A stretch of DNA of 64,000 bases from positions 2,317,074 through 2,381,073 of the forward strand of contig NZ_CH902578.1 of the NCBI RefSeq assembly GCF_000152805.1, given 5' to 3'. Source of the DNA: Maritimibacter alkaliphilus HTCC2654 (lineage in GTDB: Bacteria > Pseudomonadota > Alphaproteobacteria > Rhodobacterales > Rhodobacteraceae). The notes under the pieces were generated by a model. The model saw only the letters and a program-made list of their open reading frames with translations. It had not been told where the DNA came from and ran no database searches. This document shows positions 1 to 64,000 of this stretch, piece after piece; the stretch's first letter is position 1; each line of letters opens with the position of its first letter. The translations under genes were made by a program, and so were the position numbers.

Positions 1-1278
1 CGTCGCATCGACCGCGCCCCGCAGGATCGCGACGATCTGACCGTCGACCGACACCTGCGCGTCGAGACCGTCCGGCGAGGGCGCGACAGTGACGGTCAGG
101 TCGCCATGGTCAAGGTCGGGGTTCAAAGACACGCGCAGAAAATCGAGCCCGGGTTCGAAATCCATGACCTCGGCGGCCCCGATGCCTTCGCCTGCGTCAT
201 GGTAGACCCAGAACGTATCGAGCCCTTCGCCGCCCGTCGCTGTGTCGTTGCGATCCATGATGAGCAGGTCGTCGCCCGCGCCACCATCAAGCGAATCGAG
301 CGCGCCGTCGGTGTGCCAACCGAAGGCGTGGCGTTCCCAAGCAACCCCCTCCTCCACCCGGCCATGATGGTCGATGATGTCGTCACCGCTGCCGCCGAAC
401 AGGGTATCGGCACCATAGCCGCCCGCGATCCGGTCGTTGCCCGCGCCGCCGTCGATCCAGTCGTCGTCGGAGGTGTCGGCACCCGCGTCGTCGTGCGACC
501 CGCCGAACATCATGTCGTCTTCCGTGCCGCCGAGCAGCGTGTCGTCGCCCACGCCACCGTCCATGAAGGCGGGCATCGGGCCGCCTGACAGAACATCTTC
601 GCCCGCCCCGCCGAACAGGGCGGCGGTGCCTGTCGTGGCTGCAAGCTGGTCGTCCCCGTCACCGCCGAAGGCATAGGTCGCCGCATTTCCGAGCACGATC
701 GTGTTGTCACCGCCGGCGCCATCGACGACCGTCAAAGCCCCCTCGGTGTCGATGATCGGAGTCCCGTAGAACGTGTCGAGCGAACCCTCGCCCGCCCCAT
801 CCTGCGGCAGGACGACAAGCGATGCTTCGTCGTCCAGCAGGTAATCCTGCGTGTCCGATACCTGATCGCCAAGCCAGCCGAGACCGATGCTGAAGTCGGA
901 TTCGCGTTCGATGAGGTTCTGTAACGTGCTCCCATCCCCGCCGACGCCGCCTTCACCGGGCACATCGACAGGGTCGAGCACGGTCGCGGGGTCCACCCAT
1001 TCGCCGATCACCGGCGCCTCGTCGTCCTCGTTCGGGGTGAGAATCGTGTCGGGGTCGACCTCGGCACCGGCATAGGGTTCGGGATCGTCGGTGATCGGTT
1101 TCAGGGGTGAGGTGCCGCCATTGGCGGTTTCATCGTCGAGAAGCGAGGCGAGGCTTTTCGGCGGGGCTTCGTCGGCCTCGGCTTCGTCATCCCCTGACGC
1201 ATCGTCGCCCGCCCCCGGAAAGACATCTCCGAGGAACAGAAGCGGCAACAGGCCGAGAAGGACGAGCACGACACCCAT
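1..1278 (-). CDS. RTX-type calcium-binding protein, 3' end outside the window
   Basis: The minus-strand frame stays open to the window edge, so the C-terminus is missing. From the ATG at 1278 the protein starts with a hydrophobic segment (MGVVLVLLGLLPLLFLG, one membrane helix or uncleaved signal) and an acidic stretch of about 100 residues. From about residue 190 there is a series of glycine/aspartate nonapeptides of the GGxGxDxxx type (for example GGAGNDRIAGGYGADTLFGG). Such repeats fold into a calcium-binding beta-roll and are typical of type I secretion substrates and surface proteins. A TTG at 1293 would lengthen the hydrophobic helix by five residues. A stop lies just upstream of that in frame. 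Substrate and role cannot be told from the repeats alone. Confidence 0.8.
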   Translation of the reverse strand, partial: MGVVLVLLGLLPLLFLGDVFPGAGDDASGDDEAEADEAPPKSLASLLDDETANGGTSPLKPITDDPEPYAGAEVDPDTILTPNEDDEAPVIGEWVDPATVLDPVDVPGEGGVGGDGSTLQNLIERESDFSIGLGWLGDQVSDTQDYLLDDEASLVVLPQDGAGEGSLDTFYGTPIIDTEGALTVVDGAGGDNTIVLGNAATYAFGGDGDDQLAATTGTAALFGGAGEDVLSGGPMPAFMDGGVGDDTLLGGTEDDMMFGGSHDDAGADTSDDDWIDGGAGNDRIAGGYGADTLFGGSGDDIIDHHGRVEEGVAWERHAFGWHTDGALDSLDGGAGDDLLIMDRNDTATGGEGLDTFWVYHDAGEGIGAAEVMDFEPGLDFLRVSLNPDLDHGDLTVTVAPSPDGLDAQVSVDGQIVAILRGAVDAT

Positions 1279-1475
1279 GACGATACCGATCAATGACCCC
1301 GGGCGGAAACGTCAGCAGCACCGCGGCAAGGCCCCCAAGCGCCGGGTAACTCCGGCAGACGACCGAACATAGCACGAACACCGATACGCGGCGGGCCAAA
1401 ATAGGAAGAATTCAACATTAACACCCGGTTGTGAGCCGCGGATGCCCGGCCTACCGTGATCGGGAAGGGGAGCAC
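1279..1475. other. Divergent intergenic region
   Basis: About 200 bases between the leftward RTX gene and the rightward DUF5665 gene, so it should carry both promoters. A purine-rich ribosome site (AAGGGGAGC) lies just before the ATG at 1476. I could not assign convincing -35/-10 boxes. Confidence 0.4.
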
Positions 1476-1922
1476 ATGGCCGAGAACGACCGATACAGCG
1501 ATATCGCGGACGAAATCGACGGATTGCGCGCCGAGGTCGCGAAGTTGAACGGGCATCGCTATATCCGGCTGCACGACAATCTGTGGAAACTCGGGTTGTT
1601 CCAGTTGTTCCGGGGTCTGGCCTTCGGACTCGGATCTGTCCTCGGCGCGACCTTTCTGGTTTCGGTCGCCGCCTATCTGCTCGCCCAGATCGACTTTATC
1701 CCGATCATCGGGGATTGGGCCGCCGACATCGCCCGCGAGATCGACGCGGACAACGCGGAAAGCTACGGGATCGCGGAGGAAACAGGCGAAGAACCGGCCA
1801 GCGCGGACGAGACGGATGACGAGGCGGCGGCGGAAGAGAACCCCTCGCCCGGCGGGCAGCCCGCAGGTGACGATGGGATCGACCGGGGCGACTTCGGCAT
1901 CACCGCGCCGGACGCCGAGTAA
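1476..1922 (+). CDS. DUF5665 domain membrane protein
   Basis: A 148-residue protein. I prefer the ATG at 1476 (MAENDRYSD) over the upstream start at 1431 because AAGGGGAGC precedes it and the extra upstream residues look non-coding. Order of parts: an acidic N-terminal helix, the conserved block LWKLGLFQLFRGLAFGLGS running into one or two hydrophobic segments, the block QIDFIPIIGDWA, then a long acidic low-complexity tail rich in E, D and A. The central block matches the DUF5665 family, small inner-membrane proteins of unknown function. It lies directly upstream of rpsO in the same direction, with 127 bases between. Confidence 0.75.
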   Translation: MAENDRYSDIADEIDGLRAEVAKLNGHRYIRLHDNLWKLGLFQLFRGLAFGLGSVLGATFLVSVAAYLLAQIDFIPIIGDWAADIAREIDADNAESYGIAEETGEEPASADETDDEAAAEENPSPGGQPAGDDGIDRGDFGITAPDAE

Positions 1923-1930
1923 CAAAAGCC

Positions 1931-1959
1931 TTTCCTTGCTGGGCGATTCCCCCTATACG
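1931..1959 (+). promoter_or_regulatory. Candidate rpsO promoter
   Basis: A TATACG box at 1954-1959 lies 90 bases upstream of rpsO. The matching -35 region is weak (TTTCCT at 1931, 17 bases upstream). A good Shine-Dalgarno (AAGGAG, 2038-2043) precedes the gene. Confidence 0.35.
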
Positions 1960-2049
1960 CCCGCATCTGCGGACCTGTCCGCACTCCACGGGCCCTGCTG
2001 GACGACATCCCGGCTTGCGCCATAACCCTTAACTCTGAAGGAGACCCCG

Positions 2050-2319
2050 ATGTCGATCACTGCTGAAGAGAAGAACAGCCTTATCAAGGAATTTGCGACG
2101 AAAGACGGCGACACCGGTTCGCCCGAAGTTCAGGTCGCGATCCTGACCAAGCGCATCGCCACGCTGACCGAGCACTTCAAGACCCACAAAAAGGACAACC
2201 ACTCCCGCCGTGGTCTTCTGATGATGGTCGCCCAGCGTCGTAAGCTTCTCGACTACCTCAAAGGCAAGGACGAGGGCCGTTATCAGGACCTCATCAAACG
2301 CCTCGGCATCCGCCGCTAA
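2050..2319 (+). CDS. rpsO: 30S ribosomal protein S15
   Basis: An 89-residue protein of exactly the usual S15 length. It begins [20 protein letters not shown] and contains the S15 hallmarks [41 protein letters not shown] and the terminal [11 protein letters not shown]15 is a primary 16S rRNA binding protein of the small-subunit platform. An AAGGAG site lies before the ATG and a strong intrinsic terminator follows directly. In many proteobacteria pnp follows rpsO at once. Here a convergent gene pair separates them. Confidence 0.98.
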
Positions 2320-2346
2320 GGTTTTCGGTTCCTCGCGAACCCGAAG

Positions 2347-2373
2347 CGCCCGCTCAATCGAGCGGGCGTTTTT
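2347..2373 (+). terminator. Intrinsic terminator of rpsO
   Basis: A 9-bp GC-rich stem (2347-2355 with 2360-2368, loop AATC) followed by TTTTT. It overlaps the 3' end of the convergent cytochrome gene. Confidence 0.9.
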
Positions 2374-2914
2374 CGTTCGGTCCGGTCTTGCCCGACACCA
2401 TCCGGCGAAGCGTGCCATCCGACCGATGAAGCGCGCCTGCGATGTGAAGCAGAACTACGGCGGCGAGCAGTTTCGTGAGCGCGCCGTGCGCGGCGAAGAA
2501 CCCGGTTTCCCATGCTTGCGAGACGGGCGCGATGCGTGGAAGCGTCACGGTTCCGAATATCACCACGTCGATCCCCGTCGCCGCGCTTGCGATCCAGCCG
2601 GTCAGAGGCACCGCCAGCAAGAGACCGTAAAGCGCCATATGCGCGCCTTTCGCGAACCGACGTTGCCAGCCCGGCACCGTTGCCATCGGCTGCGGGGGCG
2701 GCGAGAGGCGATGCCAGAGGATGCGCAGGACGATCAGAGCCAGCAGGCCTATGCCGATGGTCTTGTGCCAGCCGAACAGGTGGAAGTTCGACATATCGAC
2801 CTGCATCCGCGCGATGTAGGTGCCGAAACCGAGCATCCCGATCACGAGGAGCGCCGTGATCCAGTGGATCAGGCGGGTCAGCAGACCGAACCGGTCCGGA
2901 TCGTTCCCGATCAC
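2354..2914 (-). CDS. Cytochrome b561 family protein
   Basis: A 186-residue inner-membrane di-heme cytochrome b of the bacterial b561 type. It begins at a GTG (2914) one base after the yceI stop, so the two are cotranscribed. Four hydrophobic helices are visible (about residues 15-36, 50-66, 93-112, 143-162). Likely heme-ligand histidines are His17 (RLIHW), His50 (GWHKTIG), one in the third helix near 93 (GAHMALYG), and His157 (LLHIAG) or His163 (ALHR). The family moves electrons between quinone and periplasmic acceptors. Pairing with a YceI lipocalin-like protein is frequent. The 3' end overlaps the rpsO terminator. Confidence 0.88.
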   Translation of the reverse strand: MIGNDPDRFGLLTRLIHWITALLVIGMLGFGTYIARMQVDMSNFHLFGWHKTIGIGLLALIVLRILWHRLSPPPQPMATVPGWQRRFAKGAHMALYGLLLAVPLTGWIASAATGIDVVIFGTVTLPRIAPVSQAWETGFFAAHGALTKLLAAVVLLHIAGALHRSDGTLRRMVSGKTGPNEKRPLD

Positions 2915-2915
2915 C

Positions 2916-3485
2916 TCAGCCTGCCCGGTTCAGCCGGGCGACGATCTGGACCACCACCCGGTCCGAAACCATGTCGCTCCACCCAGTCGCGCCGAAGTCC
3001 GAGCGGTTGACCGCGCCGGATATGTGCACCGACATCTTGGACAGATCGCCCGGATCGGTGCCCTGCTGGCGAAACACCTGCGCGGACAGCCGGATGGGCC
3101 GTGTGACGCCCCGGATCGTCACCTGCCCATCGACTTCGGCGGTCGTGGTACCGATCCGGAACGCCGACGATCTGAAGACGAGCTCGGGGAACTGCCCGGT
3201 CGCCAGCACCTTGGGGCCCTTCAAAGCCTGCTCTGCGAAAGGAAAGCTGGAGCTTGCCCCGGCTGCATTCAACACGACGGCCACATTGCTGTTGGCGTTC
3301 CGCTGGAAATCGAGCGTCACGTCGGCGGCCTTGATCGGCATACGTCCCGTGATCTTGTCCTGCCCGAAGCCGACCTCGTAGCTGACGACCGAATTCGCGG
3401 CGTCCAGCACGTATTTGACCGGCTCGGCCAACGCGGCGGACACGGAAAAGATCAGCGCAAGCGCGCCTGCCCAAACGTAGTGCAT
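2916..3485 (-). CDS. YceI family periplasmic protein
   Basis: A 189-residue protein with a classical signal peptide (hydrophobic core after MHYVWAG, predicted cut after SAALA) followed by the YceI lipocalin-like beta-barrel. Family signatures are YVLDAANSVVSYEVGF at the mature N-terminus, the central VLNAAGASSSFPFAEQ, and VDGQVTIRGVTRPIRLSAQV. Members bind isoprenoid lipids such as polyprenols in the periplasm. It is the first gene of a two-gene operon with the cytochrome b561 gene, which starts one base after its stop. The pair suggests a periplasmic quinone or lipid redox function. The physiological substrate is not evident. Confidence 0.9.
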   Translation of the reverse strand: MHYVWAGALALIFSVSAALAEPVKYVLDAANSVVSYEVGFGQDKITGRMPIKAADVTLDFQRNANSNVAVVLNAAGASSSFPFAEQALKGPKVLATGQFPELVFRSSAFRIGTTTAEVDGQVTIRGVTRPIRLSAQVFRQQGTDPGDLSKMSVHISGAVNRSDFGATGWSDMVSDRVVVQIVARLNRAG

Positions 3486-3744
3486 CGCAACCTCCCAACC
3501 TGCGCGCTCCGGCTTTGACTGTCAGACATTACGACAGGACCGCGCAACAGGTTCATTTGCCGCGCCACAAGACCCCTCGCGTTTCAGACCTTTCAAATGT
3601 GGGCGTTTTCCTGTATGGCGCGTCCATCTGAGACGTGACGCTCTGACCCCGGCGCATGAAAAGGTAGAGGGGTCGGCGGCAATGGGGCCGCCATGACAAC
3701 GGGAGACCCGGAGGGCCGGGAGTGCTCCCATAAGGATACGCTAC

Positions 3745-5895
3745 ATGTTCAACGAAGTGAAAAAATCCATCCAGTGGGGCGAAGAGACGCTGACACTGGA
3801 AACGGGCAAGGTTGCCCGTCAGGCCGACGGAACCGTGATCGCCACGCTGGGCGAAACGTCGGTTATGGCGAACGTGACGTTCGCCAAGCAGCAGAAAGAA
3901 GGCCAGGACTTCTTCCCGCTGACGGTTCATTACCAAGAGAAATACTACGCGGCCGGTAAAGTCCCCGGCGGCTTCTTCAAACGCGAAGCCCGCCCGACCG
4001 AGAAGGAAACGCTGACCGCGCGCCTGATCGACCGTCCGATCCGCCCGCTGTTCGTCGAGGGCTTCAAGAACGAAGTGCTCGTGATGTGCACGGTTCTGTC
4101 CCACGACCTCGTCAACGATCCGGACATCGTCGCGATGATCGCCGCGTCGGCTGCGCTCACCATCTCCGGCGCACCCTTCATGGGTCCGATCGCCGGTGCC
4201 CGCGTGGGTTATGAGGATGGCGAATACGTCCTGAACCCGACCTGCGACGACATGCACGATCTGCGCAACAACCCGGATCAGCGTCTGGACCTCGTCGTCG
4301 CCGGCACGAAAGATGCCGTGATGATGGTGGAATCCGAAGCTTACGAGCTGACGGAAGCCGAAATGCTGGGCGCCGTGACCTTTGCGCACGAGCAGATCCA
4401 GCCGGTCATCGACCTCATCATCGATCTGGCGGAAGACAGCGCGAAAGAGCCGTTCGACTTCGCCGCGCCGGACTATTCCGCGATCTTCGAGGCCGTCAAA
4501 GCCGCCGGTGAGGACAAGGTGCGTGCCGCCTATGCCATCACCGACAAGCAGGAACGTGTGGCCGCCGTCGCCGCCGCCAAGGAAGAGATCAAAGCCTCGC
4601 TCACCGAAGAGCAGCTGGCCGATCCCTCGCTCGGCACCGCGCTGAAAAAGCTCGAGTCCAGCGTTCTGCGCGGCTCGGTCGTGAAGGAAGGCAAGCGGAT
4701 CGACGGTCGTGCGCTGGATCAGGTTCGCCCGATCCTCGCCGAAGTCGGCCTCTTGCCCCGGACCCACGGCTCGGCGCTCTTCACCCGTGGTGAAACGCAG
4801 GGTCTGGTCGTGACCACGCTGGGCACCGGCGACGACGAACAGATGATCGACGCGCTCACCGGCACCTACAAGTCGAACTTCCTCCTGCACTACAACTTCC
4901 CGCCGTATTCGGTCGGTGAAGTGGGCCGCGTGGGTTCGCCGGGTCGCCGTGAAATCGGCCACGGCAAGCTGGCTTGGCGTGCGCTTCAGGCGGTTCTGCC
5001 GGCTGCGACCGACTTCCCCTACACCATCCGCGTCGTGTCCGAGATCACCGAATCGAACGGCTCGTCCTCGATGGCGTCGGTCTGTGGTGGCTCGCTGTCC
5101 ATGATGGACGCCGCCGTGCCGCTGAAGGCTCCGGTCGCCGGTGTGGCGATGGGCCTCGTGCTGGAAGACGATGGTTCCTACGCCGTGCTGACCGACATCC
5201 TTGGCGACGAGGATCACTTGGGCGACATGGACTTCAAGGTGGCTGGCACCGAAAACGGCATCACGTCGCTTCAGATGGACATCAAGGTCGCTGGCATCAC
5301 GCCGGAGATCATGGAAAAGGCCCTCGCGCAGGCGAAAGACGGCCGGATGCACATCCTCGGCGAAATGAACAAGGCGCTGTCCGCTGGCCGCACCGAGTTC
5401 TCGGCCCACGCCCCGCGCATCGAGACGATGACGGTGCCCACCGACAAGATCCGTGAAGTGATCGGGTCGGGCGGCAAGGTCATCCGCGAGATCGTGGAAG
5501 TGTCCGGTGCCAAGGTCGACATCAACGACGACGGCGTCATCAAGATCGCCTCGCCCAACAACGACTCGATCCAGAAGGCCTATGACATGATCCACGCGAT
5601 CGTGGCCGAGCCGGAAGAGGGTCAGGTCTACAAGGGCAAGGTCGTGAAGATCGTCGACTTCGGCGCCTTCGTGAACTTCTTCGGCAAGCGTGACGGTCTG
5701 GTTCACGTGTCCCAGATCGAAAACCGCCGCCTGAACCATCCGTCGGATGTGCTCAAGGAAGGTCAGGAAGTCTACGTCAAGCTTCTGGGCTTCGACGACC
5801 GTGGCAAGGTCCGCCTCGCCATGAAGATGGTCGACCAGGAAACCGGCGCGGAACTGCCGCCGGAAGAAAAGAAAAAGAAAGAAGACGCTGAGTAA
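3745..5895 (+). CDS. pnp: Polyribonucleotide nucleotidyltransferase (PNPase)
   Basis: A 716-residue phosphorolytic 3'-5' exoribonuclease of the RNA degradosome, of standard length. Domains in order: first RNase PH domain (about 1-215), all-helical linker, second RNase PH domain (about 320-545; active-site region around [15 protein letters not shown]), KH domain (about 555-615; [20 protein letters not shown]) and S1 domain (about 622-690; [20 protein letters not shown]), ending in a short lysine/glutamate tail. It starts at the ATG at 3745. The region upstream (3486-3744) is shared with the divergent yceI gene and holds no other gene. Confidence 0.98.
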
Positions 5896-5918
5896 GGCGG
5901 ACCTCTTTCGAGGACCGA

Positions 5919-5949
5919 GGCCCCGGTGGAAACGCCGGGGCCTTTTTTT
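5919..5949 (+). terminator. Intrinsic terminator of pnp
   Basis: Stem GGCCCCGG (5919-5926) pairs with CCGGGGCC (5935-5942) and is followed by seven T residues. Confidence 0.92.
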
Positions 5950-5955
5950 GACATG

Positions 5956-6756
5956 TCAGCTCGTGCGCGAGGTTTTCCGGGCGAAAAAGTCGTGCGGGTT
6001 CAGCCAGTCGACATGGGTGTCGATCCCGGCATAGCGGCCTTCGAAGAACCGCTCGGGCGGCGCCGCGCGGCGCACCGCGTCCGGCATCGCGACGAAGGCT
6101 TCGACACCGTCATGGGCCCATGCGATCAGGATCTTCGGATCGTCGCAGGAAATGGCCGAGACGAAATGCTCTTCAAGCCGGACCGGCGGGTTGGTGCGGC
6201 TGAACTCGGCCACGTCGATCTCTTCCGACGCATCCCGGAACTCGGACCAGATCGTCACGTCGTCGATCCCCAGCGCGGTCAGGTAGCGGTGGATGATCGG
6301 CTCCATCACCACGGGCAACGTGTCCTCTTCGGGCGGATAGAGGCCATAATGGGCCAAACCGTCGAGCGATGCAGCCATCACGCGGTCGATGTCCGGCCGC
6401 TTCGCCTCCAGCGTCCAGAGCCATGCTGTGCGCGCGAACGTGTTGAAGTCGGACGCGCCGATGTCGCGCTGAACCTCGTCCCACCTGACGGGCTGTCCGC
6501 GCTCCTTGATCCTGATCTCGAACCCTTCGGGGGCCTCGTTCTCGCGCACGGGCGGGTTGTCGATCAACTCGCCTATGTCGTCGAAATCACCGCGGTTCGC
6601 GTGGATCGGGCCATAGGCCGCAGTTTGCGGCGTGTAGCCGGGCACACGGAAGAACGGATTGAACGCGATGAAGACGTGGTCATAGTCCTCGGCCCACCAG
6701 TCGAGCAGCGGGTGCTCGAAGGGCGGCAACAGCAGATGGCGGGGCGTCCTAGCCAC
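5956..6756 (-). CDS. Conserved hypothetical protein coupled to a phosphatase gene
   Basis: A 266-residue soluble protein, not recognised. It starts at a GTG (6756) that overlaps the end of the upstream metallophosphoesterase gene by eight bases, so translation is probably coupled. No signal peptide or membrane helix is visible. The sequence is rich in aromatic residues and acids (for example LLDWWAEDYDHVFIAFNPFF and the terminal HVDWLNPHDFFARK). The coding nature is supported by operon coupling, codon bias and the lack of stops. I cannot assign a domain. Confidence 0.7.
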   Translation of the reverse strand: MARTPRHLLLPPFEHPLLDWWAEDYDHVFIAFNPFFRVPGYTPQTAAYGPIHANRGDFDDIGELIDNPPVRENEAPEGFEIRIKERGQPVRWDEVQRDIGASDFNTFARTAWLWTLEAKRPDIDRVMAASLDGLAHYGLYPPEEDTLPVVMEPIIHRYLTALGIDDVTIWSEFRDASEEIDVAEFSRTNPPVRLEEHFVSAISCDDPKILIAWAHDGVEAFVAMPDAVRRAAPPERFFEGRYAGIDTHVDWLNPHDFFARKTSRTS

Positions 6757-7480
6757 GGGGCAGCACGGCTCGCCCGCCCTCGGTCAGCAACCAGGCCTCG
6801 CGCCCCTCGATCACGACGGCGCTCATGGGGCGGAAATAGCCCGCGCCGCTGTCGATGTTCAGCCGGTTGCCGTAATGCGTCGCGACATCGGCGGGCGTGT
6901 GACCATGGACGATAAGCTTGCCGTGGTCGTCGGTGGACGACAGGAACGGTTCGCGTATCCAGACGAGATCGTCCTCGACCTGATCGGCCAGCGGAATACC
7001 GGGGCGCACGCCTGCATGACAGAAGAAGCACTCGCCGCGTTCATAGGTGACGGGAAGGTCGTTCAGAAAATCGACATGCCGTGCGGGCACACGCGCGACG
7101 GCATCGGCGTGCAGGGCTTCGATCGGCTGGTCCGTATCGACGCCATACGAAGCCAGCGTTTCCCGTCCCCCCAGTCGTTCGTCGAGCCAGTGAAGGCCCG
7201 CGAGCAGCCGGTCTGGCGTGCGCGGCGTGGGTTCGAGAAACGCGGTCATCATGCGGTCGTGGTTGCCGGTCAGAACGACCCACGGCGCACCGGAGGCCAA
7301 GCCCTGCATCAGATAGTCGATCACCCCTGCCGTGGCGGTCCCCCGGTCGCACAGGTCACCGATGTGAACGGCTGGCGCATCCCGGTCGCCGCAGGCCACG
7401 CGGTCGCGTTCGATCAGATCGTGCACGCGCTCGAGCTCGGACAACTGCCCGTGGATATCGCCGATAGCATAGGTTCTCAT
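6749..7480 (-). CDS. Metallophosphoesterase, PrpA/ApaH-like protein phosphatase
   Basis: A 243-residue calcineurin-like phosphoesterase. The metal-binding motifs appear in the canonical order: GDIHGQ near residue 7, GDLCDRG near 43, GNHDRM near 73, a histidine in FCHAGVRPG near 153 and VHGHTPA near 190. The set is typical of serine/threonine phosphatases of the PrpA type and of diadenosine tetraphosphatase relatives. The enzyme should be a cytoplasmic dinuclear (Mn/Fe) phosphatase. Its true substrate, phosphoprotein or nucleotide, cannot be told from sequence. It overlaps the next gene by eight bases, so that unknown protein may work with it. Confidence 0.85.
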   Translation of the reverse strand: MRTYAIGDIHGQLSELERVHDLIERDRVACGDRDAPAVHIGDLCDRGTATAGVIDYLMQGLASGAPWVVLTGNHDRMMTAFLEPTPRTPDRLLAGLHWLDERLGGRETLASYGVDTDQPIEALHADAVARVPARHVDFLNDLPVTYERGECFFCHAGVRPGIPLADQVEDDLVWIREPFLSSTDDHGKLIVHGHTPADVATHYGNRLNIDSGAGYFRPMSAVVIEGREAWLLTEGGRAVLPRG

Positions 7481-7520
7481 GGCGCCCTGTTAACCGCTGG
7501 GATGTCCGGGCAAAACCCGC

Positions 7521-7551
7521 AAAACGAAAAGGCCGGACAGATCGCCCGGCC
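7521..7551 (-). terminator. Terminator of the lipoprotein gene
   Basis: Stem GGCCGG/CCGGCC (7531-7536 with 7546-7551). Read on the minus strand it is followed by TTTTCGTTTT. Confidence 0.75.
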
Positions 7552-7572
7552 TCGTCCCGTTCCTCGCTCGCC

Positions 7573-8166
7573 TCAGACGTGCGGCGCGAGGATGTAGTCG
7601 TTGTCGTTCGGATCGTCGTCCTGATAGAACCGCTCGGTCACACCGGGAAGCGCCTTGAAGTCCTTCATCGCGGCGACCGGGAACAGCGTCGACCCGATGC
7701 TCTCGAAGCCCGGAAGCTGGCGCAGCACGGCGGTCACAGCCTGCGTGCACATCGCCTTGGGCACGGCGCCGTATTCCTGAACGAGCCGGATCGCCTTTTC
7801 GGCGACGGCGGGGCTTACGATGATGTCGTGACGATAGACGTCCCACGTGATGCGGGCGTGGTAGTCGATGTAGAATTCGACCGCCGGTTCGGAGATGCCG
7901 AAATGCACGTCGTTCCGCTCGGGGATCTGGGGGTGATACCAGGTGCCTGCCGGATCGAACAGGATGCGCTGCGACCCGTTAATCATCAGCGCCGCATGGC
8001 CACCCTGACCGTTGTTGCGACCGACCACCGTGAACAGCGAGATCATTGGCGGACCGTTGTGCACGTAAGTGGCGCGCGTCACCTCTTCGGTCGAAGCCCA
8101 TTTGCTTTCAGCCGCACAGGCGGCAAGCCCGAACAGGAGAATGATCGAAAGAAGGATGCGGCGCAT
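7573..8166 (-). CDS. Lipoprotein with possible permuted papain-like fold
   Basis: A 197-residue protein. I chose the ATG at 8166 because it directly precedes a lipoprotein signal (hydrophobic core, then LAAC with Cys17 to be lipidated); a GTG at 8178 would add four residues. The mature part has His57 in GQGGHAALMI and Cys140 in AMCTQAV. Histidine before cysteine, with such contexts, is the arrangement of circularly permuted NlpC/P60-like (papain-fold) hydrolases. This is an inference from pattern only. A tryptophan-rich segment (LFDPAGTWYHPQIPERNDVHF) lies between. It is a single-gene unit with its own terminator. The gene is likely real; the function is uncertain. Confidence 0.72.
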   Translation of the reverse strand: MRRILLSIILLFGLAACAAESKWASTEEVTRATYVHNGPPMISLFTVVGRNNGQGGHAALMINGSQRILFDPAGTWYHPQIPERNDVHFGISEPAVEFYIDYHARITWDVYRHDIIVSPAVAEKAIRLVQEYGAVPKAMCTQAVTAVLRQLPGFESIGSTLFPVAAMKDFKALPGVTERFYQDDDPNDNDYILAPHV

Positions 8167-8191
8167 GGTCAGAACCACCCTGTCTGAAAAT

Positions 8192-8217
8192 GAAAAGGCC
8201 GGGCCAGAGGGCCCGGC
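8192..8217 (-). terminator. Terminator of the oxidase subunit IV gene
   Basis: Stem GCCGGGC/GCCCGGC (8198-8204 with 8211-8217), with TTTTCA following on the minus strand, between this gene and the lipoprotein gene. Confidence 0.7.
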
Positions 8218-8223
8218 GGTTCC

Positions 8224-8358
8224 TCAGGCGCCGACGATGGCGAGAAGGATCAGAACCACGATGATCGCGATCACCGAACGGACGGTGAATTTCATGAACC
8301 CTTCAAAGGTCTTTTCCTGCACCCGAATGTCCATCGAGCCGTGCTTGTGTTCAGCCAT
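8224..8358 (-). CDS. aa3-type cytochrome c oxidase subunit IV
   Basis: A 44-residue protein starting at the ATG at 8358 (MAEHKHGSMDIRVQEKTFEG) with one C-terminal transmembrane helix (IAIIVVLILLAIVGA). The short cytoplasmic head with MDIRVQEKTFEGF and the single helix match the bacterial aa3 cytochrome oxidase subunit IV family, which packs against the core subunits in the inner membrane and is dispensable for activity in the cases studied. It stands alone here, away from the oxidase core genes, with its own terminator. Confidence 0.85.
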   Translation of the reverse strand: MAEHKHGSMDIRVQEKTFEGFMKFTVRSVIAIIVVLILLAIVGA

Positions 8359-8439
8359 TTGATCCCTCGTCAGCCGTGTTTCGCGCTGTCGATTAGACGA
8401 TTTCGGCGGGCCTGTCACGCCGCGATGGGCGCAAATGCC

Positions 8440-8907
8440 TTATTCTTCGCCCGGTGTAGCACCCGCGTCGCGTTCAAGGTCGGCGGCAAGACGAAAGCCG
8501 ATGCGATAGGGTTCGTCTTCGCCCTTTTCCCGTGGCATCGCCCTGAGAATCACGTTGAGCTGGCTGACGTGCTGGACGAGCTGGGTCTTGGTGCCCGTCG
8601 AATCCGTGCCGTAGAACGTCACGATGTCGGGGTCGAAATACCCGATCCCCTCGATCCTGAGCACGCCCGCATCCGAGCCGGTAAAGCCCATCGCGACCTC
8701 ATGCTCGTTGTCGAGTTGCTCTTCGAAGTTCTGGATATAAAGGATGATGCGCTGATAGGCCCATTCCGCCGGGCTCTTGTCCTCGGGCGGCGTGTCGGCG
8801 ACCGACGGCGGCAGGGGTGTCTCTTCGGCGGTAGGCGCATCGTGGTCCGAACACCGGGCGACGGCGCGGCGCGGATGTTTCTTCTCTCCGATCGCGCTCA
8901 CGCTCAC
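8440..8907 (-). CDS. DUF6173 family protein
   Basis: A 155-residue soluble protein. The start is set at the GTG at 8907 because it forms a four-base GTGA overlap with the stop of the upstream MBL hydrolase gene. The first 50 residues are variable and proline-rich. The conserved core runs from SPAEWAYQRIILYIQNFEEQL through HEVAMGFTGSD, IEGIGYFDPDIVTFYG and TQLVQHVSQLNVILRAMP. I recognise this as DUF6173, common in Rhodobacteraceae and of unknown function. It is the last gene of the acyl-CoA dehydrogenase - MBL - DUF6173 operon. Confidence 0.75.
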   Translation of the reverse strand: MSVSAIGEKKHPRRAVARCSDHDAPTAEETPLPPSVADTPPEDKSPAEWAYQRIILYIQNFEEQLDNEHEVAMGFTGSDAGVLRIEGIGYFDPDIVTFYGTDSTGTKTQLVQHVSQLNVILRAMPREKGEDEPYRIGFRLAADLERDAGATPGEE

Positions 8908-9947
8908 GCGCGGCCCCCTTTCGCCTGCCACAGCCACGCATCGTCGTCGCGGCGCGTGCGCGTGACCTTGCCGGTCTGGAACAGGTGATTGAGGTGGGCG
9001 AGCGCCTCGACCAGCGCGAGGCCGTATTCCCCTTCGCCAATGGTGCGCTTGAAGATCGCCGGAAAGCACTCGACCGCGGTTTTCGGCGTGTCGAGGTAGG
9101 CTTCGAGCCGCTCCAGCGCCGAGTGGTGGTTCTGGATCAACTGGCGCATCCGGGTCGGCAGACCCTTGTAAGGCAGCTTGTGGCCCGGCAGGACCAGCTG
9201 TTCGTCACGGGCGAAATGGATGAGCTTGCGGCAGCTTTCCAGCCACTCGCCCACCGGGTCGGCCTCGGGCTCGGTCGCGTAGACGCCGAGATTGGGGCTG
9301 ATGGTGGCGAGAAGCTGATCGCCGCCATGAACGAGGTTGTCGTCCTGCGACCAGAAGGTCGCGTGCTCCGGCGCATGTCCGTTGCCGATGCGCACGTCCC
9401 ACGTCCGGCCCCCGAAGGTGATCGTGTCGCCTTCCTTGACGCGCGTGAAGCCAAGCGGAAGCTCGGCCACGACATCCGCGAAGTTGAAGGGACGTTCGCG
9501 TGCCCGTTGTTCGTAGATCGCGCGGTCCATCCCGGCGGACCGCCAGAACGCCAATGTCTCGTCCACCGGCTTTTCGTGCTCGTCGAGCCTGAGCATCCGG
9601 GCCATGAGCCACGCGGTGCGGGTGGTGACGAGTTCGGCGCCATGTTCGCGCTGGAACCAGCCGGCCAGCCCGATGTGGTCGGGGTGGTGATGCGTGACGA
9701 TCAGGCGCTTGATCGGCTTGCCGCCGAGGGGTCCGGCCAACAGGCCCTCCCAGATCGCACGGGTCTTTTTCGAATCGAACCCCGTGTCGATCAGCGTCCA
9801 TCCATCGCCCTCGTCGAAGGCAAAGACATTCACATGGTCGAGTTTCATGGGCAGCGGCAGGCGGAACCAGAGAACCCCGTCCGCGACCTCGACGGCTTCA
9901 CCGATGTCGGGCGCCGTCTCCCATGGAAAACTCAGATGCACGTTCAA
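8904..9947 (-). CDS. MBL-fold metallo-hydrolase
   Basis: A metallo-beta-lactamase fold hydrolase of 347 residues. The zinc motif THHHPDHIG lies near residue 90. Further metal ligands are in NGHAPEHATF and VLPGHKLPYKG. A C-terminal helical region (QLIQNHHSALERLEAYL onward) is typical of glyoxalase II-like and LACTB2-like hydrolases. The start is taken as the TTG at 9947, which overlaps the acyl-CoA dehydrogenase stop as TTGA; a GTG at 9941 is the alternative. Longer upstream reading into the dehydrogenase gene is spurious. The context with an acyl-CoA dehydrogenase suggests hydrolysis of a thioester or lactone, but this is inference. Confidence 0.85.
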   Translation of the reverse strand: MNVHLSFPWETAPDIGEAVEVADGVLWFRLPLPMKLDHVNVFAFDEGDGWTLIDTGFDSKKTRAIWEGLLAGPLGGKPIKRLIVTHHHPDHIGLAGWFQREHGAELVTTRTAWLMARMLRLDEHEKPVDETLAFWRSAGMDRAIYEQRARERPFNFADVVAELPLGFTRVKEGDTITFGGRTWDVRIGNGHAPEHATFWSQDDNLVHGGDQLLATISPNLGVYATEPEADPVGEWLESCRKLIHFARDEQLVLPGHKLPYKGLPTRMRQLIQNHHSALERLEAYLDTPKTAVECFPAIFKRTIGEGEYGLALVEALAHLNHLFQTGKVTRTRRDDDAWLWQAKGGRA

Positions 9948-11659
9948 ACCGCCAGATCCTCGACCGAAAGGGCATAGAGCCCTTCCGCTCCGGCCCGCGC
10001 CTGCTCCAGCGACGACGCATGGTCGGGCAGAAGCCGTTCGATATAGAACGCGGCCAAGGCGGTGCGGGGCCCCCGGCCCTCCTCCGCGATCGCCGACTTG
10101 AGGTGATAATAGGCCCCCAGAACCCGAGCGAAAGCCGATTGATAAGGCACGGCCCCCGCAAAGCGCGTTTGCAGGTCTTGCTCGACCAGCCATTCGGTCG
10201 CCTCACGCAGGGTTTCGGCCGCTTCCCAGACGGGCTTGGCCAGTTCCCCGAGCGTTTCGCGCGCGCCTTCCGCCGTTCCCTCGATTTCGTCCAGCAGGCG
10301 GAAGGCCATGTCGCCCCCGTCCATCATCTTGCGGGCGACGAGGTCCATCGCCTGAATGCCGTTGGTGCCTTCGTAGATCGAGGTCACACGCACGTCGCGG
10401 TAATACTGCGCGGCGCCGGTTTCCTCGACATAGCCCATGCCGCCATGCACCTGCACGCCGAGTTCCGCGACCTTGATGCCCGTGTCCGTCCCATAGGACT
10501 TCGCGATGGGCGTCAGGAACGCGGCGCGCGCCTTCCAGCCCTTGTCGCCGGTTGCCCCGGCCATGTCGATTGCCGTGGAGCAGGCCAGCGATATGGCACG
10601 CGCGGCATAGGTTTCGGCACGCATCTGGACGAGCATCCGGCGCACATCGGCAAAATCCGCGATGGTGCCCGTGCCGTTCTCAATGGGCGTCTTGCCCTGC
10701 TTGCGCTCCAGCGCATAGGCGAGCGCGTGCTGATAAGCGCCTTCGGCCACGCCCACGCCCTGCACGCCCACATTGAGACGTGCGTTGTTCATCATGGTGA
10801 ACATCGCGGCCATGCCGGCGTGTTCCTCGCCCACGATCCAGCCGGTCGCGCCCTCGTAGCTCATAACGCAGGTGGGCGAGCCGTGCAGGCCCATCTTGTG
10901 CTCCAGCGACACGACGCGCAGGTCGTTGGCCTTGCCGGGATTGCCGTTCTCGTCGGGGATATATTTCGGCACCATGAAGAGGCTGATGCCCTTGGTGCCC
11001 GGCGCCCCGTCGGGCAGACGGGCGAGAACGAGGTGGCAGATGTTTTCGGCCATGTCGTGATCGCCCCAGGAGATATAAATCTTCTGCCCGGTGATCGCGA
11101 AAGTCCCGTCGCCGTTCGGCACGGCCTTGGTGGTCAGCGCGCCCACGTCCGAGCCCGCCTGCGGTTCGGTCAGGTTCATGGTCCCGGTCCATTCGCCGCT
11201 GGTCAGCTTGGGCAGGTACAATTCCTTGAGTTCGTCCGACGCATGGGCTTCGAGCGCCTCGATCTGCCCCTGCGACAGAAGCGGGTTCAGACCGATGGCA
11301 AGGCAGGCGCCCGCGATCATGTCGTTGACGCTGGCCGTCAGGGTGAAGGGCAGGCCCATGCCGCCGTATTCCGGATCGCCGGAAATGCCGATCCAGCCGC
11401 CTTCGGCCATCGCTTCATAGCCTTCCTTGAAGCCCGGGCTCGAACGGACCACGCCGTTTTCGAGCACCGCGCCCTGAAGGTCGCCGTTGCGTTGAAGCGG
11501 TGCGATCACCTCATCCGCCAGCTTTCCCGCCTCGGTCAGGATCGCGGTCACGGTGTCGGCCGTCGCCTCGGCGAATTTTTCGGTCGCGGGGACGGCCTCG
11601 AAGCCGACGACGTGATCGAGCAGGAATTGGAAATCGGCGACCGGGGCGCGATAGGGCAT
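9944..11659 (-). CDS. Acyl-CoA dehydrogenase, long-form (DmdC/FadE-like) family
   Basis: A 571-residue FAD enzyme that introduces a trans-2,3 double bond into an acyl-CoA. The flavin-binding signature NLTEPQAGSDVGAL lies near residue 165, and ISWGDHDMAENI near 208. The likely catalytic glutamate is in SIYEGTNGIQAMDLV near residue 430, followed by the extra C-terminal domain of about 120 residues found in the long acyl-CoA dehydrogenases. In roseobacters this subgroup includes the 3-methylmercaptopropionyl-CoA dehydrogenase DmdC of dimethylsulfoniopropionate demethylation. Paralogs are numerous and no other dmd gene is present here, so the substrate is left open. It heads an operon with the MBL and DUF6173 genes and is divergent from tsaC. 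Confidence 0.88.
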   Translation of the reverse strand: MPYRAPVADFQFLLDHVVGFEAVPATEKFAEATADTVTAILTEAGKLADEVIAPLQRNGDLQGAVLENGVVRSSPGFKEGYEAMAEGGWIGISGDPEYGGMGLPFTLTASVNDMIAGACLAIGLNPLLSQGQIEALEAHASDELKELYLPKLTSGEWTGTMNLTEPQAGSDVGALTTKAVPNGDGTFAITGQKIYISWGDHDMAENICHLVLARLPDGAPGTKGISLFMVPKYIPDENGNPGKANDLRVVSLEHKMGLHGSPTCVMSYEGATGWIVGEEHAGMAAMFTMMNNARLNVGVQGVGVAEGAYQHALAYALERKQGKTPIENGTGTIADFADVRRMLVQMRAETYAARAISLACSTAIDMAGATGDKGWKARAAFLTPIAKSYGTDTGIKVAELGVQVHGGMGYVEETGAAQYYRDVRVTSIYEGTNGIQAMDLVARKMMDGGDMAFRLLDEIEGTAEGARETLGELAKPVWEAAETLREATEWLVEQDLQTRFAGAVPYQSAFARVLGAYYHLKSAIAEEGRGPRTALAAFYIERLLPDHASSLEQARAGAEGLYALSVEDLAV

Positions 11660-11757
11660 GGGAACCTCCCGTTGGCTTGTGAAAGCGCGACTGCCACGCT
11701 AGGCAGTTGGCCGGAACCTAAGACTAATCGCTTTCGACACAAGGGAAACGCGGCGTC

Positions 11758-12711
11758 ATGGCCGATCTGCACGCCACCGAAAGACTGGTGCCGGATGACA
11801 CCGGGATCGCGCGGGCCGCCGAGGTCCTGCTTGCGGGCGGGCTCGTCAGCTTCCCGACCGAAACCGTCTATGGCCTTGGCGGCGTCGCGACCGACGACAT
11901 CGCCGTCGCCCGGATTTTCGAGGCGAAGGGCCGGCCCCATTTCAATCCTCTGATCGCGCATGTGCCCGATCTGGAGGCGGTGTCGAAGATCGCGGAACTG
12001 TCAGAACGCGCGCACGATCTTGCGCAGGCGTTCTGGCCCGGCCCCCTGACGCTGGTGCTGCCGATGCGGGCGGATGCCGGCCTGTCGCCGCTGGTCAGTG
12101 CGGGCCTGACGACTGTTGCCGTGCGCGTTCCCGATCATCCGCTGGCGCAAAAGCTCCTCCGCGCCGTCGGGCGGCCCGTCGTCGCCCCCTCCGCTAACCC
12201 TTCGGGCCGGATCAGCCCGACCGAGGCGGCGCACGTGCTTGCGGGTCTTGGCGGACGGATCGAGGCGGTGCTGGACGGCGGACCCTGTTCGGTCGGCGTC
12301 GAAAGCACCATCGTCGGGTTCAATCCCGAACCCGTCCTGCTGCGCCCCGGCGGGCTGCCCGCCGAGGCCATCGAAGACGCGCTGGGCGCGCCGCTTGCCA
12401 GACGCGCAGAGGGCGCGGGGATCAACGCGCCGGGTCAGCTTGCCTCGCACTACGCGCCCGACGCGCGGGTTCGGCTCGATGCCGAAGCCGCGCGGCCCGG
12501 TGAGCGGATGCTGGGGTTCGGAGATGCGGACGGCGAGATGAACCTGTCGCCCTCCGGCGATCTGGTCGAGGCTGCGGCGAACCTGTTTCGGATGCTTCAC
12601 GCGCTGGACGCGGCTGGCGACGCGCCAATTGCGGTGGCCCCCGTGCCTGACACCGGATTGGGACGGGCGATCAACGACCGGCTCAGGCGAGCAGCGGCAC
12701 CGCGGGACTGA
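11758..12711 (+). CDS. L-threonylcarbamoyladenylate synthase (Sua5/TsaC)
   Basis: A 317-residue enzyme that makes threonylcarbamoyl-AMP from threonine, bicarbonate and ATP for the t6A37 modification of ANN-decoding tRNAs. The YrdC domain (about 15-200) shows GGLVSFPTETVYGLGG, AKGRPHFNPLIAHV, FWPGPLTLVLP, VAPSANPSGRISPT and GVESTIVGF. The remaining ~110 residues form the Sua5-specific domain (GQLASHYAPDARVRLD), so this is the long Sua5 form rather than short TsaC. The ATG at 11758 follows AAGGGAAAC. The 98-base divergent gap from the acyl-CoA dehydrogenase gene should hold both promoters. Confidence 0.95.
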   Translation: MADLHATERLVPDDTGIARAAEVLLAGGLVSFPTETVYGLGGVATDDIAVARIFEAKGRPHFNPLIAHVPDLEAVSKIAELSERAHDLAQAFWPGPLTLVLPMRADAGLSPLVSAGLTTVAVRVPDHPLAQKLLRAVGRPVVAPSANPSGRISPTEAAHVLAGLGGRIEAVLDGGPCSVGVESTIVGFNPEPVLLRPGGLPAEAIEDALGAPLARRAEGAGINAPGQLASHYAPDARVRLDAEAARPGERMLGFGDADGEMNLSPSGDLVEAAANLFRMLHALDAAGDAPIAVAPVPDTGLGRAINDRLRRAAAPRD

Positions 12712-12741
12712 GTTTCGCGGCAGCAAGCTGCCACGATCCAT

Positions 12742-12780
12742 GCGAGGGGCGCTGCCCCTCGCGCTCCCCGAGGTTTTTGG
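12742..12780. repeat. Palindromic intergenic element, copy 1
   Basis: A perfect 9-bp stem (12742-12750 with 12754-12762, loop GCT) followed by GCTCCCCGAGGTTTTTGG, in the convergent gap between tsaC and the type I fusion-protein gene. A related element in the opposite orientation lies at 46271-46310. It may act as a bidirectional terminator. Confidence 0.65.
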
Positions 12781-12801
12781 AAACAGAGAAGCAGGACGCG
12801 C

Positions 12802-13971
12802 TCAGGGCTCGCGGAAGGCTTCGCGGCTCTTGTAGAGCGGCTTCACCAAGTAGTGCAGGATCGTCTTCGATCCGGTGTGGAGTTCCACGTCCGCGACCAT
12901 GCCGGGGCGGATTTCCAGGCTGCGCTGGCGGTCGGTCAGGCCGGACAGGTCGAGGCTCAGGATCACGCGGTAGTGCGGGTCGCCATCGCGCACCCGGTCG
13001 TCCTTGAACGTATCCGCCGAGATCAGGTCCACGGTGCCCTTGAGCGAGCCGTAGATGGTGTAATCGTAGGCCGACAGCTTGACCGTTGCCTGCTGGCCCG
13101 GCTGGACGTTGGCGATATCCTCGGGTTTCACGCGGGCTTCGACGAGGATCTGGTCGCCAAGTGGGATGATCTCGGCCAGTTCCTCGCCCGGTCTGACGAC
13201 GCCGCCGATGGTCGTCACGGCGAGGTTGTTGACGATCCCCCGCATGGGCGAGGTCAGGACGGTCCGGTCGAGCTGGTCCTGCGCGATCTTGAGGTTCTGG
13301 CGGAGCGTCGCCTGATCGCGCAGCACCTCGGCATATTCCTCGGCCCGCTTGAGTTCGGTCTGGGTGACGATCTCGTTGTAGCGGGTCAGCGCGTCGGCAT
13401 GGGCTTTGCGCGCCTTGGTCACTTCGATCAGCGCGACGATCTTCTGATCGAGCATGTTTTCGAGAAGCTGCAATTCGGTCGCGGCTTCGTCCAGCACCTG
13501 CTTGGCCCCATCCCGGCGCGAGATGAAATCGGCCTGACGCGCGGCGAGCAAAGCGGCCTCGGAGGCGACCATATTCGGGGTGCGGGCGGCGAGGTCGGCG
13601 GGCACGTCGAAGGTGTCATGGCCCGCAAGTTCCGCTTCCAGCCGGAGCCGTTTGATTTCAAGGGCGGCGATCTGTTCGAGGTAGTCGGTGACGGTCGAGC
13701 GGAACTCGGTCCCGTGCAGGCGCGCGATCACGTCGCCCGGTTCGACCCGGTCGCCTTCGGACACCAGAAGCTCGGCGAGAATGCCGCCTTCGAGGTTCTG
13801 GATGATCTGGGGTCGGGCGGATGAGATGACGTCACCGGGGGCGCGCACGATCTCGTCCACCCAAGCGATCGCGGTCCAGAACACGAACACCGCCACAGCG
13901 GCGGCGGAGACCCATATGACCATGCTGGGCCGTTTCAGCCCCGCTTCGAATTCCGCGTCGATCACCGCCAT
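12802..13971 (-). CDS. Type I secretion membrane fusion protein (HlyD/LapC family)
   Basis: A 389-residue periplasmic adaptor linking the ABC exporter to the TolC-like channel. It starts at the ATG at 13971, overlapping the exporter stop by one base (TAATG). A single N-terminal membrane helix (VIWVSAAAVAVFVFWTAIAWV, about residues 18-38) precedes a biotinyl-lipoyl half (GGILAELLVSEGDRVEPGDVIARL), a long alpha-helical coiled-coil hairpin (about 90-260), the second lipoyl half (RTVLTSPMRGIVNNLAV) and the beta-barrel with the HlyD-family block (VEARVKPEDIANVQPGQQATVKLSAYDY). The C-terminus LHYLVKPLYKSREAFREP is typical. It is the last gene of the secretion operon. Confidence 0.93.
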   Translation of the reverse strand: MAVIDAEFEAGLKRPSMVIWVSAAAVAVFVFWTAIAWVDEIVRAPGDVISSARPQIIQNLEGGILAELLVSEGDRVEPGDVIARLHGTEFRSTVTDYLEQIAALEIKRLRLEAELAGHDTFDVPADLAARTPNMVASEAALLAARQADFISRRDGAKQVLDEAATELQLLENMLDQKIVALIEVTKARKAHADALTRYNEIVTQTELKRAEEYAEVLRDQATLRQNLKIAQDQLDRTVLTSPMRGIVNNLAVTTIGGVVRPGEELAEIIPLGDQILVEARVKPEDIANVQPGQQATVKLSAYDYTIYGSLKGTVDLISADTFKDDRVRDGDPHYRVILSLDLSGLTDRQRSLEIRPGMVADVELHTGSKTILHYLVKPLYKSREAFREP

Positions 13972-16214
13972 TAGCCGGCCTCCCGTCGTGCTTGCGCGTC
14001 GCGCAGATGGGCCAACACCTCGTCGCGCGGACCATCGACCGCGAGGCGGCCGTTTTGCAGGATCACGGTGCGTTCGGTCAGGGCGAGGATCGGAACGCGG
14101 TGGGTCGCGATGACCGCCGTGCGCCCCTCCAGCCACGTCTGAAGCCGCGACACCAGCGTCGTTTCCAGCGTCGTGTCCAGCGCGGCGGTGGGTTCGTCCA
14201 GAAGCACAACGCGCGGGTCTTGAAGCCAGATGCGCGCCCAACCTATCGACTGGCGCTGTCCAGCCGACAACCCTTCGCCATTGTCGCGGATTTCAAGGTC
14301 GAGGCCCTTGGCATGGCCACGCACATAGGGGCCGAGGCCCGCGAAATCGAGCGCGGCAAGCAGGCGGTCGTCGTTGCGTTCGAGAAGGGCGAGGTCGAGG
14401 TTGTCGCGTAGGGTTCCGGCGAACAGGCGCACGTCCTGCCCCAGATAGCCCACGTTGCGGCGCAGGTCGCGCGGCTCGATCTGGCCCATGTCGACCCCAT
14501 CGATCATCACGCGGCCCTTGGTCGGTCCATAAAGGCCCGCGAGCATCTTCAGCAGCGTCGACTTGCCCGACCCGTTCGCGCCGAGCACGGCGATGTGCTG
14601 GCCCGCTTCGATGGCCAGCCCCGGCACGTCGAGCACGGGGGCTTCGTCGTCGTAAGCGAAACTCGCCTCACGCAGTTCGAAGGCGCCGTGGATCACGTCA
14701 CGGCGCAGAAGCGTGCGCCCTTCGGCGGCGTCCTGTTCGGCGGTCGCGACGGCATCCAGCCCGGACAGCGCGTTCTTGACGTTCGACCAGCGGGCGAGCG
14801 TTCCGGCGAGTTGCGTGAGCGGGGCGAGCGTGCGGCCCGACAGGATGCCGACCGCAATGATCGTGCCCACCGTGAATTCGCCCGCGAACACCAGATAGGT
14901 GCCCGCGATGACGGCAGCGACATAGGTCGCCTGCTGAACTCCCTGCGCCCAGAAGGTGAGAAGCGCGGACAGCCGCCGCTGCTCGGTCGATTTCAGCGCC
15001 GACAGCGTGGTCAACTCGTGCCAGAGCCGCATGAACCGCGCCTCGCCCCGCGCCGATTTGATCGTGTCGAGGTCGTAGATCGCCTCGTGCAACAGGCGCG
15101 AGGTCTTGGCCGAGGCGCCCTGCGTCTGGCGGCTGAGTTCGACCATGCGCCGTTGCAGGAACAGGCCCGGCAGGATCATGAGTAACCCGCCTGCGATCAG
15201 CACCAGAACGATGGGTCCGGCGATGGAGGAGACAAGGGCGAGAAACAGGATGATGAACGGAATATCCGTCAGCGATCCGATGGAGGACGCCGTGAAGAAT
15301 TCGCGGACCGACGAGAACTCCCGCATCGCCGCGAACAGGCCCGATGGGGTGGTGGGTCGTTTGTCGGATCGCATCCCGAGAATGCGGGACAGGAGAAGCG
15401 ATTGCACGGTCAGTTCGATGTGCCGCCCTGCCCCGTCCATCAACCGCGCCCGCGCGATCTTGATGCCGCCTTCCAGCGCGAGGGCCAGTCCAGCGCCAAG
15501 CGCCAGCATCCAGAGGGTCGGCACCGACTGGTGCGGTATCACGCGGTCATAGACCTGAAGCGAAAACAGCGCGACGGACACCGCCAGCAGGTTGGCCACG
15601 AAACTCCCCAGCGCCACATCGCCGAAATGCTTCTTGTGCTTCGCGAGTTCGCCCCAGAACCAGTGCGGCGGGCGTTTGGCCAAGGCGTGCCGCTCGTCCA
15701 GCCTGGCCGCGGGGGCGAAGGCACGGACGGTGACACCGGCGTAAACCGGCGCGAAATCCGATACGGGCACTTCGGCCCTGCCATCGGGGGCACCTTCTTC
15801 GTAGAGGGTGAGCGTGTCGCCATGCTGATCGAGGACAAGCACCGCCTGCCCGTTCTTCATCATGGTGATGACCGGAAGCCCGTCGGGGTCCGGGTCGGAC
15901 TTGGTCTGAACCTGAAGGCCCGTGGCCCTGAGCCCGACCGCAAGCGTTTCCGCGTCGATGGTTTCGCCCGGAGTGTGCGCGCGCATCGCCTCCAGAATGT
16001 CCTGCACCGCCGGTTTCGCGCCGAGTTGCCGGGCATAGACGGCGAGCAGTTGCGCCCGACGCAAAAGCCGGTTGGGGTCCGGGCCTTCGCGCTTTTCGAC
16101 CTTGGTTTCGCTCGACTTCACGCGGATGCGTGGCGCTTCGGCGGTATTGGCGCTGTCGGGCAGAGCGCGGACAGCGGCGCCTGTGATCGAGGGGAAGGCG
16201 ACCGTGTTCGTCAT
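13971..16214 (-). CDS. Type I secretion ABC transporter, permease/ATPase (LapB/RtxB-like)
   Basis: A 747-residue fused exporter. The N-terminal ~150 residues form a peptidase-C39-like domain without a catalytic cysteine, as in exporters of RTX and giant adhesin substrates, which are not processed by that domain. About residues 190-460 hold the six-helix membrane domain. The ATPase domain has Walker A GANGSGKSTLL, the Q-loop region GYLGQDVRLFAGTL, the signature LSAGQRQSIGWARIWL, Walker B VVLLDEPTAALD and a switch histidine in VIATHR. The gene overlaps the TolC-like gene upstream (ATGA) and the fusion-protein gene downstream. It should export the Ig-repeat adhesin encoded by the first gene of this operon. 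Confidence 0.94.
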   Translation of the reverse strand: MTNTVAFPSITGAAVRALPDSANTAEAPRIRVKSSETKVEKREGPDPNRLLRRAQLLAVYARQLGAKPAVQDILEAMRAHTPGETIDAETLAVGLRATGLQVQTKSDPDPDGLPVITMMKNGQAVLVLDQHGDTLTLYEEGAPDGRAEVPVSDFAPVYAGVTVRAFAPAARLDERHALAKRPPHWFWGELAKHKKHFGDVALGSFVANLLAVSVALFSLQVYDRVIPHQSVPTLWMLALGAGLALALEGGIKIARARLMDGAGRHIELTVQSLLLSRILGMRSDKRPTTPSGLFAAMREFSSVREFFTASSIGSLTDIPFIILFLALVSSIAGPIVLVLIAGGLLMILPGLFLQRRMVELSRQTQGASAKTSRLLHEAIYDLDTIKSARGEARFMRLWHELTTLSALKSTEQRRLSALLTFWAQGVQQATYVAAVIAGTYLVFAGEFTVGTIIAVGILSGRTLAPLTQLAGTLARWSNVKNALSGLDAVATAEQDAAEGRTLLRRDVIHGAFELREASFAYDDEAPVLDVPGLAIEAGQHIAVLGANGSGKSTLLKMLAGLYGPTKGRVMIDGVDMGQIEPRDLRRNVGYLGQDVRLFAGTLRDNLDLALLERNDDRLLAALDFAGLGPYVRGHAKGLDLEIRDNGEGLSAGQRQSIGWARIWLQDPRVVLLDEPTAALDTTLETTLVSRLQTWLEGRTAVIATHRVPILALTERTVILQNGRLAVDGPRDEVLAHLRDAQARREAG

Positions 16215-17572
16215 ATCTCGCCCCCGTCGGCGAGCAGACCGAGTTCGCGCGCGATTTCGATGTCGGCCCGTGCGCCCGCGTATTTCGCGGCAATCGCTTC
16301 GGCTTCGAGCCGCGCCATGGATTCGATCACCGTCACCACTTCGGACACCGTGCGGGTGCCCGCATCGAACTGGCGGCGGAAGAGGTTGGCATTGGCCTGT
16401 CCCTGAGCCGCCAGATCGACGGCGCGACCGGCGCGGGCGGCAAGACCCGCGCGTTCCTGCGACAGGGCGGCAAGGCGGCGGGCGGCGTCTTCGCGCGCCT
16501 GCGCGACCCGGCGCTCGGCGGCCTCTTTCGAAGCATCGACGGCCTTGAGGTTGTCGGGCGTCGAAAACCCGATGCCGTTGTCCGAGGACAGGACCAGATC
16601 GGGCCCGGTCACACCGTCACGGCTGGAGATCGCGGCCCCGGCGGACAGGCCCGGCAAGAGCCCAGCGCGGGCAATTGCGGCCTCGGCGATGTCGCGGTCA
16701 CGTTCGGCATGGGCAAGGTGAAGCGACAGGGGATCGACGGCATCGCCCGGAATGGTCAGCTTGGCGATGCCATGAACGGTGTCGAGCGACCCTGCGGTCA
16801 TCGCGGCCAGTTCGGCGCGGGCCGTGCGACCCGCCTGAACGGCATCCGCCTGCGTCGCGGCGAGTTCCGCGACCTTCGAGCGGATCACGGCAAGTTCGGA
16901 CATATCCGAGATGCCGCCTTCGACCCGCTTTGCCATGATCGTTTCCATCTCGCGCATCCGGGTGACCGCCCCACCACTCGCCGCAGCAAGTTCGCGCGCT
17001 TCCTCGGATTTGAGGTAGAGCGACAGCGCCGTATGGACACGGTCGTTTTCATCCTGCGACAAGGCGACCGCAGCCGCCTCGACATCCGCGCGGGCAAATT
17101 CGCGCTCGGCCTTCTTCTTGCCGAAGTCGAACAGGACCTGATCCACGACGAGCGAGGCGACGATGGACGACAGCGACAGAAGGCTCACGCTCGGGCCGAG
17201 CGATGGAAGCCAGTTCTTGTCGGCGGCGCGGGAGCGTAGGCGGGCCTGCCGCAGCTCCGCCTCGGCCGTGCGGGACGAGGCGGCGAGGGTCGCGTCGGCC
17301 ACGCGGGCATAGGACGACCCCTCGGGCAGGACGGACCGGCGCGCGATCAGGGCTTCGATGATCTGTGACTGGTGGTCTTCGCCACGCTCGCCCTGCGCTT
17401 CGGCGAAGGCGCCCGCATTGCGGGTGACGTCCGGATCGTCGCTTGTCGCGAATCCGTCGCTCATGCATCCCGACAGGGCCACGCAAGCCGTGGCTGCCAG
17501 TACTCCCTGCCGTATCGTCCGCCTCAAATGTCTGCCCCGTAGTCTTGGATTCGAACCGCCCGGCACGCTCAT
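16211..17572 (-). CDS. TolC-family outer-membrane channel (LapE-like), lipoprotein
   Basis: A 453-residue protein with an N-terminal signal ending in a lipobox (ALSGC), so it is probably a lipidated outer-membrane protein. The body is almost entirely long amphipathic alpha helices rich in Ala, Glu and Arg, in two repeated halves as in TolC. The motif VVDQVLFDFGKKKAEREFA, where a helix leads into the channel, is characteristic of the family. It starts 28 bases after the adhesin stop and overlaps the exporter gene by four bases. Together with the exporter and fusion protein it completes a type I secretion channel. Confidence 0.9.
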   Translation of the reverse strand: MSVPGGSNPRLRGRHLRRTIRQGVLAATACVALSGCMSDGFATSDDPDVTRNAGAFAEAQGERGEDHQSQIIEALIARRSVLPEGSSYARVADATLAASSRTAEAELRQARLRSRAADKNWLPSLGPSVSLLSLSSIVASLVVDQVLFDFGKKKAEREFARADVEAAAVALSQDENDRVHTALSLYLKSEEARELAAASGGAVTRMREMETIMAKRVEGGISDMSELAVIRSKVAELAATQADAVQAGRTARAELAAMTAGSLDTVHGIAKLTIPGDAVDPLSLHLAHAERDRDIAEAAIARAGLLPGLSAGAAISSRDGVTGPDLVLSSDNGIGFSTPDNLKAVDASKEAAERRVAQAREDAARRLAALSQERAGLAARAGRAVDLAAQGQANANLFRRQFDAGTRTVSEVVTVIESMARLEAEAIAAKYAGARADIEIARELGLLADGGEI

Positions 17573-17600
17573 TTTTGCGGCGCGCCGTGGTCGGCCCGGA

Positions 17601-20600
17601 TCAGGTCGTCAGTCGGATGTCGTCGTCGATGATGAGCGTTCCGCCTTCGTCCCCCAGCGTGTAGATGGAATAGGTCTCGCCGCCGATGGTCACGTTCGTG
17701 TTGGTGTCGGACATGGCCGCGCCGTTGGTCCGGTCCACATTCACCGCATCGTCGCCCGATCCGTGGATCGTCAGCGTGTTCGAGTTGCCCGAAAGCCCTT
17801 CGAGCAGGTCCGAGGTGATGACCAGCGTGCTGTCTTCCGCGAACCGCAGGTCGACCGCCTCGATCTCGTGCCCGGTGAGACCCGGGTTCGACAGATCGAC
17901 CGCATTCGGCAGGCCCTTGTCGAGCGCGAAGAGCGTGGCGCTTTCGTTGCCCGCGTCATCGGTCTTGGTGATGACGAGGTGCGAGCCGTTCGGAAGCGTC
18001 TGGGTGAAGTAGAAATCCACCTCGCCGGTCGCGATCGGGTTCGCGAACTGCATGTTGCCGATGGTGCCCTGCGACCCGTCCAGCCCGACGGTCGACAGTG
18101 CCGCCGTCGCATCGCCCGCATCGACCGAGAAGCCGCGCAGAAGGTCGCCCGACCGGTTGAACGCGGTGACGAAGGCCGCGTCGGGCGCCTCGGTGTCCAG
18201 TTCGACGGTATCGGTGATCGTGCGCGTGTTGCCCGCCGCATCGGTGGCCGACACGGTGACGTCGAGCGTGTCTTCGCCCGTGCCAAGCTCGCCCGCCGAG
18301 AAGCTGGCGGTCCAGTTCCCGGCCCCGTCGACCGTTGCCGTATGGCTCGTCCCGTCGATGTCGACGACGACCGTCGATCCGGCTTCGACGACGCCCGTGA
18401 GCGTGAGGCCCAGCGCCGCTTCGGTCGCGTTGATGTAGCCGTCGCCCGCGATGGGCGTTGCGATGGCGAGGCGGTTCACCTCGGTATCCACCACGACCGT
18501 ATCGGTCAGCATGGCCGAGTTACCTGCGGCATCGGTCGCGGTCACGACCACGTTCACCCCCTGCTCGCCCGTGGGCACGCTGGATTTGGCGAAATTCACG
18601 GTCCAGTTGCCCGAACCGTCGACCGTGGCGGTCTGGGTCACGAGACCCATCTTGACCGAAACGACCGAGCCCGGCTCGACCGTGCCGGTCAGGGTGATGC
18701 CGTCGGCCCGTTCGACCGCGTTCACCACGCCATCGTTGTCCACCACGCCGTCGGACGAGAAATTCGTGACGACCGTGTCGATGGCGACGCTGTCGGTCAC
18801 CGTCTTGGTGTTGCCGTAGCCGTCGTTGATCGACGCGGTGATCTGCGACACATAGGTGCCCGCCGGGATCTGGTTGGCCGGGAAGGTGGCGGACCACGTG
18901 CCGTTCATCGCGGCCACGGTCGTCGTCTGCGCGGCGCCCAGCCCGACGGTGACCACCAGACCGGGGGTCGCCGTGCCGTGGATCACCACGCCATCGGCGC
19001 GTTCGGTCAGGTTCACCACATCGTCGATTTCGATTGCGGCCGGAGACAGCGCCAGATCGCCCGCCACCGTGTCAATGCGCACGGTTTCGGTCAGGATCGA
19101 GGTGTTGCCTGCCGCGTCGGTCGCGGTCACGGACAGAAGCGTGTCGTATTCGCCGTTGGGGATCGACCCCGGCGCGAAGCTCACCGACCACGACCCGTCC
19201 GGATTGACCGTTGCCACGCGCGTTGTGGCGCCGATGCTAACGGTGACCTGCGCGCCGATTTCCACGGTGCCGGTAAGATTCAGGCCGCTCGAAAGCTCGG
19301 ACCCGGCCAGCACACCGTCACCGCCCGTGGGCGAGCCGGTGAAGGCGAAGTCGGTGACGAGCGTGTCGATGCTGACCGTGGTGGTCGCCGTCGCCGTGTT
19401 GCCCGCCGCATCCGTGGACGTAACCGACACGTTGGCGGTGTATTCGCCGGACGCGATGCTGCCTTGAGGATAAGTGACGCTCCAGCTTCCGTTCGCGGCG
19501 ACCGCCGCCGGGCGGACGACGCCGCCGATGCTGACATTCACGCTCGCACCCGGTTCGGCGATCCCGGTGAGGGTCAGACCCGCGACCGTTTCGGCATAGT
19601 TCGCGATGCCGTCGCCGCCGGTGCCCGAAAGCGTGGCGGTGACCGAGGTCATGGTGTCGACCTGAACGATCTCGGTCATCGTGGTGACGTTGCCCACGAT
19701 GTCGGTCGATTTCACGAACACAGTCGCCTGATAGGCGCCTGTCGGCACTTCGCCTCCCGCGAAAGGCACGCTCCACGACCCGTTCGCGGCGACCGTTCCC
19801 GTGTGGGTGCGGCCCTGGAACGAGACGGATATCGAGGCACCCGGCTCGCCGATCCCCGTGAACGTGACGCCGGAGACCGCTTCGGCCTTGTTGATGATGT
19901 TGTCCGCCCCGCCGAAATTCATCGCGAGCGCCAGCAGGTTCTCGGTGTCGACCAGCATGGTCCCCGACGCGGTCGAGACGTTGCCGGCCAGATCGGTCGC
20001 GGTAACGTTGATCTGCTTCGTGTATTCACCACCGGCGATGTTCATCCCCGGCACGACCGCGGTCCACGTCCCGCCGGACCCGGCGGTGGCGGAATAGGTC
20101 ATGCCACCGACACTGACGACGATGGACGATCCGGCCTCCGCCGTGCCGGACAGGAGGACGGTGCCCGCCTGTGCGACGCCGTTCACGACCACTTCGCCGC
20201 CCGATCCCGTGCCCGAGGACAGGGTGACCGCGCCGTCGGTGTCGATGTCGATGGTCGAACTGGTGTTGGTGACGTTGCCTGCGGCATCGGTCGCCTTGAC
20301 CGTGATCGTCGAGGTATAGGTGCCGGACGGAATCTCGGATGAGGTGTAGGTGACGGACCAGCTTCCGGTGACGGATGCGACCGTCGTGTGCGTCACGCCG
20401 TTCATCGTGATTTCAAGCCGCGCGCCGGGTTCGGCGGTGCCCGTGATCTCGACCCCGGCATGGCGTTCGGATGCGTTCACCACGTTGTCGGTCGACAGCG
20501 TCAGGTCGATCGCCGCCGCGGGTGCGATCGTGTCGACGGTCATGGTGTGGGTGATCGTGGTCGCGTTGCCGTAGGCGTCGACCGAGGTGATGAACACGTC

Positions 20601-21758
20601 GATATCATATTCGCCGGTCGGCAGATCGCCGTGGCTGAAGTCGATGCTCCATTCCCCGTTCACGTTGACGGTGGTCGACCGCGTGAACCCGTTGACCTGA
20701 ATGGTGACCTTGGCCCCCGCTTCGCCATTGCCGACGAGCGTGAAGCCCGTCTGATTTTCGACCGCGTTCACGACGAAGCCCTGAACTCCGACGTAACGGT
20801 CGAATTCCACGTTCGGCGGCGTAGTGTCGATGACGACATGCTGGCCGGACAGGTTCACGGTCGTTCCGCCCGGTTCGGTCACGACCACGGTCACGCGGTA
20901 ATCGCCGTCGCCCGGGAAATTGCCGCCCGTGAACTTGGCGCTCCAGCGGCCTTCGAAGTTCGAATAGACCGTGATGGACTGGCCGCCGATGGTGACAAGC
21001 ACTTCGGAATTCGGCTCGGCCTGCCCGTTGATCGTGACCGTCTTGGTGCTGGACCTGTTGAAACTGTAATCTGCGTTCGCGTCGAAGATCTTCGCGGTGA
21101 TCGAGGTGCCCGATCCGCCCGTGGTTCCGCCGCCGGTGCTGGTGCCTCCGGTGTTCTTGACCGAGGTGGCCGACCCGACCAGCGCGGCGGCCCCCAGAAC
21201 CCCGGTGCCGAGCACGATCCCGGTTCCGGCGGTGCCGAGCCCGGCCAGCGGTGCAAGCCCGAAACCTGCGAGCATGGTGGGCGCGTCGTCGCTGCGCGAT
21301 GACCCGACATAGCCGTTCTGGTCGGCAAGGGCGGCGGCGACCGCCTCGTCCGCGTCGTCGTTATAGACGCCTTCGGCCAGAACCACCGGGTCGTCGGGGA
21401 AGGTGAGCGCGGCGAGTTCGCCGTACTTGCCCCAGATTTCGGTGTCGTGGTGGCTGACCTCGCTGGTGGCCGAAACCACGGTTCCGATCAGGTGGCCGCC
21501 TTCGTTGAGATACAGGTCGGCCTGCGGATTCCCGTCGGGACCGAAATAGTCCTCAAGCAGAATCTGACGCCCGTCGGCCATCAGAAGGACAAGGTCGTCG
21601 CCCTTCCGGATGTAGCCGGACACGTCCAGCCGTCGCATGTTCAGGGATACGGCGCCGCCCGCCGATAGTGCCAAATGTCCGTCAAATGAAGAATCGAAGA
21701 CCGTTCCCTGCTGGTAATTGCCAACAGCATCACGGGCCACGAATTGAATCGCGCTCAT
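17601..21758 (-). CDS. Large Ig-like repeat adhesin (BapA-like), type I secretion substrate
   Basis: A 1385-residue surface adhesin. Residues 1-about 130 resemble the BapA/LapF prefix domain (FVARDAVGNYQQGTVFDSS, a beta-rich region containing LLEDYFGPDG), which can hold the adhesin in the channel. A glycine/alanine-rich hydrophobic stretch follows (about 165-200). Then come ten tandem Ig-like modules of about 85-100 residues. Each has a VVNxxE-type opening, a GxxEPGAxVxVxxxG strand, a GxWSVxF strand and TATDAAGNxxxxTxTVxVDT at the end. The last ~200 residues have the pattern of a type I C-terminal secretion region (SNTLTIHGSGDDAVNV, YSIYTLGDEGGTLIIDDDI). No signal peptide. First gene of the operon with the TolC, ABC and fusion-protein genes. 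Confidence 0.9.
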   Translation of the reverse strand: MSAIQFVARDAVGNYQQGTVFDSSFDGHLALSAGGAVSLNMRRLDVSGYIRKGDDLVLLMADGRQILLEDYFGPDGNPQADLYLNEGGHLIGTVVSATSEVSHHDTEIWGKYGELAALTFPDDPVVLAEGVYNDDADEAVAAALADQNGYVGSSRSDDAPTMLAGFGLAPLAGLGTAGTGIVLGTGVLGAAALVGSATSVKNTGGTSTGGGTTGGSGTSITAKIFDANADYSFNRSSTKTVTINGQAEPNSEVLVTIGGQSITVYSNFEGRWSAKFTGGNFPGDGDYRVTVVVTEPGGTTVNLSGQHVVIDTTPPNVEFDRYVGVQGFVVNAVENQTGFTLVGNGEAGAKVTIQVNGFTRSTTVNVNGEWSIDFSHGDLPTGEYDIDVFITSVDAYGNATTITHTMTVDTIAPAAAIDLTLSTDNVVNASERHAGVEITGTAEPGARLEITMNGVTHTTVASVTGSWSVTYTSSEIPSGTYTSTITVKATDAAGNVTNTSSTIDIDTDGAVTLSSGTGSGGEVVVNGVAQAGTVLLSGTAEAGSSIVVSVGGMTYSATAGSGGTWTAVVPGMNIAGGEYTKQINVTATDLAGNVSTASGTMLVDTENLLALAMNFGGADNIINKAEAVSGVTFTGIGEPGASISVSFQGRTHTGTVAANGSWSVPFAGGEVPTGAYQATVFVKSTDIVGNVTTMTEIVQVDTMTSVTATLSGTGGDGIANYAETVAGLTLTGIAEPGASVNVSIGGVVRPAAVAANGSWSVTYPQGSIASGEYTANVSVTSTDAAGNTATATTTVSIDTLVTDFAFTGSPTGGDGVLAGSELSSGLNLTGTVEIGAQVTVSIGATTRVATVNPDGSWSVSFAPGSIPNGEYDTLLSVTATDAAGNTSILTETVRIDTVAGDLALSPAAIEIDDVVNLTERADGVVIHGTATPGLVVTVGLGAAQTTTVAAMNGTWSATFPANQIPAGTYVSQITASINDGYGNTKTVTDSVAIDTVVTNFSSDGVVDNDGVVNAVERADGITLTGTVEPGSVVSVKMGLVTQTATVDGSGNWTVNFAKSSVPTGEQGVNVVVTATDAAGNSAMLTDTVVVDTEVNRLAIATPIAGDGYINATEAALGLTLTGVVEAGSTVVVDIDGTSHTATVDGAGNWTASFSAGELGTGEDTLDVTVSATDAAGNTRTITDTVELDTEAPDAAFVTAFNRSGDLLRGFSVDAGDATAALSTVGLDGSQGTIGNMQFANPIATGEVDFYFTQTLPNGSHLVITKTDDAGNESATLFALDKGLPNAVDLSNPGLTGHEIEAVDLRFAEDSTLVITSDLLEGLSGNSNTLTIHGSGDDAVNVDRTNGAAMSDTNTNVTIGGETYSIYTLGDEGGTLIIDDDIRLTT

Positions 21759-22051
21759 GGTCTCTTCCGCCTACCTCAATGTCGCGTCGTTTTTTTAAGA
21801 ATTTGGTGACGCGTACTTTATGCTCTGATTTCCCAATAACTTTTCCGGGTCAGGATTTCCACCATTATTGAACCATTCGGTTCGTTCTCATCCGAAAACT
21901 TATCCGTGCGACCGAAATGCCACGCGGCCCGCTGGCGAGAACTGCCTAACAAAAAGGCAGGATCAGCCGATTGTCAGGGTGTCGCACGCCCTGTGAGGTT
22001 CGAATGCGCCAAACCGTTTGTGTGTCTCGTTTGCGCGGATACAATGACGGT
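21759..22051. other. Divergent regulatory region between adhesin and Anbu operons
   Basis: About 290 bases, more AT-rich than the surroundings (a T-run at 21789-21795), which should carry promoters for both operons. A 6-bp inverted repeat, CTGCCT (21942-21947) and AGGCAG (21955-21960), stands 92 bases before the ATP-grasp start. No gene is seen. Confidence 0.5.
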
Positions 22052-23476
22052 ATGAGCGACGAAAAAATCTTCGACGAAATGTGGGGGCGGGACGAACAGC
22101 TTCGCGACCCCTATGCAAATTTCCAATCCTGGTTCGACGGCGAAGACCCGGCCCGATTGCGTGCGAAACAACGCGAGGCCGACGATCTGTTCCGGCTGAC
22201 GGGCATCACCTTCAACGTCTATGGACGGCAGGAGGCCGAGGAACGGCTCATCCCCTTCGACATCGTGCCGCGGGTCATCGCCCAGCGCGAATGGCAGAAA
22301 CTCAGCCGTGGGATCGAACAGCGGGTGCGCGCGATCAACGCGTTCCTGAACGACATCTACGGGCGGCAGGAAATCATCAAGGCCGGGCGTCTCCCGCAGG
22401 AGATGATCGCCAAGAACGCGGCCTTCCTGCCCCAGATGATCGGCGTTCATCCACCCGGCGGGGTCTATACCCATATCGTCGGCATCGACCTCGTGCGGAC
22501 CGACGACAACGAGTTTTACGTGCTCGAGGACAATGCGCGCACGCCCTCCGGTGTCAGCTACATGCTCGAGAACCGCGAGACGATGCTGCATATGTTCCCC
22601 GAGCTTTTCGCCAAGAACAACGTGCTGCCGGTGTCGACCTATCCGGCGGACCTGCGCCGGTCGCTCGCCGCCTGTGCGCCGCCCGCCTGCGACGGGCCGC
22701 CCACGGTCGCGGTGCTAACGCCGGGCATCTACAACTCGGCCTATTTCGAACACAGCTTCCTTGCCGACCAGATGGGCGCGGAACTGGTCGAAGGCCACGA
22801 CCTGCGCGTGGTCGACGGGCGCGTCGCGATGCGCACGACCCGTGGTTACCAGCCGATCGACGTGCTCTACCGCCGCGTCGATGACGACTTCCTCGACCCG
22901 CTGAACTTCAACCCGGACAGCCAGTTGGGCGTGCCGGGGATCATGGACGTCTACCGCGCGGGCGGCATCACCATCGCCAACGCGCCCGGGTCCGGCATCG
23001 CGGACGACAAGGCGATCTACAGCTACATGCCCGAGATCGTCGAGTTCTACACGGGCGAGCGCCCGCTGTTGCAGAACGTGCCGACGTGGCGCTGTTCGGA
23101 CAAGGAAAGCCTGCAATACGTGCTCGACAACCTTGCCGACCTCGTCGTGAAAGAGGTGCACGGATCGGGCGGCTACGGGATGCTGATCGGCCCGACCGCG
23201 TCGAAAAAGGAAATCGCCGAGTTCCGAAAGAAGCTCGAAGCGCGGCCGGGCAATTACATCGCACAGCCGACGCTGTCGCTGTCCACCGTCCCGATCTTCA
23301 CCAACAAGGGCCTCTCGCCGCGCCATGTCGACCTGCGGCCCTTCGTCCTCGTCTCGCCGGAAGGGATCAACATCACCCCCGGCGGCCTCACCCGCGTCGC
23401 CTTGAAGAAAGGCTCGCTCGTCGTGAACTCGTCGCAGGGCGGCGGGACCAAGGACACCTGGGTGCTGGAGGACTGA
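22052..23476 (+). CDS. Circularly permuted ATP-grasp type 2 protein (Anbu operon)
   Basis: A 474-residue soluble protein. I use the ATG at 22052 (MSDEKIFDEMWGRDEQLRDPY); the 27 residues that could be read upstream look like leader DNA. Family blocks are NVYGRQEAEERLIPFDIVPR, GVYTHIVGIDLVRTDDNEFYVLEDNARTPSGVSYMLENR (given here only as a location, about residues 135-175), PTVAVLTPGIYNSAYFEHSFLA, NAPGSGIADDKAIYSYMPEI and KEVHGSGGYGMLIGP. The last is the permuted nucleotide-binding part. ATP-grasp enzymes join a carboxylate to an amine by an acyl phosphate, so a peptide or amide ligase is expected. It heads a four-gene operon with alpha-E, transglutaminase and Anbu genes, one base before the next start. 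Confidence 0.92.
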   Translation: MSDEKIFDEMWGRDEQLRDPYANFQSWFDGEDPARLRAKQREADDLFRLTGITFNVYGRQEAEERLIPFDIVPRVIAQREWQKLSRGIEQRVRAINAFLNDIYGRQEIIKAGRLPQEMIAKNAAFLPQMIGVHPPGGVYTHIVGIDLVRTDDNEFYVLEDNARTPSGVSYMLENRETMLHMFPELFAKNNVLPVSTYPADLRRSLAACAPPACDGPPTVAVLTPGIYNSAYFEHSFLADQMGAELVEGHDLRVVDGRVAMRTTRGYQPIDVLYRRVDDDFLDPLNFNPDSQLGVPGIMDVYRAGGITIANAPGSGIADDKAIYSYMPEIVEFYTGERPLLQNVPTWRCSDKESLQYVLDNLADLVVKEVHGSGGYGMLIGPTASKKEIAEFRKKLEARPGNYIAQPTLSLSTVPIFTNKGLSPRHVDLRPFVLVSPEGINITPGGLTRVALKKGSLVVNSSQGGGTKDTWVLED

Positions 23477-23477
23477 T

Positions 23478-24413
23478 ATGCTGGGAAAAACCGCAAACGG
23501 CCTCTACTGGATGTTCCGTTCGCTGGAGCGGGCCGAGAACACCTCGCGCCTGATCGAAACCGGACAGCGCATCGGCCTGACCCGTTCGGGCAACATGGAA
23601 TGGGGCTCGGTCATGCAGACCGCCGGCGTGGCCGAGGGCTATGCCGCGCATCGGGGCGAAATCGCGCAGGATCAGGCGATCGACTGGATGCTGCGCGACA
23701 CCGACAACCCGTCTTCGGTCCTGTCCTCCATCGCCTCGGCGCGTCAGAACGCCCGCATGGTGCGCACGGCGCTTACCACGGATGTGTGGGAGGCGACCAA
23801 CGCCGCCTACATGCGGTCGAAGGAACTGCTGGCCCGCAAGGTGCCGGAGCGCGACCTTCCCAACACGCTCAAGCTCATCCGTCAGCGCACGGCGCTGGTG
23901 CGCGGGGCCACGCATGGGACGATGCTGCGCAACGACATCTACGACTTCGCGCGCATCGGCACCTTCCTCGAACGCGCCGACAACACGGCGCGCATTCTCG
24001 ACGTGAAATACTATGTGCTTCTGCCCTCGGTCTTCGCCGTCGGCTCGACCATCGACAACGTGCAATGGGAAACCATCCTGCGCTCGGTCTCGGCTTCGGG
24101 TGGCTACCGCATGGCATACGGCAATCAGGTCAACGCCCGCGACATCGCGAAATTCCTGATCCTCGACAAACGGATGCCACGCAGCCTGAACTTCTGCGTG
24201 TCCAAGTTACGCGACAATCTGGGGTATCTCGCCTCGGACTACGACACCACGCTTCCGTCGCATGAGATCGCGGACAAGCTGGCGCAGAGGTTGTCGTTGC
24301 ATGACATCGACGAGATCTTCGAATACGGTCTGCACGAATACATCCAGACGATCCTCGCCTCGATCGGGGAGCTGGGCGCTCAGATCGAGCAGGATTACCG
24401 CTTTTACGTATAG
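23478..24413 (+). CDS. Alpha-E domain protein (Anbu operon)
   Basis: A 311-residue, almost wholly alpha-helical soluble protein of the alpha-E family. It begins MLGKTANGLYWMFRSLERAENTSR, the hallmark start of the family. Other blocks are NARMVRTALTTDVWEATN, IGTFLERADNTARILDVKYYVLLP and LILDKRMPRSLNFCVSKLRDNLG. The biochemical role of the domain is unknown. It is found almost always next to, or fused with, circularly permuted ATP-grasp proteins, and is thought to assist that ligase. It begins one base after the ATP-grasp stop and ends 11 bases before the transglutaminase start. Confidence 0.92.
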   Translation: MLGKTANGLYWMFRSLERAENTSRLIETGQRIGLTRSGNMEWGSVMQTAGVAEGYAAHRGEIAQDQAIDWMLRDTDNPSSVLSSIASARQNARMVRTALTTDVWEATNAAYMRSKELLARKVPERDLPNTLKLIRQRTALVRGATHGTMLRNDIYDFARIGTFLERADNTARILDVKYYVLLPSVFAVGSTIDNVQWETILRSVSASGGYRMAYGNQVNARDIAKFLILDKRMPRSLNFCVSKLRDNLGYLASDYDTTLPSHEIADKLAQRLSLHDIDEIFEYGLHEYIQTILASIGELGAQIEQDYRFYV

Positions 24414-24424
24414 GGTGGGCGTGC

Positions 24425-25222
24425 ATGCGGCTTAGAATAAAGCATACGACGCGATACAGGTTTGCCGAACCGGTGGCCTATGGTCTGCAACAGCTTCGCA
24501 AGACGCCGAAGTCCGGGCATCAGCAAGAGGTGCTGGACTGGACGACGACGGTCGAGAACGGGCGCAAGGAAGTGTCGTTCGAGGATCATCATCACAACGT
24601 GGTGGAACTTATCTCCATCGACCGGGATGCGACCGAGGTGACGGTCGTCTCGGAAGGCGAAGTGACGGTCGAAGACAGCGGGGGCGTCGTCGGGCGCCAC
24701 CCCGGACCCTCGCCGCTCTGGCTTTATGAGCGTGAGACGAAGATCACCAAATGCGGCAGCGGCGGGCGCGCCATCGTGCGCAAGATCGACGCGACGGGCG
24801 ATCTGGACAGGCTTCATGCCCTGATGCGCCAGATCGGCGAGCAGGTGACATATGCAACGGGCGAATCCCAATCGGACTGGACGGCGGAAGAAGCCATCGC
24901 GCATGGCAAGGGCGTCTGTCAGGACCACGCCCACATCTTTCTCGCCTGCGCGCGCGAGATGGGGTTCCCGGCCCGCTACGTCTCGGGCTACCTGATGATG
25001 GACGACCGCGTCGAACAGGATGCGACCCACGCATGGGCCGAAGCCCATGTCGACAACCTTGGCTGGGTCGGGTTCGACGTGTCGAACAACCAATGCCCCG
25101 ACGCACGCTACGTTCGTGTTGCAACGGGCCTTGATTACACCGAAGCTGCGCCGGTTATCGGGTCGCGAGTCGGTGGGTCAGCCGAAACGCTGGATGTCCA
25201 GATACAGGTGGCACAGCAATAA
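24425..25222 (+). CDS. Transglutaminase-like cysteine protease family protein (Anbu operon)
   Basis: A 265-residue protein with an N-terminal beta-rich domain of about 80 residues (MRLRIKHTTRYRFAEPVAYG) and a transglutaminase-like papain-fold domain. The catalytic triad is complete: Cys165 in GKGVCQDHAH, His202 in DATHAWAEAHV and Asp218 in GFDVSNN. It has no signal peptide, so it should act in the cytoplasm. Bacterial members mostly hydrolyse or form isopeptide or amide bonds. With the ATP-grasp ligase and Anbu protease in one operon it may remove or transfer the peptide tag that the ligase makes; this is inference. The stop is nine bases before the Anbu ATG. Confidence 0.93.
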   Translation: MRLRIKHTTRYRFAEPVAYGLQQLRKTPKSGHQQEVLDWTTTVENGRKEVSFEDHHHNVVELISIDRDATEVTVVSEGEVTVEDSGGVVGRHPGPSPLWLYERETKITKCGSGGRAIVRKIDATGDLDRLHALMRQIGEQVTYATGESQSDWTAEEAIAHGKGVCQDHAHIFLACAREMGFPARYVSGYLMMDDRVEQDATHAWAEAHVDNLGWVGFDVSNNQCPDARYVRVATGLDYTEAAPVIGSRVGGSAETLDVQIQVAQQ

Positions 25223-25231
25223 AGGGCTGAC

Positions 25232-25969
25232 ATGACCTATTGCGTCGGAATGATGCTCGACCGCGGGCTCGTGATGATGTCCGACACCCGCACGAATGCG
25301 GGCGTCGACAATATCGCCACGTTCAACAAGATGCACACGTGGGAGGTCGAGGGCGACCGCGCCCTGATCCTCATGTCGGCAGGCAACCTCGCCACCACCC
25401 AATCGGTCGTGTCGATGCTGGACGAGCGCACCAAGGCGCACGATCAGCGCAACCCCTCGATCCTCGAAGCGCCGTCGATGTTTCAGGTCGCGCGCCTGAT
25501 CGCCGAAACCCTGCGCGACGTCATCAGCATCCACGAAGACGCAGGCCCCCGCGCCGCCGCCCAGTTCGGCGCCACGCTTCTGCTGGGTGGTCAGGTCGCG
25601 GGCGGTCCGCCCCGGCTGTTCATGATCTATCCCGAGGGCAACTTCATCGAGGCGAGCGCGGACAACCCGTTCTTCCAGATCGGCGAGACCAAGTATGGCC
25701 GCCCGATCCTCGTCCGGGCCTTCGATCCGCAGATGAGTTTCGAGAAGGCATTGAAGCTGCTGTTGGTCAGCTTCGACTCGACGCTCAAGGCCAACCTGTC
25801 GGTCGGCCTGCCCTTCGATTTCCAGCTTTACGAGACGGATTCGCTGCGCCTTGGCTATCGCTCGCGGGTGCAGGGTGACAGCCCGTATTTCCAGCAAATC
25901 TCGTCCGGGTGGGGCGAGGCGCTGAAACAGGCGCTGGATTCGCTGCCGGATTTCGTGCTGGAGAAGTGA
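25232..25969 (+). CDS. Anbu proteasome-type protease
   Basis: A 245-residue member of the Ntn-hydrolase fold, family Anbu (predicted proteasome-type protease). It starts MTYCVGMMLDRGLVMMSDTR. After Met removal Thr1 is the nucleophile. Counting from Thr1, Asp17 (in MSDTR) and Lys32 (in FNKM) correspond to the catalytic Asp and Lys of proteasome beta-subunits. The rest shows the alternating strands and helices of the fold (VEGDRALILMSAGNLATTQ, LLLGGQVAGGPPRLFMIYPEGNFI). Anbu proteins form open-ring or helical assemblies rather than closed proteasomes. It is the last gene of the ATP-grasp / alpha-E / transglutaminase operon. Confidence 0.94.
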   Translation: MTYCVGMMLDRGLVMMSDTRTNAGVDNIATFNKMHTWEVEGDRALILMSAGNLATTQSVVSMLDERTKAHDQRNPSILEAPSMFQVARLIAETLRDVISIHEDAGPRAAAQFGATLLLGGQVAGGPPRLFMIYPEGNFIEASADNPFFQIGETKYGRPILVRAFDPQMSFEKALKLLLVSFDSTLKANLSVGLPFDFQLYETDSLRLGYRSRVQGDSPYFQQISSGWGEALKQALDSLPDFVLEK

Positions 25970-26020
25970 CAGGCGCCCAAGCGCCGCCTATGATGGCCGC
26001 CGCTTCCGGGAGCCTTGTCG

Positions 26021-27751
26021 ATGCCTCGACTGATCGCCTTTCTGCTCGCCGCCGCGCTTCTTGCCGGAAGCGTGGGGTGGTCGGCATATCGTGACGCACT
26101 CGACCGCCTGACGGAACGGGGCGAGGCCGACCTGTCGCTCGCCGCCGACCGGGTGACCGGCCAGCTTCTGCGCTACCGCGAGCTTGCCGTGATCCTCGCC
26201 CGCCATCCCGATCTGAAACGCCTTCTGATCTGGGGCGGGTCGCCCGGCGCTTCGGTGGAAGTCGTGCAGGGCATGGCCGACATGACGGGCGCCTCGGACG
26301 TGGCGGCGGTCGACCTCCATGGCCGCATCGTGGCGGGCAGCAACGGCAGCTCGGTCGCCCGCGACCCGAAGGAACCGCCGCTCGAACGCGCACTAGACGG
26401 GGCGCTGGGCACGTCGAACGAAATCGTCGCCGGCCCCCTCGGCCCGCGCCGTTACTTTGCCTTCGCCGCACCTGTGCAGAGCGAGTCCGGCGTGGTCGTC
26501 GGCGCCGTCATGACCCGCGTGTCGGTGGCGCAGATCGAAGACAACTGGCCCGGCGACGCGCCGCCTGTGTTCTTCACCGACCGCCAGAACCGCATTTTCG
26601 TGACCAACCGATCCGGCCTCGTCCTCGCGGACCGCAGCGACGGAATGCCCGACTATGAAAGCGCCATCACGGCGGGGCGTGAGGTCTGGCGCATTTTCGG
26701 GGATCGCTACCTGCCCAATCGTGCGATCCACCTGCAACGCGATCTGCCGACCATTGGCATGACCGCCGAAATCCTTATCGACAGTTCCGGTGCATTCTAC
26801 TCTGCCGTCCTGTGGGGCCTGATTGCGGCGGGTGCGCTTTTGACCTTCGGCGCGATCCTGTTCTTCGTGCAGCAGAAACGCGCGGCGCTGGCCGATCGGT
26901 TGACGGTCGAAGCCGCGGCGAACGCCCGTCTCGAAGCGCGCGTCGTCGAACGCACGCAGGAACTGACCGAGGTGAACGCGGACCTGCGCCGCGAAGTGTC
27001 GGAACGGAAAGAGGCCGAAGCGGCGCTGAAACGCGCGCAGGACGAGCTTGTGCAGGCGGGCAAGCTGTCGGCGCTCGGCAAGATGTCGGCCGGGATCAGT
27101 CACGAACTGAACCAACCGCTCATGGCGATCCGGTCCTTCGCGGAAAACGGCGAGCAGTTCTTTGACCGGGGCAAGCCGGAACGCGCACGCGACAACCTTG
27201 GCAAGATCTCGGAACTGGCACGCCGGATGGGCCGGATCATCCAGAATCTCAGGGCCTTCGCCCGGCAGGAAAGTGGCCCGGTCACAGATGTCGATCTGGT
27301 CGATGTCATCGACGCCTCGCTTGAAATGACCGCCGACAAGATCCACCGCCACGAGGTCGAGCTTGTCTATGACCGCCCCCACCTTCCGATCATGGTGCGC
27401 GGGGGCGAAGTGCGGCTTCAACAGGTCGTCGTGAACCTCGTCTCGAATGCCGTCGACGCGATGAGCGATGCGCCCGAGCGCCGCCTTTCGCTGACCCTCG
27501 ACACCGACGGCCCCGCCGTGCGCCTGACGGTGCGCGATTCCGGCCCCGGCATCGCGGACCCCGACCGCGTGTTCGATCCGTTCTATTCCACGAAAGAGGT
27601 CGGCGCGGCCGAGGGCATGGGGCTGGGCCTGTCGATCTCATACGGTCTGGTCCAGAGTTTCGGCGGCGCGATCAAGGGGCTGAACCACCCCGAGGGCGGC
27701 GCGGCCTTTACGGTCGAACTGGTGCCCGCCGGGCTGGAGGCGGCCGCGTGA
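26021..27751 (+). CDS. DctB-type sensor histidine kinase
   Basis: A 576-residue membrane kinase. The first helix (IAFLLAAALLAGSVGW) and a second near residue 265-285 (SAVLWGLIAAGALLTFGAILFF) enclose a periplasmic double-PAS (dCache-like) sensor domain of about 240 residues, like that of C4-dicarboxylate sensor DctB. A coiled coil follows (LEARVVERTQELTEVNADLRR). The H-box is GKMSAGISHELNQPLMAIRSF, the N-box LQQVVVNLVSNAVDAMS, and the G-boxes RDSGPGIADP and GMGLGLSIS. The ATG at 26021 is taken; a TTG six bases earlier is possible. The stop overlaps the regulator gene by four bases. The ligand is probably a carboxylate taken up by one of the TRAP systems nearby. Confidence 0.88.
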   Translation: MPRLIAFLLAAALLAGSVGWSAYRDALDRLTERGEADLSLAADRVTGQLLRYRELAVILARHPDLKRLLIWGGSPGASVEVVQGMADMTGASDVAAVDLHGRIVAGSNGSSVARDPKEPPLERALDGALGTSNEIVAGPLGPRRYFAFAAPVQSESGVVVGAVMTRVSVAQIEDNWPGDAPPVFFTDRQNRIFVTNRSGLVLADRSDGMPDYESAITAGREVWRIFGDRYLPNRAIHLQRDLPTIGMTAEILIDSSGAFYSAVLWGLIAAGALLTFGAILFFVQQKRAALADRLTVEAAANARLEARVVERTQELTEVNADLRREVSERKEAEAALKRAQDELVQAGKLSALGKMSAGISHELNQPLMAIRSFAENGEQFFDRGKPERARDNLGKISELARRMGRIIQNLRAFARQESGPVTDVDLVDVIDASLEMTADKIHRHEVELVYDRPHLPIMVRGGEVRLQQVVVNLVSNAVDAMSDAPERRLSLTLDTDGPAVRLTVRDSGPGIADPDRVFDPFYSTKEVGAAEGMGLGLSISYGLVQSFGGAIKGLNHPEGGAAFTVELVPAGLEAAA

Positions 27752-28974
27752 CGCGCCGGGTTCTGCTGGTCGACGACGATGCCTCGGTGCGCGAGGCGCT
27801 TGGGCAGACGCTTGAGCTTGCCGATCTGGTCCCGGTCCTCGCGGGCAGCTACATCGAAGCCAAGGACCACATCACCGCCGACTTCGAGGGGGTCGTGGTC
27901 AGCGATATCCGTATGCCGGGCAAGGACGGCTTCGCGCTCCTCGGTTTCACCCATGAGGTCGACCCGGAACTGCCCGTGATACTGTTGACCGGAGAGGGCG
28001 ACATTCCGACGGCCGTTCGGGGCATGGCGGCCGGGGCCTTCGACTTTCTCGAAAAACCCTGCGCGCCCGCCGACCTGCTGACCGTCGTGGAAAAGGCCCT
28101 GAAGACCCGCGCACTGGTGCTGGAAAACAGGTCGCTCAAGGCGCAGGTCGAGGCAGGCGATGCCGCCGCGCGCCTGCTTCGGGGCACCTCGGCGCTGTCC
28201 GAAAAGATGCGCGACGATGCCCGCGCCGTGGCCCGCACGATGGCCGATGCGCTCATCACAGGTGAGCCGGGGGTGGGCACGTCGAAGATGGCGGAAGTCG
28301 TCCACCTGCTTTCCGCCGTGTCGCGCGGCCCGTTCCTGAAAATCCCCGGCGCGGGGACGACGCCCGACACGCTGGCCGCCGTGTTCGACGAGGCCGAGGG
28401 CGGCACGATCTTCATCGACGAGGTCGCGGGGATGAGCCAGCCCGCGCAATTCGCGCTGCTCGAACGGCTCGAACAGCCTTCCGCGCCACGGGTGCTGGCC
28501 GGGACGTATCAGGATCTTGCCAAGCTGACGGAAACCGGCGCGTTCAACCCCGATCTTTACTATCGGCTCGAAGCCGCGCGCATCCACATCCCGCCGCTTC
28601 GCGAACGGCGCGAGGATATCCCGACGCTCTTTCGGCATTACGTCGAAATCGCATGCGAACAGGCCGCGCTGCCCAAGCCCGACATCCCGACCGATGTGAC
28701 CCACCGCCTGATGGGGCAGGACTGGCCGGGGAACGCCCGTGCGCTGATGAACGCCGCGATGCGCTTCGCGATGGGTCTGGCGGAACCCGACGCCGCAGGC
28801 GGGCTGGGGCTTGCCGAACGCATGGCGGATGTGGAGCGCGCCTTTCTGATCGAGGCCTTGCGCGATCACGAAGGCCGCGCGACCGAGGCCGCGCGCAGCC
28901 TGAAACTCCCACGCAAGACGTTTTACGACAAGCTTGCGCGGCATGGGCTGAAACCCGAGGATTACCGCAGCTAG
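27748..28974 (+). CDS. DctD-like response regulator lacking the GAFTGA loop
   Basis: A 408-residue NtrC-family regulator: receiver domain (1-about 120; acidic pocket VDDDAS, phosphorylation Asp in VVSDIRMPGKDG, Lys in EKPCAP), AAA+ domain (about 140-335) and a Fis-type helix-turn-helix (ATEAARSLKLPRKTFYDKLARHGL). The AAA+ domain is degenerate. The Walker A position reads GEPGVGTSK, without the usual GxGK lysine. The segment between PFLKIPGAG and GGTIFIDEV is about 30 residues shorter than in sigma-54 activators, so the GAFTGA loop that contacts sigma-54 is absent. The sensor-2 region YYRLEAARIHIPPLRERREDIP remains. It may activate sigma-70 promoters, as Rhodobacter NtrC does, or only bind DNA. 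Confidence 0.87.
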   Translation: MTRRVLLVDDDASVREALGQTLELADLVPVLAGSYIEAKDHITADFEGVVVSDIRMPGKDGFALLGFTHEVDPELPVILLTGEGDIPTAVRGMAAGAFDFLEKPCAPADLLTVVEKALKTRALVLENRSLKAQVEAGDAAARLLRGTSALSEKMRDDARAVARTMADALITGEPGVGTSKMAEVVHLLSAVSRGPFLKIPGAGTTPDTLAAVFDEAEGGTIFIDEVAGMSQPAQFALLERLEQPSAPRVLAGTYQDLAKLTETGAFNPDLYYRLEAARIHIPPLRERREDIPTLFRHYVEIACEQAALPKPDIPTDVTHRLMGQDWPGNARALMNAAMRFAMGLAEPDAAGGLGLAERMADVERAFLIEALRDHEGRATEAARSLKLPRKTFYDKLARHGLKPEDYRS

Positions 28975-31322
28975 GCTTCGGCAACCCGACGTCTGGCCAC
29001 CCCGTAATGCGCCCCGATGGTCACCAGCGCGAGCGCGACGGCGGGCCAATGCACCTCGGGCATCCGCATCAGGATGCCGATGGCCAGCGCCAACCGGACC
29101 AGCAGCTCGACCCGGCCCAGTCGCCGGGCGTCGAACCGCACCAGCGCGCTTGCGATCAGGTAGAGCGCCAGCACCAGCCGCACCAGCAACAGGGCGAGCC
29201 CCGGCCAGTCGATGCCCGGCCCGTAACCTTCGAGGAACGCGACCGCGCCGGGTGTCGCAAACGGATCGAGCTTGGCCGCGTCGATGAGCAGCAGTTCGGG
29301 GTAGAAGGCGAAGATGAACGGCAGGATGAACATGACGATCCCCGCCCCCACCGCCGCGAACCCCGTCTTCATCGGGTCGGCATGGGTGATCGACGCGGCG
29401 GCGAAGGCCGCGACCGCCACGGGTGGCGTGATGGCCGAGGCGACGGCGAAGAAGAAGATGAACATATGCGCGGTGAAGGGCGCGATCCCCAGCCCGATCA
29501 CGAGCGGCCCCATCAGAAGCGCGACGTTCACGTAGGCCGGGACCGTCGGCATCCCCATGCCCAGCAGAATGGCAAGCAGCATGGTCACGAAAAGGGCCGC
29601 GAACAGGAATACCCCACCATCCTGCAACTCCGGGCCGAAGAGACGCAAAAGCCCGGTCACGTCGCGGGCGATGAAGCCGGACAGGCCGGTGAAGTTCAGG
29701 CAGAAGTCGATGACCGACACCGATAGAAACATGAGGTAGAGAGTTGAGATCAGGATGCCCGCCTCGGACAGCGCGCCGAAGATCTGCGTGGGCCTCTCGC
29801 GGAATTTCGGGTCGAGGAAGAATAGGACCACCAGAAGCATCACGGCCCACCAGCCGGCCGACCCCGCATCGCCCGCGCTGTTCTGAATGAGCTTGAACAG
29901 GAACGGCAGATCGGTCGCCAGACAACTATCCCCGTTCACGACCCTTTCGACCCCGAAGAGCGCGGCGATGGGACCACAGCCGATCGCCTCTTTCGGCGTT
30001 ACGAGCAGGAACAGGATCATCAGGATCGGCGCGAAGATCATGACGAGGTTCAGGTAGTCCTGCCGGCTCAGAAGCATGTCCGGGGTCTTTTCGCCCACCG
30101 CCTCGATCCCCTGTTTGCGGGCCTGAAAGACCACCGTCAGGAACAGAACGCCGAAATAGGCCGCGGCGGGCAGCGCGGCGGCGATGATGACCTCGCGGTA
30201 GGGCGTGACGGTCATCGCGGCGAGCACGAAGGCCGCGACCCCCATGACGGGCGGCATGATCTGCCCGCCGGAGGATGCCGCGGCCTCGACCCCACCCGCG
30301 AAGGTGCGCGAAAAGCCGCGCTTCAACATCATCGGGATGGTCAGAACGCCCGTGGACAGCACGTTGGTCACCGGACCGCCCGAAATGGTGCCGAACAGCG
30401 CCGACGACACGATAGCGGCATGGGCGGGGCCACCGCGCAGACGCCGGGTCCACAGGAACGCGACCTTGATGAGCGATTGACCCCCTGCGGAAATCCCGAA
30501 GAGCGAGCCAAGCACGATATAAGGAAAGACCGAGGACAGCAGGATGCCCATGAACCGGCCCAGAAGGCCCTGCGAGGTGTTGGTCAGCACGTCCTCGACA
30601 TTGGGCCGCCCGTCCATCAGCGTTCGGGGTTCACCGCCCAGCTTGGTAATGGCGTATTTGTTCATGTCCTCGGACCCGAAGACATACCAGATCGCCACGG
30701 TGATGAGCGTATAGGCGGCGATGAGAATCGCGACGGCCACGAGGGGAAAGCCCCAGACTCGCACGTTATAGGCAAGGAATACGGTGATCGCCGCGCCAAC
30801 GATGGCGAAGATCCACGAGCCAGTGGTGTTGATACAGGCCGGGTCGTCTACGCTTGTGGGTTCCGGCAGGCCATAGAGTTCCGCGAACTCCTTTTCTTCC
30901 TGCAAGGCGCGCGCGATCAGGTCGGCGCGTTCGCCCGTGAACTGGTCGATCAGGCAGATCGAGTCGATTTCGATCACGTAGGTCAGCGACACCATGATCG
31001 CCATCGTCACCAGCGCGACATCCATGACGATCGCGAAGGCGCGGCGCATCGGCGCCTTGTCGCGGTCCTTCATGTAGAAGGAATGCTTGGCGACGACGAT
31101 CAGCATCATCAGCACGAAAGCGATCGGGTAGAGGTATTCGTAGGGGTATTTCCGGATCACGATGTCGGGGTCACCGGTGATGTTGGCGACAAGCTGGTCC
31201 AGACCCGGGATCGACGGGATCGTGTTCATCAAGCCGATGAAGACGAGCACCAGTCCCAGCCCCTTGGCGAAGGGCATAAGTCGATTCACGGGCGGTGGGG
31301 CCGGCGTCTGGGTCGCGCTCAT
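28971..31322 (-). CDS. TRAP transporter fused permease (TAXI type)
   Basis: A 783-residue inner-membrane protein in which the small (DctQ-like) and large (DctM-like) TRAP subunits are fused, as usual for TAXI-type systems. Around 17 hydrophobic helices can be counted. Conserved large-subunit blocks are SSALFGTISGGPVTNVLSTGVLTIPMM, SSGGQIMPPVMGVAAFVLA, ILLGMGMPTVPAYVNVALL and AITPPVAVAAFAAASITHADP (locations about 310-380 and 575-650). It starts with MSATQTPAPP after a GGAG site. Its stop shares a CTAG with the convergent dctD-like gene. It works with the binding protein encoded just upstream; the substrate is unknown. Confidence 0.93.
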   Translation of the reverse strand: MSATQTPAPPPVNRLMPFAKGLGLVLVFIGLMNTIPSIPGLDQLVANITGDPDIVIRKYPYEYLYPIAFVLMMLIVVAKHSFYMKDRDKAPMRRAFAIVMDVALVTMAIMVSLTYVIEIDSICLIDQFTGERADLIARALQEEKEFAELYGLPEPTSVDDPACINTTGSWIFAIVGAAITVFLAYNVRVWGFPLVAVAILIAAYTLITVAIWYVFGSEDMNKYAITKLGGEPRTLMDGRPNVEDVLTNTSQGLLGRFMGILLSSVFPYIVLGSLFGISAGGQSLIKVAFLWTRRLRGGPAHAAIVSSALFGTISGGPVTNVLSTGVLTIPMMLKRGFSRTFAGGVEAAASSGGQIMPPVMGVAAFVLAAMTVTPYREVIIAAALPAAAYFGVLFLTVVFQARKQGIEAVGEKTPDMLLSRQDYLNLVMIFAPILMILFLLVTPKEAIGCGPIAALFGVERVVNGDSCLATDLPFLFKLIQNSAGDAGSAGWWAVMLLVVLFFLDPKFRERPTQIFGALSEAGILISTLYLMFLSVSVIDFCLNFTGLSGFIARDVTGLLRLFGPELQDGGVFLFAALFVTMLLAILLGMGMPTVPAYVNVALLMGPLVIGLGIAPFTAHMFIFFFAVASAITPPVAVAAFAAASITHADPMKTGFAAVGAGIVMFILPFIFAFYPELLLIDAAKLDPFATPGAVAFLEGYGPGIDWPGLALLLVRLVLALYLIASALVRFDARRLGRVELLVRLALAIGILMRMPEVHWPAVALALVTIGAHYGVARRRVAEA

Positions 31323-31407
31323 GTCATGCTCCGGGGTGTTTACGCAGGTCTACCGTATCCGGGTGGAACGGGGCTGTGCGCCCCGTCCCGGCTCGCGGAG
31401 TGGTGGT

Positions 31408-31432
31408 GTCCGGGCGAAGGTGCCGCCCGGAC
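31408..31432 (-). other. Intercistronic hairpin after TAXI binding-protein gene
   Basis: A 9-bp stem GTCCGGGCG/CGCCCGGAC (31408-31416 with 31424-31432) without a following U-tract, in the gap between the binding-protein and permease genes. It probably protects the upstream mRNA segment. Confidence 0.6.
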
Positions 31433-31439
31433 GGTTGAT

Positions 31440-32510
31440 TCATTCGGCTTCGGCGCAGTCGGGCACGTCGTAGCCCGCCTCTTCCCAGGCCGCGACGGCA
31501 CCGGGATGGTATTTCAGCGACAGGCCGCCGCAGAAGCCAGTGGACTTCTGGTCGAGCACGTCGAAGTTCACGGTCTTGCCGTAGGGCGCCCGCGCTTTCA
31601 GCTCGTCGAGCGACGCGATGTAGGTGGCGGTGAGCGCCTTGACCGTCTCGAAGTCGAGATCGGCCCGAACCATCGTCGCGAAAGGCACGCCCGGCGAACG
31701 GAACACGCCATCCTCGGAAATCAGGTGCACGCCCTGATCCGCGCCATAGCCAAGATCGGCCTCGGCCACTTCGACGGGGGCGTTACCGGGGGCCGACAGG
31801 AATTTTTGCATCGCCTCGCCTTCCCAGATATCCTTGGGGATCGAGATGATGTTCACGTCGCCAGTCGACAGCATCGTGACCACCCGGTCCGAGGGCGAGG
31901 TGATCGGGACCATGACCGCATCGGCCGACCCGTCGACCAGAACCGAGGGAAGCTCGCCCCAGTTGGTCTGGTAGCCCTTGTAATCCTCACCGTCCTTGTA
32001 ACCGCCCGAGCCGAACAGGATCGTCTGGCGCCCCACGGTCAGAGCCGCGCCGCGGGGCGGGCCGTTCCAGACCGTCTTGTCCGCCAGCTGCTCATAGCTC
32101 GTGATGCCCGACGCGACCGGCGTGATAAGGCCATAGGCCCCGGCGTTATAGGGCGCGATGGCGCGCACGTTGGCGGCCAGCGCCGCCCCGTCTTCACCGA
32201 TGGCCGAGAACGGTCCGCGCCCCGCTTCGAGCAGGAAGTGCAGCACGGTCGGCGCGGTCACCATGTCGGACTTGCCCTCGGCCACGTTGACGATCGAGTT
32301 CGTCGCGGTCTGCCCCTCTTGCACCTGGATGTTGGCCACGCCATCGCGGGCCGCCACATCGGCGAGGTGGATCATCATCAGGTGCGGCGAGTTGCCGGGC
32401 GAGGATGTCTCGCCCGTCAGGTTGGCCTGCGCGAACGCCGCGCCGGCGGCCAGCAGAACGCTGCCTGCCGACACGGCGGCCAGTGCCGTCTTACAGATCA
32501 TCGAAGTCAT
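31440..32510 (-). CDS. TAXI-family TRAP solute-binding protein
   Basis: A 356-residue periplasmic protein with a cleavable signal (core ALAAVSAGSVLLAAGAAFA). The mature protein has the two-lobed binding-protein pattern of the TAXI family: HLMMIHLADVAARDGVANIQVQEGQTATNSI near the N-terminus (about 45-75), then YNAGAYGLITPVASGI and GPPRGAALTVGRQTILFG. It is preceded by GGAGACCT and follows the sulfatase gene by 33 bases, so sulfatase, binding protein and permease form one operon. The ligand is not known; the sulfatase suggests a sulfated compound. Confidence 0.88.
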   Translation of the reverse strand: MTSMICKTALAAVSAGSVLLAAGAAFAQANLTGETSSPGNSPHLMMIHLADVAARDGVANIQVQEGQTATNSIVNVAEGKSDMVTAPTVLHFLLEAGRGPFSAIGEDGAALAANVRAIAPYNAGAYGLITPVASGITSYEQLADKTVWNGPPRGAALTVGRQTILFGSGGYKDGEDYKGYQTNWGELPSVLVDGSADAVMVPITSPSDRVVTMLSTGDVNIISIPKDIWEGEAMQKFLSAPGNAPVEVAEADLGYGADQGVHLISEDGVFRSPGVPFATMVRADLDFETVKALTATYIASLDELKARAPYGKTVNFDVLDQKSTGFCGGLSLKYHPGAVAAWEEAGYDVPDCAEAE

Positions 32511-32543
32511 AGGTCTCCTCCCTTTTTGACCGATGGTGCCGGG

Positions 32544-34229
32544 TCACGCCCGGCGCGTTTCCTTGTCCCGCATGTCCGGCACCTTGCGGTTCCGGTATTT
32601 GGCGGTCAGCTCCTCGGGCAGGTCATCCTCCGTGACCACGCCGATCAGCACGCCGGTCCGTGCGGGGCCGGACGTCCGGGCCGCACGAATGGTGTCGTTC
32701 GAAATGGTGGTCCGCGCCGCGGGGCGCGCGGTCCAGTCGAACAGGCGGTCGTACATCATGTCGATGACGTCCGCATGGGCGTTGGTGCCGCCCAGATCGT
32801 TGATCTCGCCCGGATCGTCCCTGAGGTTGAACAGCATCGGGCGATGGCCGCTTTCGAAGTGGATCATCTTCCAGGTCTTGTCAGCAACCATGAACATCCG
32901 CGCGTCCTTGGGGTCGATGTCGAGCCGCCCGGCCAGCGGGCTGGTCGAGAAATCGTATTCGCAGATCACGTAATCCCGGTCGGGCGCGTTCCCACCCCGC
33001 AGCATGGGAAGCAGCGACTGACCCTCGAGGATATGGTCGAGCTTCGACGCGTCGCCCCCCGCCACGTCCACGAAGGTCGGCAGGAAGTCGATGCACTCGA
33101 CCAGCGCGTCGGTCGACGTGCCGCGCGTCGCATCCGCCTCGCGCGAGGGGTCGTAGATGATGAGCGGCACCTTCACCGACGCATCGTGGAAAAAGGTCTT
33201 CTCCCCCATCCAGTGATCGCCCATGAAATCGCCGTGGTCCGAGGTAACGACGATCATCGTGTCCTCCATCCGCCCAGACTTTTCGAGGTAGTCGAACAGA
33301 ACGCCCATCTGGTCGTCGCACTGCTTGATAAGGCCCATGTAGGCGCGCAGCACCTTGGCGCGCACGTCATCGCGCGAGAATGCCTTGCCGACCGGCGAAT
33401 TCTGGAAGCCCTTGAACACCGGATGATCCGTCTCGCGCTCCGCCTCGCTGCGCACCGGGTCGAGAAAGTGCTCAGGGCCATACATGCTCGCGTAGGGTTC
33501 CGGCACGATATAGGGCCAATGCGGCTTGATGTAGGACAGGTGGCAACACCATGGCTGATCTCCCTGCGCTTCGATGAATTCGATCCCGCGCCGGGTCAGA
33601 TAGGGCGTTTCGCTGTCGTCTTCGGCGATATTCGCGGGCAGGTCGGAGTTCTCGAGGAACCAGCCCGACAGCACGTTGCCCTGGTCGTCGCGCGCCGAGT
33701 TGGCATAGTCGTGCCACGGATTGTCGCTCTCGTACCCCTTGGACCGCAGGTAGTCGTTGTATTTGAGCGCGCCGCCTTCGTCATAGAACCCGTCAGGCCC
33801 TTCGGGGCGCATTCCGTCATCGCGTTCGAATACGTCGAAGCCGCATTCCGACACCCGCGCGCCGATCACGCTGTCCGGTTCCAGCCCCAGCCGCCGCATC
33901 CCTTCGGCATCGGCGGCCATGTGGGTCTTGCCCACCAGCCAGCAGCCCATGCCAAGGTCGCGCAGGTGATCGCCCATGGTCAGCTCGCCCACCTTGAGCG
34001 GCGTGTTGTTCCAGCTTGCCCCGTGGCTGTGGACGTAGCGCCCGGTATAGGTCGACATGCGCGACGGACCACACAACGGCGACTGGATGATCGCGCGGTC
34101 GAACCGCACACCCTTCGCGGCGAGCCGGTCGAGGTTCGGGGTGTGCAGATGCGGGTGGCCGTAGCAGCTTAGATAATCCCAGCGAAGCTGGTCGAACATG
34201 ATGAAAAGGATATTCCGAGGTTGCCCCAT
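32544..34229 (-). CDS. Sulfatase-family hydrolase, no signal peptide
   Basis: A 561-residue member of the alkaline phosphatase superfamily, sulfatase branch. The N-terminal metal motif is NILFIMFDQLRWDYL. The formylglycine site is LCGPSRMSTYTGR, with the Cys of the CxPSR signature to be converted by a formylglycine-generating enzyme. KTHM near residue 100 and the second metal site VVTSDHGDFMGDH near 325 complete the active site. No secretion signal is visible, so it should act in the cytoplasm, unlike many sulfatases. It is the first gene of the operon with the TAXI-TRAP transporter. A phosphonate or phosphate ester hydrolase activity cannot be excluded within this superfamily. Confidence 0.85.
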   Translation of the reverse strand: MGQPRNILFIMFDQLRWDYLSCYGHPHLHTPNLDRLAAKGVRFDRAIIQSPLCGPSRMSTYTGRYVHSHGASWNNTPLKVGELTMGDHLRDLGMGCWLVGKTHMAADAEGMRRLGLEPDSVIGARVSECGFDVFERDDGMRPEGPDGFYDEGGALKYNDYLRSKGYESDNPWHDYANSARDDQGNVLSGWFLENSDLPANIAEDDSETPYLTRRGIEFIEAQGDQPWCCHLSYIKPHWPYIVPEPYASMYGPEHFLDPVRSEAERETDHPVFKGFQNSPVGKAFSRDDVRAKVLRAYMGLIKQCDDQMGVLFDYLEKSGRMEDTMIVVTSDHGDFMGDHWMGEKTFFHDASVKVPLIIYDPSREADATRGTSTDALVECIDFLPTFVDVAGGDASKLDHILEGQSLLPMLRGGNAPDRDYVICEYDFSTSPLAGRLDIDPKDARMFMVADKTWKMIHFESGHRPMLFNLRDDPGEINDLGGTNAHADVIDMMYDRLFDWTARPAARTTISNDTIRAARTSGPARTGVLIGVVTEDDLPEELTAKYRNRKVPDMRDKETRRA

Positions 34230-34319
34230 CCAGCCAGTATCCTCCCAAATCCCGTAAGCATGGCGTTGGATTCTGGTTTTATCGCAAAATTTCCCGTCAG
34301 GATAATAGAAGGTAGCACT

Positions 34320-34345
34320 TCGATATATCAGTCTCGATATGTCAG
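34320..34345 (-). promoter_or_regulatory. Tandem 12-base direct repeat upstream of the sulfatase operon
   Basis: TCGATATATCAG (34320-34331) and TCGATATGTCAG (34334-34345) differ at one base and are 14 bases apart, 90-115 bases upstream of the sulfatase start, next to the end of the LysR gene. Possible regulator site. Confidence 0.4.
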
Positions 34346-35253
34346 CCGAATTGCCGCGCCGCGGCGCGGACGTGGTCCGCGAACCGCTCGGCCTCGGCGG
34401 ACAGCGCCCTGTCGCGAAAGAACGTCAGACCGACGGAGGACACCAGTTCGTCGCCCCGCAACGCAAGATCGACCAGCGTTCCCGCCGCCAATTCCTGCCG
34501 CACCCCCCCACGCGGCAGCACGGCCACGCACTGATGTTGGGCTAGGTAGGACCGGGTGAACTCGAACGACACCGTTTCGATCTGGTTGGGAAACTCGCTC
34601 ACCCCGCGCGCCACGATGAACTTGTCCATCTCGCGCCGGATGATCGTGCCTGCGAGCGGCACCAGCATCTGCTGCGTCTCGAAGTCCTGCACGGTGAGCG
34701 GACCGTCGAGCGCGACGAACGGGTGATCCGGGCGGGCGACGAAGATGATGTCTTCGGCATAAAGATGCTCGAACGTGACGCCCTTGAGGTGTTCCAGAGA
34801 CAAAAGCCGCCCGAGGATGAAGTCCAATTCGCCCCGCGCCAGCCGCGCGATCAACTCGTCCACCGCCGCCCAGTGAATCTCGACGTCGATATCGGGCGCG
34901 GTGCGCTTGAATTCGGCCACCGCATCCACCGCCACCGTGCGCGCCACGTTCGGCAGAACCCCGAATGCCACGCGCGCCTTGGCGGAATCGCCCTGCGCCG
35001 CCACCGCCCCGGCCTCGATCTGCGTCAGGGCGATGTCGAAATGGCGCATGAGCTTGGCCCCGGCATCGGTCAGAGAGACGCCCCGGCCCGTCCGGTCGAA
35101 CAGCGGACTTCCGATGATCTCTTCGATCTCGGCAAGCGTGCGCGACACGGCCGGCTGAGACGAGTTCAACTGCCGCGCCGCATGGGTGACGGACCCGGCC
35201 TTGGCCACGGCAAGGAAACAGCGGATATGGCGCATCCGCAGACGACTGAACAC
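34342..35253 (-). CDS. LysR-family transcriptional regulator (PcaQ/GbpR-like)
   Basis: A 303-residue regulator. The N-terminal winged helix-turn-helix is RMRHIRCFLAVAKAGSVTHAARQLNSSQPAVSRTLAEIEE (residues 6-45). The effector-binding domain follows from about residue 90 (FGVLPNVARTVAVDAVAEF, VDELIARLARGELDFILGRL). The short spacing and RTLAEIEEIIGSPLFDRTGRGVSLTDAG are typical of the PcaQ/GbpR subgroup. It starts at a GTG (35253); an ATG at 35235 is an alternative. It lies 112 bases upstream of the sulfatase-TRAP operon in the same direction, so it probably controls that operon. I infer this from position only. Confidence 0.88.
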   Translation of the reverse strand: MFSRLRMRHIRCFLAVAKAGSVTHAARQLNSSQPAVSRTLAEIEEIIGSPLFDRTGRGVSLTDAGAKLMRHFDIALTQIEAGAVAAQGDSAKARVAFGVLPNVARTVAVDAVAEFKRTAPDIDVEIHWAAVDELIARLARGELDFILGRLLSLEHLKGVTFEHLYAEDIIFVARPDHPFVALDGPLTVQDFETQQMLVPLAGTIIRREMDKFIVARGVSEFPNQIETVSFEFTRSYLAQHQCVAVLPRGGVRQELAAGTLVDLALRGDELVSSVGLTFFRDRALSAEAERFADHVRAAARQFG

Positions 35254-35308
35254 GCGCGAACCCTCCCTTGCCCGTGTCCGACCAGACTACCGACCCGGGC
35301 GGGCATGT

Positions 35309-37138
35309 CTATCGGCGCGACACGGCCCGAATGGCTCCGGCCAGCGCGAAAGCTTCCAGCCGTTCCCCGAACCCCACGGGCGAGGCGAGATTCATACGTC
35401 GCATCTTGTCTTCGGGCTTGGGCGCGAACACGCCGCTCAGGATCAGCTTGGCCAGCGCCAGCCTGCTCCCCTGTGCGTTGGACAGATGCGCCAGCACGGG
35501 CAGCAGACCCTTTTCCGTCTCGTCGAAATCGGTGCCGAACGGGAAGTCCGGCAGGTCATGGGGCGCAAGCCACGCCTTCACGCGCTCCGGTGTGTTTTGC
35601 CGCCACGCCGGGTCGATCGTGAAATCCTTGGCCAGCTTGCCCGCCGATTTGGCCTTGTCCAAAAGCGCGTCCTGAAACCGGCTGTCGGTGATCCTGAGCA
35701 TCGCCGCGACCGCATCCTCATCACGCTTGCCGCGCAGATCGGCGATCCCGTATTCCGTCACGATCACGTCGCGATAGGCGCGCGGCACGCTTTCATGCGG
35801 ATGCTCCCACACGATGTTCGACGTCGTCTCGCCCTTGCTGGTCCGGGTCGCGGGCAACGTCAGGATCGCGCGCGCTCCGTCGAGTGCGAAGGCCTGTTCG
35901 ATGAAATTGAACTGCCCGCCGATCCCGCTCACCTCCTGCCCGCCGCTTGTGACGTCGCTGACCAACCCGCCCAGAAGCGTAGCCTTCATCGCGGAATTGA
36001 CGAACCGCGCATCGACCCGCGCGGCGCGTTTGGCAGGCTCGTCGCCGTAAAGCTGGTTGGTGAAGGACACGGGCATCATGCGGATCTTGGCGCGCTCGGC
36101 GTCGGAGAGCGCCCGGAGGCGTTCGTAGAAGTCGCGGCAATCGACGAAGAACCCGGCATGGATCGCCGCCCCATCCACCTCGCGCTTGACGATGCCGCGC
36201 TCGAACAGGTGCAAGAGCCCGTCCACCAGCATCTCGGTCACGCCGTATAGCCCGGTTTCGAATGACCCATCCTCGTCGAACCCGTCCGTGTCGAACGGGC
36301 AGGTGCGCGCCACCTCGGACAGCCCGCCGGACTGACGCAGGATCAGGGCGTTCGCGACCGCATCGCCGATGGTCCCGATCCCGATCTGAAGCGTCCCGCC
36401 ATCGCGCACCGTGCGCGCCACGTGCAGCCCGATGGCATGGGCCGCATCGCTGACCGGCTGTTTGACGACCGAGAACAGGTCGAAATTCGGCGCGGGGTCC
36501 AAGAGCAGGTCCACCTCGTCCCGCGCGACGCGCGCCTCCGCCCCGTCCATCGCGGGCAGGTTCCCGTTCACTTCGCCCACCAGCAGGAAATCCATCCGCC
36601 CCGCGCGACGGTCCCGCAACAGGTCCGACGAAATGTCGGTGTTGCACGACAGGCTGAAGCCTTCGTCCAGCGGCGCGAGAAGCTGAAACATCAGGTTGGG
36701 TTTCCACGCCGAGAGCACGTCAAACGCATGGGTATAGTTGGCGGGGATGTAATGCCGCTGGGCCGACAGAACGCCTATCCATCGCCCGGCGAGCATGAAG
36801 AATTCCGACACCTCGATATTGTCGGGGAGCGTTCCCGCGCGTTGCATCTCGGCATAGTCGAGCGTGGGATAGGCCCCGAACAGCCGATCCTTGGCCGGCT
36901 CCAGAAATCTCCGCGCCATGCCCGATGACATATCGGGCGGCTCGAGTGTCAGGGCGGTCAGGATCGACAGCTTCACGTCGGGCCGTGCCGCCACCGCCCG
37001 CGTCAGCGCGTTGACCAGCGTGACCGGCTTGCCCAGCCCAAGCGGCAGGGCGAGGCGTATGTCGCCCCCGGTCCTCTCGATGATCTCGGCGGCGATGGCA
37101 TCCGCGCGGGCCGTGAACTCCGCCTCCGCCTCAGCCAA
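35309..37138 (-). CDS. Acetyl-CoA hydrolase/transferase family protein
   Basis: A 609-residue CoA-transferase/hydrolase. The N-terminal half has the Rossmann-like CoA-transferase fold (RLALPLGLGKPVTLVNALTRA). The C-terminal domain shows GGQEVSGIGGQFNFIEQAF, TSNIVWEHPHESVPRAYRDVIVTEYGIADLRGK (about 465-500) and the terminal RLNxxAP-like helix. The start is a TTG at 37138, overlapping the preceding gene by eight bases with a GGGG site just before it. It is the last gene of a four-gene beta-oxidation operon. It may recycle CoA by releasing acetate or other acids, or transfer CoA between acids. Confidence 0.85.
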   Translation of the reverse strand: MAEAEAEFTARADAIAAEIIERTGGDIRLALPLGLGKPVTLVNALTRAVAARPDVKLSILTALTLEPPDMSSGMARRFLEPAKDRLFGAYPTLDYAEMQRAGTLPDNIEVSEFFMLAGRWIGVLSAQRHYIPANYTHAFDVLSAWKPNLMFQLLAPLDEGFSLSCNTDISSDLLRDRRAGRMDFLLVGEVNGNLPAMDGAEARVARDEVDLLLDPAPNFDLFSVVKQPVSDAAHAIGLHVARTVRDGGTLQIGIGTIGDAVANALILRQSGGLSEVARTCPFDTDGFDEDGSFETGLYGVTEMLVDGLLHLFERGIVKREVDGAAIHAGFFVDCRDFYERLRALSDAERAKIRMMPVSFTNQLYGDEPAKRAARVDARFVNSAMKATLLGGLVSDVTSGGQEVSGIGGQFNFIEQAFALDGARAILTLPATRTSKGETTSNIVWEHPHESVPRAYRDVIVTEYGIADLRGKRDEDAVAAMLRITDSRFQDALLDKAKSAGKLAKDFTIDPAWRQNTPERVKAWLAPHDLPDFPFGTDFDETEKGLLPVLAHLSNAQGSRLALAKLILSGVFAPKPEDKMRRMNLASPVGFGERLEAFALAGAIRAVSRR

Positions 37139-39191
37139 AGTCGCCCCACCCCGGATCGGGAGCGAAACGGGGGCCGTGCTGTTTTTCCAGCCGCGCTAGA
37201 ACCTCCTGCACGTCGCCGCGCACCTTGGCGTAGTGCAGCGGCCCGCCTCGGAACGGTGCGAAGCCGGTGCCGAAGATCACCGCCGCGTCCGCCGTTTCGG
37301 CATCCGCCACGACGCCCTTGCGCAGACATTCGACGGCGGCATTGCACATCGGCAGGATCAGACGGTCGATGATGGCCGGGTCCGGCCTGTCGGCTGGCTC
37401 TTTCGGCGGCTTTTCGGACCCGTAGTCATAAAGCCCCTTGCCCGCCTTCTTGCCCGTTTCACCCGCCTCGACCTTTTTGACGAGCCACTCGGGCGTCTCG
37501 GCCACCGGCACATCCAACCCGGCGTTCAGCGATCCGGCGACCTCAAGACAGATGTCCAGCCCCACTTGATCGGCGAGGGAGACAGGCCCCATCGGCATCC
37601 CGAAGGCCAGCGCGGCGCGGTCGATGGCGACCTTGTCGTGGCCCTCGTCCAGCATCACCATCGCCTCCATCATGTAGGGCGCGAGCACGCGGTTCACGAG
37701 GAAACCGGGATAATCCGCCACCCGTGCGGGCAGGCGGTCGATTCCGGCCGTGAACGCGGCGAGACGGTCGAGCGTCGCATCCGACGCCAGATCATGCGAC
37801 ACCACCTCGACCAGCGGCATGGAACTGACCGGGTTGAAGAAATGCTGCCCCGCGAACAGCGCCGGGTCGGGCGCGGCATCGACCAGATCGGCCAGCCGCA
37901 GGCTCGACGTATTGGTGGCGAGGATCGCGCCCGGCTTCATCACATTGGTGAGTTCCGCGTAGATGCTTTCCTTCAACTCGGCCTTCTCCGGCGCGGCCTC
38001 GATCACCAGATCGGCCCGCGCACGCCCCAGCCCGTCCGGGTCGGGCATCAGCCGGTCGAGCGCATCGCGTGCGTCGATCCCGCTCAGGTGTTTTTTCTCG
38101 TAAATTTTCGCGGCCCGGCGGATCGTGTCGCCCAAGGGTGCAAGCTTCACGTCCTCGATCGTCACGCGCTTGCCCTGCATCGCGGACCACGCGGCGATCT
38201 CCGCCCCCATCGCGCCCGCGCCGATCACGTGGACATGCGCGATCCCGTCGTCCTCGCCCGCGCCCGACTTCAACCGACGCCGCAGAAAGAAAACGCGGAT
38301 CAGGTTCTGCGCCGTGGTGCTGTCGAGCAGTTCGGCGAAGGATGCGATTTCGGCGGACTGCATCCGTTGCGGGTCGCCCCCGTGATCCTGCCACAGGTCG
38401 ATCAGCGCGAAGGGCGCCGGGAAATGCGCGCGCGGGGCCTGCTTTTCGCTTTCGCTCCGCATCCGGTTCGCGGCAAGGCTGCGGGCCGCGCGGGTGCGCA
38501 GGGCGGTCGCCTTGAACCCGCCGTTGTCATGGGTGAGCTTGCCCTTGGCCGCCGCGTCGATGGCGGCATCGACATGCCGTTCGGGCACCAGCGCATCCAG
38601 AATGCCCAGCTTCTTGGCCTTGCGGTCATGGGCGCTTTTGCCGGTCAGCATCATCTGCATCGCCGCAACCGGGTCGATTAATCGCGTGAGACGGAAAGTG
38701 CCGCCCAGCCCCGGATGCAGGCCAAGCTGGATTTCGGGGAAGCCCAGCTTCACGCCGTCGACGCCGATCCGATGATCGCAGGCCAGCGCCAGTTCGAAGC
38801 CGCCGCCAAGCGTCGCACCATGCACCACCGCCACGGTGGGGAACGGGAGCGCGGCCAGCTTGTCGAGCACCGCGTGACCCTGTTTCAGCATCTCGACGGC
38901 GCCCTCGCCCCGCAGGTCCGCGAACCCGTCGATGTCGGCCCCGGCAGCGAACCCGCCGGGCTTGGCCGAGCGGATCACCAGCACATCGGGCTGCGCCTGT
39001 TTCGCCTCGTCCAGAAGCGTGTCCAACTCCCGCAGCACCGCCTCGGAAATCACGTTCGTCCCGGTGCCTTCGCAGTCGAGCCACAACGTGATCCGCCCAC
39101 CCCGATCCTCACGCCGCCAATGCGCCGTCTCGGCGGGTTTCGGCGCGTCCGTCGACTCGTCGGGGGTGATCTGATCCAATACGTCGCTCAT
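37131..39191 (-). CDS. 3-hydroxyacyl-CoA dehydrogenase / enoyl-CoA hydratase (FadJ-like)
   Basis: A 686-residue bifunctional beta-oxidation enzyme. The N-terminal crotonase domain (about 30-270) has SAKPGGFAAGADI for the oxyanion hole, GGGFELALACDHRIG and FPEIQLGLHPGLGGTFRL. The dehydrogenase domain (about 320-600) has the NAD motif VIGAGAMGAEIAAWSAMQG, the TNTSSLRLADL block and the catalytic-histidine block GQHFFNPVSSMPLVEVV. The last ~100 residues form the C-terminal helical domain. The ATG at 39191 overlaps the thiolase stop as ATGA; the longer upstream reading is not used. It forms the alpha-type partner of the adjacent thiolase. Confidence 0.93.
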   Translation of the reverse strand: MSDVLDQITPDESTDAPKPAETAHWRREDRGGRITLWLDCEGTGTNVISEAVLRELDTLLDEAKQAQPDVLVIRSAKPGGFAAGADIDGFADLRGEGAVEMLKQGHAVLDKLAALPFPTVAVVHGATLGGGFELALACDHRIGVDGVKLGFPEIQLGLHPGLGGTFRLTRLIDPVAAMQMMLTGKSAHDRKAKKLGILDALVPERHVDAAIDAAAKGKLTHDNGGFKATALRTRAARSLAANRMRSESEKQAPRAHFPAPFALIDLWQDHGGDPQRMQSAEIASFAELLDSTTAQNLIRVFFLRRRLKSGAGEDDGIAHVHVIGAGAMGAEIAAWSAMQGKRVTIEDVKLAPLGDTIRRAAKIYEKKHLSGIDARDALDRLMPDPDGLGRARADLVIEAAPEKAELKESIYAELTNVMKPGAILATNTSSLRLADLVDAAPDPALFAGQHFFNPVSSMPLVEVVSHDLASDATLDRLAAFTAGIDRLPARVADYPGFLVNRVLAPYMMEAMVMLDEGHDKVAIDRAALAFGMPMGPVSLADQVGLDICLEVAGSLNAGLDVPVAETPEWLVKKVEAGETGKKAGKGLYDYGSEKPPKEPADRPDPAIIDRLILPMCNAAVECLRKGVVADAETADAAVIFGTGFAPFRGGPLHYAKVRGDVQEVLARLEKQHGPRFAPDPGWGDFG

Positions 39192-40471
39192 GCGGCCTCC
39201 AACAGCATCGCGCCGCCCAGGCCGCCGCCGATGCATTCCGTTGCGATCCCCCGCTTGGCCCCGCGCGCCTTCATGGCGTTGGCGAGGTGCAGGACGATCC
39301 GGTTCCCACTGGTGCCGACCGGATGGCCAAGGCTGATCGCCCCACCGTCCACGTTCAGTTTGTCGCGGTCGATCCGGCCGAAGGCCGCGTCATAGCCCAG
39401 TATCTCGCGGCAGAAGTCGTCGTCCTGCCACGCGGCGAGGCACGACAACACCTGCGCGGCGAAGGCTTCGTTGATCTCCCACAGGTCGATGTCGTCGCAG
39501 GACAACCCGTGGCGCTGCGCGAGCGGCGTAGACGACAGCACCGGTCCCAGCCCCATGATCGACGGGTCGAGACCCGCCCACTGGCTGTCGACGATCCTTG
39601 CGATCGGCTCCAGCCCATGCGCCTCGACCGCCGTTTCGGAAGCGAGAATGACCCAGGACGCACCATCGGTGATCTGGCTCGAATTGCCGGGCGTCACCTT
39701 GCCATAGGGCTTCTCGAACGCCGGGTTCAGCTTGCCCAGCTTCTCGACCGAGCTGTTCGGTCGCACGCCATCGTCATGCTCATGCACGCGACCGTCCTTG
39801 TCGAAGACCGGAACGACCTCGCCCTTGAGCCGCCCTTCCGCCTGCGCGGCGGCAAGGCGGTGGTGGCTTTCGTCGGCATAGGTGTCGGCGGTGATCCGGT
39901 CGATCCCGAAGCGATGCGCCAGAACCTCGGCGGTCTGGCCCATGTTGAGCTTGGTGATCGGATCGGTCAGCCCGCGTTCCAGCCCGATGACGGGCGAAAA
40001 GAAATCGGGGCGCACATCCGCGAACGCCTTGGCCTTGTCCAGTGGGCTCTTGGCCTTGGCCAGATCCCCATACCATTCGGTCGCGTCCCGGCTGTAGACG
40101 AGCGGCGCGTGACTTAGCGCCTCGGTCCCGCCTGCTAGGATCATCTCGTGACTGCCGTCACGGATATAGCGCATCGCCGTGTCGATGCTCTGCATCCCCG
40201 ATCCGCAGTTGATCTGCACGGTAAAGGCCACCTGCTGCTCGCCCATACCAAGGCGAAGGGCGGCGACGCGGGCCGGGTTCATCTCGTCCTGAATGACATT
40301 GACGCAGCCGAGGATCACGAGGTCGAAGGCGCTCGCCGCGAACGGCTGGCGCATAAGCAACGGGCGGCCAGCCTGCACGGCAAGATCCACGGGCGTGAAC
40401 GGCCCCGGCTCGCCGCGAGCCTTGAGGAACGGGGTCCGCGCCCCATCGACGAGGTAGACGGGTCGGCTCAT
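39188..40471 (-). CDS. Acetyl-CoA C-acyltransferase (FadI-like thiolase)
   Basis: A 427-residue thiolase that cleaves 3-ketoacyl-CoA in beta-oxidation. The nucleophilic cysteine is in QINCGSGMQS near residue 95. The remaining catalytic motifs are NEAFAAQVL, GGAISLGHPVGTSGNR (with the histidine) and ECIGGGLGGAMLLE (with the second cysteine). The length and the loop at 115-210 fit the FadI type, which partners FadJ-like subunits. It starts at the ATG at 40471, overlapping the acyl-CoA dehydrogenase stop (ATGA), and overlaps the FadJ-like gene in the same way. Confidence 0.93.
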   Translation of the reverse strand: MSRPVYLVDGARTPFLKARGEPGPFTPVDLAVQAGRPLLMRQPFAASAFDLVILGCVNVIQDEMNPARVAALRLGMGEQQVAFTVQINCGSGMQSIDTAMRYIRDGSHEMILAGGTEALSHAPLVYSRDATEWYGDLAKAKSPLDKAKAFADVRPDFFSPVIGLERGLTDPITKLNMGQTAEVLAHRFGIDRITADTYADESHHRLAAAQAEGRLKGEVVPVFDKDGRVHEHDDGVRPNSSVEKLGKLNPAFEKPYGKVTPGNSSQITDGASWVILASETAVEAHGLEPIARIVDSQWAGLDPSIMGLGPVLSSTPLAQRHGLSCDDIDLWEINEAFAAQVLSCLAAWQDDDFCREILGYDAAFGRIDRDKLNVDGGAISLGHPVGTSGNRIVLHLANAMKARGAKRGIATECIGGGLGGAMLLEAA

Positions 40472-42708
40472 TCCGCCGCCTCCTTCCACGTCGTTGGCCG
40501 CTGCATGTCGGGGAACAGTTCGGCCAATTCGTCGGGGGTGTAATCGTCCACCGCGATGACTTTCTGCACGGCGACCGCCACCTCTTCGAGCTGCTGGAAC
40601 TCGGCGTCCGACAGGATACCCGCCTCCAGCCCCTCACGCGGGGTCTTCTTGGCATCGCGCAGACGTTTTTCGAGCGGCTCGGCCTCGAGCACCAGCGCAT
40701 AGGCGTGGTTGAGCAGGCCAAGCCCACTGTCCTCGGCCGCACGATAAAGCCCGCTCGTCAGCCGTGTCCGCGCCTCGCAGGGTTCATAGACGATCTTTGC
40801 CACGGCCTCGGTCACCTCGTCCGACGGACCGCGCGCGTAGTGTCCCGGTCGGATCAGCGGGCGGAGCAGCCAGCCGACCCATTTGGCGGGCATGTTGGCG
40901 ATGGTTTCGTCCAGCGCCTCACCGATCCGGGCGAAGGATGTCTCGGCGGCATGATGGACAAGCGGCAGGTCGTCGTCGTTGCGCCCGTCATCCTCCCACC
41001 GTTTGAGCACGGCGGAGATCAGGAACATCTCGGACAGCGCATCGCCCATCCGGGCCGAGATCATTTCCTTCCGCTTGAGCGCACCGCCCAGCGTCAGGAA
41101 CGCCATGTCGGCGACGACCGCATATGCCGCCGACCAGCGCGACAGGCGGCGATAGATCGGGGCGACCTTGCCCACGTCCGCAGGCGCGTTGCCCTGCCCG
41201 GTCCAGGCCGACCAAGTGGCGCGGAAGGTCGTCTTGATCGCGCGGCTCACATGAGCCCAGAAATGCTTGTCGAACGCGTCGAGCGACTTTTCTTCGTCCG
41301 GCTCCTGCAACGCCTCGATTTCGTCCAGCATATGCGGATGCGCCCGGATCGCGCCCTGGCCGAAGATGATGAGGTTTCGCGTGACGATGTTCGCACCTTC
41401 GACGGTGATGCCGACGGGGATGGTGCGGTAGATCGGCTGAAGGTAGTTGAGCGGCCCGTCGATCACGGCCTTGCCCGAATGCACGTCCATCGCGTCGTTG
41501 ATCGCATCGCGCATCCGGTCGGTGGCGTGGTATTTCATGATCGCCGAGATGACGGCGAGCTTGTAGCCCTCGTCCAGCACCGCCGTCGTCAGTCGCCGCC
41601 CCGCGTCGATGGTGTAGGCGGACGAAGCGATGCGCGCCATCGGCTCCTGCACCCCACCGAACAGGCCGATGGGCAGGTTGAACTGCTTGCGGATGCGGGA
41701 ATAGGCGCCAGTCGTATGAGCGGCCATCGCCGTGGCGGCAGCCGACAGGGACGGCAGCGAAATGCCCCGCCCGGCGGCCAGCGCGCTCATCAGCATCATC
41801 CAGCCCTTCCCGGCATAGTCCGGCCCGCCGATGATGTTTTCGAGCGGGATGAAAACGTCTTTCCCGGTGGTCGGGCCGTTCATGAACATGGTGCCCGATG
41901 GCAGATGGCGCCGCCCGGTTTCGACCCCCGGCAGGTCGGTCGGGACGAGCGCACAGGTGATCCCGATGTCCTTCACATCCCCGAGCAACCCGTCCGGGTC
42001 GCGAAGCTGGAATGCAAGGCCAAGGACGGTCGCGACCGGGGCGAGCGTGATGTAGCGCTTGGCCCAGTTCATCCGGATGCCGAGCACCTCTTCCCCGTTC
42101 CACTCGCCTTTGCAGACGATGCCCTCGTCCGTCATGGCCCCGGCATCCGACCCGGCGTCTTCGCTGGTCAGTCCGAAGGCAGGAAGCTCGCTCCCGTCGG
42201 CAAGGCGCGGCAACCACGTCTGTTTCTGCTCGTCGGTGCCGAACTGGTGGATCAACTCGCCCGGACCGAGCGAATTGGGCACCATCACCGTCACCGCCGC
42301 GACGACATTGTGGCTCGCGATGTAGCGGACCACTTCGGAATGGGCGAAGGCCGAAAACCCCAGCCCGCCGAATTCCGTCGGGATAATCATCCCGAAGAAC
42401 CCTTTTTGGCGCAGGAAATCCCACGCCTCGGTCGGCAGGTCGCCGGTCTTCTTGTCGATCTCCCACCCGTCGACCATGTCGCAGAACACGCGGCAGGGTC
42501 CGTCGATGAAGGCACGTTCGGCATCGGTCAGCGTCGGCGCTTTCACGGAACGCAGCTTGGTCCAGTCGGGATTGCCGGAAAACAACTCGGCCTCGAAATG
42601 GACATCGCCCGAACTCACGGCCTCGGCCTCGGTCTCGGACAGGGTCGGCAATACGCCCTTGGCCCATTTATGGATCGGCTTGGTGATGTAATCTTTCCGG
42701 AACGACAT
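40468..42708 (-). CDS. Acyl-CoA dehydrogenase (FadE type)
   Basis: A 746-residue FadE-type enzyme catalysing the first step of beta-oxidation. I take the ATG at 42708 (MSFRKDYITKPIHKWAKGVLP). The much longer open frame upstream runs antisense through the TRAP binding-protein gene and is spurious. Central blocks are EFGGLGFSAFAHSEVVRYIAS, AFGLTSEDAGSDAGAM (flavin site), GRGISLPSLSAAA and LFGGVQEPMARIASSAY. The likely catalytic glutamate region is VEGANIVTRNLIIFGQGAIR. The C-terminal ~250 residues correspond to the extra FadE domain (DUF1974). It is the first gene of the four-gene operon. Two operator-like palindromes lie upstream. Confidence 0.93.
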   Translation of the reverse strand: MSFRKDYITKPIHKWAKGVLPTLSETEAEAVSSGDVHFEAELFSGNPDWTKLRSVKAPTLTDAERAFIDGPCRVFCDMVDGWEIDKKTGDLPTEAWDFLRQKGFFGMIIPTEFGGLGFSAFAHSEVVRYIASHNVVAAVTVMVPNSLGPGELIHQFGTDEQKQTWLPRLADGSELPAFGLTSEDAGSDAGAMTDEGIVCKGEWNGEEVLGIRMNWAKRYITLAPVATVLGLAFQLRDPDGLLGDVKDIGITCALVPTDLPGVETGRRHLPSGTMFMNGPTTGKDVFIPLENIIGGPDYAGKGWMMLMSALAAGRGISLPSLSAAATAMAAHTTGAYSRIRKQFNLPIGLFGGVQEPMARIASSAYTIDAGRRLTTAVLDEGYKLAVISAIMKYHATDRMRDAINDAMDVHSGKAVIDGPLNYLQPIYRTIPVGITVEGANIVTRNLIIFGQGAIRAHPHMLDEIEALQEPDEEKSLDAFDKHFWAHVSRAIKTTFRATWSAWTGQGNAPADVGKVAPIYRRLSRWSAAYAVVADMAFLTLGGALKRKEMISARMGDALSEMFLISAVLKRWEDDGRNDDDLPLVHHAAETSFARIGEALDETIANMPAKWVGWLLRPLIRPGHYARGPSDEVTEAVAKIVYEPCEARTRLTSGLYRAAEDSGLGLLNHAYALVLEAEPLEKRLRDAKKTPREGLEAGILSDAEFQQLEEVAVAVQKVIAVDDYTPDELAELFPDMQRPTTWKEAAE

Positions 42709-42843
42709 GGATGGTACCTCCTGCATCCGCAACGCATCGTCGGGGGCAGGGTTCCGTGGCGCGGGGTGGCGGCGGCTGACGGTCTGGGCCGGGGCGTTGC
42801 GGGTCCGACGGCCCCGACCGCGCAACGTCAGCGCGACGAGTCG

Positions 42844-42861
42844 TGTGTGGTTTTCCGCACA
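42844..42861. promoter_or_regulatory. Operator-like palindrome 1
   Basis: TGTGTGG-TTTT-CCGCACA, an 18-base palindrome with one mismatch. It is 33 bases (about three helical turns) from a second site of the same design. Confidence 0.55.
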
Positions 42862-42876
42862 GATACCCGAATGCCC

Positions 42877-42894
42877 CGTGCGATTTCCCGCACA
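42877..42894. promoter_or_regulatory. Operator-like palindrome 2
   Basis: CGTGCGA-TTTC-CCGCACA, with the same right arm (CCGCACA) as site 1 and a left arm differing at two positions from perfect symmetry. It probably binds the same dimeric regulator. Confidence 0.5.
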
Positions 42895-43065
42895 CCGCAA
42901 CCTTTCCCAACGGCCAAGGAGTCTGGCACTTTCAGACAACCACCTGACTTTTCTGCATTTTCCCGATCCATGCCCCTGCGTCAAAACAACGCTTGCCCGG
43001 TGCGCCGGCCCGCCGCCACATAGCCGCGGACCCTTCGGGGCCGGGAGATACATGGAGGAGCAATC

Positions 43066-44076
43066 ATGAAATTCCTGACGACCGCACTTACCGCGGCCAC
43101 CCTCACCGCTGGCACCGTTGCCGGCACCGCCGCCCTCGCCGCCTGCGACGATGGCGAAATGGTGATCAAGTTCAGCCACGTCACCAACACCGACAAGCAC
43201 CCCAAAGGCATCGCCGCCAACCTGCTCATGGAGCGGGTGAACGAAGAGATGAACGGGACTGCCTGCATGGAAGTGTACCCGAACTCGACCCTCTACAACG
43301 ATGACCAGGTGCTCGAAGCCATGCTTCAGGGCGACGTGCAGCTCGCCGCGCCGTCGCTGTCCAAGTTCGAGACCTTCACCAAGGTCTTCCGCATTTTCGA
43401 CCTGCCCTTCATGTTCGTGAACATGGACGCTGTCGATGCGTTCCAGAACTCGGAAACCGGTCAGGCGATGATGGACTCGATGCAGCGCCGCGGCCTGCAA
43501 GGCCTGGCCTTCTGGCACAACGGCCTGAAGCAGTTCTCGGCCAACAAGCCGCTCGAAGTGCCCGCTGACGCCGCTGGCCTCAAGTTCCGCGTGCAGCCCT
43601 CCGACGTGCTCGTCGCACAGATGGAGGCTCTCGACGCCTCGCCGCAGCCGATGGCCTTCTCCGAAGTCTACGGCGCGCTTCAGACCGGCGTCGTCGACGG
43701 TCAGGAAAACACTTGGTCGAACATCTACGGCCAGAAGTTCTTCGAAGTGCAGGACGGTATCACCGAGACGAACCACGGTGTGCTCGACTACCTCGTCGTG
43801 GCCTCGGTCGACTGGCTCGACAGCCTCGACGAAGGTGTGCGCGATCAGTTCATGACCATCCTCAAAGAGGTCAGCGACGAGCGTAACGCCGCCATCGCCG
43901 AAGTCGATGCCGAGAACCGTCAGGCCGTGCTCGACGCGGGCGCGACCATCCGCGAGCTGACGCCGGAACAGCGCCAGCAGTGGGTCGACGCCATGAAACC
44001 GGTGTGGGAGCAGTTCGAAGGCGACGTGGGCGCCGACAACATCGCCGCTGCACAGGAAATCAACGCCAGCATGTAA
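43066..44076 (+). CDS. TRAP transporter solute-binding protein, DctP family
   Basis: A 336-residue periplasmic binding protein with a signal peptide (core AATLTAGTVAGTAALA). Mature-protein blocks are IKFSHVTNTDKHPKG, EVYPNSTLYNDDQVLEAMLQGDVQLAAPSLSKF, IFDLPFMF, AGLKFRVQPSDVLVAQMEAL (with the conserved Arg that holds the ligand carboxylate) and GVVDGQENTWSNIY. These are the hallmarks of the C4-dicarboxylate/organic-acid DctP family. It is the first gene of dctPQM, separated from the small permease gene by a strong hairpin. Divergence from the fatty-acid operon suggests a monocarboxylate or other acid as ligand, but that is inference. Confidence 0.93.
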   Translation: MKFLTTALTAATLTAGTVAGTAALAACDDGEMVIKFSHVTNTDKHPKGIAANLLMERVNEEMNGTACMEVYPNSTLYNDDQVLEAMLQGDVQLAAPSLSKFETFTKVFRIFDLPFMFVNMDAVDAFQNSETGQAMMDSMQRRGLQGLAFWHNGLKQFSANKPLEVPADAAGLKFRVQPSDVLVAQMEALDASPQPMAFSEVYGALQTGVVDGQENTWSNIYGQKFFEVQDGITETNHGVLDYLVVASVDWLDSLDEGVRDQFMTILKEVSDERNAAIAEVDAENRQAVLDAGATIRELTPEQRQQWVDAMKPVWEQFEGDVGADNIAAAQEINASM

Positions 44077-44084
44077 GCGGGCAC

Positions 44085-44116
44085 GGGGCGGTGCGGGCAA
44101 TTGGCCCGGGCCGCCC
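44085..44116 (+). other. Intercistronic hairpin after dctP-like gene
   Basis: Nested stems GGGCGG/CCGCCC (44086-44091 with 44111-44116) and CGGGC/GCCCG (44094-44098 with 44104-44108). No U-tract. Located between binding-protein and small-permease genes. Confidence 0.6.
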
Positions 44117-44155
44117 TCTTTCCATCCATCGCATGGGATTTTCGGGGGAGACGCC

Positions 44156-44806
44156 ATGAGCGCGCCGGGACATCGCCGGGGCTTCGAGGAAACGGCCATC
44201 GCCATTCTTCTGGGCCTCATGACCACCGTGACATTCGTCAACGTGGTCCTTCGCTACGTTTTCAATGAATCGCTGATCTGGGGGCTCGAGATCACGCTGA
44301 TCCTGTTCGCCTGGCTCGTCATCTTCGGGGTCAGCTACGGGGTGCGCGTGACGATGCACCTGGGCGTCGATGCGATCACCGGTCTTCTGTCGGCCGGACC
44401 GCGCCGCACGCTGGCACTGATCTCGGCGGCCATCTGCCTCGTCTACGCCTTCCTTCTGCTCAAGGGTGCTTGGGATTACTGGGCGCCCTATGCAGGCATG
44501 TGGCAGACCGAGGGGCGCTGGTTCCCGCTGGGCTTCGATACCGGCACCCGCGACCGCGCGTTTTACATGACCGATCAGGTGCCGATGCCCGGCTTCCTCA
44601 AGTTTCTCGAGGACTGGATCAACATGGGCGAGGAATACGACAAGCTTCCGCGCGTCATTCCTTACGCGATCCTGCCCGTGGGCATGGCGCTTCTGCTCTT
44701 TCGCTTCATTCAGGCCACCATCGGCATCGTGCGTGGCCATTCCGACAGCCTCATCGTTTCCCACGAGATGGAAGACGATGTCGAAGCCGCCCGTGTGGAG
44801 GACTGA
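44156..44806 (+). CDS. TRAP transporter small permease (DctQ family)
   Basis: A 216-residue membrane protein with four transmembrane helices (about 12-32, 50-68, 85-105, 168-188). Family blocks are VVLRYVFNESLIWGLEITLILFAWLVIFG and VRVTMHLGVDAI (about residues 30-78). A longer hydrophilic loop than usual lies between helices 3 and 4 (about 106-165). It supports the large permease in the inner membrane. Its stop is three bases before the large-permease ATG. Confidence 0.93.
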   Translation: MSAPGHRRGFEETAIAILLGLMTTVTFVNVVLRYVFNESLIWGLEITLILFAWLVIFGVSYGVRVTMHLGVDAITGLLSAGPRRTLALISAAICLVYAFLLLKGAWDYWAPYAGMWQTEGRWFPLGFDTGTRDRAFYMTDQVPMPGFLKFLEDWINMGEEYDKLPRVIPYAILPVGMALLLFRFIQATIGIVRGHSDSLIVSHEMEDDVEAARVED

Positions 44807-44809
44807 TCC

Positions 44810-46207
44810 ATGGACGTCGCACTTCTCTTTGTCCTGATCATCGGGCTTCTGCTGATCGGCGTGCCGATCGCCATTGCGCTCGGCTTCTCGTCGGTGCTTT
44901 TCCTGCTGGTCTTCTCGGAAACCTCGCTCGCCTCGGTGGCGCAGAGTTTCTATCAGGCGATGGCGGGTCACTACACGCTGCTCGCGATCCCGTTCTTCAT
45001 CCTCGCGTCGAGTTTCATGTCGACGGGCGGGGTGGCGCAACGGATCATCCGCTTCGCCATCGCGGTCGTGGGCCACTTCCGCGGCGGTCTGGCCATCGCG
45101 GGCGTCTTCGCCTGTATGCTCTTCGCCGCCCTCTCCGGCTCGTCGCCCGCCACCGTGGTCGCCATCGGTTCCATCGTCATCGCGGCGATGCGCCAACAGG
45201 GCTACACCAAGGACTTCGCGGCAGGCGTCATCGCCAACGCGGGCACGCTGGGCATCCTGATCCCGCCGTCCATCGTCATGGTCGTCTATGCCTCGTCCGT
45301 CGAAGTCTCGGTGGGCCGGATGTTCCTGGCAGGCGTCATCCCCGGCATCCTCGCGGGACTGATGCTGATGATCGCGATCTACGTCATCGCGCGCATCCGC
45401 AACATGCCCGCGGGCAGCTTCGCGGGCTGGCGCGAGATCTACATGTCCTTCCGTGACGCGATCTGGGGTCTGCTCCTGATCGTCATCATCATGGTCGGCA
45501 TCTACGGCATTCCCGGCATCACCGGCGCGATCTTCACGCCGACCGAAGCCGCCGCCGTCGCATCGATCTACGCCTTCATCGTGGCGACCTTCATCTACCG
45601 CGACATGGGTCCGCTCGCCGAGAAGAACAACGATGGCGTCAAGAAGTCGCTTTTGTCCAAGCCGCAGGCGATCATCACGTCGCTGTGGCACCGCGACACC
45701 CGCGACACGCTGTTCGAGGCAGGCAAGCTGACCATCACCCTGATGTTCATCATCGCCAACGCGCTGATCCTGAAGCACGTGCTGACCGACGAACAGATCC
45801 CGCAACAGATCGCCAATGCGATGCTGTCGGCGGGCTTCGGCAAGATCATGTTCCTGATCATCGTAAACCTGATCCTGCTGATCGGCGGTCAGTTCATGGA
45901 ACCCTCGGGCCTCATCGTGATCGTCGCCCCGCTGGTGTTCCCGATCGCCATCGAACTGGGCGTGGACCCGATCCACCTCGGCATCATCATGGTCGTGAAC
46001 ATGGAAATCGGGATGATCACGCCGCCCGTCGGCCTGAACCTCTTCGTGACCTCGGGCGTGGCCGGGATGCCGATGATGAAAGTGGTGCGCGCGGCGCTTC
46101 CCTTCCTCGCGATCCTCTTCGTCTTCCTCATCATGGTGACCTACATCCCGATCATATCGACATGGCTGCCGACATTGATGATGGGACCAGAGATCATCAC
46201 CAACTGA
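44810..46207 (+). CDS. TRAP transporter large permease (DctM family)
   Basis: A 465-residue sodium-coupled transporter subunit with about 12 helices. Typical blocks are GHYTLLAIPFFILASSFMSTGGVAQRI, FAALSGSSPATVVAIGSIVI, GILIPPSIVMVVYA, TPTEAAAVASIYA and MITPPVGLNLFVTSGVA. It ends the dctPQM operon and is followed by a strong terminator. The length is slightly above the common ~427 residues because of an extended cytoplasmic loop near residue 265-300. Confidence 0.95.
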   Translation: MDVALLFVLIIGLLLIGVPIAIALGFSSVLFLLVFSETSLASVAQSFYQAMAGHYTLLAIPFFILASSFMSTGGVAQRIIRFAIAVVGHFRGGLAIAGVFACMLFAALSGSSPATVVAIGSIVIAAMRQQGYTKDFAAGVIANAGTLGILIPPSIVMVVYASSVEVSVGRMFLAGVIPGILAGLMLMIAIYVIARIRNMPAGSFAGWREIYMSFRDAIWGLLLIVIIMVGIYGIPGITGAIFTPTEAAAVASIYAFIVATFIYRDMGPLAEKNNDGVKKSLLSKPQAIITSLWHRDTRDTLFEAGKLTITLMFIIANALILKHVLTDEQIPQQIANAMLSAGFGKIMFLIIVNLILLIGGQFMEPSGLIVIVAPLVFPIAIELGVDPIHLGIIMVVNMEIGMITPPVGLNLFVTSGVAGMPMMKVVRAALPFLAILFVFLIMVTYIPIISTWLPTLMMGPEIITN

Positions 46208-46211
46208 CGAC

Positions 46212-46240
46212 AAAGGCCGGGGCAAATCCCCGGCCTTTCT
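46212..46240 (+). terminator. Terminator of the dctPQM operon
   Basis: An 11-bp stem AAAGGCCGGGG/CCCCGGCCTTT (46212-46222 with 46228-46238, loop CAAAT), then TCTCCTT. The symmetric A/T ends may let it work for the convergent operon too. Confidence 0.85.
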
Positions 46241-46270
46241 CCTTGATGCCTGATCCGGCTTTCCGGTCCT

Positions 46271-46310
46271 GAAATATCCCGGGGGTGCGGGGGCAGCGCC
46301 CCCGCCCGGG
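46271..46310. repeat. Palindromic intergenic element, copy 2
   Basis: GAAATATCCCGGGGG followed by an 8-bp stem (46287-46294 with 46298-46305, loop AGC). It is the reverse-orientation relative of the element at 12742-12780 and again sits between convergent operons. Confidence 0.65.
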
Positions 46311-46334
46311 TCGGGCCGGTTCACCGGCTCGAAA

Positions 46335-47153
46335 TCAGCCCGGGGCCCGCTCTGCCCAACCCGCGAAAATCTTCTCGAGCGCCACGACGATGTAGTAGAG
46401 AACGATCCCCAGCAGCGCCAAGGCGATCAGCACCGCGAACATGAGCGGATAGTCCGAGTTGGTCTTTCCGCTGTCGAAGAGCGCGCCAAGCCCGCGCCCG
46501 TGGGGCGAGACGATCTCCATCAGGTTGGTGCCGATGAAGGCCAGCGTCACCGCGACCTTCAGCGCGCCGAAGAACTCCGGCAGGGTCTTGGGCAGCGCGA
46601 TCTTCCAGAAGATCGTCGCCTGTTTCGCGCCCAGCGCGCGCAGGATGTCGCGATACTCCGGCTCCAGCGTCGACAGGCCGATACTGACCGAGACGGCGAT
46701 GGGGAAGAACGAGATCATGAAGGCCATGAGGATCGTGTTGAAGTTGTGCTCGCCCACGAACATCAGCGCGACGATGGGCACCACGGTCGCCTTGGGGATG
46801 GCGTTGAACCCGACGAGCAGCGGGTAAAGCGCATCGCGCATCAGGCGCGAAAACCCCATTATCATGCCGAGGAACAGGCCGACGATCACGGCCAGCACCA
46901 ACCCCACGACCGTCCGCCACAGGGTCTGCCAGCCCATCGTGATGAACAGGCCCCAGTATTTCGCGTAAGCCGGAGGCAGGTCCGAGGGTGAGGCCATGAC
47001 GTAGTTCGGCCAGCCGTTCACCCAGACGAGCAACTCCCAAAAGACGAGGAACACCACCATCGCGGCGATCGGGGCCAGAACCGCGCGGCTGGTCAGGGCC
47101 TTGACGAATGAGCCGCCGGGCGTCGACGGTTTCAGATCGGGTACGTAAGCCAT
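46335..47153 (-). CDS. ABC transporter permease (NMT1/SsuC-TauC type)
   Basis: A 272-residue inner-membrane permease with six helices. The EAA loop that docks on the ATPase is EYRDILRALGAKQATIFWKIALPKTLPEFFGAL (about residues 165-200). The type is that of importers for nitrate/sulfonate/pyrimidine-precursor/riboflavin-like compounds. It overlaps the ATPase gene by one base. Operon order: binding protein, ATPase, permease. Confidence 0.92.
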   Translation of the reverse strand: MAYVPDLKPSTPGGSFVKALTSRAVLAPIAAMVVFLVFWELLVWVNGWPNYVMASPSDLPPAYAKYWGLFITMGWQTLWRTVVGLVLAVIVGLFLGMIMGFSRLMRDALYPLLVGFNAIPKATVVPIVALMFVGEHNFNTILMAFMISFFPIAVSVSIGLSTLEPEYRDILRALGAKQATIFWKIALPKTLPEFFGALKVAVTLAFIGTNLMEIVSPHGRGLGALFDSGKTNSDYPLMFAVLIALALLGIVLYYIVVALEKIFAGWAERAPG

Positions 47154-47935
47154 TATGCAGCGGCCCTTCCTTGGGCCACTTCGATCTGGTGGCGCAGAAT
47201 GTTCAGCATCTCCGCCGCTTCCGGCGTGTAAAGGTGGTCGAGGTCGCGGGGGCCGGTGTTGGGCACATCGAGCACGTATTGAGTCATGGCCGGGCGCTGG
47301 CTCAGCACCACCACCTGATCGGCCAGAAAGATCGACTCGCGCAGGTCATGGGTGATGAGGACACCTGTGAACGGTTCCTCCTCCTTCACCTTGTGCATGG
47401 TCTGCCATAGGTCTTCGCGCGTGAAGGCATCGAGCGCGCCGAAGGGTTCATCGAGGATCAGAACTTCCGGCTTGTGAACCAACGCGCGGCACAGCGACGC
47501 CCGCTGGCGCATCCCGCCCGACAATTCCGAGGGGCGCTTATCCCCGAACCCCGTCAGGCCGACGAGGTCGAGCAGGTAATTCGCGCGCTCCTTCTGTTCG
47601 GCCTTGGTCATCTTGGTCGAGACGATTTCGAGCGGCAGCATGATGTTTTCCAGAATGGTCCGCCATTCCAGCATCACCGGGTTCTGGAACGCCATCCCGA
47701 CGGTCGAGCGGGGGCCGGTCACCACCTCGCCATGCACCATCACGCGGCCCTCGTCCGGCTTCATCAGCCCGGCGATCAGACGGGTCAGCGTGGATTTCCC
47801 GCAGCCCGACGGGCCGACGACGGCGACGAAGCCGCCTTCGTTCACCGACACCTCCAGCCTGTTCAGAACCGGAAGCGGCCCTTTGGCGGTCTTGTAGGCG
47901 TGGCGCACGCCCTCGATTTTTATCATTGGGTACAT
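47153..47935 (-). CDS. ABC transporter ATP-binding protein
   Basis: A 260-residue ATPase of the SsuB/TauB/NrtD type. The start is the ATG at 47935 (MYPMIKIEGVRHAY). Walker A GPSGCGKSTLTRL lies near residue 43. The Q-loop is AFQNPVMLEWRT, the signature LSGGMRQRASLCRALV and Walker B VLILDEPFGALD, with the switch histidine in LITHDLRESIFLAD. It energises the permease encoded downstream, with which it overlaps by one base. Confidence 0.93.
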   Translation of the reverse strand: MYPMIKIEGVRHAYKTAKGPLPVLNRLEVSVNEGGFVAVVGPSGCGKSTLTRLIAGLMKPDEGRVMVHGEVVTGPRSTVGMAFQNPVMLEWRTILENIMLPLEIVSTKMTKAEQKERANYLLDLVGLTGFGDKRPSELSGGMRQRASLCRALVHKPEVLILDEPFGALDAFTREDLWQTMHKVKEEEPFTGVLITHDLRESIFLADQVVVLSQRPAMTQYVLDVPNTGPRDLDHLYTPEAAEMLNILRHQIEVAQGRAAA

Positions 47936-47963
47936 GGTCCCACCCCTTTCCCCGGAACGGATT

Positions 47964-47991
47964 CCGGGCGCGAGGTGCCCCCCGCGCCCGG
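47964..47991 (-). other. Intercistronic hairpin after NMT1-type binding-protein gene
   Basis: A 9-bp stem CCGGGCGCG/CGCGCCCGG (47964-47972 with 47983-47991), no U-tract, between the binding-protein and ATPase genes. Confidence 0.6.
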
Positions 47992-47999
47992 CAATAGGA

Positions 48000-49004
48000 T
48001 CACTCCAGCGAGAAGCCGCCTTCGGGAAGGTATTCCTCGGTGAAATAGAGCGACGCATCGGGTTCGTTCTGGAACTCGTAGGTCAGTTTGATCTGCTCGA
48101 TGGCGCTGTCCATCCGCGCCTCGTCGATGGTGCCGAAGGCGGTCATCGCGGCTTCGGTGGCGACGTTCGCGTCGATGGACAGTTGCAGACGGCGGGTTTC
48201 CAGATCGGCATCCGCCGCCGGGTTCCGCTCCATCAGGCTGGTGACAGCGGTCGCCGGATCGGCGATTGCGTCTTTCCAACCCATCGCGACGGCTTCCAGG
48301 AAGCCTTTGACCACGTCCGGGTTTTCGGCGGCGAAGTCGGTGTTCACGATGATCGCGTTGCCGTAAAGGTCGACGCCGTAATCAGCCATGAGCAGGGTGA
48401 CGAGGTCATCCTCTTCCACACCCAGACGCGCGGCGTTCAGGTAGGAGGTGAACGAAAACCCGGTGATCGAGGCGACGTTGCCCTCGGCCAGCATCGGTTC
48501 GCGGGTCGGGAAACCCACGGGTTCCACCGTGATCGCCTCCATGTCGAGCTCGTTCTCGGCGGCGAAGATCGGGAACTGCGCCCAGGCGCCATCGGGCGGC
48601 GGCGCGCCCAGCACCTTGCCCTCAAGCGACTTCGGGTCGTCGGTGATGCCCAGCGAGGCCCGGCCGATCACGGCGAACGGCGGCTTGTCGTAGATCATCA
48701 TCACGCCAGTCACGGGCGCGCCGGGGTTCTGGTCGAGGAACTTGATGACCGAGTTGATGTCGGCGAACCCGATGGGGAACGCCCCGGTGGCGATTTTCGG
48801 GATCGCGTCGAGCGACCCGGCGCCTTCCGAAATCTCGACCGACAGCCCTTTTTCTTCGAAATATCCTTTGTCGATAGCGACGAAATACGGGGCGGCCGGG
48901 CCCTCGAATTTCCAGTCCAGCGCGAAAGGAACGTCGGTCTGGGCCGACGCGGCACCACCGATCAGCGTCAGGGCGGCGGCGGTTAGAACAGCGCGATGAA
49001 ACAC
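48000..49004 (-). CDS. ABC transporter substrate-binding protein (NMT1/THI5-like)
   Basis: A 334-residue periplasmic protein. The GTG at 49004 follows GGGAGA and directly gives a signal peptide (FHRAVLTAAALTLIGGAASA); upstream codons do not look coding. The mature part begins FALDWKFEGPAAPYFVAIDKGYFEEKGL, typical of the NMT1/THI5-like fold, with EGAGSLDAIPKIATGAFPIGFADINSV (about 55-85) and KVLGAPPPDGAWAQFP. Relatives bind pyrimidine precursors, flavins or sulfonates. Nothing nearby fixes the ligand. It is the first gene of a three-gene importer operon with a 14-bp palindrome upstream. Confidence 0.88.
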   Translation of the reverse strand: MFHRAVLTAAALTLIGGAASAQTDVPFALDWKFEGPAAPYFVAIDKGYFEEKGLSVEISEGAGSLDAIPKIATGAFPIGFADINSVIKFLDQNPGAPVTGVMMIYDKPPFAVIGRASLGITDDPKSLEGKVLGAPPPDGAWAQFPIFAAENELDMEAITVEPVGFPTREPMLAEGNVASITGFSFTSYLNAARLGVEEDDLVTLLMADYGVDLYGNAIIVNTDFAAENPDVVKGFLEAVAMGWKDAIADPATAVTSLMERNPAADADLETRRLQLSIDANVATEAAMTAFGTIDEARMDSAIEQIKLTYEFQNEPDASLYFTEEYLPEGGFSLE

Positions 49005-49042
49005 GATTGAGTCTCCCTTGTTTTCAAAGCCTCGGAACCATT

Positions 49043-49056
49043 GTTTCAATTGAAAC
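49043..49056. promoter_or_regulatory. Perfect 14-bp palindrome upstream of the NMT1-type operon
   Basis: GTTTCAATTGAAAC, 39 bases upstream of the GTG start of the binding-protein gene. It is perfectly symmetric and AT-rich, a likely operator for a dimeric repressor. Confidence 0.5.
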
Positions 49057-49132
49057 GGGCGGTCCAGAATATCCGTGCCCTTTTCAGGCGTTCGGAAGGC
49101 GTGCCTTAGGATTGCACACTTCGTGTCAACGT

Positions 49133-49157
49133 TTGCCTAAAATTTGACCTCAGGCAA
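49133..49157. promoter_or_regulatory. Inverted repeat TTGCCT/AGGCAA downstream of nasA
   Basis: TTGCCT (49133-49138) and AGGCAA (49152-49157) just after the nasA stop and about 130 bases before the next operon. It may be a weak terminator stem or a regulator site. Confidence 0.3.
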
Positions 49158-49166
49158 TGCTGCCGA

Positions 49167-51794
49167 TCACTCGGCGGCCTGCGGGCGCAGATGAGCCTCC
49201 AGCAGCGCGCCAAGCTCGGCGCGGCAGGAGCCGCAATTCGTTCCGGCCTGAAGCTGCGCGCCGATGGCATCGACGCTCATCAGTCGGTGCTCTTCGATGG
49301 CCGCGACGATGGTGTTCAGCCCGACGCCAAAGCACGAACAGATCGTCGGCCCCGGATCGGGCATGTCGGCGGGCGCCCGGCCTGACAGCGCGGCGGGCGC
49401 GTCGGTGCCGACGAGACCGGCCAGAAAATCCCGGGTGATCGCCGCAGGCTCGCGCGAGATGAACAGGGCGGCCTCCAGCCGACCATTCACGGTGAAGGCA
49501 AAGCGGTGGATGCCCCGCGTGGGGTCTTCGACTGCCTGAACTTCAGCACCCGTATCGAACAGATCGCGCGCAAAATCCTCCCAATTCGCAGGCGTCGTCA
49601 GCCCGGCGAGTTCGGCGCGATACCCGGCATCGGTGCGGGTGCGCGTCCAGTATTCGGCTTTTGGGGACAGGTCGCGCGACGACACGGCGAACCCGTACCA
49701 CGCAGCTTCGAAAGGCTCGACGCTGACGGTTGCGGCCTTGCTTTCCGGCTGCCCCGACACCGGGTCCACGTGCCCCGGCACCAGCGCATCGACGCGGGCC
49801 GACGGCGCGGTTTCACCCGTCCAGTGCATCGGCGCGAACACCTGACCGGGGCGCACCGCATCGGTGACCAGCGCGCGCAGAATGGCCGCGCCGTGATCGT
49901 TCGCCACCCTGACCAGCGCCGCGGGTTTCAGCCCCAACGCGCGGGCGTCTTTCGGGTGAATTTCAAGAAACGGCTCCGGCAGATGGGCGGATAGACGCGG
50001 CGACTTGGCGGTGCGCGTCATGGTGTGCCACTGGTCGCGCACCCGGCCGGTGTTGAAACGGAAGGGCCGTGCATCGGACAGACCCGACACCGGCGCACGA
50101 TGCGACACCGGAACCATCCGCGCCTTGCCATCGGGGGTGAAAAACCGCCCGTCGCCGAAGAACCGCCCGCCGCTGCGCGTGGCCGACACAGGCCAGCGCA
50201 CCGGGGCGAGCGCGTCGTATTCCGCGTCGCTCAGTTCGGCCAACGCCGAGATGTCGAAATCGCGCCCGAAACGCGCGGCCAGACCGGAAAGCGCGGCATA
50301 CTCGCGGAAAATCTCGGCGGGCGACTGGAAATCGAAGGCAGCGCCCCAGCCCATGCGCCGCCCGACCTCGGCGATGATCTCCCAATCCGGGCGGGCCTCA
50401 CCCGGCGGAGGCAACGCGGCCCTCTGGCGGCTGATCGTCCGGTCGGAGTTGGTCACCGTCCCCGACTTTTCGCCCCATGCCGCCGCAGGCAGCAGCACGT
50501 CGGCCAGTCGCGCGGTATCGGTCCGGTCGGTCACGTCGCTCACCACCACGAAATCGCAGCCCGCGATGGCATCGCGCACCCGGTCGGCATCCGGCATCGA
50601 AACCGCCGGATTCGTATGGATGATCCAGAGCGCCTTGATGTTCCCCTCGCCCACGGCGCGGAACATATCGACGGCCTTCAGCCCGGCAGCTTCGGGCATT
50701 TCAGGCGAGGTCCAGAAATCCTGCACCGTCGCGCGGTGTTCGGCGTTTTCCAGATCGAGATGACAGGTCAGCATGTTCGCCAGCCCGCCCACCTCACGCC
50801 CGCCCATCGCGTTGGGCTGACCCGTGACCGAGAACGGCCCCATCCCGACCCGCCCGATCCGGCCTGTCGCGAGATGACAATTCAGGATCGCGTTCACCTT
50901 GTCCGTGCCCGAGGTCGACTGGTTCACACCCTGGGAAAAGACCGTGACGACCTTCTCGGTCCCGCACCACAGATCGAAAAAGGCCCGGAGCTCGGCCTCG
51001 CCAAGCCCCGTGGCCGACAGATCGTCTCCGGCGGCGGAAACGAGAGCCTCCTCAAGCCCGGTGACGTTTTCGGCAAAGGCGTGGTCGATCTTTCCACGCA
51101 GGGAGACTTCATTGAGCAGCCCGTTGAACAGCGCCACGTCGCCACCCGGCGCGACGGCAAGGTGCAGGTCGGCCCCGTCGCAGGACGCGGTGCGGCGCGG
51201 GTCGATGACCACCAGCTTCGTGCCACGCTTTTTGCGCGCCGCGATGATCCGCTGGTAAAGCACCGGATGACACCATGCGAGGTTCGACCCCGTGAGGACG
51301 ATCAGGTCGGCCTCTTCCAGATCGTCATAGGTGCCGGGCACCGTATCGGTCCCGAAGGCCCGCTTGTGCCCCGCGACGGTCGAGGCCATGCACAGGCGCG
51401 AGTTGGTGTCGATGTTCGCCGTGCCGAAGTAGCCTTTGGCGAGCTTGTTCGCGACGTAGTAATCCTCGGTCAGCAACTGGCCCGAGACATAGAGCGCCAC
51501 GCTATCGGGGCCGTGCTTGGCGATGGTGTCGCCGAACCGCTCCGCGACCAGATCAAGCGCCTCGTCCCAACCCGCCGAGCGCGCGCCGATGCGCGGGCTC
51601 ATCAGCCGGTCGTCCAGCCCAAGGGTCTGGCCAAGTTGCGAACCTTTGGAGCACAGCTTGCCCCGGTTCGCCGGATGCGCCGGGTCGCCCTTGACCTCCA
51701 TCCCGCCCTGCCCGTCGGGGCGAAGCAGCACGCCGCAACCCACCCCGCAATAAGGGCAGGTCGAGCGGATCTCGGGCAGGCCCGTCCCGTCCAT
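49167..51794 (-). CDS. nasA: Assimilatory nitrate reductase, catalytic subunit
   Basis: An 875-residue molybdenum bis-MGD enzyme reducing nitrate to nitrite in the cytoplasm. The N-terminal 4Fe-4S site is CPYCGVGCGVLL with the fourth Cys in GKLCSKG. The molybdopterin domains follow (NSRLCMASTVAGHKRAFG, VLTGSNLAWCHPVLYQR, NAMGGREVGGL). The C-terminal ~60 residues add a BFD-like 2Fe-2S domain (ICSCFGVGLNT and GTNCGSCRAEL), as in Klebsiella-type NasA. No Tat signal is present. It is the last gene of the nas operon and overlaps nirD by one base. No separate flavoprotein reductase gene lies in the cluster. Confidence 0.95.
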   Translation of the reverse strand: MDGTGLPEIRSTCPYCGVGCGVLLRPDGQGGMEVKGDPAHPANRGKLCSKGSQLGQTLGLDDRLMSPRIGARSAGWDEALDLVAERFGDTIAKHGPDSVALYVSGQLLTEDYYVANKLAKGYFGTANIDTNSRLCMASTVAGHKRAFGTDTVPGTYDDLEEADLIVLTGSNLAWCHPVLYQRIIAARKKRGTKLVVIDPRRTASCDGADLHLAVAPGGDVALFNGLLNEVSLRGKIDHAFAENVTGLEEALVSAAGDDLSATGLGEAELRAFFDLWCGTEKVVTVFSQGVNQSTSGTDKVNAILNCHLATGRIGRVGMGPFSVTGQPNAMGGREVGGLANMLTCHLDLENAEHRATVQDFWTSPEMPEAAGLKAVDMFRAVGEGNIKALWIIHTNPAVSMPDADRVRDAIAGCDFVVVSDVTDRTDTARLADVLLPAAAWGEKSGTVTNSDRTISRQRAALPPPGEARPDWEIIAEVGRRMGWGAAFDFQSPAEIFREYAALSGLAARFGRDFDISALAELSDAEYDALAPVRWPVSATRSGGRFFGDGRFFTPDGKARMVPVSHRAPVSGLSDARPFRFNTGRVRDQWHTMTRTAKSPRLSAHLPEPFLEIHPKDARALGLKPAALVRVANDHGAAILRALVTDAVRPGQVFAPMHWTGETAPSARVDALVPGHVDPVSGQPESKAATVSVEPFEAAWYGFAVSSRDLSPKAEYWTRTRTDAGYRAELAGLTTPANWEDFARDLFDTGAEVQAVEDPTRGIHRFAFTVNGRLEAALFISREPAAITRDFLAGLVGTDAPAALSGRAPADMPDPGPTICSCFGVGLNTIVAAIEEHRLMSVDAIGAQLQAGTNCGSCRAELGALLEAHLRPQAAE

Positions 51795-52126
51795 CAGGCC
51801 GCGCTCCTCGCAGCGAGTTCGGTGATGTCGAGGAACAGCCGACCCCCGTCGACACGGATCGGATAGGTCGCGATCACGCCCTCGTCCGCCCCCTGCGCCT
51901 CGCCGGTTTCGAGGCTGAAGACCCAGTTATGGAGCGGACAGGTCACCTTGTTGCCGTGCACGATGCCCTCGGACAGCGGTCCGCCCTTGTGGGGGCAACG
52001 ATCCGAGGCCGCGAAGACCTCGTCGCTCGCCGTGCGGAACACCGCCACGCAGCCCGCATGGGTTTTCACAAGACGCGCGCCCCGTTCAGGGATGTCGTCG
52101 ATATGGCCGATGTCGATCCAGTTCAT
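51794..52126 (-). CDS. nirD: Nitrite reductase (NADH) small subunit
   Basis: A 110-residue Rieske-fold protein starting at the ATG at 52126 (MNWIDIGHIDDIPERGARLV), which overlaps the nirB stop (ATGA). Longer readings upstream are spurious. Both Rieske ligand pairs are intact: SDRCPHKGGPL (C-x-H) and TCPLHNWVFSLETG (C-x2-H). It can therefore probably bind a 2Fe-2S cluster, unlike the enterobacterial NirD, which has lost the ligands. It works with NirB to reduce nitrite to ammonium. Confidence 0.94.
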   Translation of the reverse strand: MNWIDIGHIDDIPERGARLVKTHAGCVAVFRTASDEVFAASDRCPHKGGPLSEGIVHGNKVTCPLHNWVFSLETGEAQGADEGVIATYPIRVDGGRLFLDITELAARSAA

Positions 52127-54555
52127 TCCGCAGCCTCCAGCATGAGATTGGCGAGCGGCGCATAGCGCTCGGACTTGGCGACCTCCGCCGCCCACGGGTC
52201 GGTGCGATAGACCGATTGGGAAATCTCGAACCGCTCCACGAGGTCCGCGCGCGTGCCAGCATCCGCCAGCGTATCCTTGACCCAGTCGAGCCCGACCTTG
52301 GCGACCCATCTGTAGGGCCGGTCGAGATACTTGGCGCGCTCGCGGTAAAGCTGGATGAACGCCGTCACCCATTCGAGCACCTCGTCCTCGGTCTTCACCG
52401 CGACGAGCGCCTCGGTCTCCTTCACCTCCATGCCCGCAGCGCCCGCGACTGAGATCTGGTAACCGCTGTCGACGCAGACGACGCCCACGTCCTTGCAGGT
52501 CGCCTCGGCGCAGTTGCGGGGGCAGCCAGAGACGCCCAGTTTGACCTTGTGCGGCGTCCACGACCCCCAGAGCAGCTTTTCCAGCTTGATGCCCAGCCCG
52601 GTCGAGTCCTGCGTGCCGAAGCGGCACCATTCCGACCCCACGCAGGTCTTCACCGTGCGCAGGCCCTTTGAATAGGCATGGCCCGACACCATCCCGGCGG
52701 CGTTCAAGTCGCGCCAGATCGCGGGCAGATCCTCTTTCTTGACGCCCAGAAGGTCGATGCGCTGGCCGCCCGTCACCTTGACCACGGCACCGTATTTGTC
52801 GGCGGCGTCGGCGATGGCGCGCAGTTCGTTCGCGTCGGTCATCCCGCCCCACATCCGGGGCATGACCGAATAAGTCCCGTCCTTCTGGATGTTGGCATGG
52901 TTGCGCTCGTTCACGAACCGCGACTGCGGGTCGTCCATGTAGTCGAGCGGCCAGTCCGCGAGCAGATAGAAGTTCACGGCGGGGCGGCAGACGTGGCAGC
53001 CGTTCACCGTCTTCCACCCAAGCTCCTGCCAGACGGCGGGTTGGGATTTCAGTTCCTGCGACTTGATGAGCCGCCGAACATCCTCATGCGTATGGTCGGA
53101 GCAACCGCAGATCGGCTGGGCCGTCGGCATCTGAAAATCGTCGCCGAGCGTGGCGGCAAGCACCTGTTCCACCAGCCCCGTGCAGGTGCCGCAGGAATTC
53201 GACGCCTTGGTCGTGGCACGAACGGCGGCCAGATCGCCCGCCCCGCCTTCGATCGCCTGAACGATGGTGCCCTTGCAAACGCCGTTGCAGCCGCAGATTT
53301 CCGCATCATCCGGCAAGGCTGCAACGGCCGCCAAAGGGTCCGCCGTGGCCCCCCCTTGGAACGCGGGGCCGAAGATCAGGGTGTCGCGCATCTCGGCGAC
53401 ATCCGTGCCGTCCTTGATGTGGTTGTAAAACCACGCGCCGTCGCCCGTATCGCCATACATCACCGCGCCCACGATCCGGTTGCCTTCCAGCACCAGCCGC
53501 TTGTAGACGCCGCGCGCCGGGTCACGGAACACGATATCCTCGCGGTTGGCGGCTTCGGCGAAATCGCCCGCGCTGAACAGGTCGCAGCCGGTTACCTTGA
53601 GCTTGGTCGACACCTCCTTGTTCACGAAGGTCGCAGGCTCGCCCATCAGCGTCTTGGCCAGCACCTTGGCCTGATCGTAAAGCGGCGCGACAAGGCCGAA
53701 AATCGCCCCGTTGTGCTCCACACATTCGCCCAGCGCGAAAATGCTGGGGTCCGAGGTCACCATCTGGTCATCCACGTGAATACCCTTGCCGGTGGCAAGC
53801 CCGGTGTCCTGCGCGAGCGCGATGTTGGGCCGGATGCCGACCGCCATGACCAGGAGGTCACAGGGCAGTTCCGTCCCGTCATCGAGCATCAGGGCCTTCA
53901 CCCGACCATTCTTGCCGACGATCTCTTTCGAGTTCGCCTGACAGAGAACGGTGATGCCCTTGTCCGTGAGTGATTTGCGCAGAAGGTATCCGGCCGCCTC
54001 GTCGAGCTGACGCTCCATGAGGTGACCCATGATGTGAACGACGGTGACGTCGACACCACGCGCGGCCATCCCGGCGGCGGCTTCGAGACCCAGAAGCCCC
54101 CCGCCGATCACCACAGCTTTCGCACCGGGCTTGTCGCCGAGCTGCATCATGGCCTCGGTGTCCTCGAGGTCGCGGTAGGGGATCACACCGTCCAGATCGT
54201 GACCCGGCAGCGGAATGATGAACGGGTTCGACCCGGTGCCGAACACCAGTTTGTCGTAAGCGACTTCGCCTTTCTCACCGACGACCACCTTACGCTCCCG
54301 GTCGATGCGCAACACGCGCTCACCGAACCGGCAGGTGACTCCATTCGCGGCATACCAGTCGTCACCATGCGTGACGATCTCGTCATAGGTCTTGTCGCCC
54401 GACAGGACCGGCGACAGCATCAGCCGGTTGTAGTTCCCGCGCGGCTCGGCGTTGAACAGCGTCACGTCGTAAGCGTCGGGGTTGGCGTCGAACAGATGCT
54501 CCAGCATCCGGCCCGAGGCCATACCGGCCCCGATGACAACGAGTTTCTCGGTCAT
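52123..54555 (-). CDS. nirB: Nitrite reductase (NADH) large subunit
   Basis: An 810-residue cytoplasmic siroheme enzyme. In order: FAD and NADH domains (1-about 400; VVIGAGMASGRMLEHL, VVIGGGLLGLEAAAGMAARG), a BFD-type 2Fe-2S domain (about 425-475; CGCNGVCKGTIV and SCGTCTGLVEQ), and the ferredoxin-like and siroheme/4Fe-4S domains. The cluster cysteines are in CVGSEWCRFG and SGCPRNCAEATCKD. It starts at the ATG at 54555, four bases inside the globin gene end. The siroheme synthase gene needed for its cofactor is not in this window. Confidence 0.95.
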   Translation of the reverse strand: MTEKLVVIGAGMASGRMLEHLFDANPDAYDVTLFNAEPRGNYNRLMLSPVLSGDKTYDEIVTHGDDWYAANGVTCRFGERVLRIDRERKVVVGEKGEVAYDKLVFGTGSNPFIIPLPGHDLDGVIPYRDLEDTEAMMQLGDKPGAKAVVIGGGLLGLEAAAGMAARGVDVTVVHIMGHLMERQLDEAAGYLLRKSLTDKGITVLCQANSKEIVGKNGRVKALMLDDGTELPCDLLVMAVGIRPNIALAQDTGLATGKGIHVDDQMVTSDPSIFALGECVEHNGAIFGLVAPLYDQAKVLAKTLMGEPATFVNKEVSTKLKVTGCDLFSAGDFAEAANREDIVFRDPARGVYKRLVLEGNRIVGAVMYGDTGDGAWFYNHIKDGTDVAEMRDTLIFGPAFQGGATADPLAAVAALPDDAEICGCNGVCKGTIVQAIEGGAGDLAAVRATTKASNSCGTCTGLVEQVLAATLGDDFQMPTAQPICGCSDHTHEDVRRLIKSQELKSQPAVWQELGWKTVNGCHVCRPAVNFYLLADWPLDYMDDPQSRFVNERNHANIQKDGTYSVMPRMWGGMTDANELRAIADAADKYGAVVKVTGGQRIDLLGVKKEDLPAIWRDLNAAGMVSGHAYSKGLRTVKTCVGSEWCRFGTQDSTGLGIKLEKLLWGSWTPHKVKLGVSGCPRNCAEATCKDVGVVCVDSGYQISVAGAAGMEVKETEALVAVKTEDEVLEWVTAFIQLYRERAKYLDRPYRWVAKVGLDWVKDTLADAGTRADLVERFEISQSVYRTDPWAAEVAKSERYAPLANLMLEAAE

Positions 54556-54974
54556 TGCAGCGCCTCCTTCGGGTAAGCGGCTTGTTTCATCACGGATGAC
54601 AGGGTGCCGTAGGCTTCGATCCATGCGGCCCGCACATCGGATGTGAAATCCGGGCCAAGACCCTGCTCCAACGTGCGGATGAGCGATGCACCGACCTTGT
54701 CGTAATGCTCAGGCTGGACGCCGTAGTCGACGTGCCGGATGGCGAGCGCCTGCGCGGCGGGCACGATCTGGTCGAGCGTGTGCAACCCGTTCACCACGAC
54801 GGCGAGCGTGCCCATCAGCTTCATGCCCTGCTCGTTCATGTTGCCCTTGAACAGGGGGCGCACTTCCGGTGCGGCCGCGAACAGGTCCGAGTAGAAGAGT
54901 TCGGCCGCCGTCGCCTTGATCGGTTCGACCTTAGCGAAGCTTTCCTGAACCAGCGTGATCGTCTTGTCGTCCAT
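54552..54974 (-). CDS. Single-domain globin in the nas operon
   Basis: A 140-residue globin. The ATG at 54974 is preferred because a GGAG site lies nine bases upstream; a GTG at 54983 overlapping the transporter stop would add three residues. Globin features are SFAKVEPIKATAAELFYSDLF (A-B helices), the proximal-histidine region ALAIRHVDYGVQPEHYDKVG (F helix, His near 83) and the H-helix AAWIEAYGTLSSVM. There is no reductase domain, so it resembles the globin part of flavohemoglobins. Single-domain hemoglobins in nitrate assimilation operons (for example Bjgb of Bradyrhizobium) remove nitric oxide. It overlaps nirB by four bases. Confidence 0.88.
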   Translation of the reverse strand: MDDKTITLVQESFAKVEPIKATAAELFYSDLFAAAPEVRPLFKGNMNEQGMKLMGTLAVVVNGLHTLDQIVPAAQALAIRHVDYGVQPEHYDKVGASLIRTLEQGLGPDFTSDVRAAWIEAYGTLSSVMKQAAYPKEALQ

Positions 54975-54979
54975 GCCCG

Positions 54980-56686
54980 TCACTCCGCGGCCACGGCTTT
55001 GGGCGCGTCCACGTCCGCAGCCTTGGGTTTCGGTTTCGCGCCGTGCTCATATTCGTCGAGGAAGTTCAGAACCTCTTCGCGGTAGTGGTAGTAATCCGGG
55101 TGTTCCAGCAGCGCCTTGCGGGTGCGCGGGCGCGGCAGATCGACCTCGGTGATCTTGCCGATGGTCGCCTGCGGCCCATTGGTCATCATCACCACGCGGT
55201 CGGCCAAGAGGATCGCCTCGTCCACGTCATGCGTGACGCAGATCGCGGTGACCTTGGTGCGGTCCCAGACCTCCATCAGCACTTCCTGAAGCTCCCACCG
55301 GGTCAGGCTGTCGAGCATCCCGAACGGCTCGTCGAGGAGCAGGAGTTTGGGCGATAGCGCGAAGGCGCGGGCGATTCCGACGCGCTGGCGCATCCCGTTC
55401 GACATATCCGCCGCCGACTTGTCGATCGCATCGCCCAGACCGACGCGTTCGAGGTAGTATTCCACCACGTCCTGACGCTCGGCCCGCGAGGCTTTCGGAT
55501 AAACCTTGTCCACCCCGATCGCGACGTTCTCTTTCGTGGTGAGCCACGGGAACAGGTTGGGCGACTGGAACACGACGGCGCGCTCCGGGTCGGCCTCGAC
55601 CACTTCCTTGCCGTCCAGAATGATCCCGCCCTTCGAGATCGCGTTCAACCCTGCGGTCATGGTCAGGACCGTCGACTTGCCGCAGCCCGAATGCCCGATC
55701 AGCGAAATGAACTCGCCTTTCTTCAGGTTCAGGTCGAAATCCTCGACCACCGTGAGCGGCCCCTTGGGGGTCGGGTAGATCTTATGGATGTGCGAAAACT
55801 CGAGGTATTTCTCGTCCAGCTTCGACTTCGCCGCTTCGACCACCGCATTCGGGGCCTCGGGGTCCATGTTGTGAATGGCGGTGACGTTGGGAAGCTGGCG
55901 GATGCCCTCCGCCTTGGCTTCGATCCCCACGTCCATCAGGTAAGTCGTCACCCGCGCCCTGAGCGCCTTGAACGTCTCGTCATGGTTCATGGCCGAGCGA
56001 TCACGGGGACGCTCAAGCCCCACCCTGAACTCTTCGCCCAAGCTGCCGTCCGGGTTCAGCGCGATGATCCGGTCGGCCAGCAGAATGGCCTCGTCCACAT
56101 CGTTGGTGATGAGCACGCAGGTCTTCTTGTCGGCGTTCCAGATCGCCTCGATCTCGTCGCCCAGATTGGCGCGGGTCAGCGCGTCGAGCGCGGAAAGCGG
56201 TTCGTCCAGCAGCAGCACCTCGGGATTCATGGCCAGCGCACGCGCCACGTTCACCCGCTGGCGCATCCCGCCCGACAGCTCCGCCGGGCGGCGCGTGACG
56301 GCGTGGGACAGGCCGACCATCTGCACATACTTGGCGACGGTCGCTTCCTTCTCGGCTTTCGGCATCTTCGGGAACACCGATTCCAGCGCCAGCATGACGT
56401 TGCCGTGCACCGTGAGCCACGGCATGAGCGAATAGCTCTGAAAGATCACGCCGCGTTCCGGGCCGGGGCCTTCAATGGGCTTGCCCTTGAAACTGACGCT
56501 GCCCTTGGTCGGAAATTCCAGCCCGGCCATCAGGTTGATGAGGGTCGTCTTGCCGGTGCCGGAGAAGCCGAGCAGCACGAGGAACTCACCCTCCTGCACA
56601 TCGAGGTCGATGTCTTTCAGGACATGGGTCGCTTCTGTGCCTTCACCGAAGGACTTCGAGACGTTCTTGAACTGGATGACGGACAT
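54980..56686 (-). CDS. Nitrate ABC transporter ATPase, two fused ATP-binding domains (NrtC+NrtD-like)
   Basis: A 568-residue protein containing two complete ABC ATPases. Domain 1 (1-about 235): Walker A GFSGTGKTTLINL, signature LSGGMRQRVNVARAL, Walker B VLLLDEPLSALD. Linker of about 75 residues (from MNHDETFKALRARV). Domain 2 (about 310-545): Walker A GHSGCGKSTVLTM, a weaker signature MSNGMRQRVGIARAF, Walker B LLLLDEPFGMLD. The switch residue is Asn in domain 1 (LITNDVDEA) but His in domain 2 (CVTHDVDEA), so domain 1 may be catalytically impaired. It starts at the ATG at 56686, six bases after the NrtB-like stop. Cyanobacterial NrtC and NrtD are separate proteins. Confidence 0.92.
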   Translation of the reverse strand: MSVIQFKNVSKSFGEGTEATHVLKDIDLDVQEGEFLVLLGFSGTGKTTLINLMAGLEFPTKGSVSFKGKPIEGPGPERGVIFQSYSLMPWLTVHGNVMLALESVFPKMPKAEKEATVAKYVQMVGLSHAVTRRPAELSGGMRQRVNVARALAMNPEVLLLDEPLSALDALTRANLGDEIEAIWNADKKTCVLITNDVDEAILLADRIIALNPDGSLGEEFRVGLERPRDRSAMNHDETFKALRARVTTYLMDVGIEAKAEGIRQLPNVTAIHNMDPEAPNAVVEAAKSKLDEKYLEFSHIHKIYPTPKGPLTVVEDFDLNLKKGEFISLIGHSGCGKSTVLTMTAGLNAISKGGIILDGKEVVEADPERAVVFQSPNLFPWLTTKENVAIGVDKVYPKASRAERQDVVEYYLERVGLGDAIDKSAADMSNGMRQRVGIARAFALSPKLLLLDEPFGMLDSLTRWELQEVLMEVWDRTKVTAICVTHDVDEAILLADRVVMMTNGPQATIGKITEVDLPRPRTRKALLEHPDYYHYREEVLNFLDEYEHGAKPKPKAADVDAPKAVAAE

Positions 56687-56691
56687 GACGC

Positions 56692-57777
56692 TCACCGGTT
56701 GTTCGAGAAGGTGAAGGCCGACTGGAGCGCGAACATGACGCGGTCGAGCAGGAAGCCGATGATGCCGATGGTGAACACCGCGACCATGATCCGGGCGAGC
56801 GATTGGCTCGATCCGTTCTGGAACTCGTCCCACACGAACTTGCCGAGGCCGGGGTTCTGGGCGAGCATTTCGGCGGCGATCAGGACCATCCAGCCCACAC
56901 CCAGCGACAGGCGCAGCCCGGTGAAGATGAGCGGCAGCGCGGACGGGAGCACCAGCTTGGTGATCTTGGTCCAGGTGTTCATCTTGAGCACCTTCGAGAC
57001 CGAGACGAGGTCTTTGTCGATGGAGGACACACCCAGCGAGGTGTTGATGAGCGTGGGCCACAGCGAACACAGCGTCACGGTGATGGCCGAGATGATGAAG
57101 CTCTTGGGGAGCAGCCCGTCCGTGCCCTCGGCCGCCAGCGCCGAGACGATCATTGTCACGATGGGCAGCCAGGCGAGCGGCGAGACCGGCTTGAAGATCT
57201 GAACGATGGGGTTGATCGCGGCGTTCGCGATGGGCGACAGGCCCGCGACGATGCCGAGCGGAATGGCGATGGCCGAGCCGATCAGGAAGCCGAAGAACAC
57301 GGTTTTGATCGAGGTCCAGATCTGGTCGTAGTAACTCGGCGCGCCGGTGAAGGGGATGTCCTTCACTTTGTCCATCTCGCCCGCTTCGATGTAACGCTGG
57401 TTGCGCGCCTCGACGCGTTCGTTGTGTTGGGCTTCCTTGGCGGCCTTTTCCACGGCGTCGCCATGCAGGCTGACCACTTCGGTCCAGACCTGCGCGGGGC
57501 CGGGGATCGCCCCGAGCGAGGTCTGAACCTTGGGCGCGAGCGTGCCCCAGAGCACGAGGAAGGCGAGGATCGCGACCAGCGGCACACCCAGCAGGCGCCA
57601 GACGTCTTTCATCTGAGCTTTCGGGTTGTCGCCGGCGACGGCTTTCAGGATCGGGGTGATCCAGGCGAGGCCGAGAACCTTGAAGTAGGTGTCGGCCTTG
57701 TTGATGCGGGTGAAGAGCCGGGCCTTGCGGGCCTCGCGCGCGTCCGCCTCAGCGAAATTGGGATCGACGGTTGTCAT
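56692..57777 (-). CDS. nrtB: Nitrate ABC transporter permease (NrtB-like)
   Basis: A 361-residue inner-membrane permease. It has a cytoplasmic N-terminal extension of about 70 residues, a first helix (LLGVPLVAILAFLVLWGTLA), a charged periplasmic or loop segment (about 110-155) and then the five helices of the core. Family blocks are IPLGIVAGLSPIANAAINPIVQIFKPVSPLAWLPI (about 190-225), DLVSVSKVLKMNTWTKITKLVLPSALPLIF (EAA loop, about 265-295) and GLRLSLGVGWMVLIAAEM. It is longer than cyanobacterial NrtB (~280). It works with the NrtA-like protein and the fused ATPase. Confidence 0.92.
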   Translation of the reverse strand: MTTVDPNFAEADAREARKARLFTRINKADTYFKVLGLAWITPILKAVAGDNPKAQMKDVWRLLGVPLVAILAFLVLWGTLAPKVQTSLGAIPGPAQVWTEVVSLHGDAVEKAAKEAQHNERVEARNQRYIEAGEMDKVKDIPFTGAPSYYDQIWTSIKTVFFGFLIGSAIAIPLGIVAGLSPIANAAINPIVQIFKPVSPLAWLPIVTMIVSALAAEGTDGLLPKSFIISAITVTLCSLWPTLINTSLGVSSIDKDLVSVSKVLKMNTWTKITKLVLPSALPLIFTGLRLSLGVGWMVLIAAEMLAQNPGLGKFVWDEFQNGSSQSLARIMVAVFTIGIIGFLLDRVMFALQSAFTFSNNR

Positions 57778-57815
57778 GGGTTCTCGTCCTAAAGTTCGAG
57801 TGTGGTCAGGAGCGT

Positions 57816-57892
57816 GGGCCGCTCATCCGGGGCTTGGCCCGTCTTCGCACCGTCTTGGGCGAAGACACGGCGAAGGTGTGGATGAGCGGCCC
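57816..57892 (-). other. Intercistronic hairpin after nrtA
   Basis: A 13-bp perfect outer stem (57816-57828 with 57880-57892) with an inner 7-bp stem GTCTTCG/CGAAGAC (57841-57847 with 57860-57866). No U-tract. It fills the nrtA-nrtB gap. Confidence 0.7.
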
Positions 57893-57899
57893 CCGTGGC

Positions 57900-59270
57900 T
57901 TAGCCCTGGATCTCGTTACCGATCACCTTCTGCTCGCCCTTGAGGCCGATCGGCAGGCTTTCGAGGTAAGCGTTGGGCTGGGTGCCGTCGAAACCGATGC
58001 CGTCGATCACGTCTTCGGCGGGCGTCGGGTCTTTGTAGCCATCCTCATCGGCAGCCGGGAACATATCCTCGGTCGCGTAGCCCTCTTCGATGAGGAGCGC
58101 GGCGGCTTCCATGTAGATCTCCGGCTTGTAGACCGAGCGGGCGACTTCGTCGTACCAGCTGTCGGGCTTGGCTTCGGCGATCTGGCCCCAGCGGCGCATC
58201 TGGGTCAGATACCAAACCGCGTCGGAGTAGTAGGGATAAGTCGCGTTGTAGCGGAAGAACACGTTGAAATCGGGGACTTCACGCTTGTCGCCCTTTTCAT
58301 ACTCGAACGTGCCGGTCATCGAGTTGGCGATGACTTCGTAATCCGCGCCGACGTATTCGGGACGCGACAGGATTTCCACGGCTTCCGGGCGGTTGGCGTT
58401 GTCGTTTTCGTCCAGCCACATCGCTGCACGGATCAGCGCCTTGGTGACGGCGAGCGTGGTGTTCGGATACTGCTCGGCGAACTCGGCGGTGATGCCGAAC
58501 ACCTTTTCCGGATTGTTCTTCCACAGCTCGTAGTCGGTGATGACGGGCACACCGATGCCCTTGAACACGGCCTGCTGGTTCCACGGCTCGCCCACGCAAT
58601 AGCCCGAGATCGTCCCGGCTTCGAGCGTGGCGGGCATTTGCGGCGGCGGCGTCACGGACAGGAAGGCTTCGGCGCCGATCTGGCCGGTCACGTCCTCGGG
58701 CGAATAATATCCGGGCTCGATCCCGCCGGCGGCCAGCCAGTAACGCAGCTCGTAATTGTGGGTCGACACGGGGAACACCATGCCCATGTTGAAGGGCTTG
58801 CCGTTCGCGTTGAACTCTTCGATCACGGGCTTGAGGTAGCTGGCCGAGATCGGATGCGACACGAGGCCGTCGTCGTTCGTCGGCAGGTTCGGTTTCATCA
58901 TCTCCCACACTTCGTTCGACACGGTGATGCCGTTGCCGTTCAGGTCCATCGAGAAGGGGGTGATGATATGCGCCTCGGTGCCGTAACCGATGGTCGCGGC
59001 CAGCGGCTGACCGGCAAGCATGTGCGCCCCGTCCAGCGTGCCCGAGATCACGCCGTCCAGCAGCACCTTCCAGTTCGCCTGCGCTTCCAGCGTCACGAAC
59101 AGGCCCTCGTCATCGAAGAACCCTTGCTCATAGGCCACGGCGAGTGGCGCCATGTCGGTCAGCTTGATGAAGCCGAAGGTCAGCACGTCTTTTTCGAGGT
59201 CCAGCATCTCGGCCGTGGCCGGCGCGGTGAGCGCGGTCGAAGCGGCGAGAGCAACGATCAGTTTCTTCAT
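57900..59270 (-). CDS. nrtA: Nitrate-binding protein of the ABC importer (NrtA/CmpA family)
   Basis: A 456-residue periplasmic binding protein with a cleavable signal ([20 protein letters not shown]). The mature part has [82 protein letters not shown] and [19 protein letters not shown]. This is the standard NrtA/CmpA architecture. It is the first structural gene after the nas leader RNA and hence the first target of NasT antitermination. It is separated from nrtB by a long hairpin. Confidence 0.94.
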
Positions 59271-59317
59271 GGTTTCAGGTTCCCTTTGTGTGTCCCGAAG
59301 GCCGAAGCCAAAACGAA

Positions 59318-59374
59318 AAAGCCGCTCGAATCGTCATCGCGGGGAGGAGGTCGCGACACGTTTCGAGCGGCTTT
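59318..59374 (-). terminator. Attenuator terminator in the nas leader
   Basis: A 13-bp stem AAAGCCGCTCGAA/TTCGAGCGGCTTT (59318-59330 with 59362-59374). Read on the minus strand it is followed by TTCGTTTT after the last U-run. It lies between the ANTAR hairpin and nrtA, where a conditional terminator is expected. Confidence 0.85.
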
Positions 59375-59385
59375 GCTCAGTATGA

Positions 59386-59431
59386 TCCCAGTCACTGGGA
59401 GGAATTCGTAGGCAGACATCGTTGCCCGCCT
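59386..59431 (-). ncRNA. ANTAR-target hairpins of the nas leader RNA
   Basis: On the minus strand the 5' hairpin (59431-59410) has an 8-bp stem AGGCGGGC/GUCUGCCU with two G-U pairs and the hexaloop AACGAU. Loop position 1 is A and position 4 is G, the known recognition rule for ANTAR proteins. A second hairpin (59400-59386) has stem UCCC/GGGA or longer with loop beginning AGUGAC (again A1, G4), though the loop size is ambiguous. Then follows the terminator stem. This is the expected layout of a NasT antitermination leader. Confidence 0.7.
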
Positions 59432-59516
59432 GTCATCATGAGTGCGCCCGTTTCGGGATGCGCTCAACAAAACCTTTGCCGCAGACAACGAAAAAACGCT
59501 GCGGTGCAGAAAGTGC

Positions 59517-60719
59517 TTAATTCTTGTGCGTGATTTTCGACCGGATCGTCGCGTCCGGGTCAAAAGTGCGCCGGTCGAAGAACAGATCGGGCGGCAGGGT
59601 CAGGCGCCCATACTCGCTCGCCACCGGGGTTTCGACCTCGATCGAGCCCTCGATCTTCGAGGAAGCGCCGGGCAGATCGAGGGCGATTCCCTCCAGCGCG
59701 GCGCGGTAAAGATCGGGGCGGAAGACCTGCGCCGCCTGTCGCAGCGACTCTTCCCGGTCAAGCCCCATGCGCGCGGCAAGCTGGTTCGCGATCCACTGGG
59801 CCTGACTGCGCCAAGGGAAGTTCGCCGCGCCTTTGTGAAAGCCGACGAACCCGTCGACGGTGCGCTGCTCGCCCCGGCTGGAAATAATGAGATTGCCGGA
59901 CAGGGCCCGTTCGATCACCTCGGGCGGCAGGTCGAGGTATTCGGGCCGCGACAGAAGCTCGGCGGTCAGCAGCCGCGATTCCGGGTCCGCGATCCAGCGC
60001 CCCGACCGATAGACCGCGCGGATCAGGCGCGCGGACAGCCCGGTTTCGGCGGAGGCCCAGTCCGAGCGGACGGCCAGCACTTTTTCGGGCGAGAAGCTCC
60101 AGATCGACTTGCCGGGCAGCAGGAGTGCGCCGACGCCGTTCTCGACGGCGATGGACCCCCACGGTTCCCCCACGCAGAACGCGTCGATCTCGCCCGCCTC
60201 TATGGCATCGGCCATAAGCGGCGGCGGCATCGTCTTGATGTCCACCCCCTGCGGCGCGGGCAGACCCAACGAGGACAGCCAGTAATAAAGCAGTTCCGCA
60301 TGCATCGACAGCGGGAAGGGAACGCCGATGCGCAACCGGTCCACCTTGGCGGCGATCAACGCCTCGCCCGCCGATCTGGCGTCGCGGAAGTCGAAGCCGT
60401 GCCCGTTGTCGCGCAGCCGGCCCTCCAGCGCACGCGACACCCCGATGACCGTGCCGTTCACCGACAGGACGGCCAGCGCCGACAGATCGGCCCCGGCCCC
60501 GCCCAGCCCCATCGCGGTCGCGACGGGCACGGGCGACAGCATATGCGCCGCATCGACACGGCCGAAGACGAGCATGTCACGCAGCGACGACCAGCTCGGC
60601 GCGCGCACGAGGTCGAGCGTCAGACCTTCTTCCGCCGCGAACCCCATCTCCTGCGCCACGATCAGCGGCGCGGCATCGACCAGCGGGATGAACCCGACGG
60701 ACAGCACGGCACCCTTCAT
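59517..60719 (-). CDS. nasS: Nitrate/nitrite sensor NasS
   Basis: A 400-residue protein of the NrtA/CmpA family without a signal peptide (it begins directly MKGAVLSVGFIPLVDAAPLI). This identifies the cytoplasmic sensor NasS rather than a transport protein. Other blocks are VFGRVDAAHMLSPVPVATAMG, VPFPLSMHAELLYYWLSSLG and IDAFCVGEPWGSIAVE. NasS binds NasT when nitrate and nitrite are absent and releases it on binding them. The start overlaps the nasT stop (ATGA), as in other nasTS pairs. Confidence 0.93.
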   Translation of the reverse strand: MKGAVLSVGFIPLVDAAPLIVAQEMGFAAEEGLTLDLVRAPSWSSLRDMLVFGRVDAAHMLSPVPVATAMGLGGAGADLSALAVLSVNGTVIGVSRALEGRLRDNGHGFDFRDARSAGEALIAAKVDRLRIGVPFPLSMHAELLYYWLSSLGLPAPQGVDIKTMPPPLMADAIEAGEIDAFCVGEPWGSIAVENGVGALLLPGKSIWSFSPEKVLAVRSDWASAETGLSARLIRAVYRSGRWIADPESRLLTAELLSRPEYLDLPPEVIERALSGNLIISSRGEQRTVDGFVGFHKGAANFPWRSQAQWIANQLAARMGLDREESLRQAAQVFRPDLYRAALEGIALDLPGASSKIEGSIEVETPVASEYGRLTLPPDLFFDRRTFDPDATIRSKITHKN

Positions 60720-61300
60720 GACAACAGCCCCGCCGTCGTCACAAGCGCCTGCGCCACGTCGGCCACGCGCTTGTTCTGGTCCATCGCGGCCTTGCGCAGG
60801 ATCGCATAGGCCTCGTCCTCGTCCACCTTCCGCGCCTTCATGATGATCCCCTTGGCGCGGTCGATCAGCTTGCGCTCTTCCAGCGCCCGCTTGGTCGTCT
60901 CAAGCTCCACCCGCATCCTTTGAAACATATTGAACCGCGTGACGGCGGCATCGAGGATCGGCTTCAGCCGGTCCGATTTCAGCCCGTCGACCACATAGGC
61001 CGACACCCCGGCCTCGATCGCGGCTCGCGTCAGCCCCTCGTCCGACGTGTCCACGAACATCGCCACGGGGCGTTCGAGCGGGCCGGAGGCCAGCGCCAGT
61101 TCTTCCAGCGTGTCGCGCGACGGGTTCTCGATATCGACCAGAACCACGTCCGGTTTCAGATCCTTGATCTTTCCCGCAAGGTCGTTGGTTTCCGCGACGA
61201 CCGTCACCTCGAAATCCCCGGCCACGCGCAGGCTTTCCTCGATCAGGATGCCGCGTTCCCGGTTCTTTTCGACGATGACGACGGAAAGCTTGTCTTTCAT
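60716..61300 (-). CDS. nasT: ANTAR-domain antiterminator NasT
   Basis: A 194-residue regulator: a receiver-like domain (1-about 120; VVIVEKNRERG, VVLVDIENPSRD) and a C-terminal ANTAR RNA-binding domain (about 130-190; ALEERKLIDRAKGIIMKARKVDEDEAYAILRKAAMDQNKRVADVAQALV). Freed from NasS by nitrate, NasT binds paired hairpins in the nas leader and prevents termination. Such a leader lies downstream at 59271-59516. It is the first gene of the whole cluster. Confidence 0.95.
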   Translation of the reverse strand: MKDKLSVVIVEKNRERGILIEESLRVAGDFEVTVVAETNDLAGKIKDLKPDVVLVDIENPSRDTLEELALASGPLERPVAMFVDTSDEGLTRAAIEAGVSAYVVDGLKSDRLKPILDAAVTRFNMFQRMRVELETTKRALEERKLIDRAKGIIMKARKVDEDEAYAILRKAAMDQNKRVADVAQALVTTAGLLS

Positions 61301-61334
61301 GCCCCTAGGCCAAGCCCGCCCCGGCGGATAAGTA

Positions 61335-61367
61335 AAGGCCCTCCCACAAGGGAAGGGCCTCTTTTCC
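61335..61367 (-). terminator. Terminator between the NAD(P)H-binding gene and nasT
   Basis: Stem AGGCCCT-CCC pairs with GGG-A-AGGGCCT (61336-61345 with 61350-61360, one bulge). CTTTTCC follows on the plus strand and CTTTAC on the minus strand. It most likely ends the operon of 61401-62828. Confidence 0.6.
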
Positions 61368-61374
61368 GACCATT

Positions 61375-61391
61375 TGCCTAATTTCTAGGCA
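61375..61391. promoter_or_regulatory. Palindrome TGCCTA-N5-TAGGCA upstream of nasT
   Basis: A perfect 6-bp inverted repeat about 75 bases upstream of the nasT start. Similar TGCCT/AGGCA repeats occur at 21942-21960 and 49133-49157. Possible regulator site; could be chance. Confidence 0.3.
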
Positions 61392-61400
61392 GCGGGGTCG

Positions 61401-62081
61401 CTATGCGGCATGGGCCACGGCGGACTGCGACACGCGGCTGACGATGGCGGGGGCCTGATGCACCAGCGTGTCGTCCGTCAGGGCGCTGACCATGAACAGG
61501 GCGAAGTCGGTGCGCCGCACCAGCTTCGAGGCGAGCACGTCGTCCTGCGCATGATGCGACCAGACCGGCAGCCCCTGGCTTTCGCCTTCTTCGAGGTCGG
61601 GTCCACGCACCACGGTCCAGAGCCGGTTCGACGCGAAGATCGCATCGGTCGCGCGGTACTGGTCTTCGATGTCCACCAGTCGGGTGATGCGGGCGATCCG
61701 GGCGACGACGAGGGCCGCCTTGACCTTCCAGCTGAACCGATCCTGCCCGTCCATCGAGATGTGAAGTCCGCAGGAAAAGACGAGCCGCGCGCCGGGATCG
61801 GCAAAGTCGAGAACGGCTTTCGCGGTGCCCGAGGCGTAATCGTCGACCCCCCAGGGGACCAGCACGGTGAGAACGCCGTCGCAGCCCTCGACCGCCTTGC
61901 GGATCACCTCCCGGTCGTTGGTCCGACCGGGAAAGACTTTGATGCGGTCGCCGAAGCGGGCCAGCTTGCCGACACTCTCGGGGCGGCAGACCCCCTGGAC
62001 TTCGTAGCCCATCTTGAGGGCGTGTTCGGTCATGTACTGACCCAGTTTGCCGGAGATGCCGATGATGCAGATGCGTTTCAT
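61401..62081 (-). CDS. NAD(P)H-binding protein (NmrA/atypical SDR family)
   Basis: A 226-residue Rossmann-fold protein starting at the ATG at 62081. The dinucleotide motif is IIGISGKLGQYMTEHAL. Further blocks are VLVPWGVDDYASGTAKAVLDFA and RLVFSCGLHISMDGQDRFSWK. The catalytic YxxxK of classical short-chain dehydrogenases is absent, so it belongs to the atypical NAD(P)-binding group, whose members are redox sensors or reductases. It lies 27 bases after the DUF4386 gene in one operon, divergent from the LysR gene at 62991. Confidence 0.8.
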   Translation of the reverse strand: MKRICIIGISGKLGQYMTEHALKMGYEVQGVCRPESVGKLARFGDRIKVFPGRTNDREVIRKAVEGCDGVLTVLVPWGVDDYASGTAKAVLDFADPGARLVFSCGLHISMDGQDRFSWKVKAALVVARIARITRLVDIEDQYRATDAIFASNRLWTVVRGPDLEEGESQGLPVWSHHAQDDVLASKLVRRTDFALFMVSALTDDTLVHQAPAIVSRVSQSAVAHAA

Positions 62082-62108
62082 GGTTTTGGTTCCTTTCGGG
62101 TTCATGGT

Positions 62109-62828
62109 TCAGGCGGCGGCCAGAGCCGGGTTCAGGGGGGTGGGCTCCTTCGGCCCGCGAATTGCGAGCCAAAGGGCAAAGCCGACTTCCGACAGGGTGA
62201 CGATGGCGAGGAAGCCGATGCGCAGGGTTCCGAACCAGTCGGCATCCGGGAAAGCGAAGGCATAGACGCTGTCGAAGATGTAGCCGAAGCTGCCGACGAT
62301 CAGGCCGTAGCCGAACAGGCGCGGGACAAGACCGGACTTCAGGACGAGCGTGCCGAGCAGCATCAGGTGCATCCAGAAGAACGCCTGCCAGACCCAGATA
62401 CCGGCATGGTGCGTGTCCATCATCAGCGCCGCGAGCGCGTTCCTGATCTCGTCGTTCGCCACGATGTCGCCTGTGGCGAGGCTGGTCAGACCGGCCTGGA
62501 ACAGAAGCATCGCACCCATCACGGCCACCATGGCGAAGCGGGCGAGCATGGCGGCGAAGGCCAGCGTTTCGTTCGTGCGGCGGAAGATCTGGAACAGCAT
62601 GGTCATGGTCATGACCTCGATCAGCATGACCAGCGTGTCGGCCCCGATTCCGGCGTTGTAGAGGCCACGCTTGGCGACAAGGTTCGCCATCGTGCCCGCC
62701 GGATCGCCGGTAACGATCTGGCTCGGCACGTAGCCGATGGCGAAGGCGCCGAAGACGGCGATCGAGAAGTAAAGACCACCGGCGAGGCGGCCGTAGTTGC
62801 GGGCGGTGGGATCGTTGAAGACTTTCAT
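62109..62828 (-). CDS. DUF4386 membrane protein
   Basis: A 239-residue inner-membrane protein with about six hydrophobic helices. It starts at the ATG at 62828 (MKVFNDPTARNYGRLAGGLYF). The upstream continuation of the frame runs antisense through the LysR gene and is not used. Family blocks are RLAGGLYFSIAVFGAFAIGYVP, ETLAFAAMLARFAMVAVMG and HAGIWVWQAFFWMHLMLLGTLV. DUF4386 proteins have no known function. First gene of the two-gene operon with the NAD(P)H-binding protein. Confidence 0.85.
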   Translation of the reverse strand: MKVFNDPTARNYGRLAGGLYFSIAVFGAFAIGYVPSQIVTGDPAGTMANLVAKRGLYNAGIGADTLVMLIEVMTMTMLFQIFRRTNETLAFAAMLARFAMVAVMGAMLLFQAGLTSLATGDIVANDEIRNALAALMMDTHHAGIWVWQAFFWMHLMLLGTLVLKSGLVPRLFGYGLIVGSFGYIFDSVYAFAFPDADWFGTLRIGFLAIVTLSEVGFALWLAIRGPKEPTPLNPALAAA

Positions 62829-62970
62829 GACTTGGACCTTTCGGGCAAAGGGGCATCGGTCCGGTGCAAGCGGCGCCCCGGCGGTCAGTCCCGATTTCGT
62901 TTTGAATGTTGGTCGGCCTCTCGTTGGCCGGTGAGGATGTTTTAGCGCGGGGGCGTCCTCAACAAAATTG

Positions 62971-62990
62971 ACCAATATCGTGGAATTGGT
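62971..62990. promoter_or_regulatory. LysR-type operator next to the regulator start
   Basis: ACCAAT-N8-ATTGGT, a perfect 6-bp inverted repeat ending directly before the ATG at 62991, in the divergent region to the DUF4386 operon. LysR proteins often bind such sites to control both themselves and the divergent genes. Confidence 0.55.
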
Positions 62991-63887
62991 ATGCATATCC
63001 GTATGGATTGGAAAAACGTCAGTTTCGACTGGAACCGCGCCCGTGCTTTTCTGGTGACGGCGGAAGAGGGCTCTCTCTCCGCCGCCGCCCGCGCGCTTGG
63101 CCTTGCCCAGCCCACGCTGGGGCGGCAGGTCGAGGCCTTGCAGGAGGAACTCGGCGTTACCCTCTTCGAGCGCGCGGGCCGGGGGATGCAGCTCACCCCC
63201 GCCGGTCACGCGATGATCGAACATGCACGCGCGATGGGCGAAGCGGCGGGGCGGCTTTCAAACGTCGCCTTCGGTCAGAACGACACGATGGAGGGGCCGG
63301 TGACGATCAGCGCCTCGGATGCCTACGCCGGTCTCCTCCTCCCCCCGATCATCGAAAAGATGACCGAGGCCGAGCCACGCATCACCGTGAACGTCGTCGT
63401 GTCGAATACCGCCTCGGACCTGCTCAGGCGCGAGGCCGACATCGCGATCCGGAACTTCCGGCCCGAAGAGCCCGACCTCATCGCGCGCAAGATCCGCGAC
63501 GCCGAGGCGCGGATGTTCGCGTCACCGGATTACGCCGCCTCCCTTGGACCGATCCAAAGCAAGGACGACTTCGCAAAGGCCCGCTTCGTCGGTCTCGACC
63601 GCACCGGGCAGTTTCTGGGGATGTTGCAGCAGATGGGTTACCCCATCTCCGAGGCGAACGTGCCGGTTCACACCGAGAACTTCCTCGTCATGTGGGCGCT
63701 GGTGAAGCGCGGCATGGGGATCGGCATGATCGACTCCGTCATCGGCGACGCCGATCCGGGCGTCGTCCGGCTGTGGGAAGATGAGCCGACCCTCGGCTTC
63801 CCGATCTGGCTCGTCGCCCACCGCGATCTGCACCAGAACCGCCGGCTCAGGTTCGTGTGGGATTTCCTCGCGGACGCCCTGCGATAG
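62991..63887 (+). CDS. LysR-family transcriptional regulator
   Basis: A 298-residue regulator. The helix-turn-helix is at residues 10-65 (NRARAFLVTAEEGSLSAAARALGLAQPTLGRQVEALQEELGV). The effector domain follows from about 95 (VTISASDAYAGLLLPPIIEKMTEAEPRI). The ATG at 62991 has no clear ribosome site and abuts an operator-like palindrome; the ATG at 63003 (MDWKNVSFDWN) is an alternative start. It is divergent from the DUF4386 / NAD(P)H-binding operon, a frequent arrangement of a LysR gene and its target. Confidence 0.9.
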   Translation: MHIRMDWKNVSFDWNRARAFLVTAEEGSLSAAARALGLAQPTLGRQVEALQEELGVTLFERAGRGMQLTPAGHAMIEHARAMGEAAGRLSNVAFGQNDTMEGPVTISASDAYAGLLLPPIIEKMTEAEPRITVNVVVSNTASDLLRREADIAIRNFRPEEPDLIARKIRDAEARMFASPDYAASLGPIQSKDDFAKARFVGLDRTGQFLGMLQQMGYPISEANVPVHTENFLVMWALVKRGMGIGMIDSVIGDADPGVVRLWEDEPTLGFPIWLVAHRDLHQNRRLRFVWDFLADALR

Positions 63888-64000
63888 GCGGCAGCAGCGT
63901 GCCCCGCACGAGCCGGGCAAGCGCCGCGGGGATCGGCGGCACGGTGGACAGGGGATAAAGCAGGCGGTCACGAAGAAACGCCAAGGCCCTACTGTCCGAC
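63847..64000 (-). CDS. Possible C-terminal end of a gene entering from the right edge
   Basis: An open minus-strand frame enters at the right edge and stops at 63847, overlapping the LysR 3' end by 41 bases. The visible ~50 residues include LAFLRDRLLYPLSTVPPIPAALARLVRGTLLPP, which has protein-like composition. The fragment is too short to assign, and a shorter real gene or chance frame is possible. Confidence 0.35.
   Translation of the reverse strand, partial: SDSRALAFLRDRLLYPLSTVPPIPAALARLVRGTLLPPIAGRPRGNPTRT

Follow-up and report, generated by a model that had tools for sequence, protein, structure and literature searches.

Anbu, a proteasome-family Ntn hydrolase, was first described in 2008 (PMC5666114), and its function was still termed unknown in 2021 (PMC8665760). 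By the descriptions given in PMC5666114 and PMC6376114, Anbu assembles into open split rings or lock-washers, lacks an AAA+ partner at the genomic level and cleaved none of the peptides tested. Thr1 of the P. aeruginosa protein reacts with epoxomicin and MG132 (PMC5666114) and is therefore a working nucleophile; the binding of epoxomicin shows that the channel of Anbu admits a peptide-like ligand, and also fits a peptidase. Structures of Anbu have already been solved. In P. putida (PP_2685-2688), Y. bercovieri and P. aeruginosa, Anbu is encoded in an operon with three other families, an ATP-grasp enzyme, an Alpha-E protein and a transglutaminase-fold enzyme (PMC6376114; P. putida cluster, PMC7801951). 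That these genes might serve protein tagging was put in print earlier by Iyer (2009) and Valas & Bourne (2008), as credited in PMC6376114.

The window, that is, the whole stretch of 64,000 nucleotides from Maritimibacter alkaliphilus HTCC2654 analysed here, contains an intact copy of this published four-gene operon, in the same gene order as the described ones (Table 1). All four ORFs have an ATG start and a single terminal stop, and they are separated by 1, 11 and 9 bases, in agreement with the tight packing noted in the original prediction. The four identities proposed there agree with the Pfam and PDB matches, and the catalytic residues that it listed for the transglutaminase and for mature Anbu (ORF residues 2, 18 and 33) are all present. 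Among PDB sequences, the five best entries for the protease are named Anbu, Designed Anbu Protein or Peptidase, 20S subunits match only at 0.003 or worse and no HslV entry appears at E up to 1; in sequence, the protease is thus closer to Anbu than to either HslV or the 20S subunits. The best-scoring entry, 5loy, was designed as a consensus of Anbu-1 (PMC5666114). The operon itself being published, the co-occurrence, tag-gene, fold and promoter tests are what is new here.

Table 1. The Anbu operon of the window and the region ahead of it.
Feature	Coordinates	Strand	Evidence
Intergenic region, expected site of operon promoter	21759..22051	.	no sigma54-type site found
ATP-grasp ligase, circularly permuted, 474 aa	22052..23476	+	PF14403 (CP_ATPgrasp_2) 7e-169; PDB 3n6x sequence match 1.7e-190
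Alpha-E protein, 311 aa, all-helical, two related halves	23478..24413	+	PF04168 1.2e-87
Transglutaminase-fold cysteine enzyme, 265 aa, Cys165-His202-Asp218	24425..25222	+	PF01841 (Transglut_core) 1.1e-23; PF08379 (Bact_transglu_N) 2.5e-19; PDB 3isr 1.1e-11
Anbu, proteasome-family Ntn hydrolase, 245 aa, Thr1-Asp17-Lys32	25232..25969	+	Pfam Proteasome 1.5e-8; five PDB Anbu-type entries 1.2e-90 to 4.5e-66

Three of the families also meet in a sister arrangement, the DUF2126 cluster (I35_5080-5083 of B. cenocepacia; L039:5542-12228 in the window's genome), which shares the ATP-grasp, Alpha-E and transglutaminase families with the operon and has a 1118-aa transglutaminase-DUF2126 protein where the operon has Anbu. 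The B. cenocepacia cluster is NtrC/sigma54-dependent (PMC5491218). An apparent fusion of ligase and Alpha-E in the second cluster of the window's genome proved to be two different frames, with a putative Alpha-E start.

The same four genes, in identical order and strand, were found in 84 of 119 loci from relatives (49/59 in the order, 35/60 elsewhere). These loci were hand-picked from evenly drawn genome lists, 59 out of 145 matches within the order and 60 out of 124 places beyond the family. The arrangement recurs in 74 of 80 named loci, at least two of which are genomes already among the 119. A chance arrangement is therefore excluded, and the families do recur together, as had been predicted. 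Five of the six named exceptions have at least one operon gene missing from the sequence examined (L207 and L221 are short records), and the sixth, L233, has all four with Anbu separate from the other three. Divergence runs in parallel across the four proteins (r 0.89-0.93), and the window's operon falls in a sequence group, A, that is separate from lineage B and sets it apart from the P. putida, Y. bercovieri and P. aeruginosa operons. Reference alignments were thinned, with 71 of 94 sequences used for Alpha-E and 41 of 60 for the ligase. A threonine directly behind the start codon, together with Asp17 and Lys32, is kept in 120/120 Anbu proteins (window plus 119 relatives); the triad columns of the transglutaminase hold Cys in 92/93, His in 92/93 and Asp in 93/93 sequences (relatives and window). 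Loss of catalytic residues in relatives that keep the operon, named beforehand as evidence that would count against a shared pathway, is nearly absent, the exceptions being L121, where the transglutaminase cysteine of a full operon is replaced by Pro, and L070, where the ligase is split over two frames.

The distribution of the genes is asymmetric. Among 398 Pseudomonadota genomes, the window's included, 141 have Anbu and Alpha-E, three have only Anbu, 71 have only Alpha-E and 183 have neither (Fisher p 9e-49, a value that ignores shared ancestry). Presence was scored as an HMM match at E 0.001, with Anbu scored by protein at 1e-15 (phylum) or 1e-20 (order), and the Alpha-E counts pool the Anbu-operon copy with the DUF2126-cluster copy. 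Hence Anbu occurs without Alpha-E in 3/144 Anbu genomes, all of one genus, and Alpha-E without Anbu in 71/212. The window's family contributes 27 genomes to this draw, of which 21 have both and six have neither, and those six also lack the ligase family; G106, of the same family and outside the draw, is an exception in having Anbu without Alpha-E. The ligase gene is present in all 99 fetched loci that hold Alpha-E, and 17 of 18 Anbu genomes lacking operon genes in the fetched locus carry Alpha-E elsewhere. Judged from these patterns, Anbu resembles an accessory of the ligase module, which it follows and not the reverse; together with the parallel divergence, they uphold the predicted functional coupling of the four genes.

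The dependence of Anbu on the ligase is not absolute, because Anbu stands alone in two lineages: four genomes (G106, G287, G482, G562) have Anbu with ligase, Alpha-E and Bact_transglu_N unmatched. Three of them belong to one genus, where L180 shares 97.5% and 94.7% identity with the remaining two. Either Anbu has some use without the ligase, or it is newly orphaned there; these four genomes provide natural controls. Neither is the transglutaminase obligatory beside ligase, Alpha-E and Anbu, since all three are retained in G226 and G465, where Bact_transglu_N goes unmatched.

We compared a predicted model of the ligase (pLDDT 84) with known folds using Foldseek. The nearest is 3n6x (57% identity, E 2.2e-65), Mfla_0391 of Methylobacillus flagellatus, an ATP-grasp relative named 'putative glutathionylspermidine synthase'. 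It is followed by homoglutathione and glutathione synthetases, the fungal amide ligase Cp1B, glutathionylspermidine synthetase/amidase and YgiC/YjfC. Among the matches listed, whole-fold similarity, as TM over query length, is 0.49-0.64 for glutathione-type enzymes, and glutathionylspermidine synthetases and YgiC/YjfC reach 0.41-0.48; E values for the E. coli chains listed (2io7-2iob and 3o98) run from 8.7e-13 to 1.4e-7. The modelled ligase thus has a synthetase fold related to glutathionylspermidine synthetase/amidase and resembles synthetases of small amides. No fused amidase domain was detected in its 474 residues, where Pfam gave only CP_ATPgrasp families, and we therefore do not file it as a member of the bifunctional enzymes. 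Glutathionylspermidine synthetase/amidase systems are not known to contain Alpha-E or an Ntn protease. The product of Cp1B is a free pseudodipeptide (PMC12568646). The Y. bercovieri ATP-grasp enzyme liberates phosphate from ATP (PMC6376114); this may be idle hydrolysis, because, according to the same source, neither Gln, Glu nor Anbu stimulated the enzyme and a specific interaction with Anbu was not observed.

The N and C halves of Alpha-E match each other (hhalign probability 99%, E 4.5e-19), which reveals a tandem duplication hidden in the protein. No significant match in the PDB was obtained by sequence, profile or fold; with its predicted model (pLDDT 92), no PDB fold was matched at E 0.001 or better, and the best TM among 50 matches listed is 0.36.

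We tentatively propose that the Anbu operon makes and breaks a small peptide or amide of non-ribosomal origin in a synthetase/amidase cycle, perhaps with a role in nitrogen metabolism, a reading that we consider possible rather than probable. Working with Alpha-E, its constant partner, the ATP-grasp enzyme would use ATP to link a carboxylate, from an amino acid or a short peptide, with an amine; the enzyme of transglutaminase fold might transfer or remove one end of the amide; and Anbu would hydrolyse the product, so that a bond is made and then recovered. The closest parallel would be bifunctional glutathionylspermidine synthetase/amidase (PDB 2io7-2iob), in which, by the PDB titles, amide synthesis is paired with amide hydrolysis, although there both activities reside in one protein and here they would be in separate subunits. 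The proposed cycle draws support from the dependence of Anbu on the ligase module, the synthetase-like fold, the lack of a tag gene near the operon, the free pseudodipeptide product of Cp1B, phosphate release by the Y. bercovieri ATP-grasp enzyme, a Thr1 that is reactive in P. aeruginosa Anbu although no test peptide was cleaved, and the nitrogen-induced partners of Anbu in P. putida. A more specific version, a bacterial cycle that buffers nitrogen via an undescribed small peptide or amide, made by ATP-grasp enzyme and Alpha-E and hydrolysed by open-ring Anbu, is rather unlikely; if true, a presumably ancestral branch of the proteasome family would serve small-molecule metabolism and not protein destruction. 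The genome comparison in any case directs attention to small peptides, amides and polyamine conjugates besides tagged proteins.

The nitrogen response bears on this proposal in two ways. In P. putida, PP_2686-2688 are induced 11-15-fold under nitrogen limitation (PMC7801951; nitrogen induction also summarised in PMC5666114), and such responses in some other proteobacteria suggest a role in nitrogen or amide storage and recycling. Anbu itself (PP_2685) changes only 1.12-fold in the wild type, and PP_2686-2688 are still induced 14-20-fold in an rpoN mutant (PMC7801951), which makes sigma54 control of that cluster doubtful. The weak induction of Anbu, the rpoN-independent induction of its partners and the binding of peptide-like inhibitors weaken the cycle and raise the standing of a rival discussed in PMC6376114, proteolysis under nitrogen starvation. 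Here, Anbu would degrade damaged or surplus proteins, and the amino acids or ammonia set free would be dealt with by ligase, Alpha-E and transglutaminase. The induction of the P. putida genes, the sigma54-like sites of lineage B (below), the solitary Anbu genes and the epoxomicin adduct all fit this alternative. We nevertheless regard it as rather unlikely, given that plain proteolysis would not need the ligase pair that nearly always accompanies Anbu, that no peptidase activity was seen on the substrates described in PMC5666114 and PMC6376114, and that Anbu is scarcely induced.

The sigma54 analysis drew on the sigma54 consensus and the GAFTGA rule. In the intergenic region ahead of the operon, TGGCACGNNNNTTGCW has no match with up to 2 mismatches, and its matches in the whole window are no commoner than chance. 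A sigma54-like site precedes 17 of 28 lineage-B operons; in group A, such sites do not exceed chance, as set by shuffles that preserved only base composition, and the scoring stretches do not include that of the window. Nor does the genome that carries the window show a sigma54 domain match, and another promoter must therefore drive the operon, unlike the NtrC/sigma54 control proposed for P. putida. In our view such control is not a defining feature of Anbu operons. An NtrC-site pattern matched 1 of 100 upstream stretches (antisense 1; shuffles 1.05), and a dyad search of 56 upstream stretches of the order gave pairs at 30.9, 30.0, 26.1 and 25.0, compared to 21.4 for the top of one shuffle.

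Protein tagging is likewise unlikely, perhaps slightly more so. The ligase would build a peptide on target proteins, and Anbu would degrade the tagged proteins or remove the tag. As in the Pup-proteasome system, a ligase adjoins a proteasome-family protease, open Anbu rings might admit proteins, and Anbu accepts peptide-like proteasome inhibitors. A tag should then be encoded nearby; the original prediction had asked for a conserved short peptide gene near the operon in relatives. Searching ORFs of 10-75 codons after the start, we found no conserved one in 100 stretches upstream of the ligase (400 bases), 120 downstream of Anbu (500 bases) or 40 transglutaminase-Anbu gaps (those of at least 40 bases, 40/89; the two shorter operon gaps lay outside the search). 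The short-ORF clusters shown comprise at most seven loci each and resemble shared-synteny pieces of neighbouring genes, presumably including the end of a D-aminoacyl-tRNA deacylase and a YacG-type zinc protein. Moreover, the modelled ligase folds like small-molecule synthetases, Anbu is missing from 71/212 Alpha-E genomes, and both the AAA+ partner and cleavage of test peptides are lacking in the published accounts (PMC5666114, PMC6376114).

The Pup ligase belongs to another family than the ATP-grasp enzyme. A pupylation-like system, to which the operon had been likened, is not supported, and protein modification of some kind is possible. Of the predicted pathway from ligase through transglutaminase to Anbu, the coupling survives, the likeness to pupylation does not, and the middle step does not look obligatory, judged from G226 and G465.

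Compared to these readings and to the synthetase/amidase cycle, it is improbable that Anbu is a transferase or ligase, not a hydrolase, passing on an acyl group that the ATP-grasp enzyme has made. Such a role would be analogous to that of its relative connectase, a transferase/ligase (PMC8665760), and would fit the invariant Thr1-Asp17-Lys32 and a Thr1 that is reactive although peptide hydrolysis could not be demonstrated in the work described (PMC5666114, PMC6376114). That the operon is ordinary but unused in a genome without a sigma54 match, in an order where 51/196 genomes do without Anbu, is very improbable, with four intact frames and every named catalytic residue kept.

Beyond the four genes, no neighbour is common to many loci of the window's group. 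In group B, up to 15 loci of the order share a block that lies downstream of Anbu and reflects local synteny. Where Anbu is unlinked, its neighbours in eight loci look unremarkable, one being what we take to be MutS-like. PADLOC gave no match to a defence system, and IMG/VR, in a search that detects close relatives only, no related mobile element; 27 plasmid and two phage records match at <60% identity, several of them chromosome-sized. Anbu frames of 639-975 aa that look 'fused' owe their length to an open frame entering from upstream in GC-rich DNA, and their Anbu part starts at its own MTYC or VTYC.

The window carries a further example of the already known Anbu operon; both PMC6376114 and PMC5666114 describe it and trace the peptide-synthesis/peptidase idea to Iyer 2009. 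The four ORFs, their families and their spacing of 1, 11 and 9 bases were confirmed as originally predicted. Compared with solved Anbu-type proteins the protease scores 1.2e-90 to 4.5e-66, against 0.003 or worse for 20S subunits, and the ligase matches 3n6x by sequence at 1.7e-190. Of the relatives that carry a name, Rhodovulum strictum has the most similar Anbu (75%), and on names of this kind the order referred to below is taken to be Rhodobacterales. The host genome (4.54 Mb, 99.99% complete) holds a second proteasome-family gene on its contig C4 (G000:C4:2564872-2565390; E 1.8e-24), probably HslV. By Pfam, the product of the upstream neighbour has a BapA-type domain at its N-terminus followed by some ten Ig-like repeats, and it is likely a surface adhesin; the downstream kinase and regulator are presumably DctB/DctD.

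Features of the Anbu operon, its neighbours and the sister cluster (L039, a fetched locus; C4, contig of the host genome)
Feature	Position	Strand	Basis or remarks
Circularly permuted ATP-grasp protein	22052-23476	+	ORF; Pfam
Alpha-E	23478-24413	+	ORF; Pfam
Transglutaminase-fold protein	24425-25222	+	ORF; Pfam
Proteasome-family protein (Anbu)	25232-25969	+	ORF; Pfam
BapA-like Ig-repeat gene	17601-21758	opposite	upstream neighbour, divergent, 1385 aa
Sensor kinase and response regulator	26015-28974		downstream neighbours; Pfam
Sister cluster, same genome	L039:5542-12228 (C4 ~410.5-417.2 kb)		transglutaminase, Alpha-E, ATP-grasp, transglutaminase-DUF2126 protein

Anbu is present in 145 of 196 genomes drawn from the order, with one match each at E 1e-20, and in 144 of 398 drawn from the phylum. 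We fetched the loci of 119 relatives, 59 within the order and 60 elsewhere; all four genes lie on one strand in the same order in 49 and 35 of these, respectively. Thr1, Asp17 and Lys32 of Anbu are kept throughout (120/120, window included), and the transglutaminase triad columns are nearly invariant (C 92/93, H 92/93, D 93/93). One odd row, from locus L138, is a weak match (78 bits) of a different kind; the other, L121:4959-5786 (-), is a transglutaminase with Pro at the catalytic Cys, in a full operon with ligase, Alpha-E and Anbu kept. At locus L070 the ligase is split over two frames. Across the 84 loci and the window, the four proteins diverge in step (r 0.89-0.93 between their pairwise identities), which together with co-occurrence bears out the claim that the four genes belong together. 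By identity to the window's Anbu, 38 loci form a group A (56-74%) and 46 a group B (39-50%). In two operons of the order (L064 and L066) the ligase is immediately preceded by another transglutaminase-like gene, and the Anbu match of one relative (G396:C7:212650-213372) contains an in-frame TAA.

Alpha-E was found in 212 of the 398 phylum genomes, a count that pools this operon's copy with that of the sister cluster. Anbu and Alpha-E occur together in 141, Anbu only in 3, Alpha-E only in 71 and neither in 183, in a test that ignores shared ancestry. For the window's family, represented in this draw by 27 genomes, agreement is complete (21 both, 6 neither), and the ligase family is also absent from those 6. 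In 18 genomes Anbu has no operon gene near it in the fetched locus; Alpha-E is nevertheless encoded elsewhere in 17 of them, its best E-values being no weaker than 9e-85. For comparison, the window's genome gives 1.9e-87 for the operon copy and 7.8e-55 for the sister copy. Anbu is kept, its three catalytic residues intact, in four genomes that lack any match to Alpha-E, CP_ATPgrasp_2 and Bact_transglu_N: G106, which is of the window's family and came from the other draw, and three of a single genus elsewhere (G287, G482 and G562). Their stand-alone Anbu loci (L179, L180, L181 and L084) are natural test cases. In G226 and G465 the ligase, Alpha-E and Anbu are present and Bact_transglu_N gives no match, and the ligase gene accompanies Alpha-E in all 99 fetched loci having the latter. 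From these counts and exceptions it follows that ligase and Alpha-E form the core, that Anbu usually follows them and that the transglutaminase is optional.

A high-confidence model of Alpha-E (pLDDT 92) is all-helical, and searches of the PDB by sequence, profile and fold returned no solved relative. Judged from its sequence, the protein is a tandem internal duplication: residues 1-118 align with the remainder by profile (probability 99%, E 4.5e-19), and both the ER motif (17-18) and Arg24 have counterparts in the second part, at 165-166 and 172, all of them conserved in 97 or more of 99 sequences.

The nearest fold to the ligase model (pLDDT 84) is 3n6x (E 2e-65), followed by homoglutathione and glutathione synthetases (from 7e-17), Cp1B (3e-13), glutathionylspermidine synthetase/amidase (from 9e-13) and, more distantly, YgiC/YjfC (7e-11 and 3e-10) and trypanothione synthetase (1e-8). 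Because the ligase folds like small-amide synthetases, and Cp1B is reported to produce a free pseudodipeptide (PMC12568646), the overall fold of the model favours a small-molecule product. We tentatively propose a synthetase/amidase cycle acting on a small amide, a reading to which we would give rather less than an even chance. The pupylation-like pathway of the original prediction fits the ligase's fold poorly, and the proposed comparison of relatives for a short peptide gene near the operon yielded no short-ORF family common across lineages in 100 upstream, 120 downstream and 40 gap stretches. A tag may be coded elsewhere in the genome, or be a non-coded peptide.

In the assays described in PMC6376114, Y. 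bercovieri Anbu failed to cut any of three standard peptides, its ATP-grasp protein set phosphate free from ATP, and Anbu showed no detectable specific interaction with the proteins of the operon. P. aeruginosa Anbu was inactive on the wider peptide set described in PMC5666114, and its Thr1 bound epoxomicin and MG132. A 2021 statement in PMC8665760 calls Anbu function unknown; by title and abstract, we recognised no later functional work on Anbu among the open-access papers that our searches listed.

Sigma54-like sites were sought in the 400 bases 5' of the ligase, at 10 or more of 12 positions of the sigma54 consensus. Outside the order 19 of 44 upstream regions have one, against 1 antisense and 0.88 in shuffles; inside it 1 of 56 has, against 1.25. 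Before four-gene B operons the counts are 17/28 outside and 0/17 inside the order; before A operons, 1/7 and 1/31. In 73 named loci whose upstream sequence was long enough, their orders taken from record titles, sites precede 0/19 in Rhizobiales, 0/15 in Sphingomonadales (antisense 2) and 3/39 of the remainder (shuffles 0.95). The host genome has no match to the sigma54 DNA-binding domain, which was found in 2/7 genomes of the window's family and 7/7 others among 14 picked by hand. Sigma54 activators generally need a GAFTGA motif, and the neighbouring DctD-like response regulator (27748-28974) has none. Because of this and the missing domain match, we speculate that it is perhaps a former activator in a genome that has lost sigma54.

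PMC7801951 calls the P. putida operon genes likely NtrB/NtrC-controlled, citing earlier work for their induction. Its table gives Anbu as 1.12-fold in wild-type cells and 1.45-fold in the rpoN mutant, and the other three genes as 11-15-fold and 14-20-fold; that these partners stay induced in the mutant speaks against strict sigma54 dependence there. Predictions of sigma54 regulons in alpha-, beta- and gammaproteobacteria include COG3484 (PMC12316311), and the module's domains have been tied to urea metabolism in marine metagenomes (PMC3597751).

The host's second cluster, which lacks Anbu and encodes an 1118-aa transglutaminase-DUF2126 protein, is of the same kind as the B. cenocepacia cluster shown to be NtrC/sigma54-dependent in PMC5491218. 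Seven fetched loci (L075, L077, L080, L092, L123, L124 and L127) have a transglutaminase ORF of 918-1130 aa near Anbu, similar in size to that of the sister cluster, as if operon and sister cluster had been mixed there.
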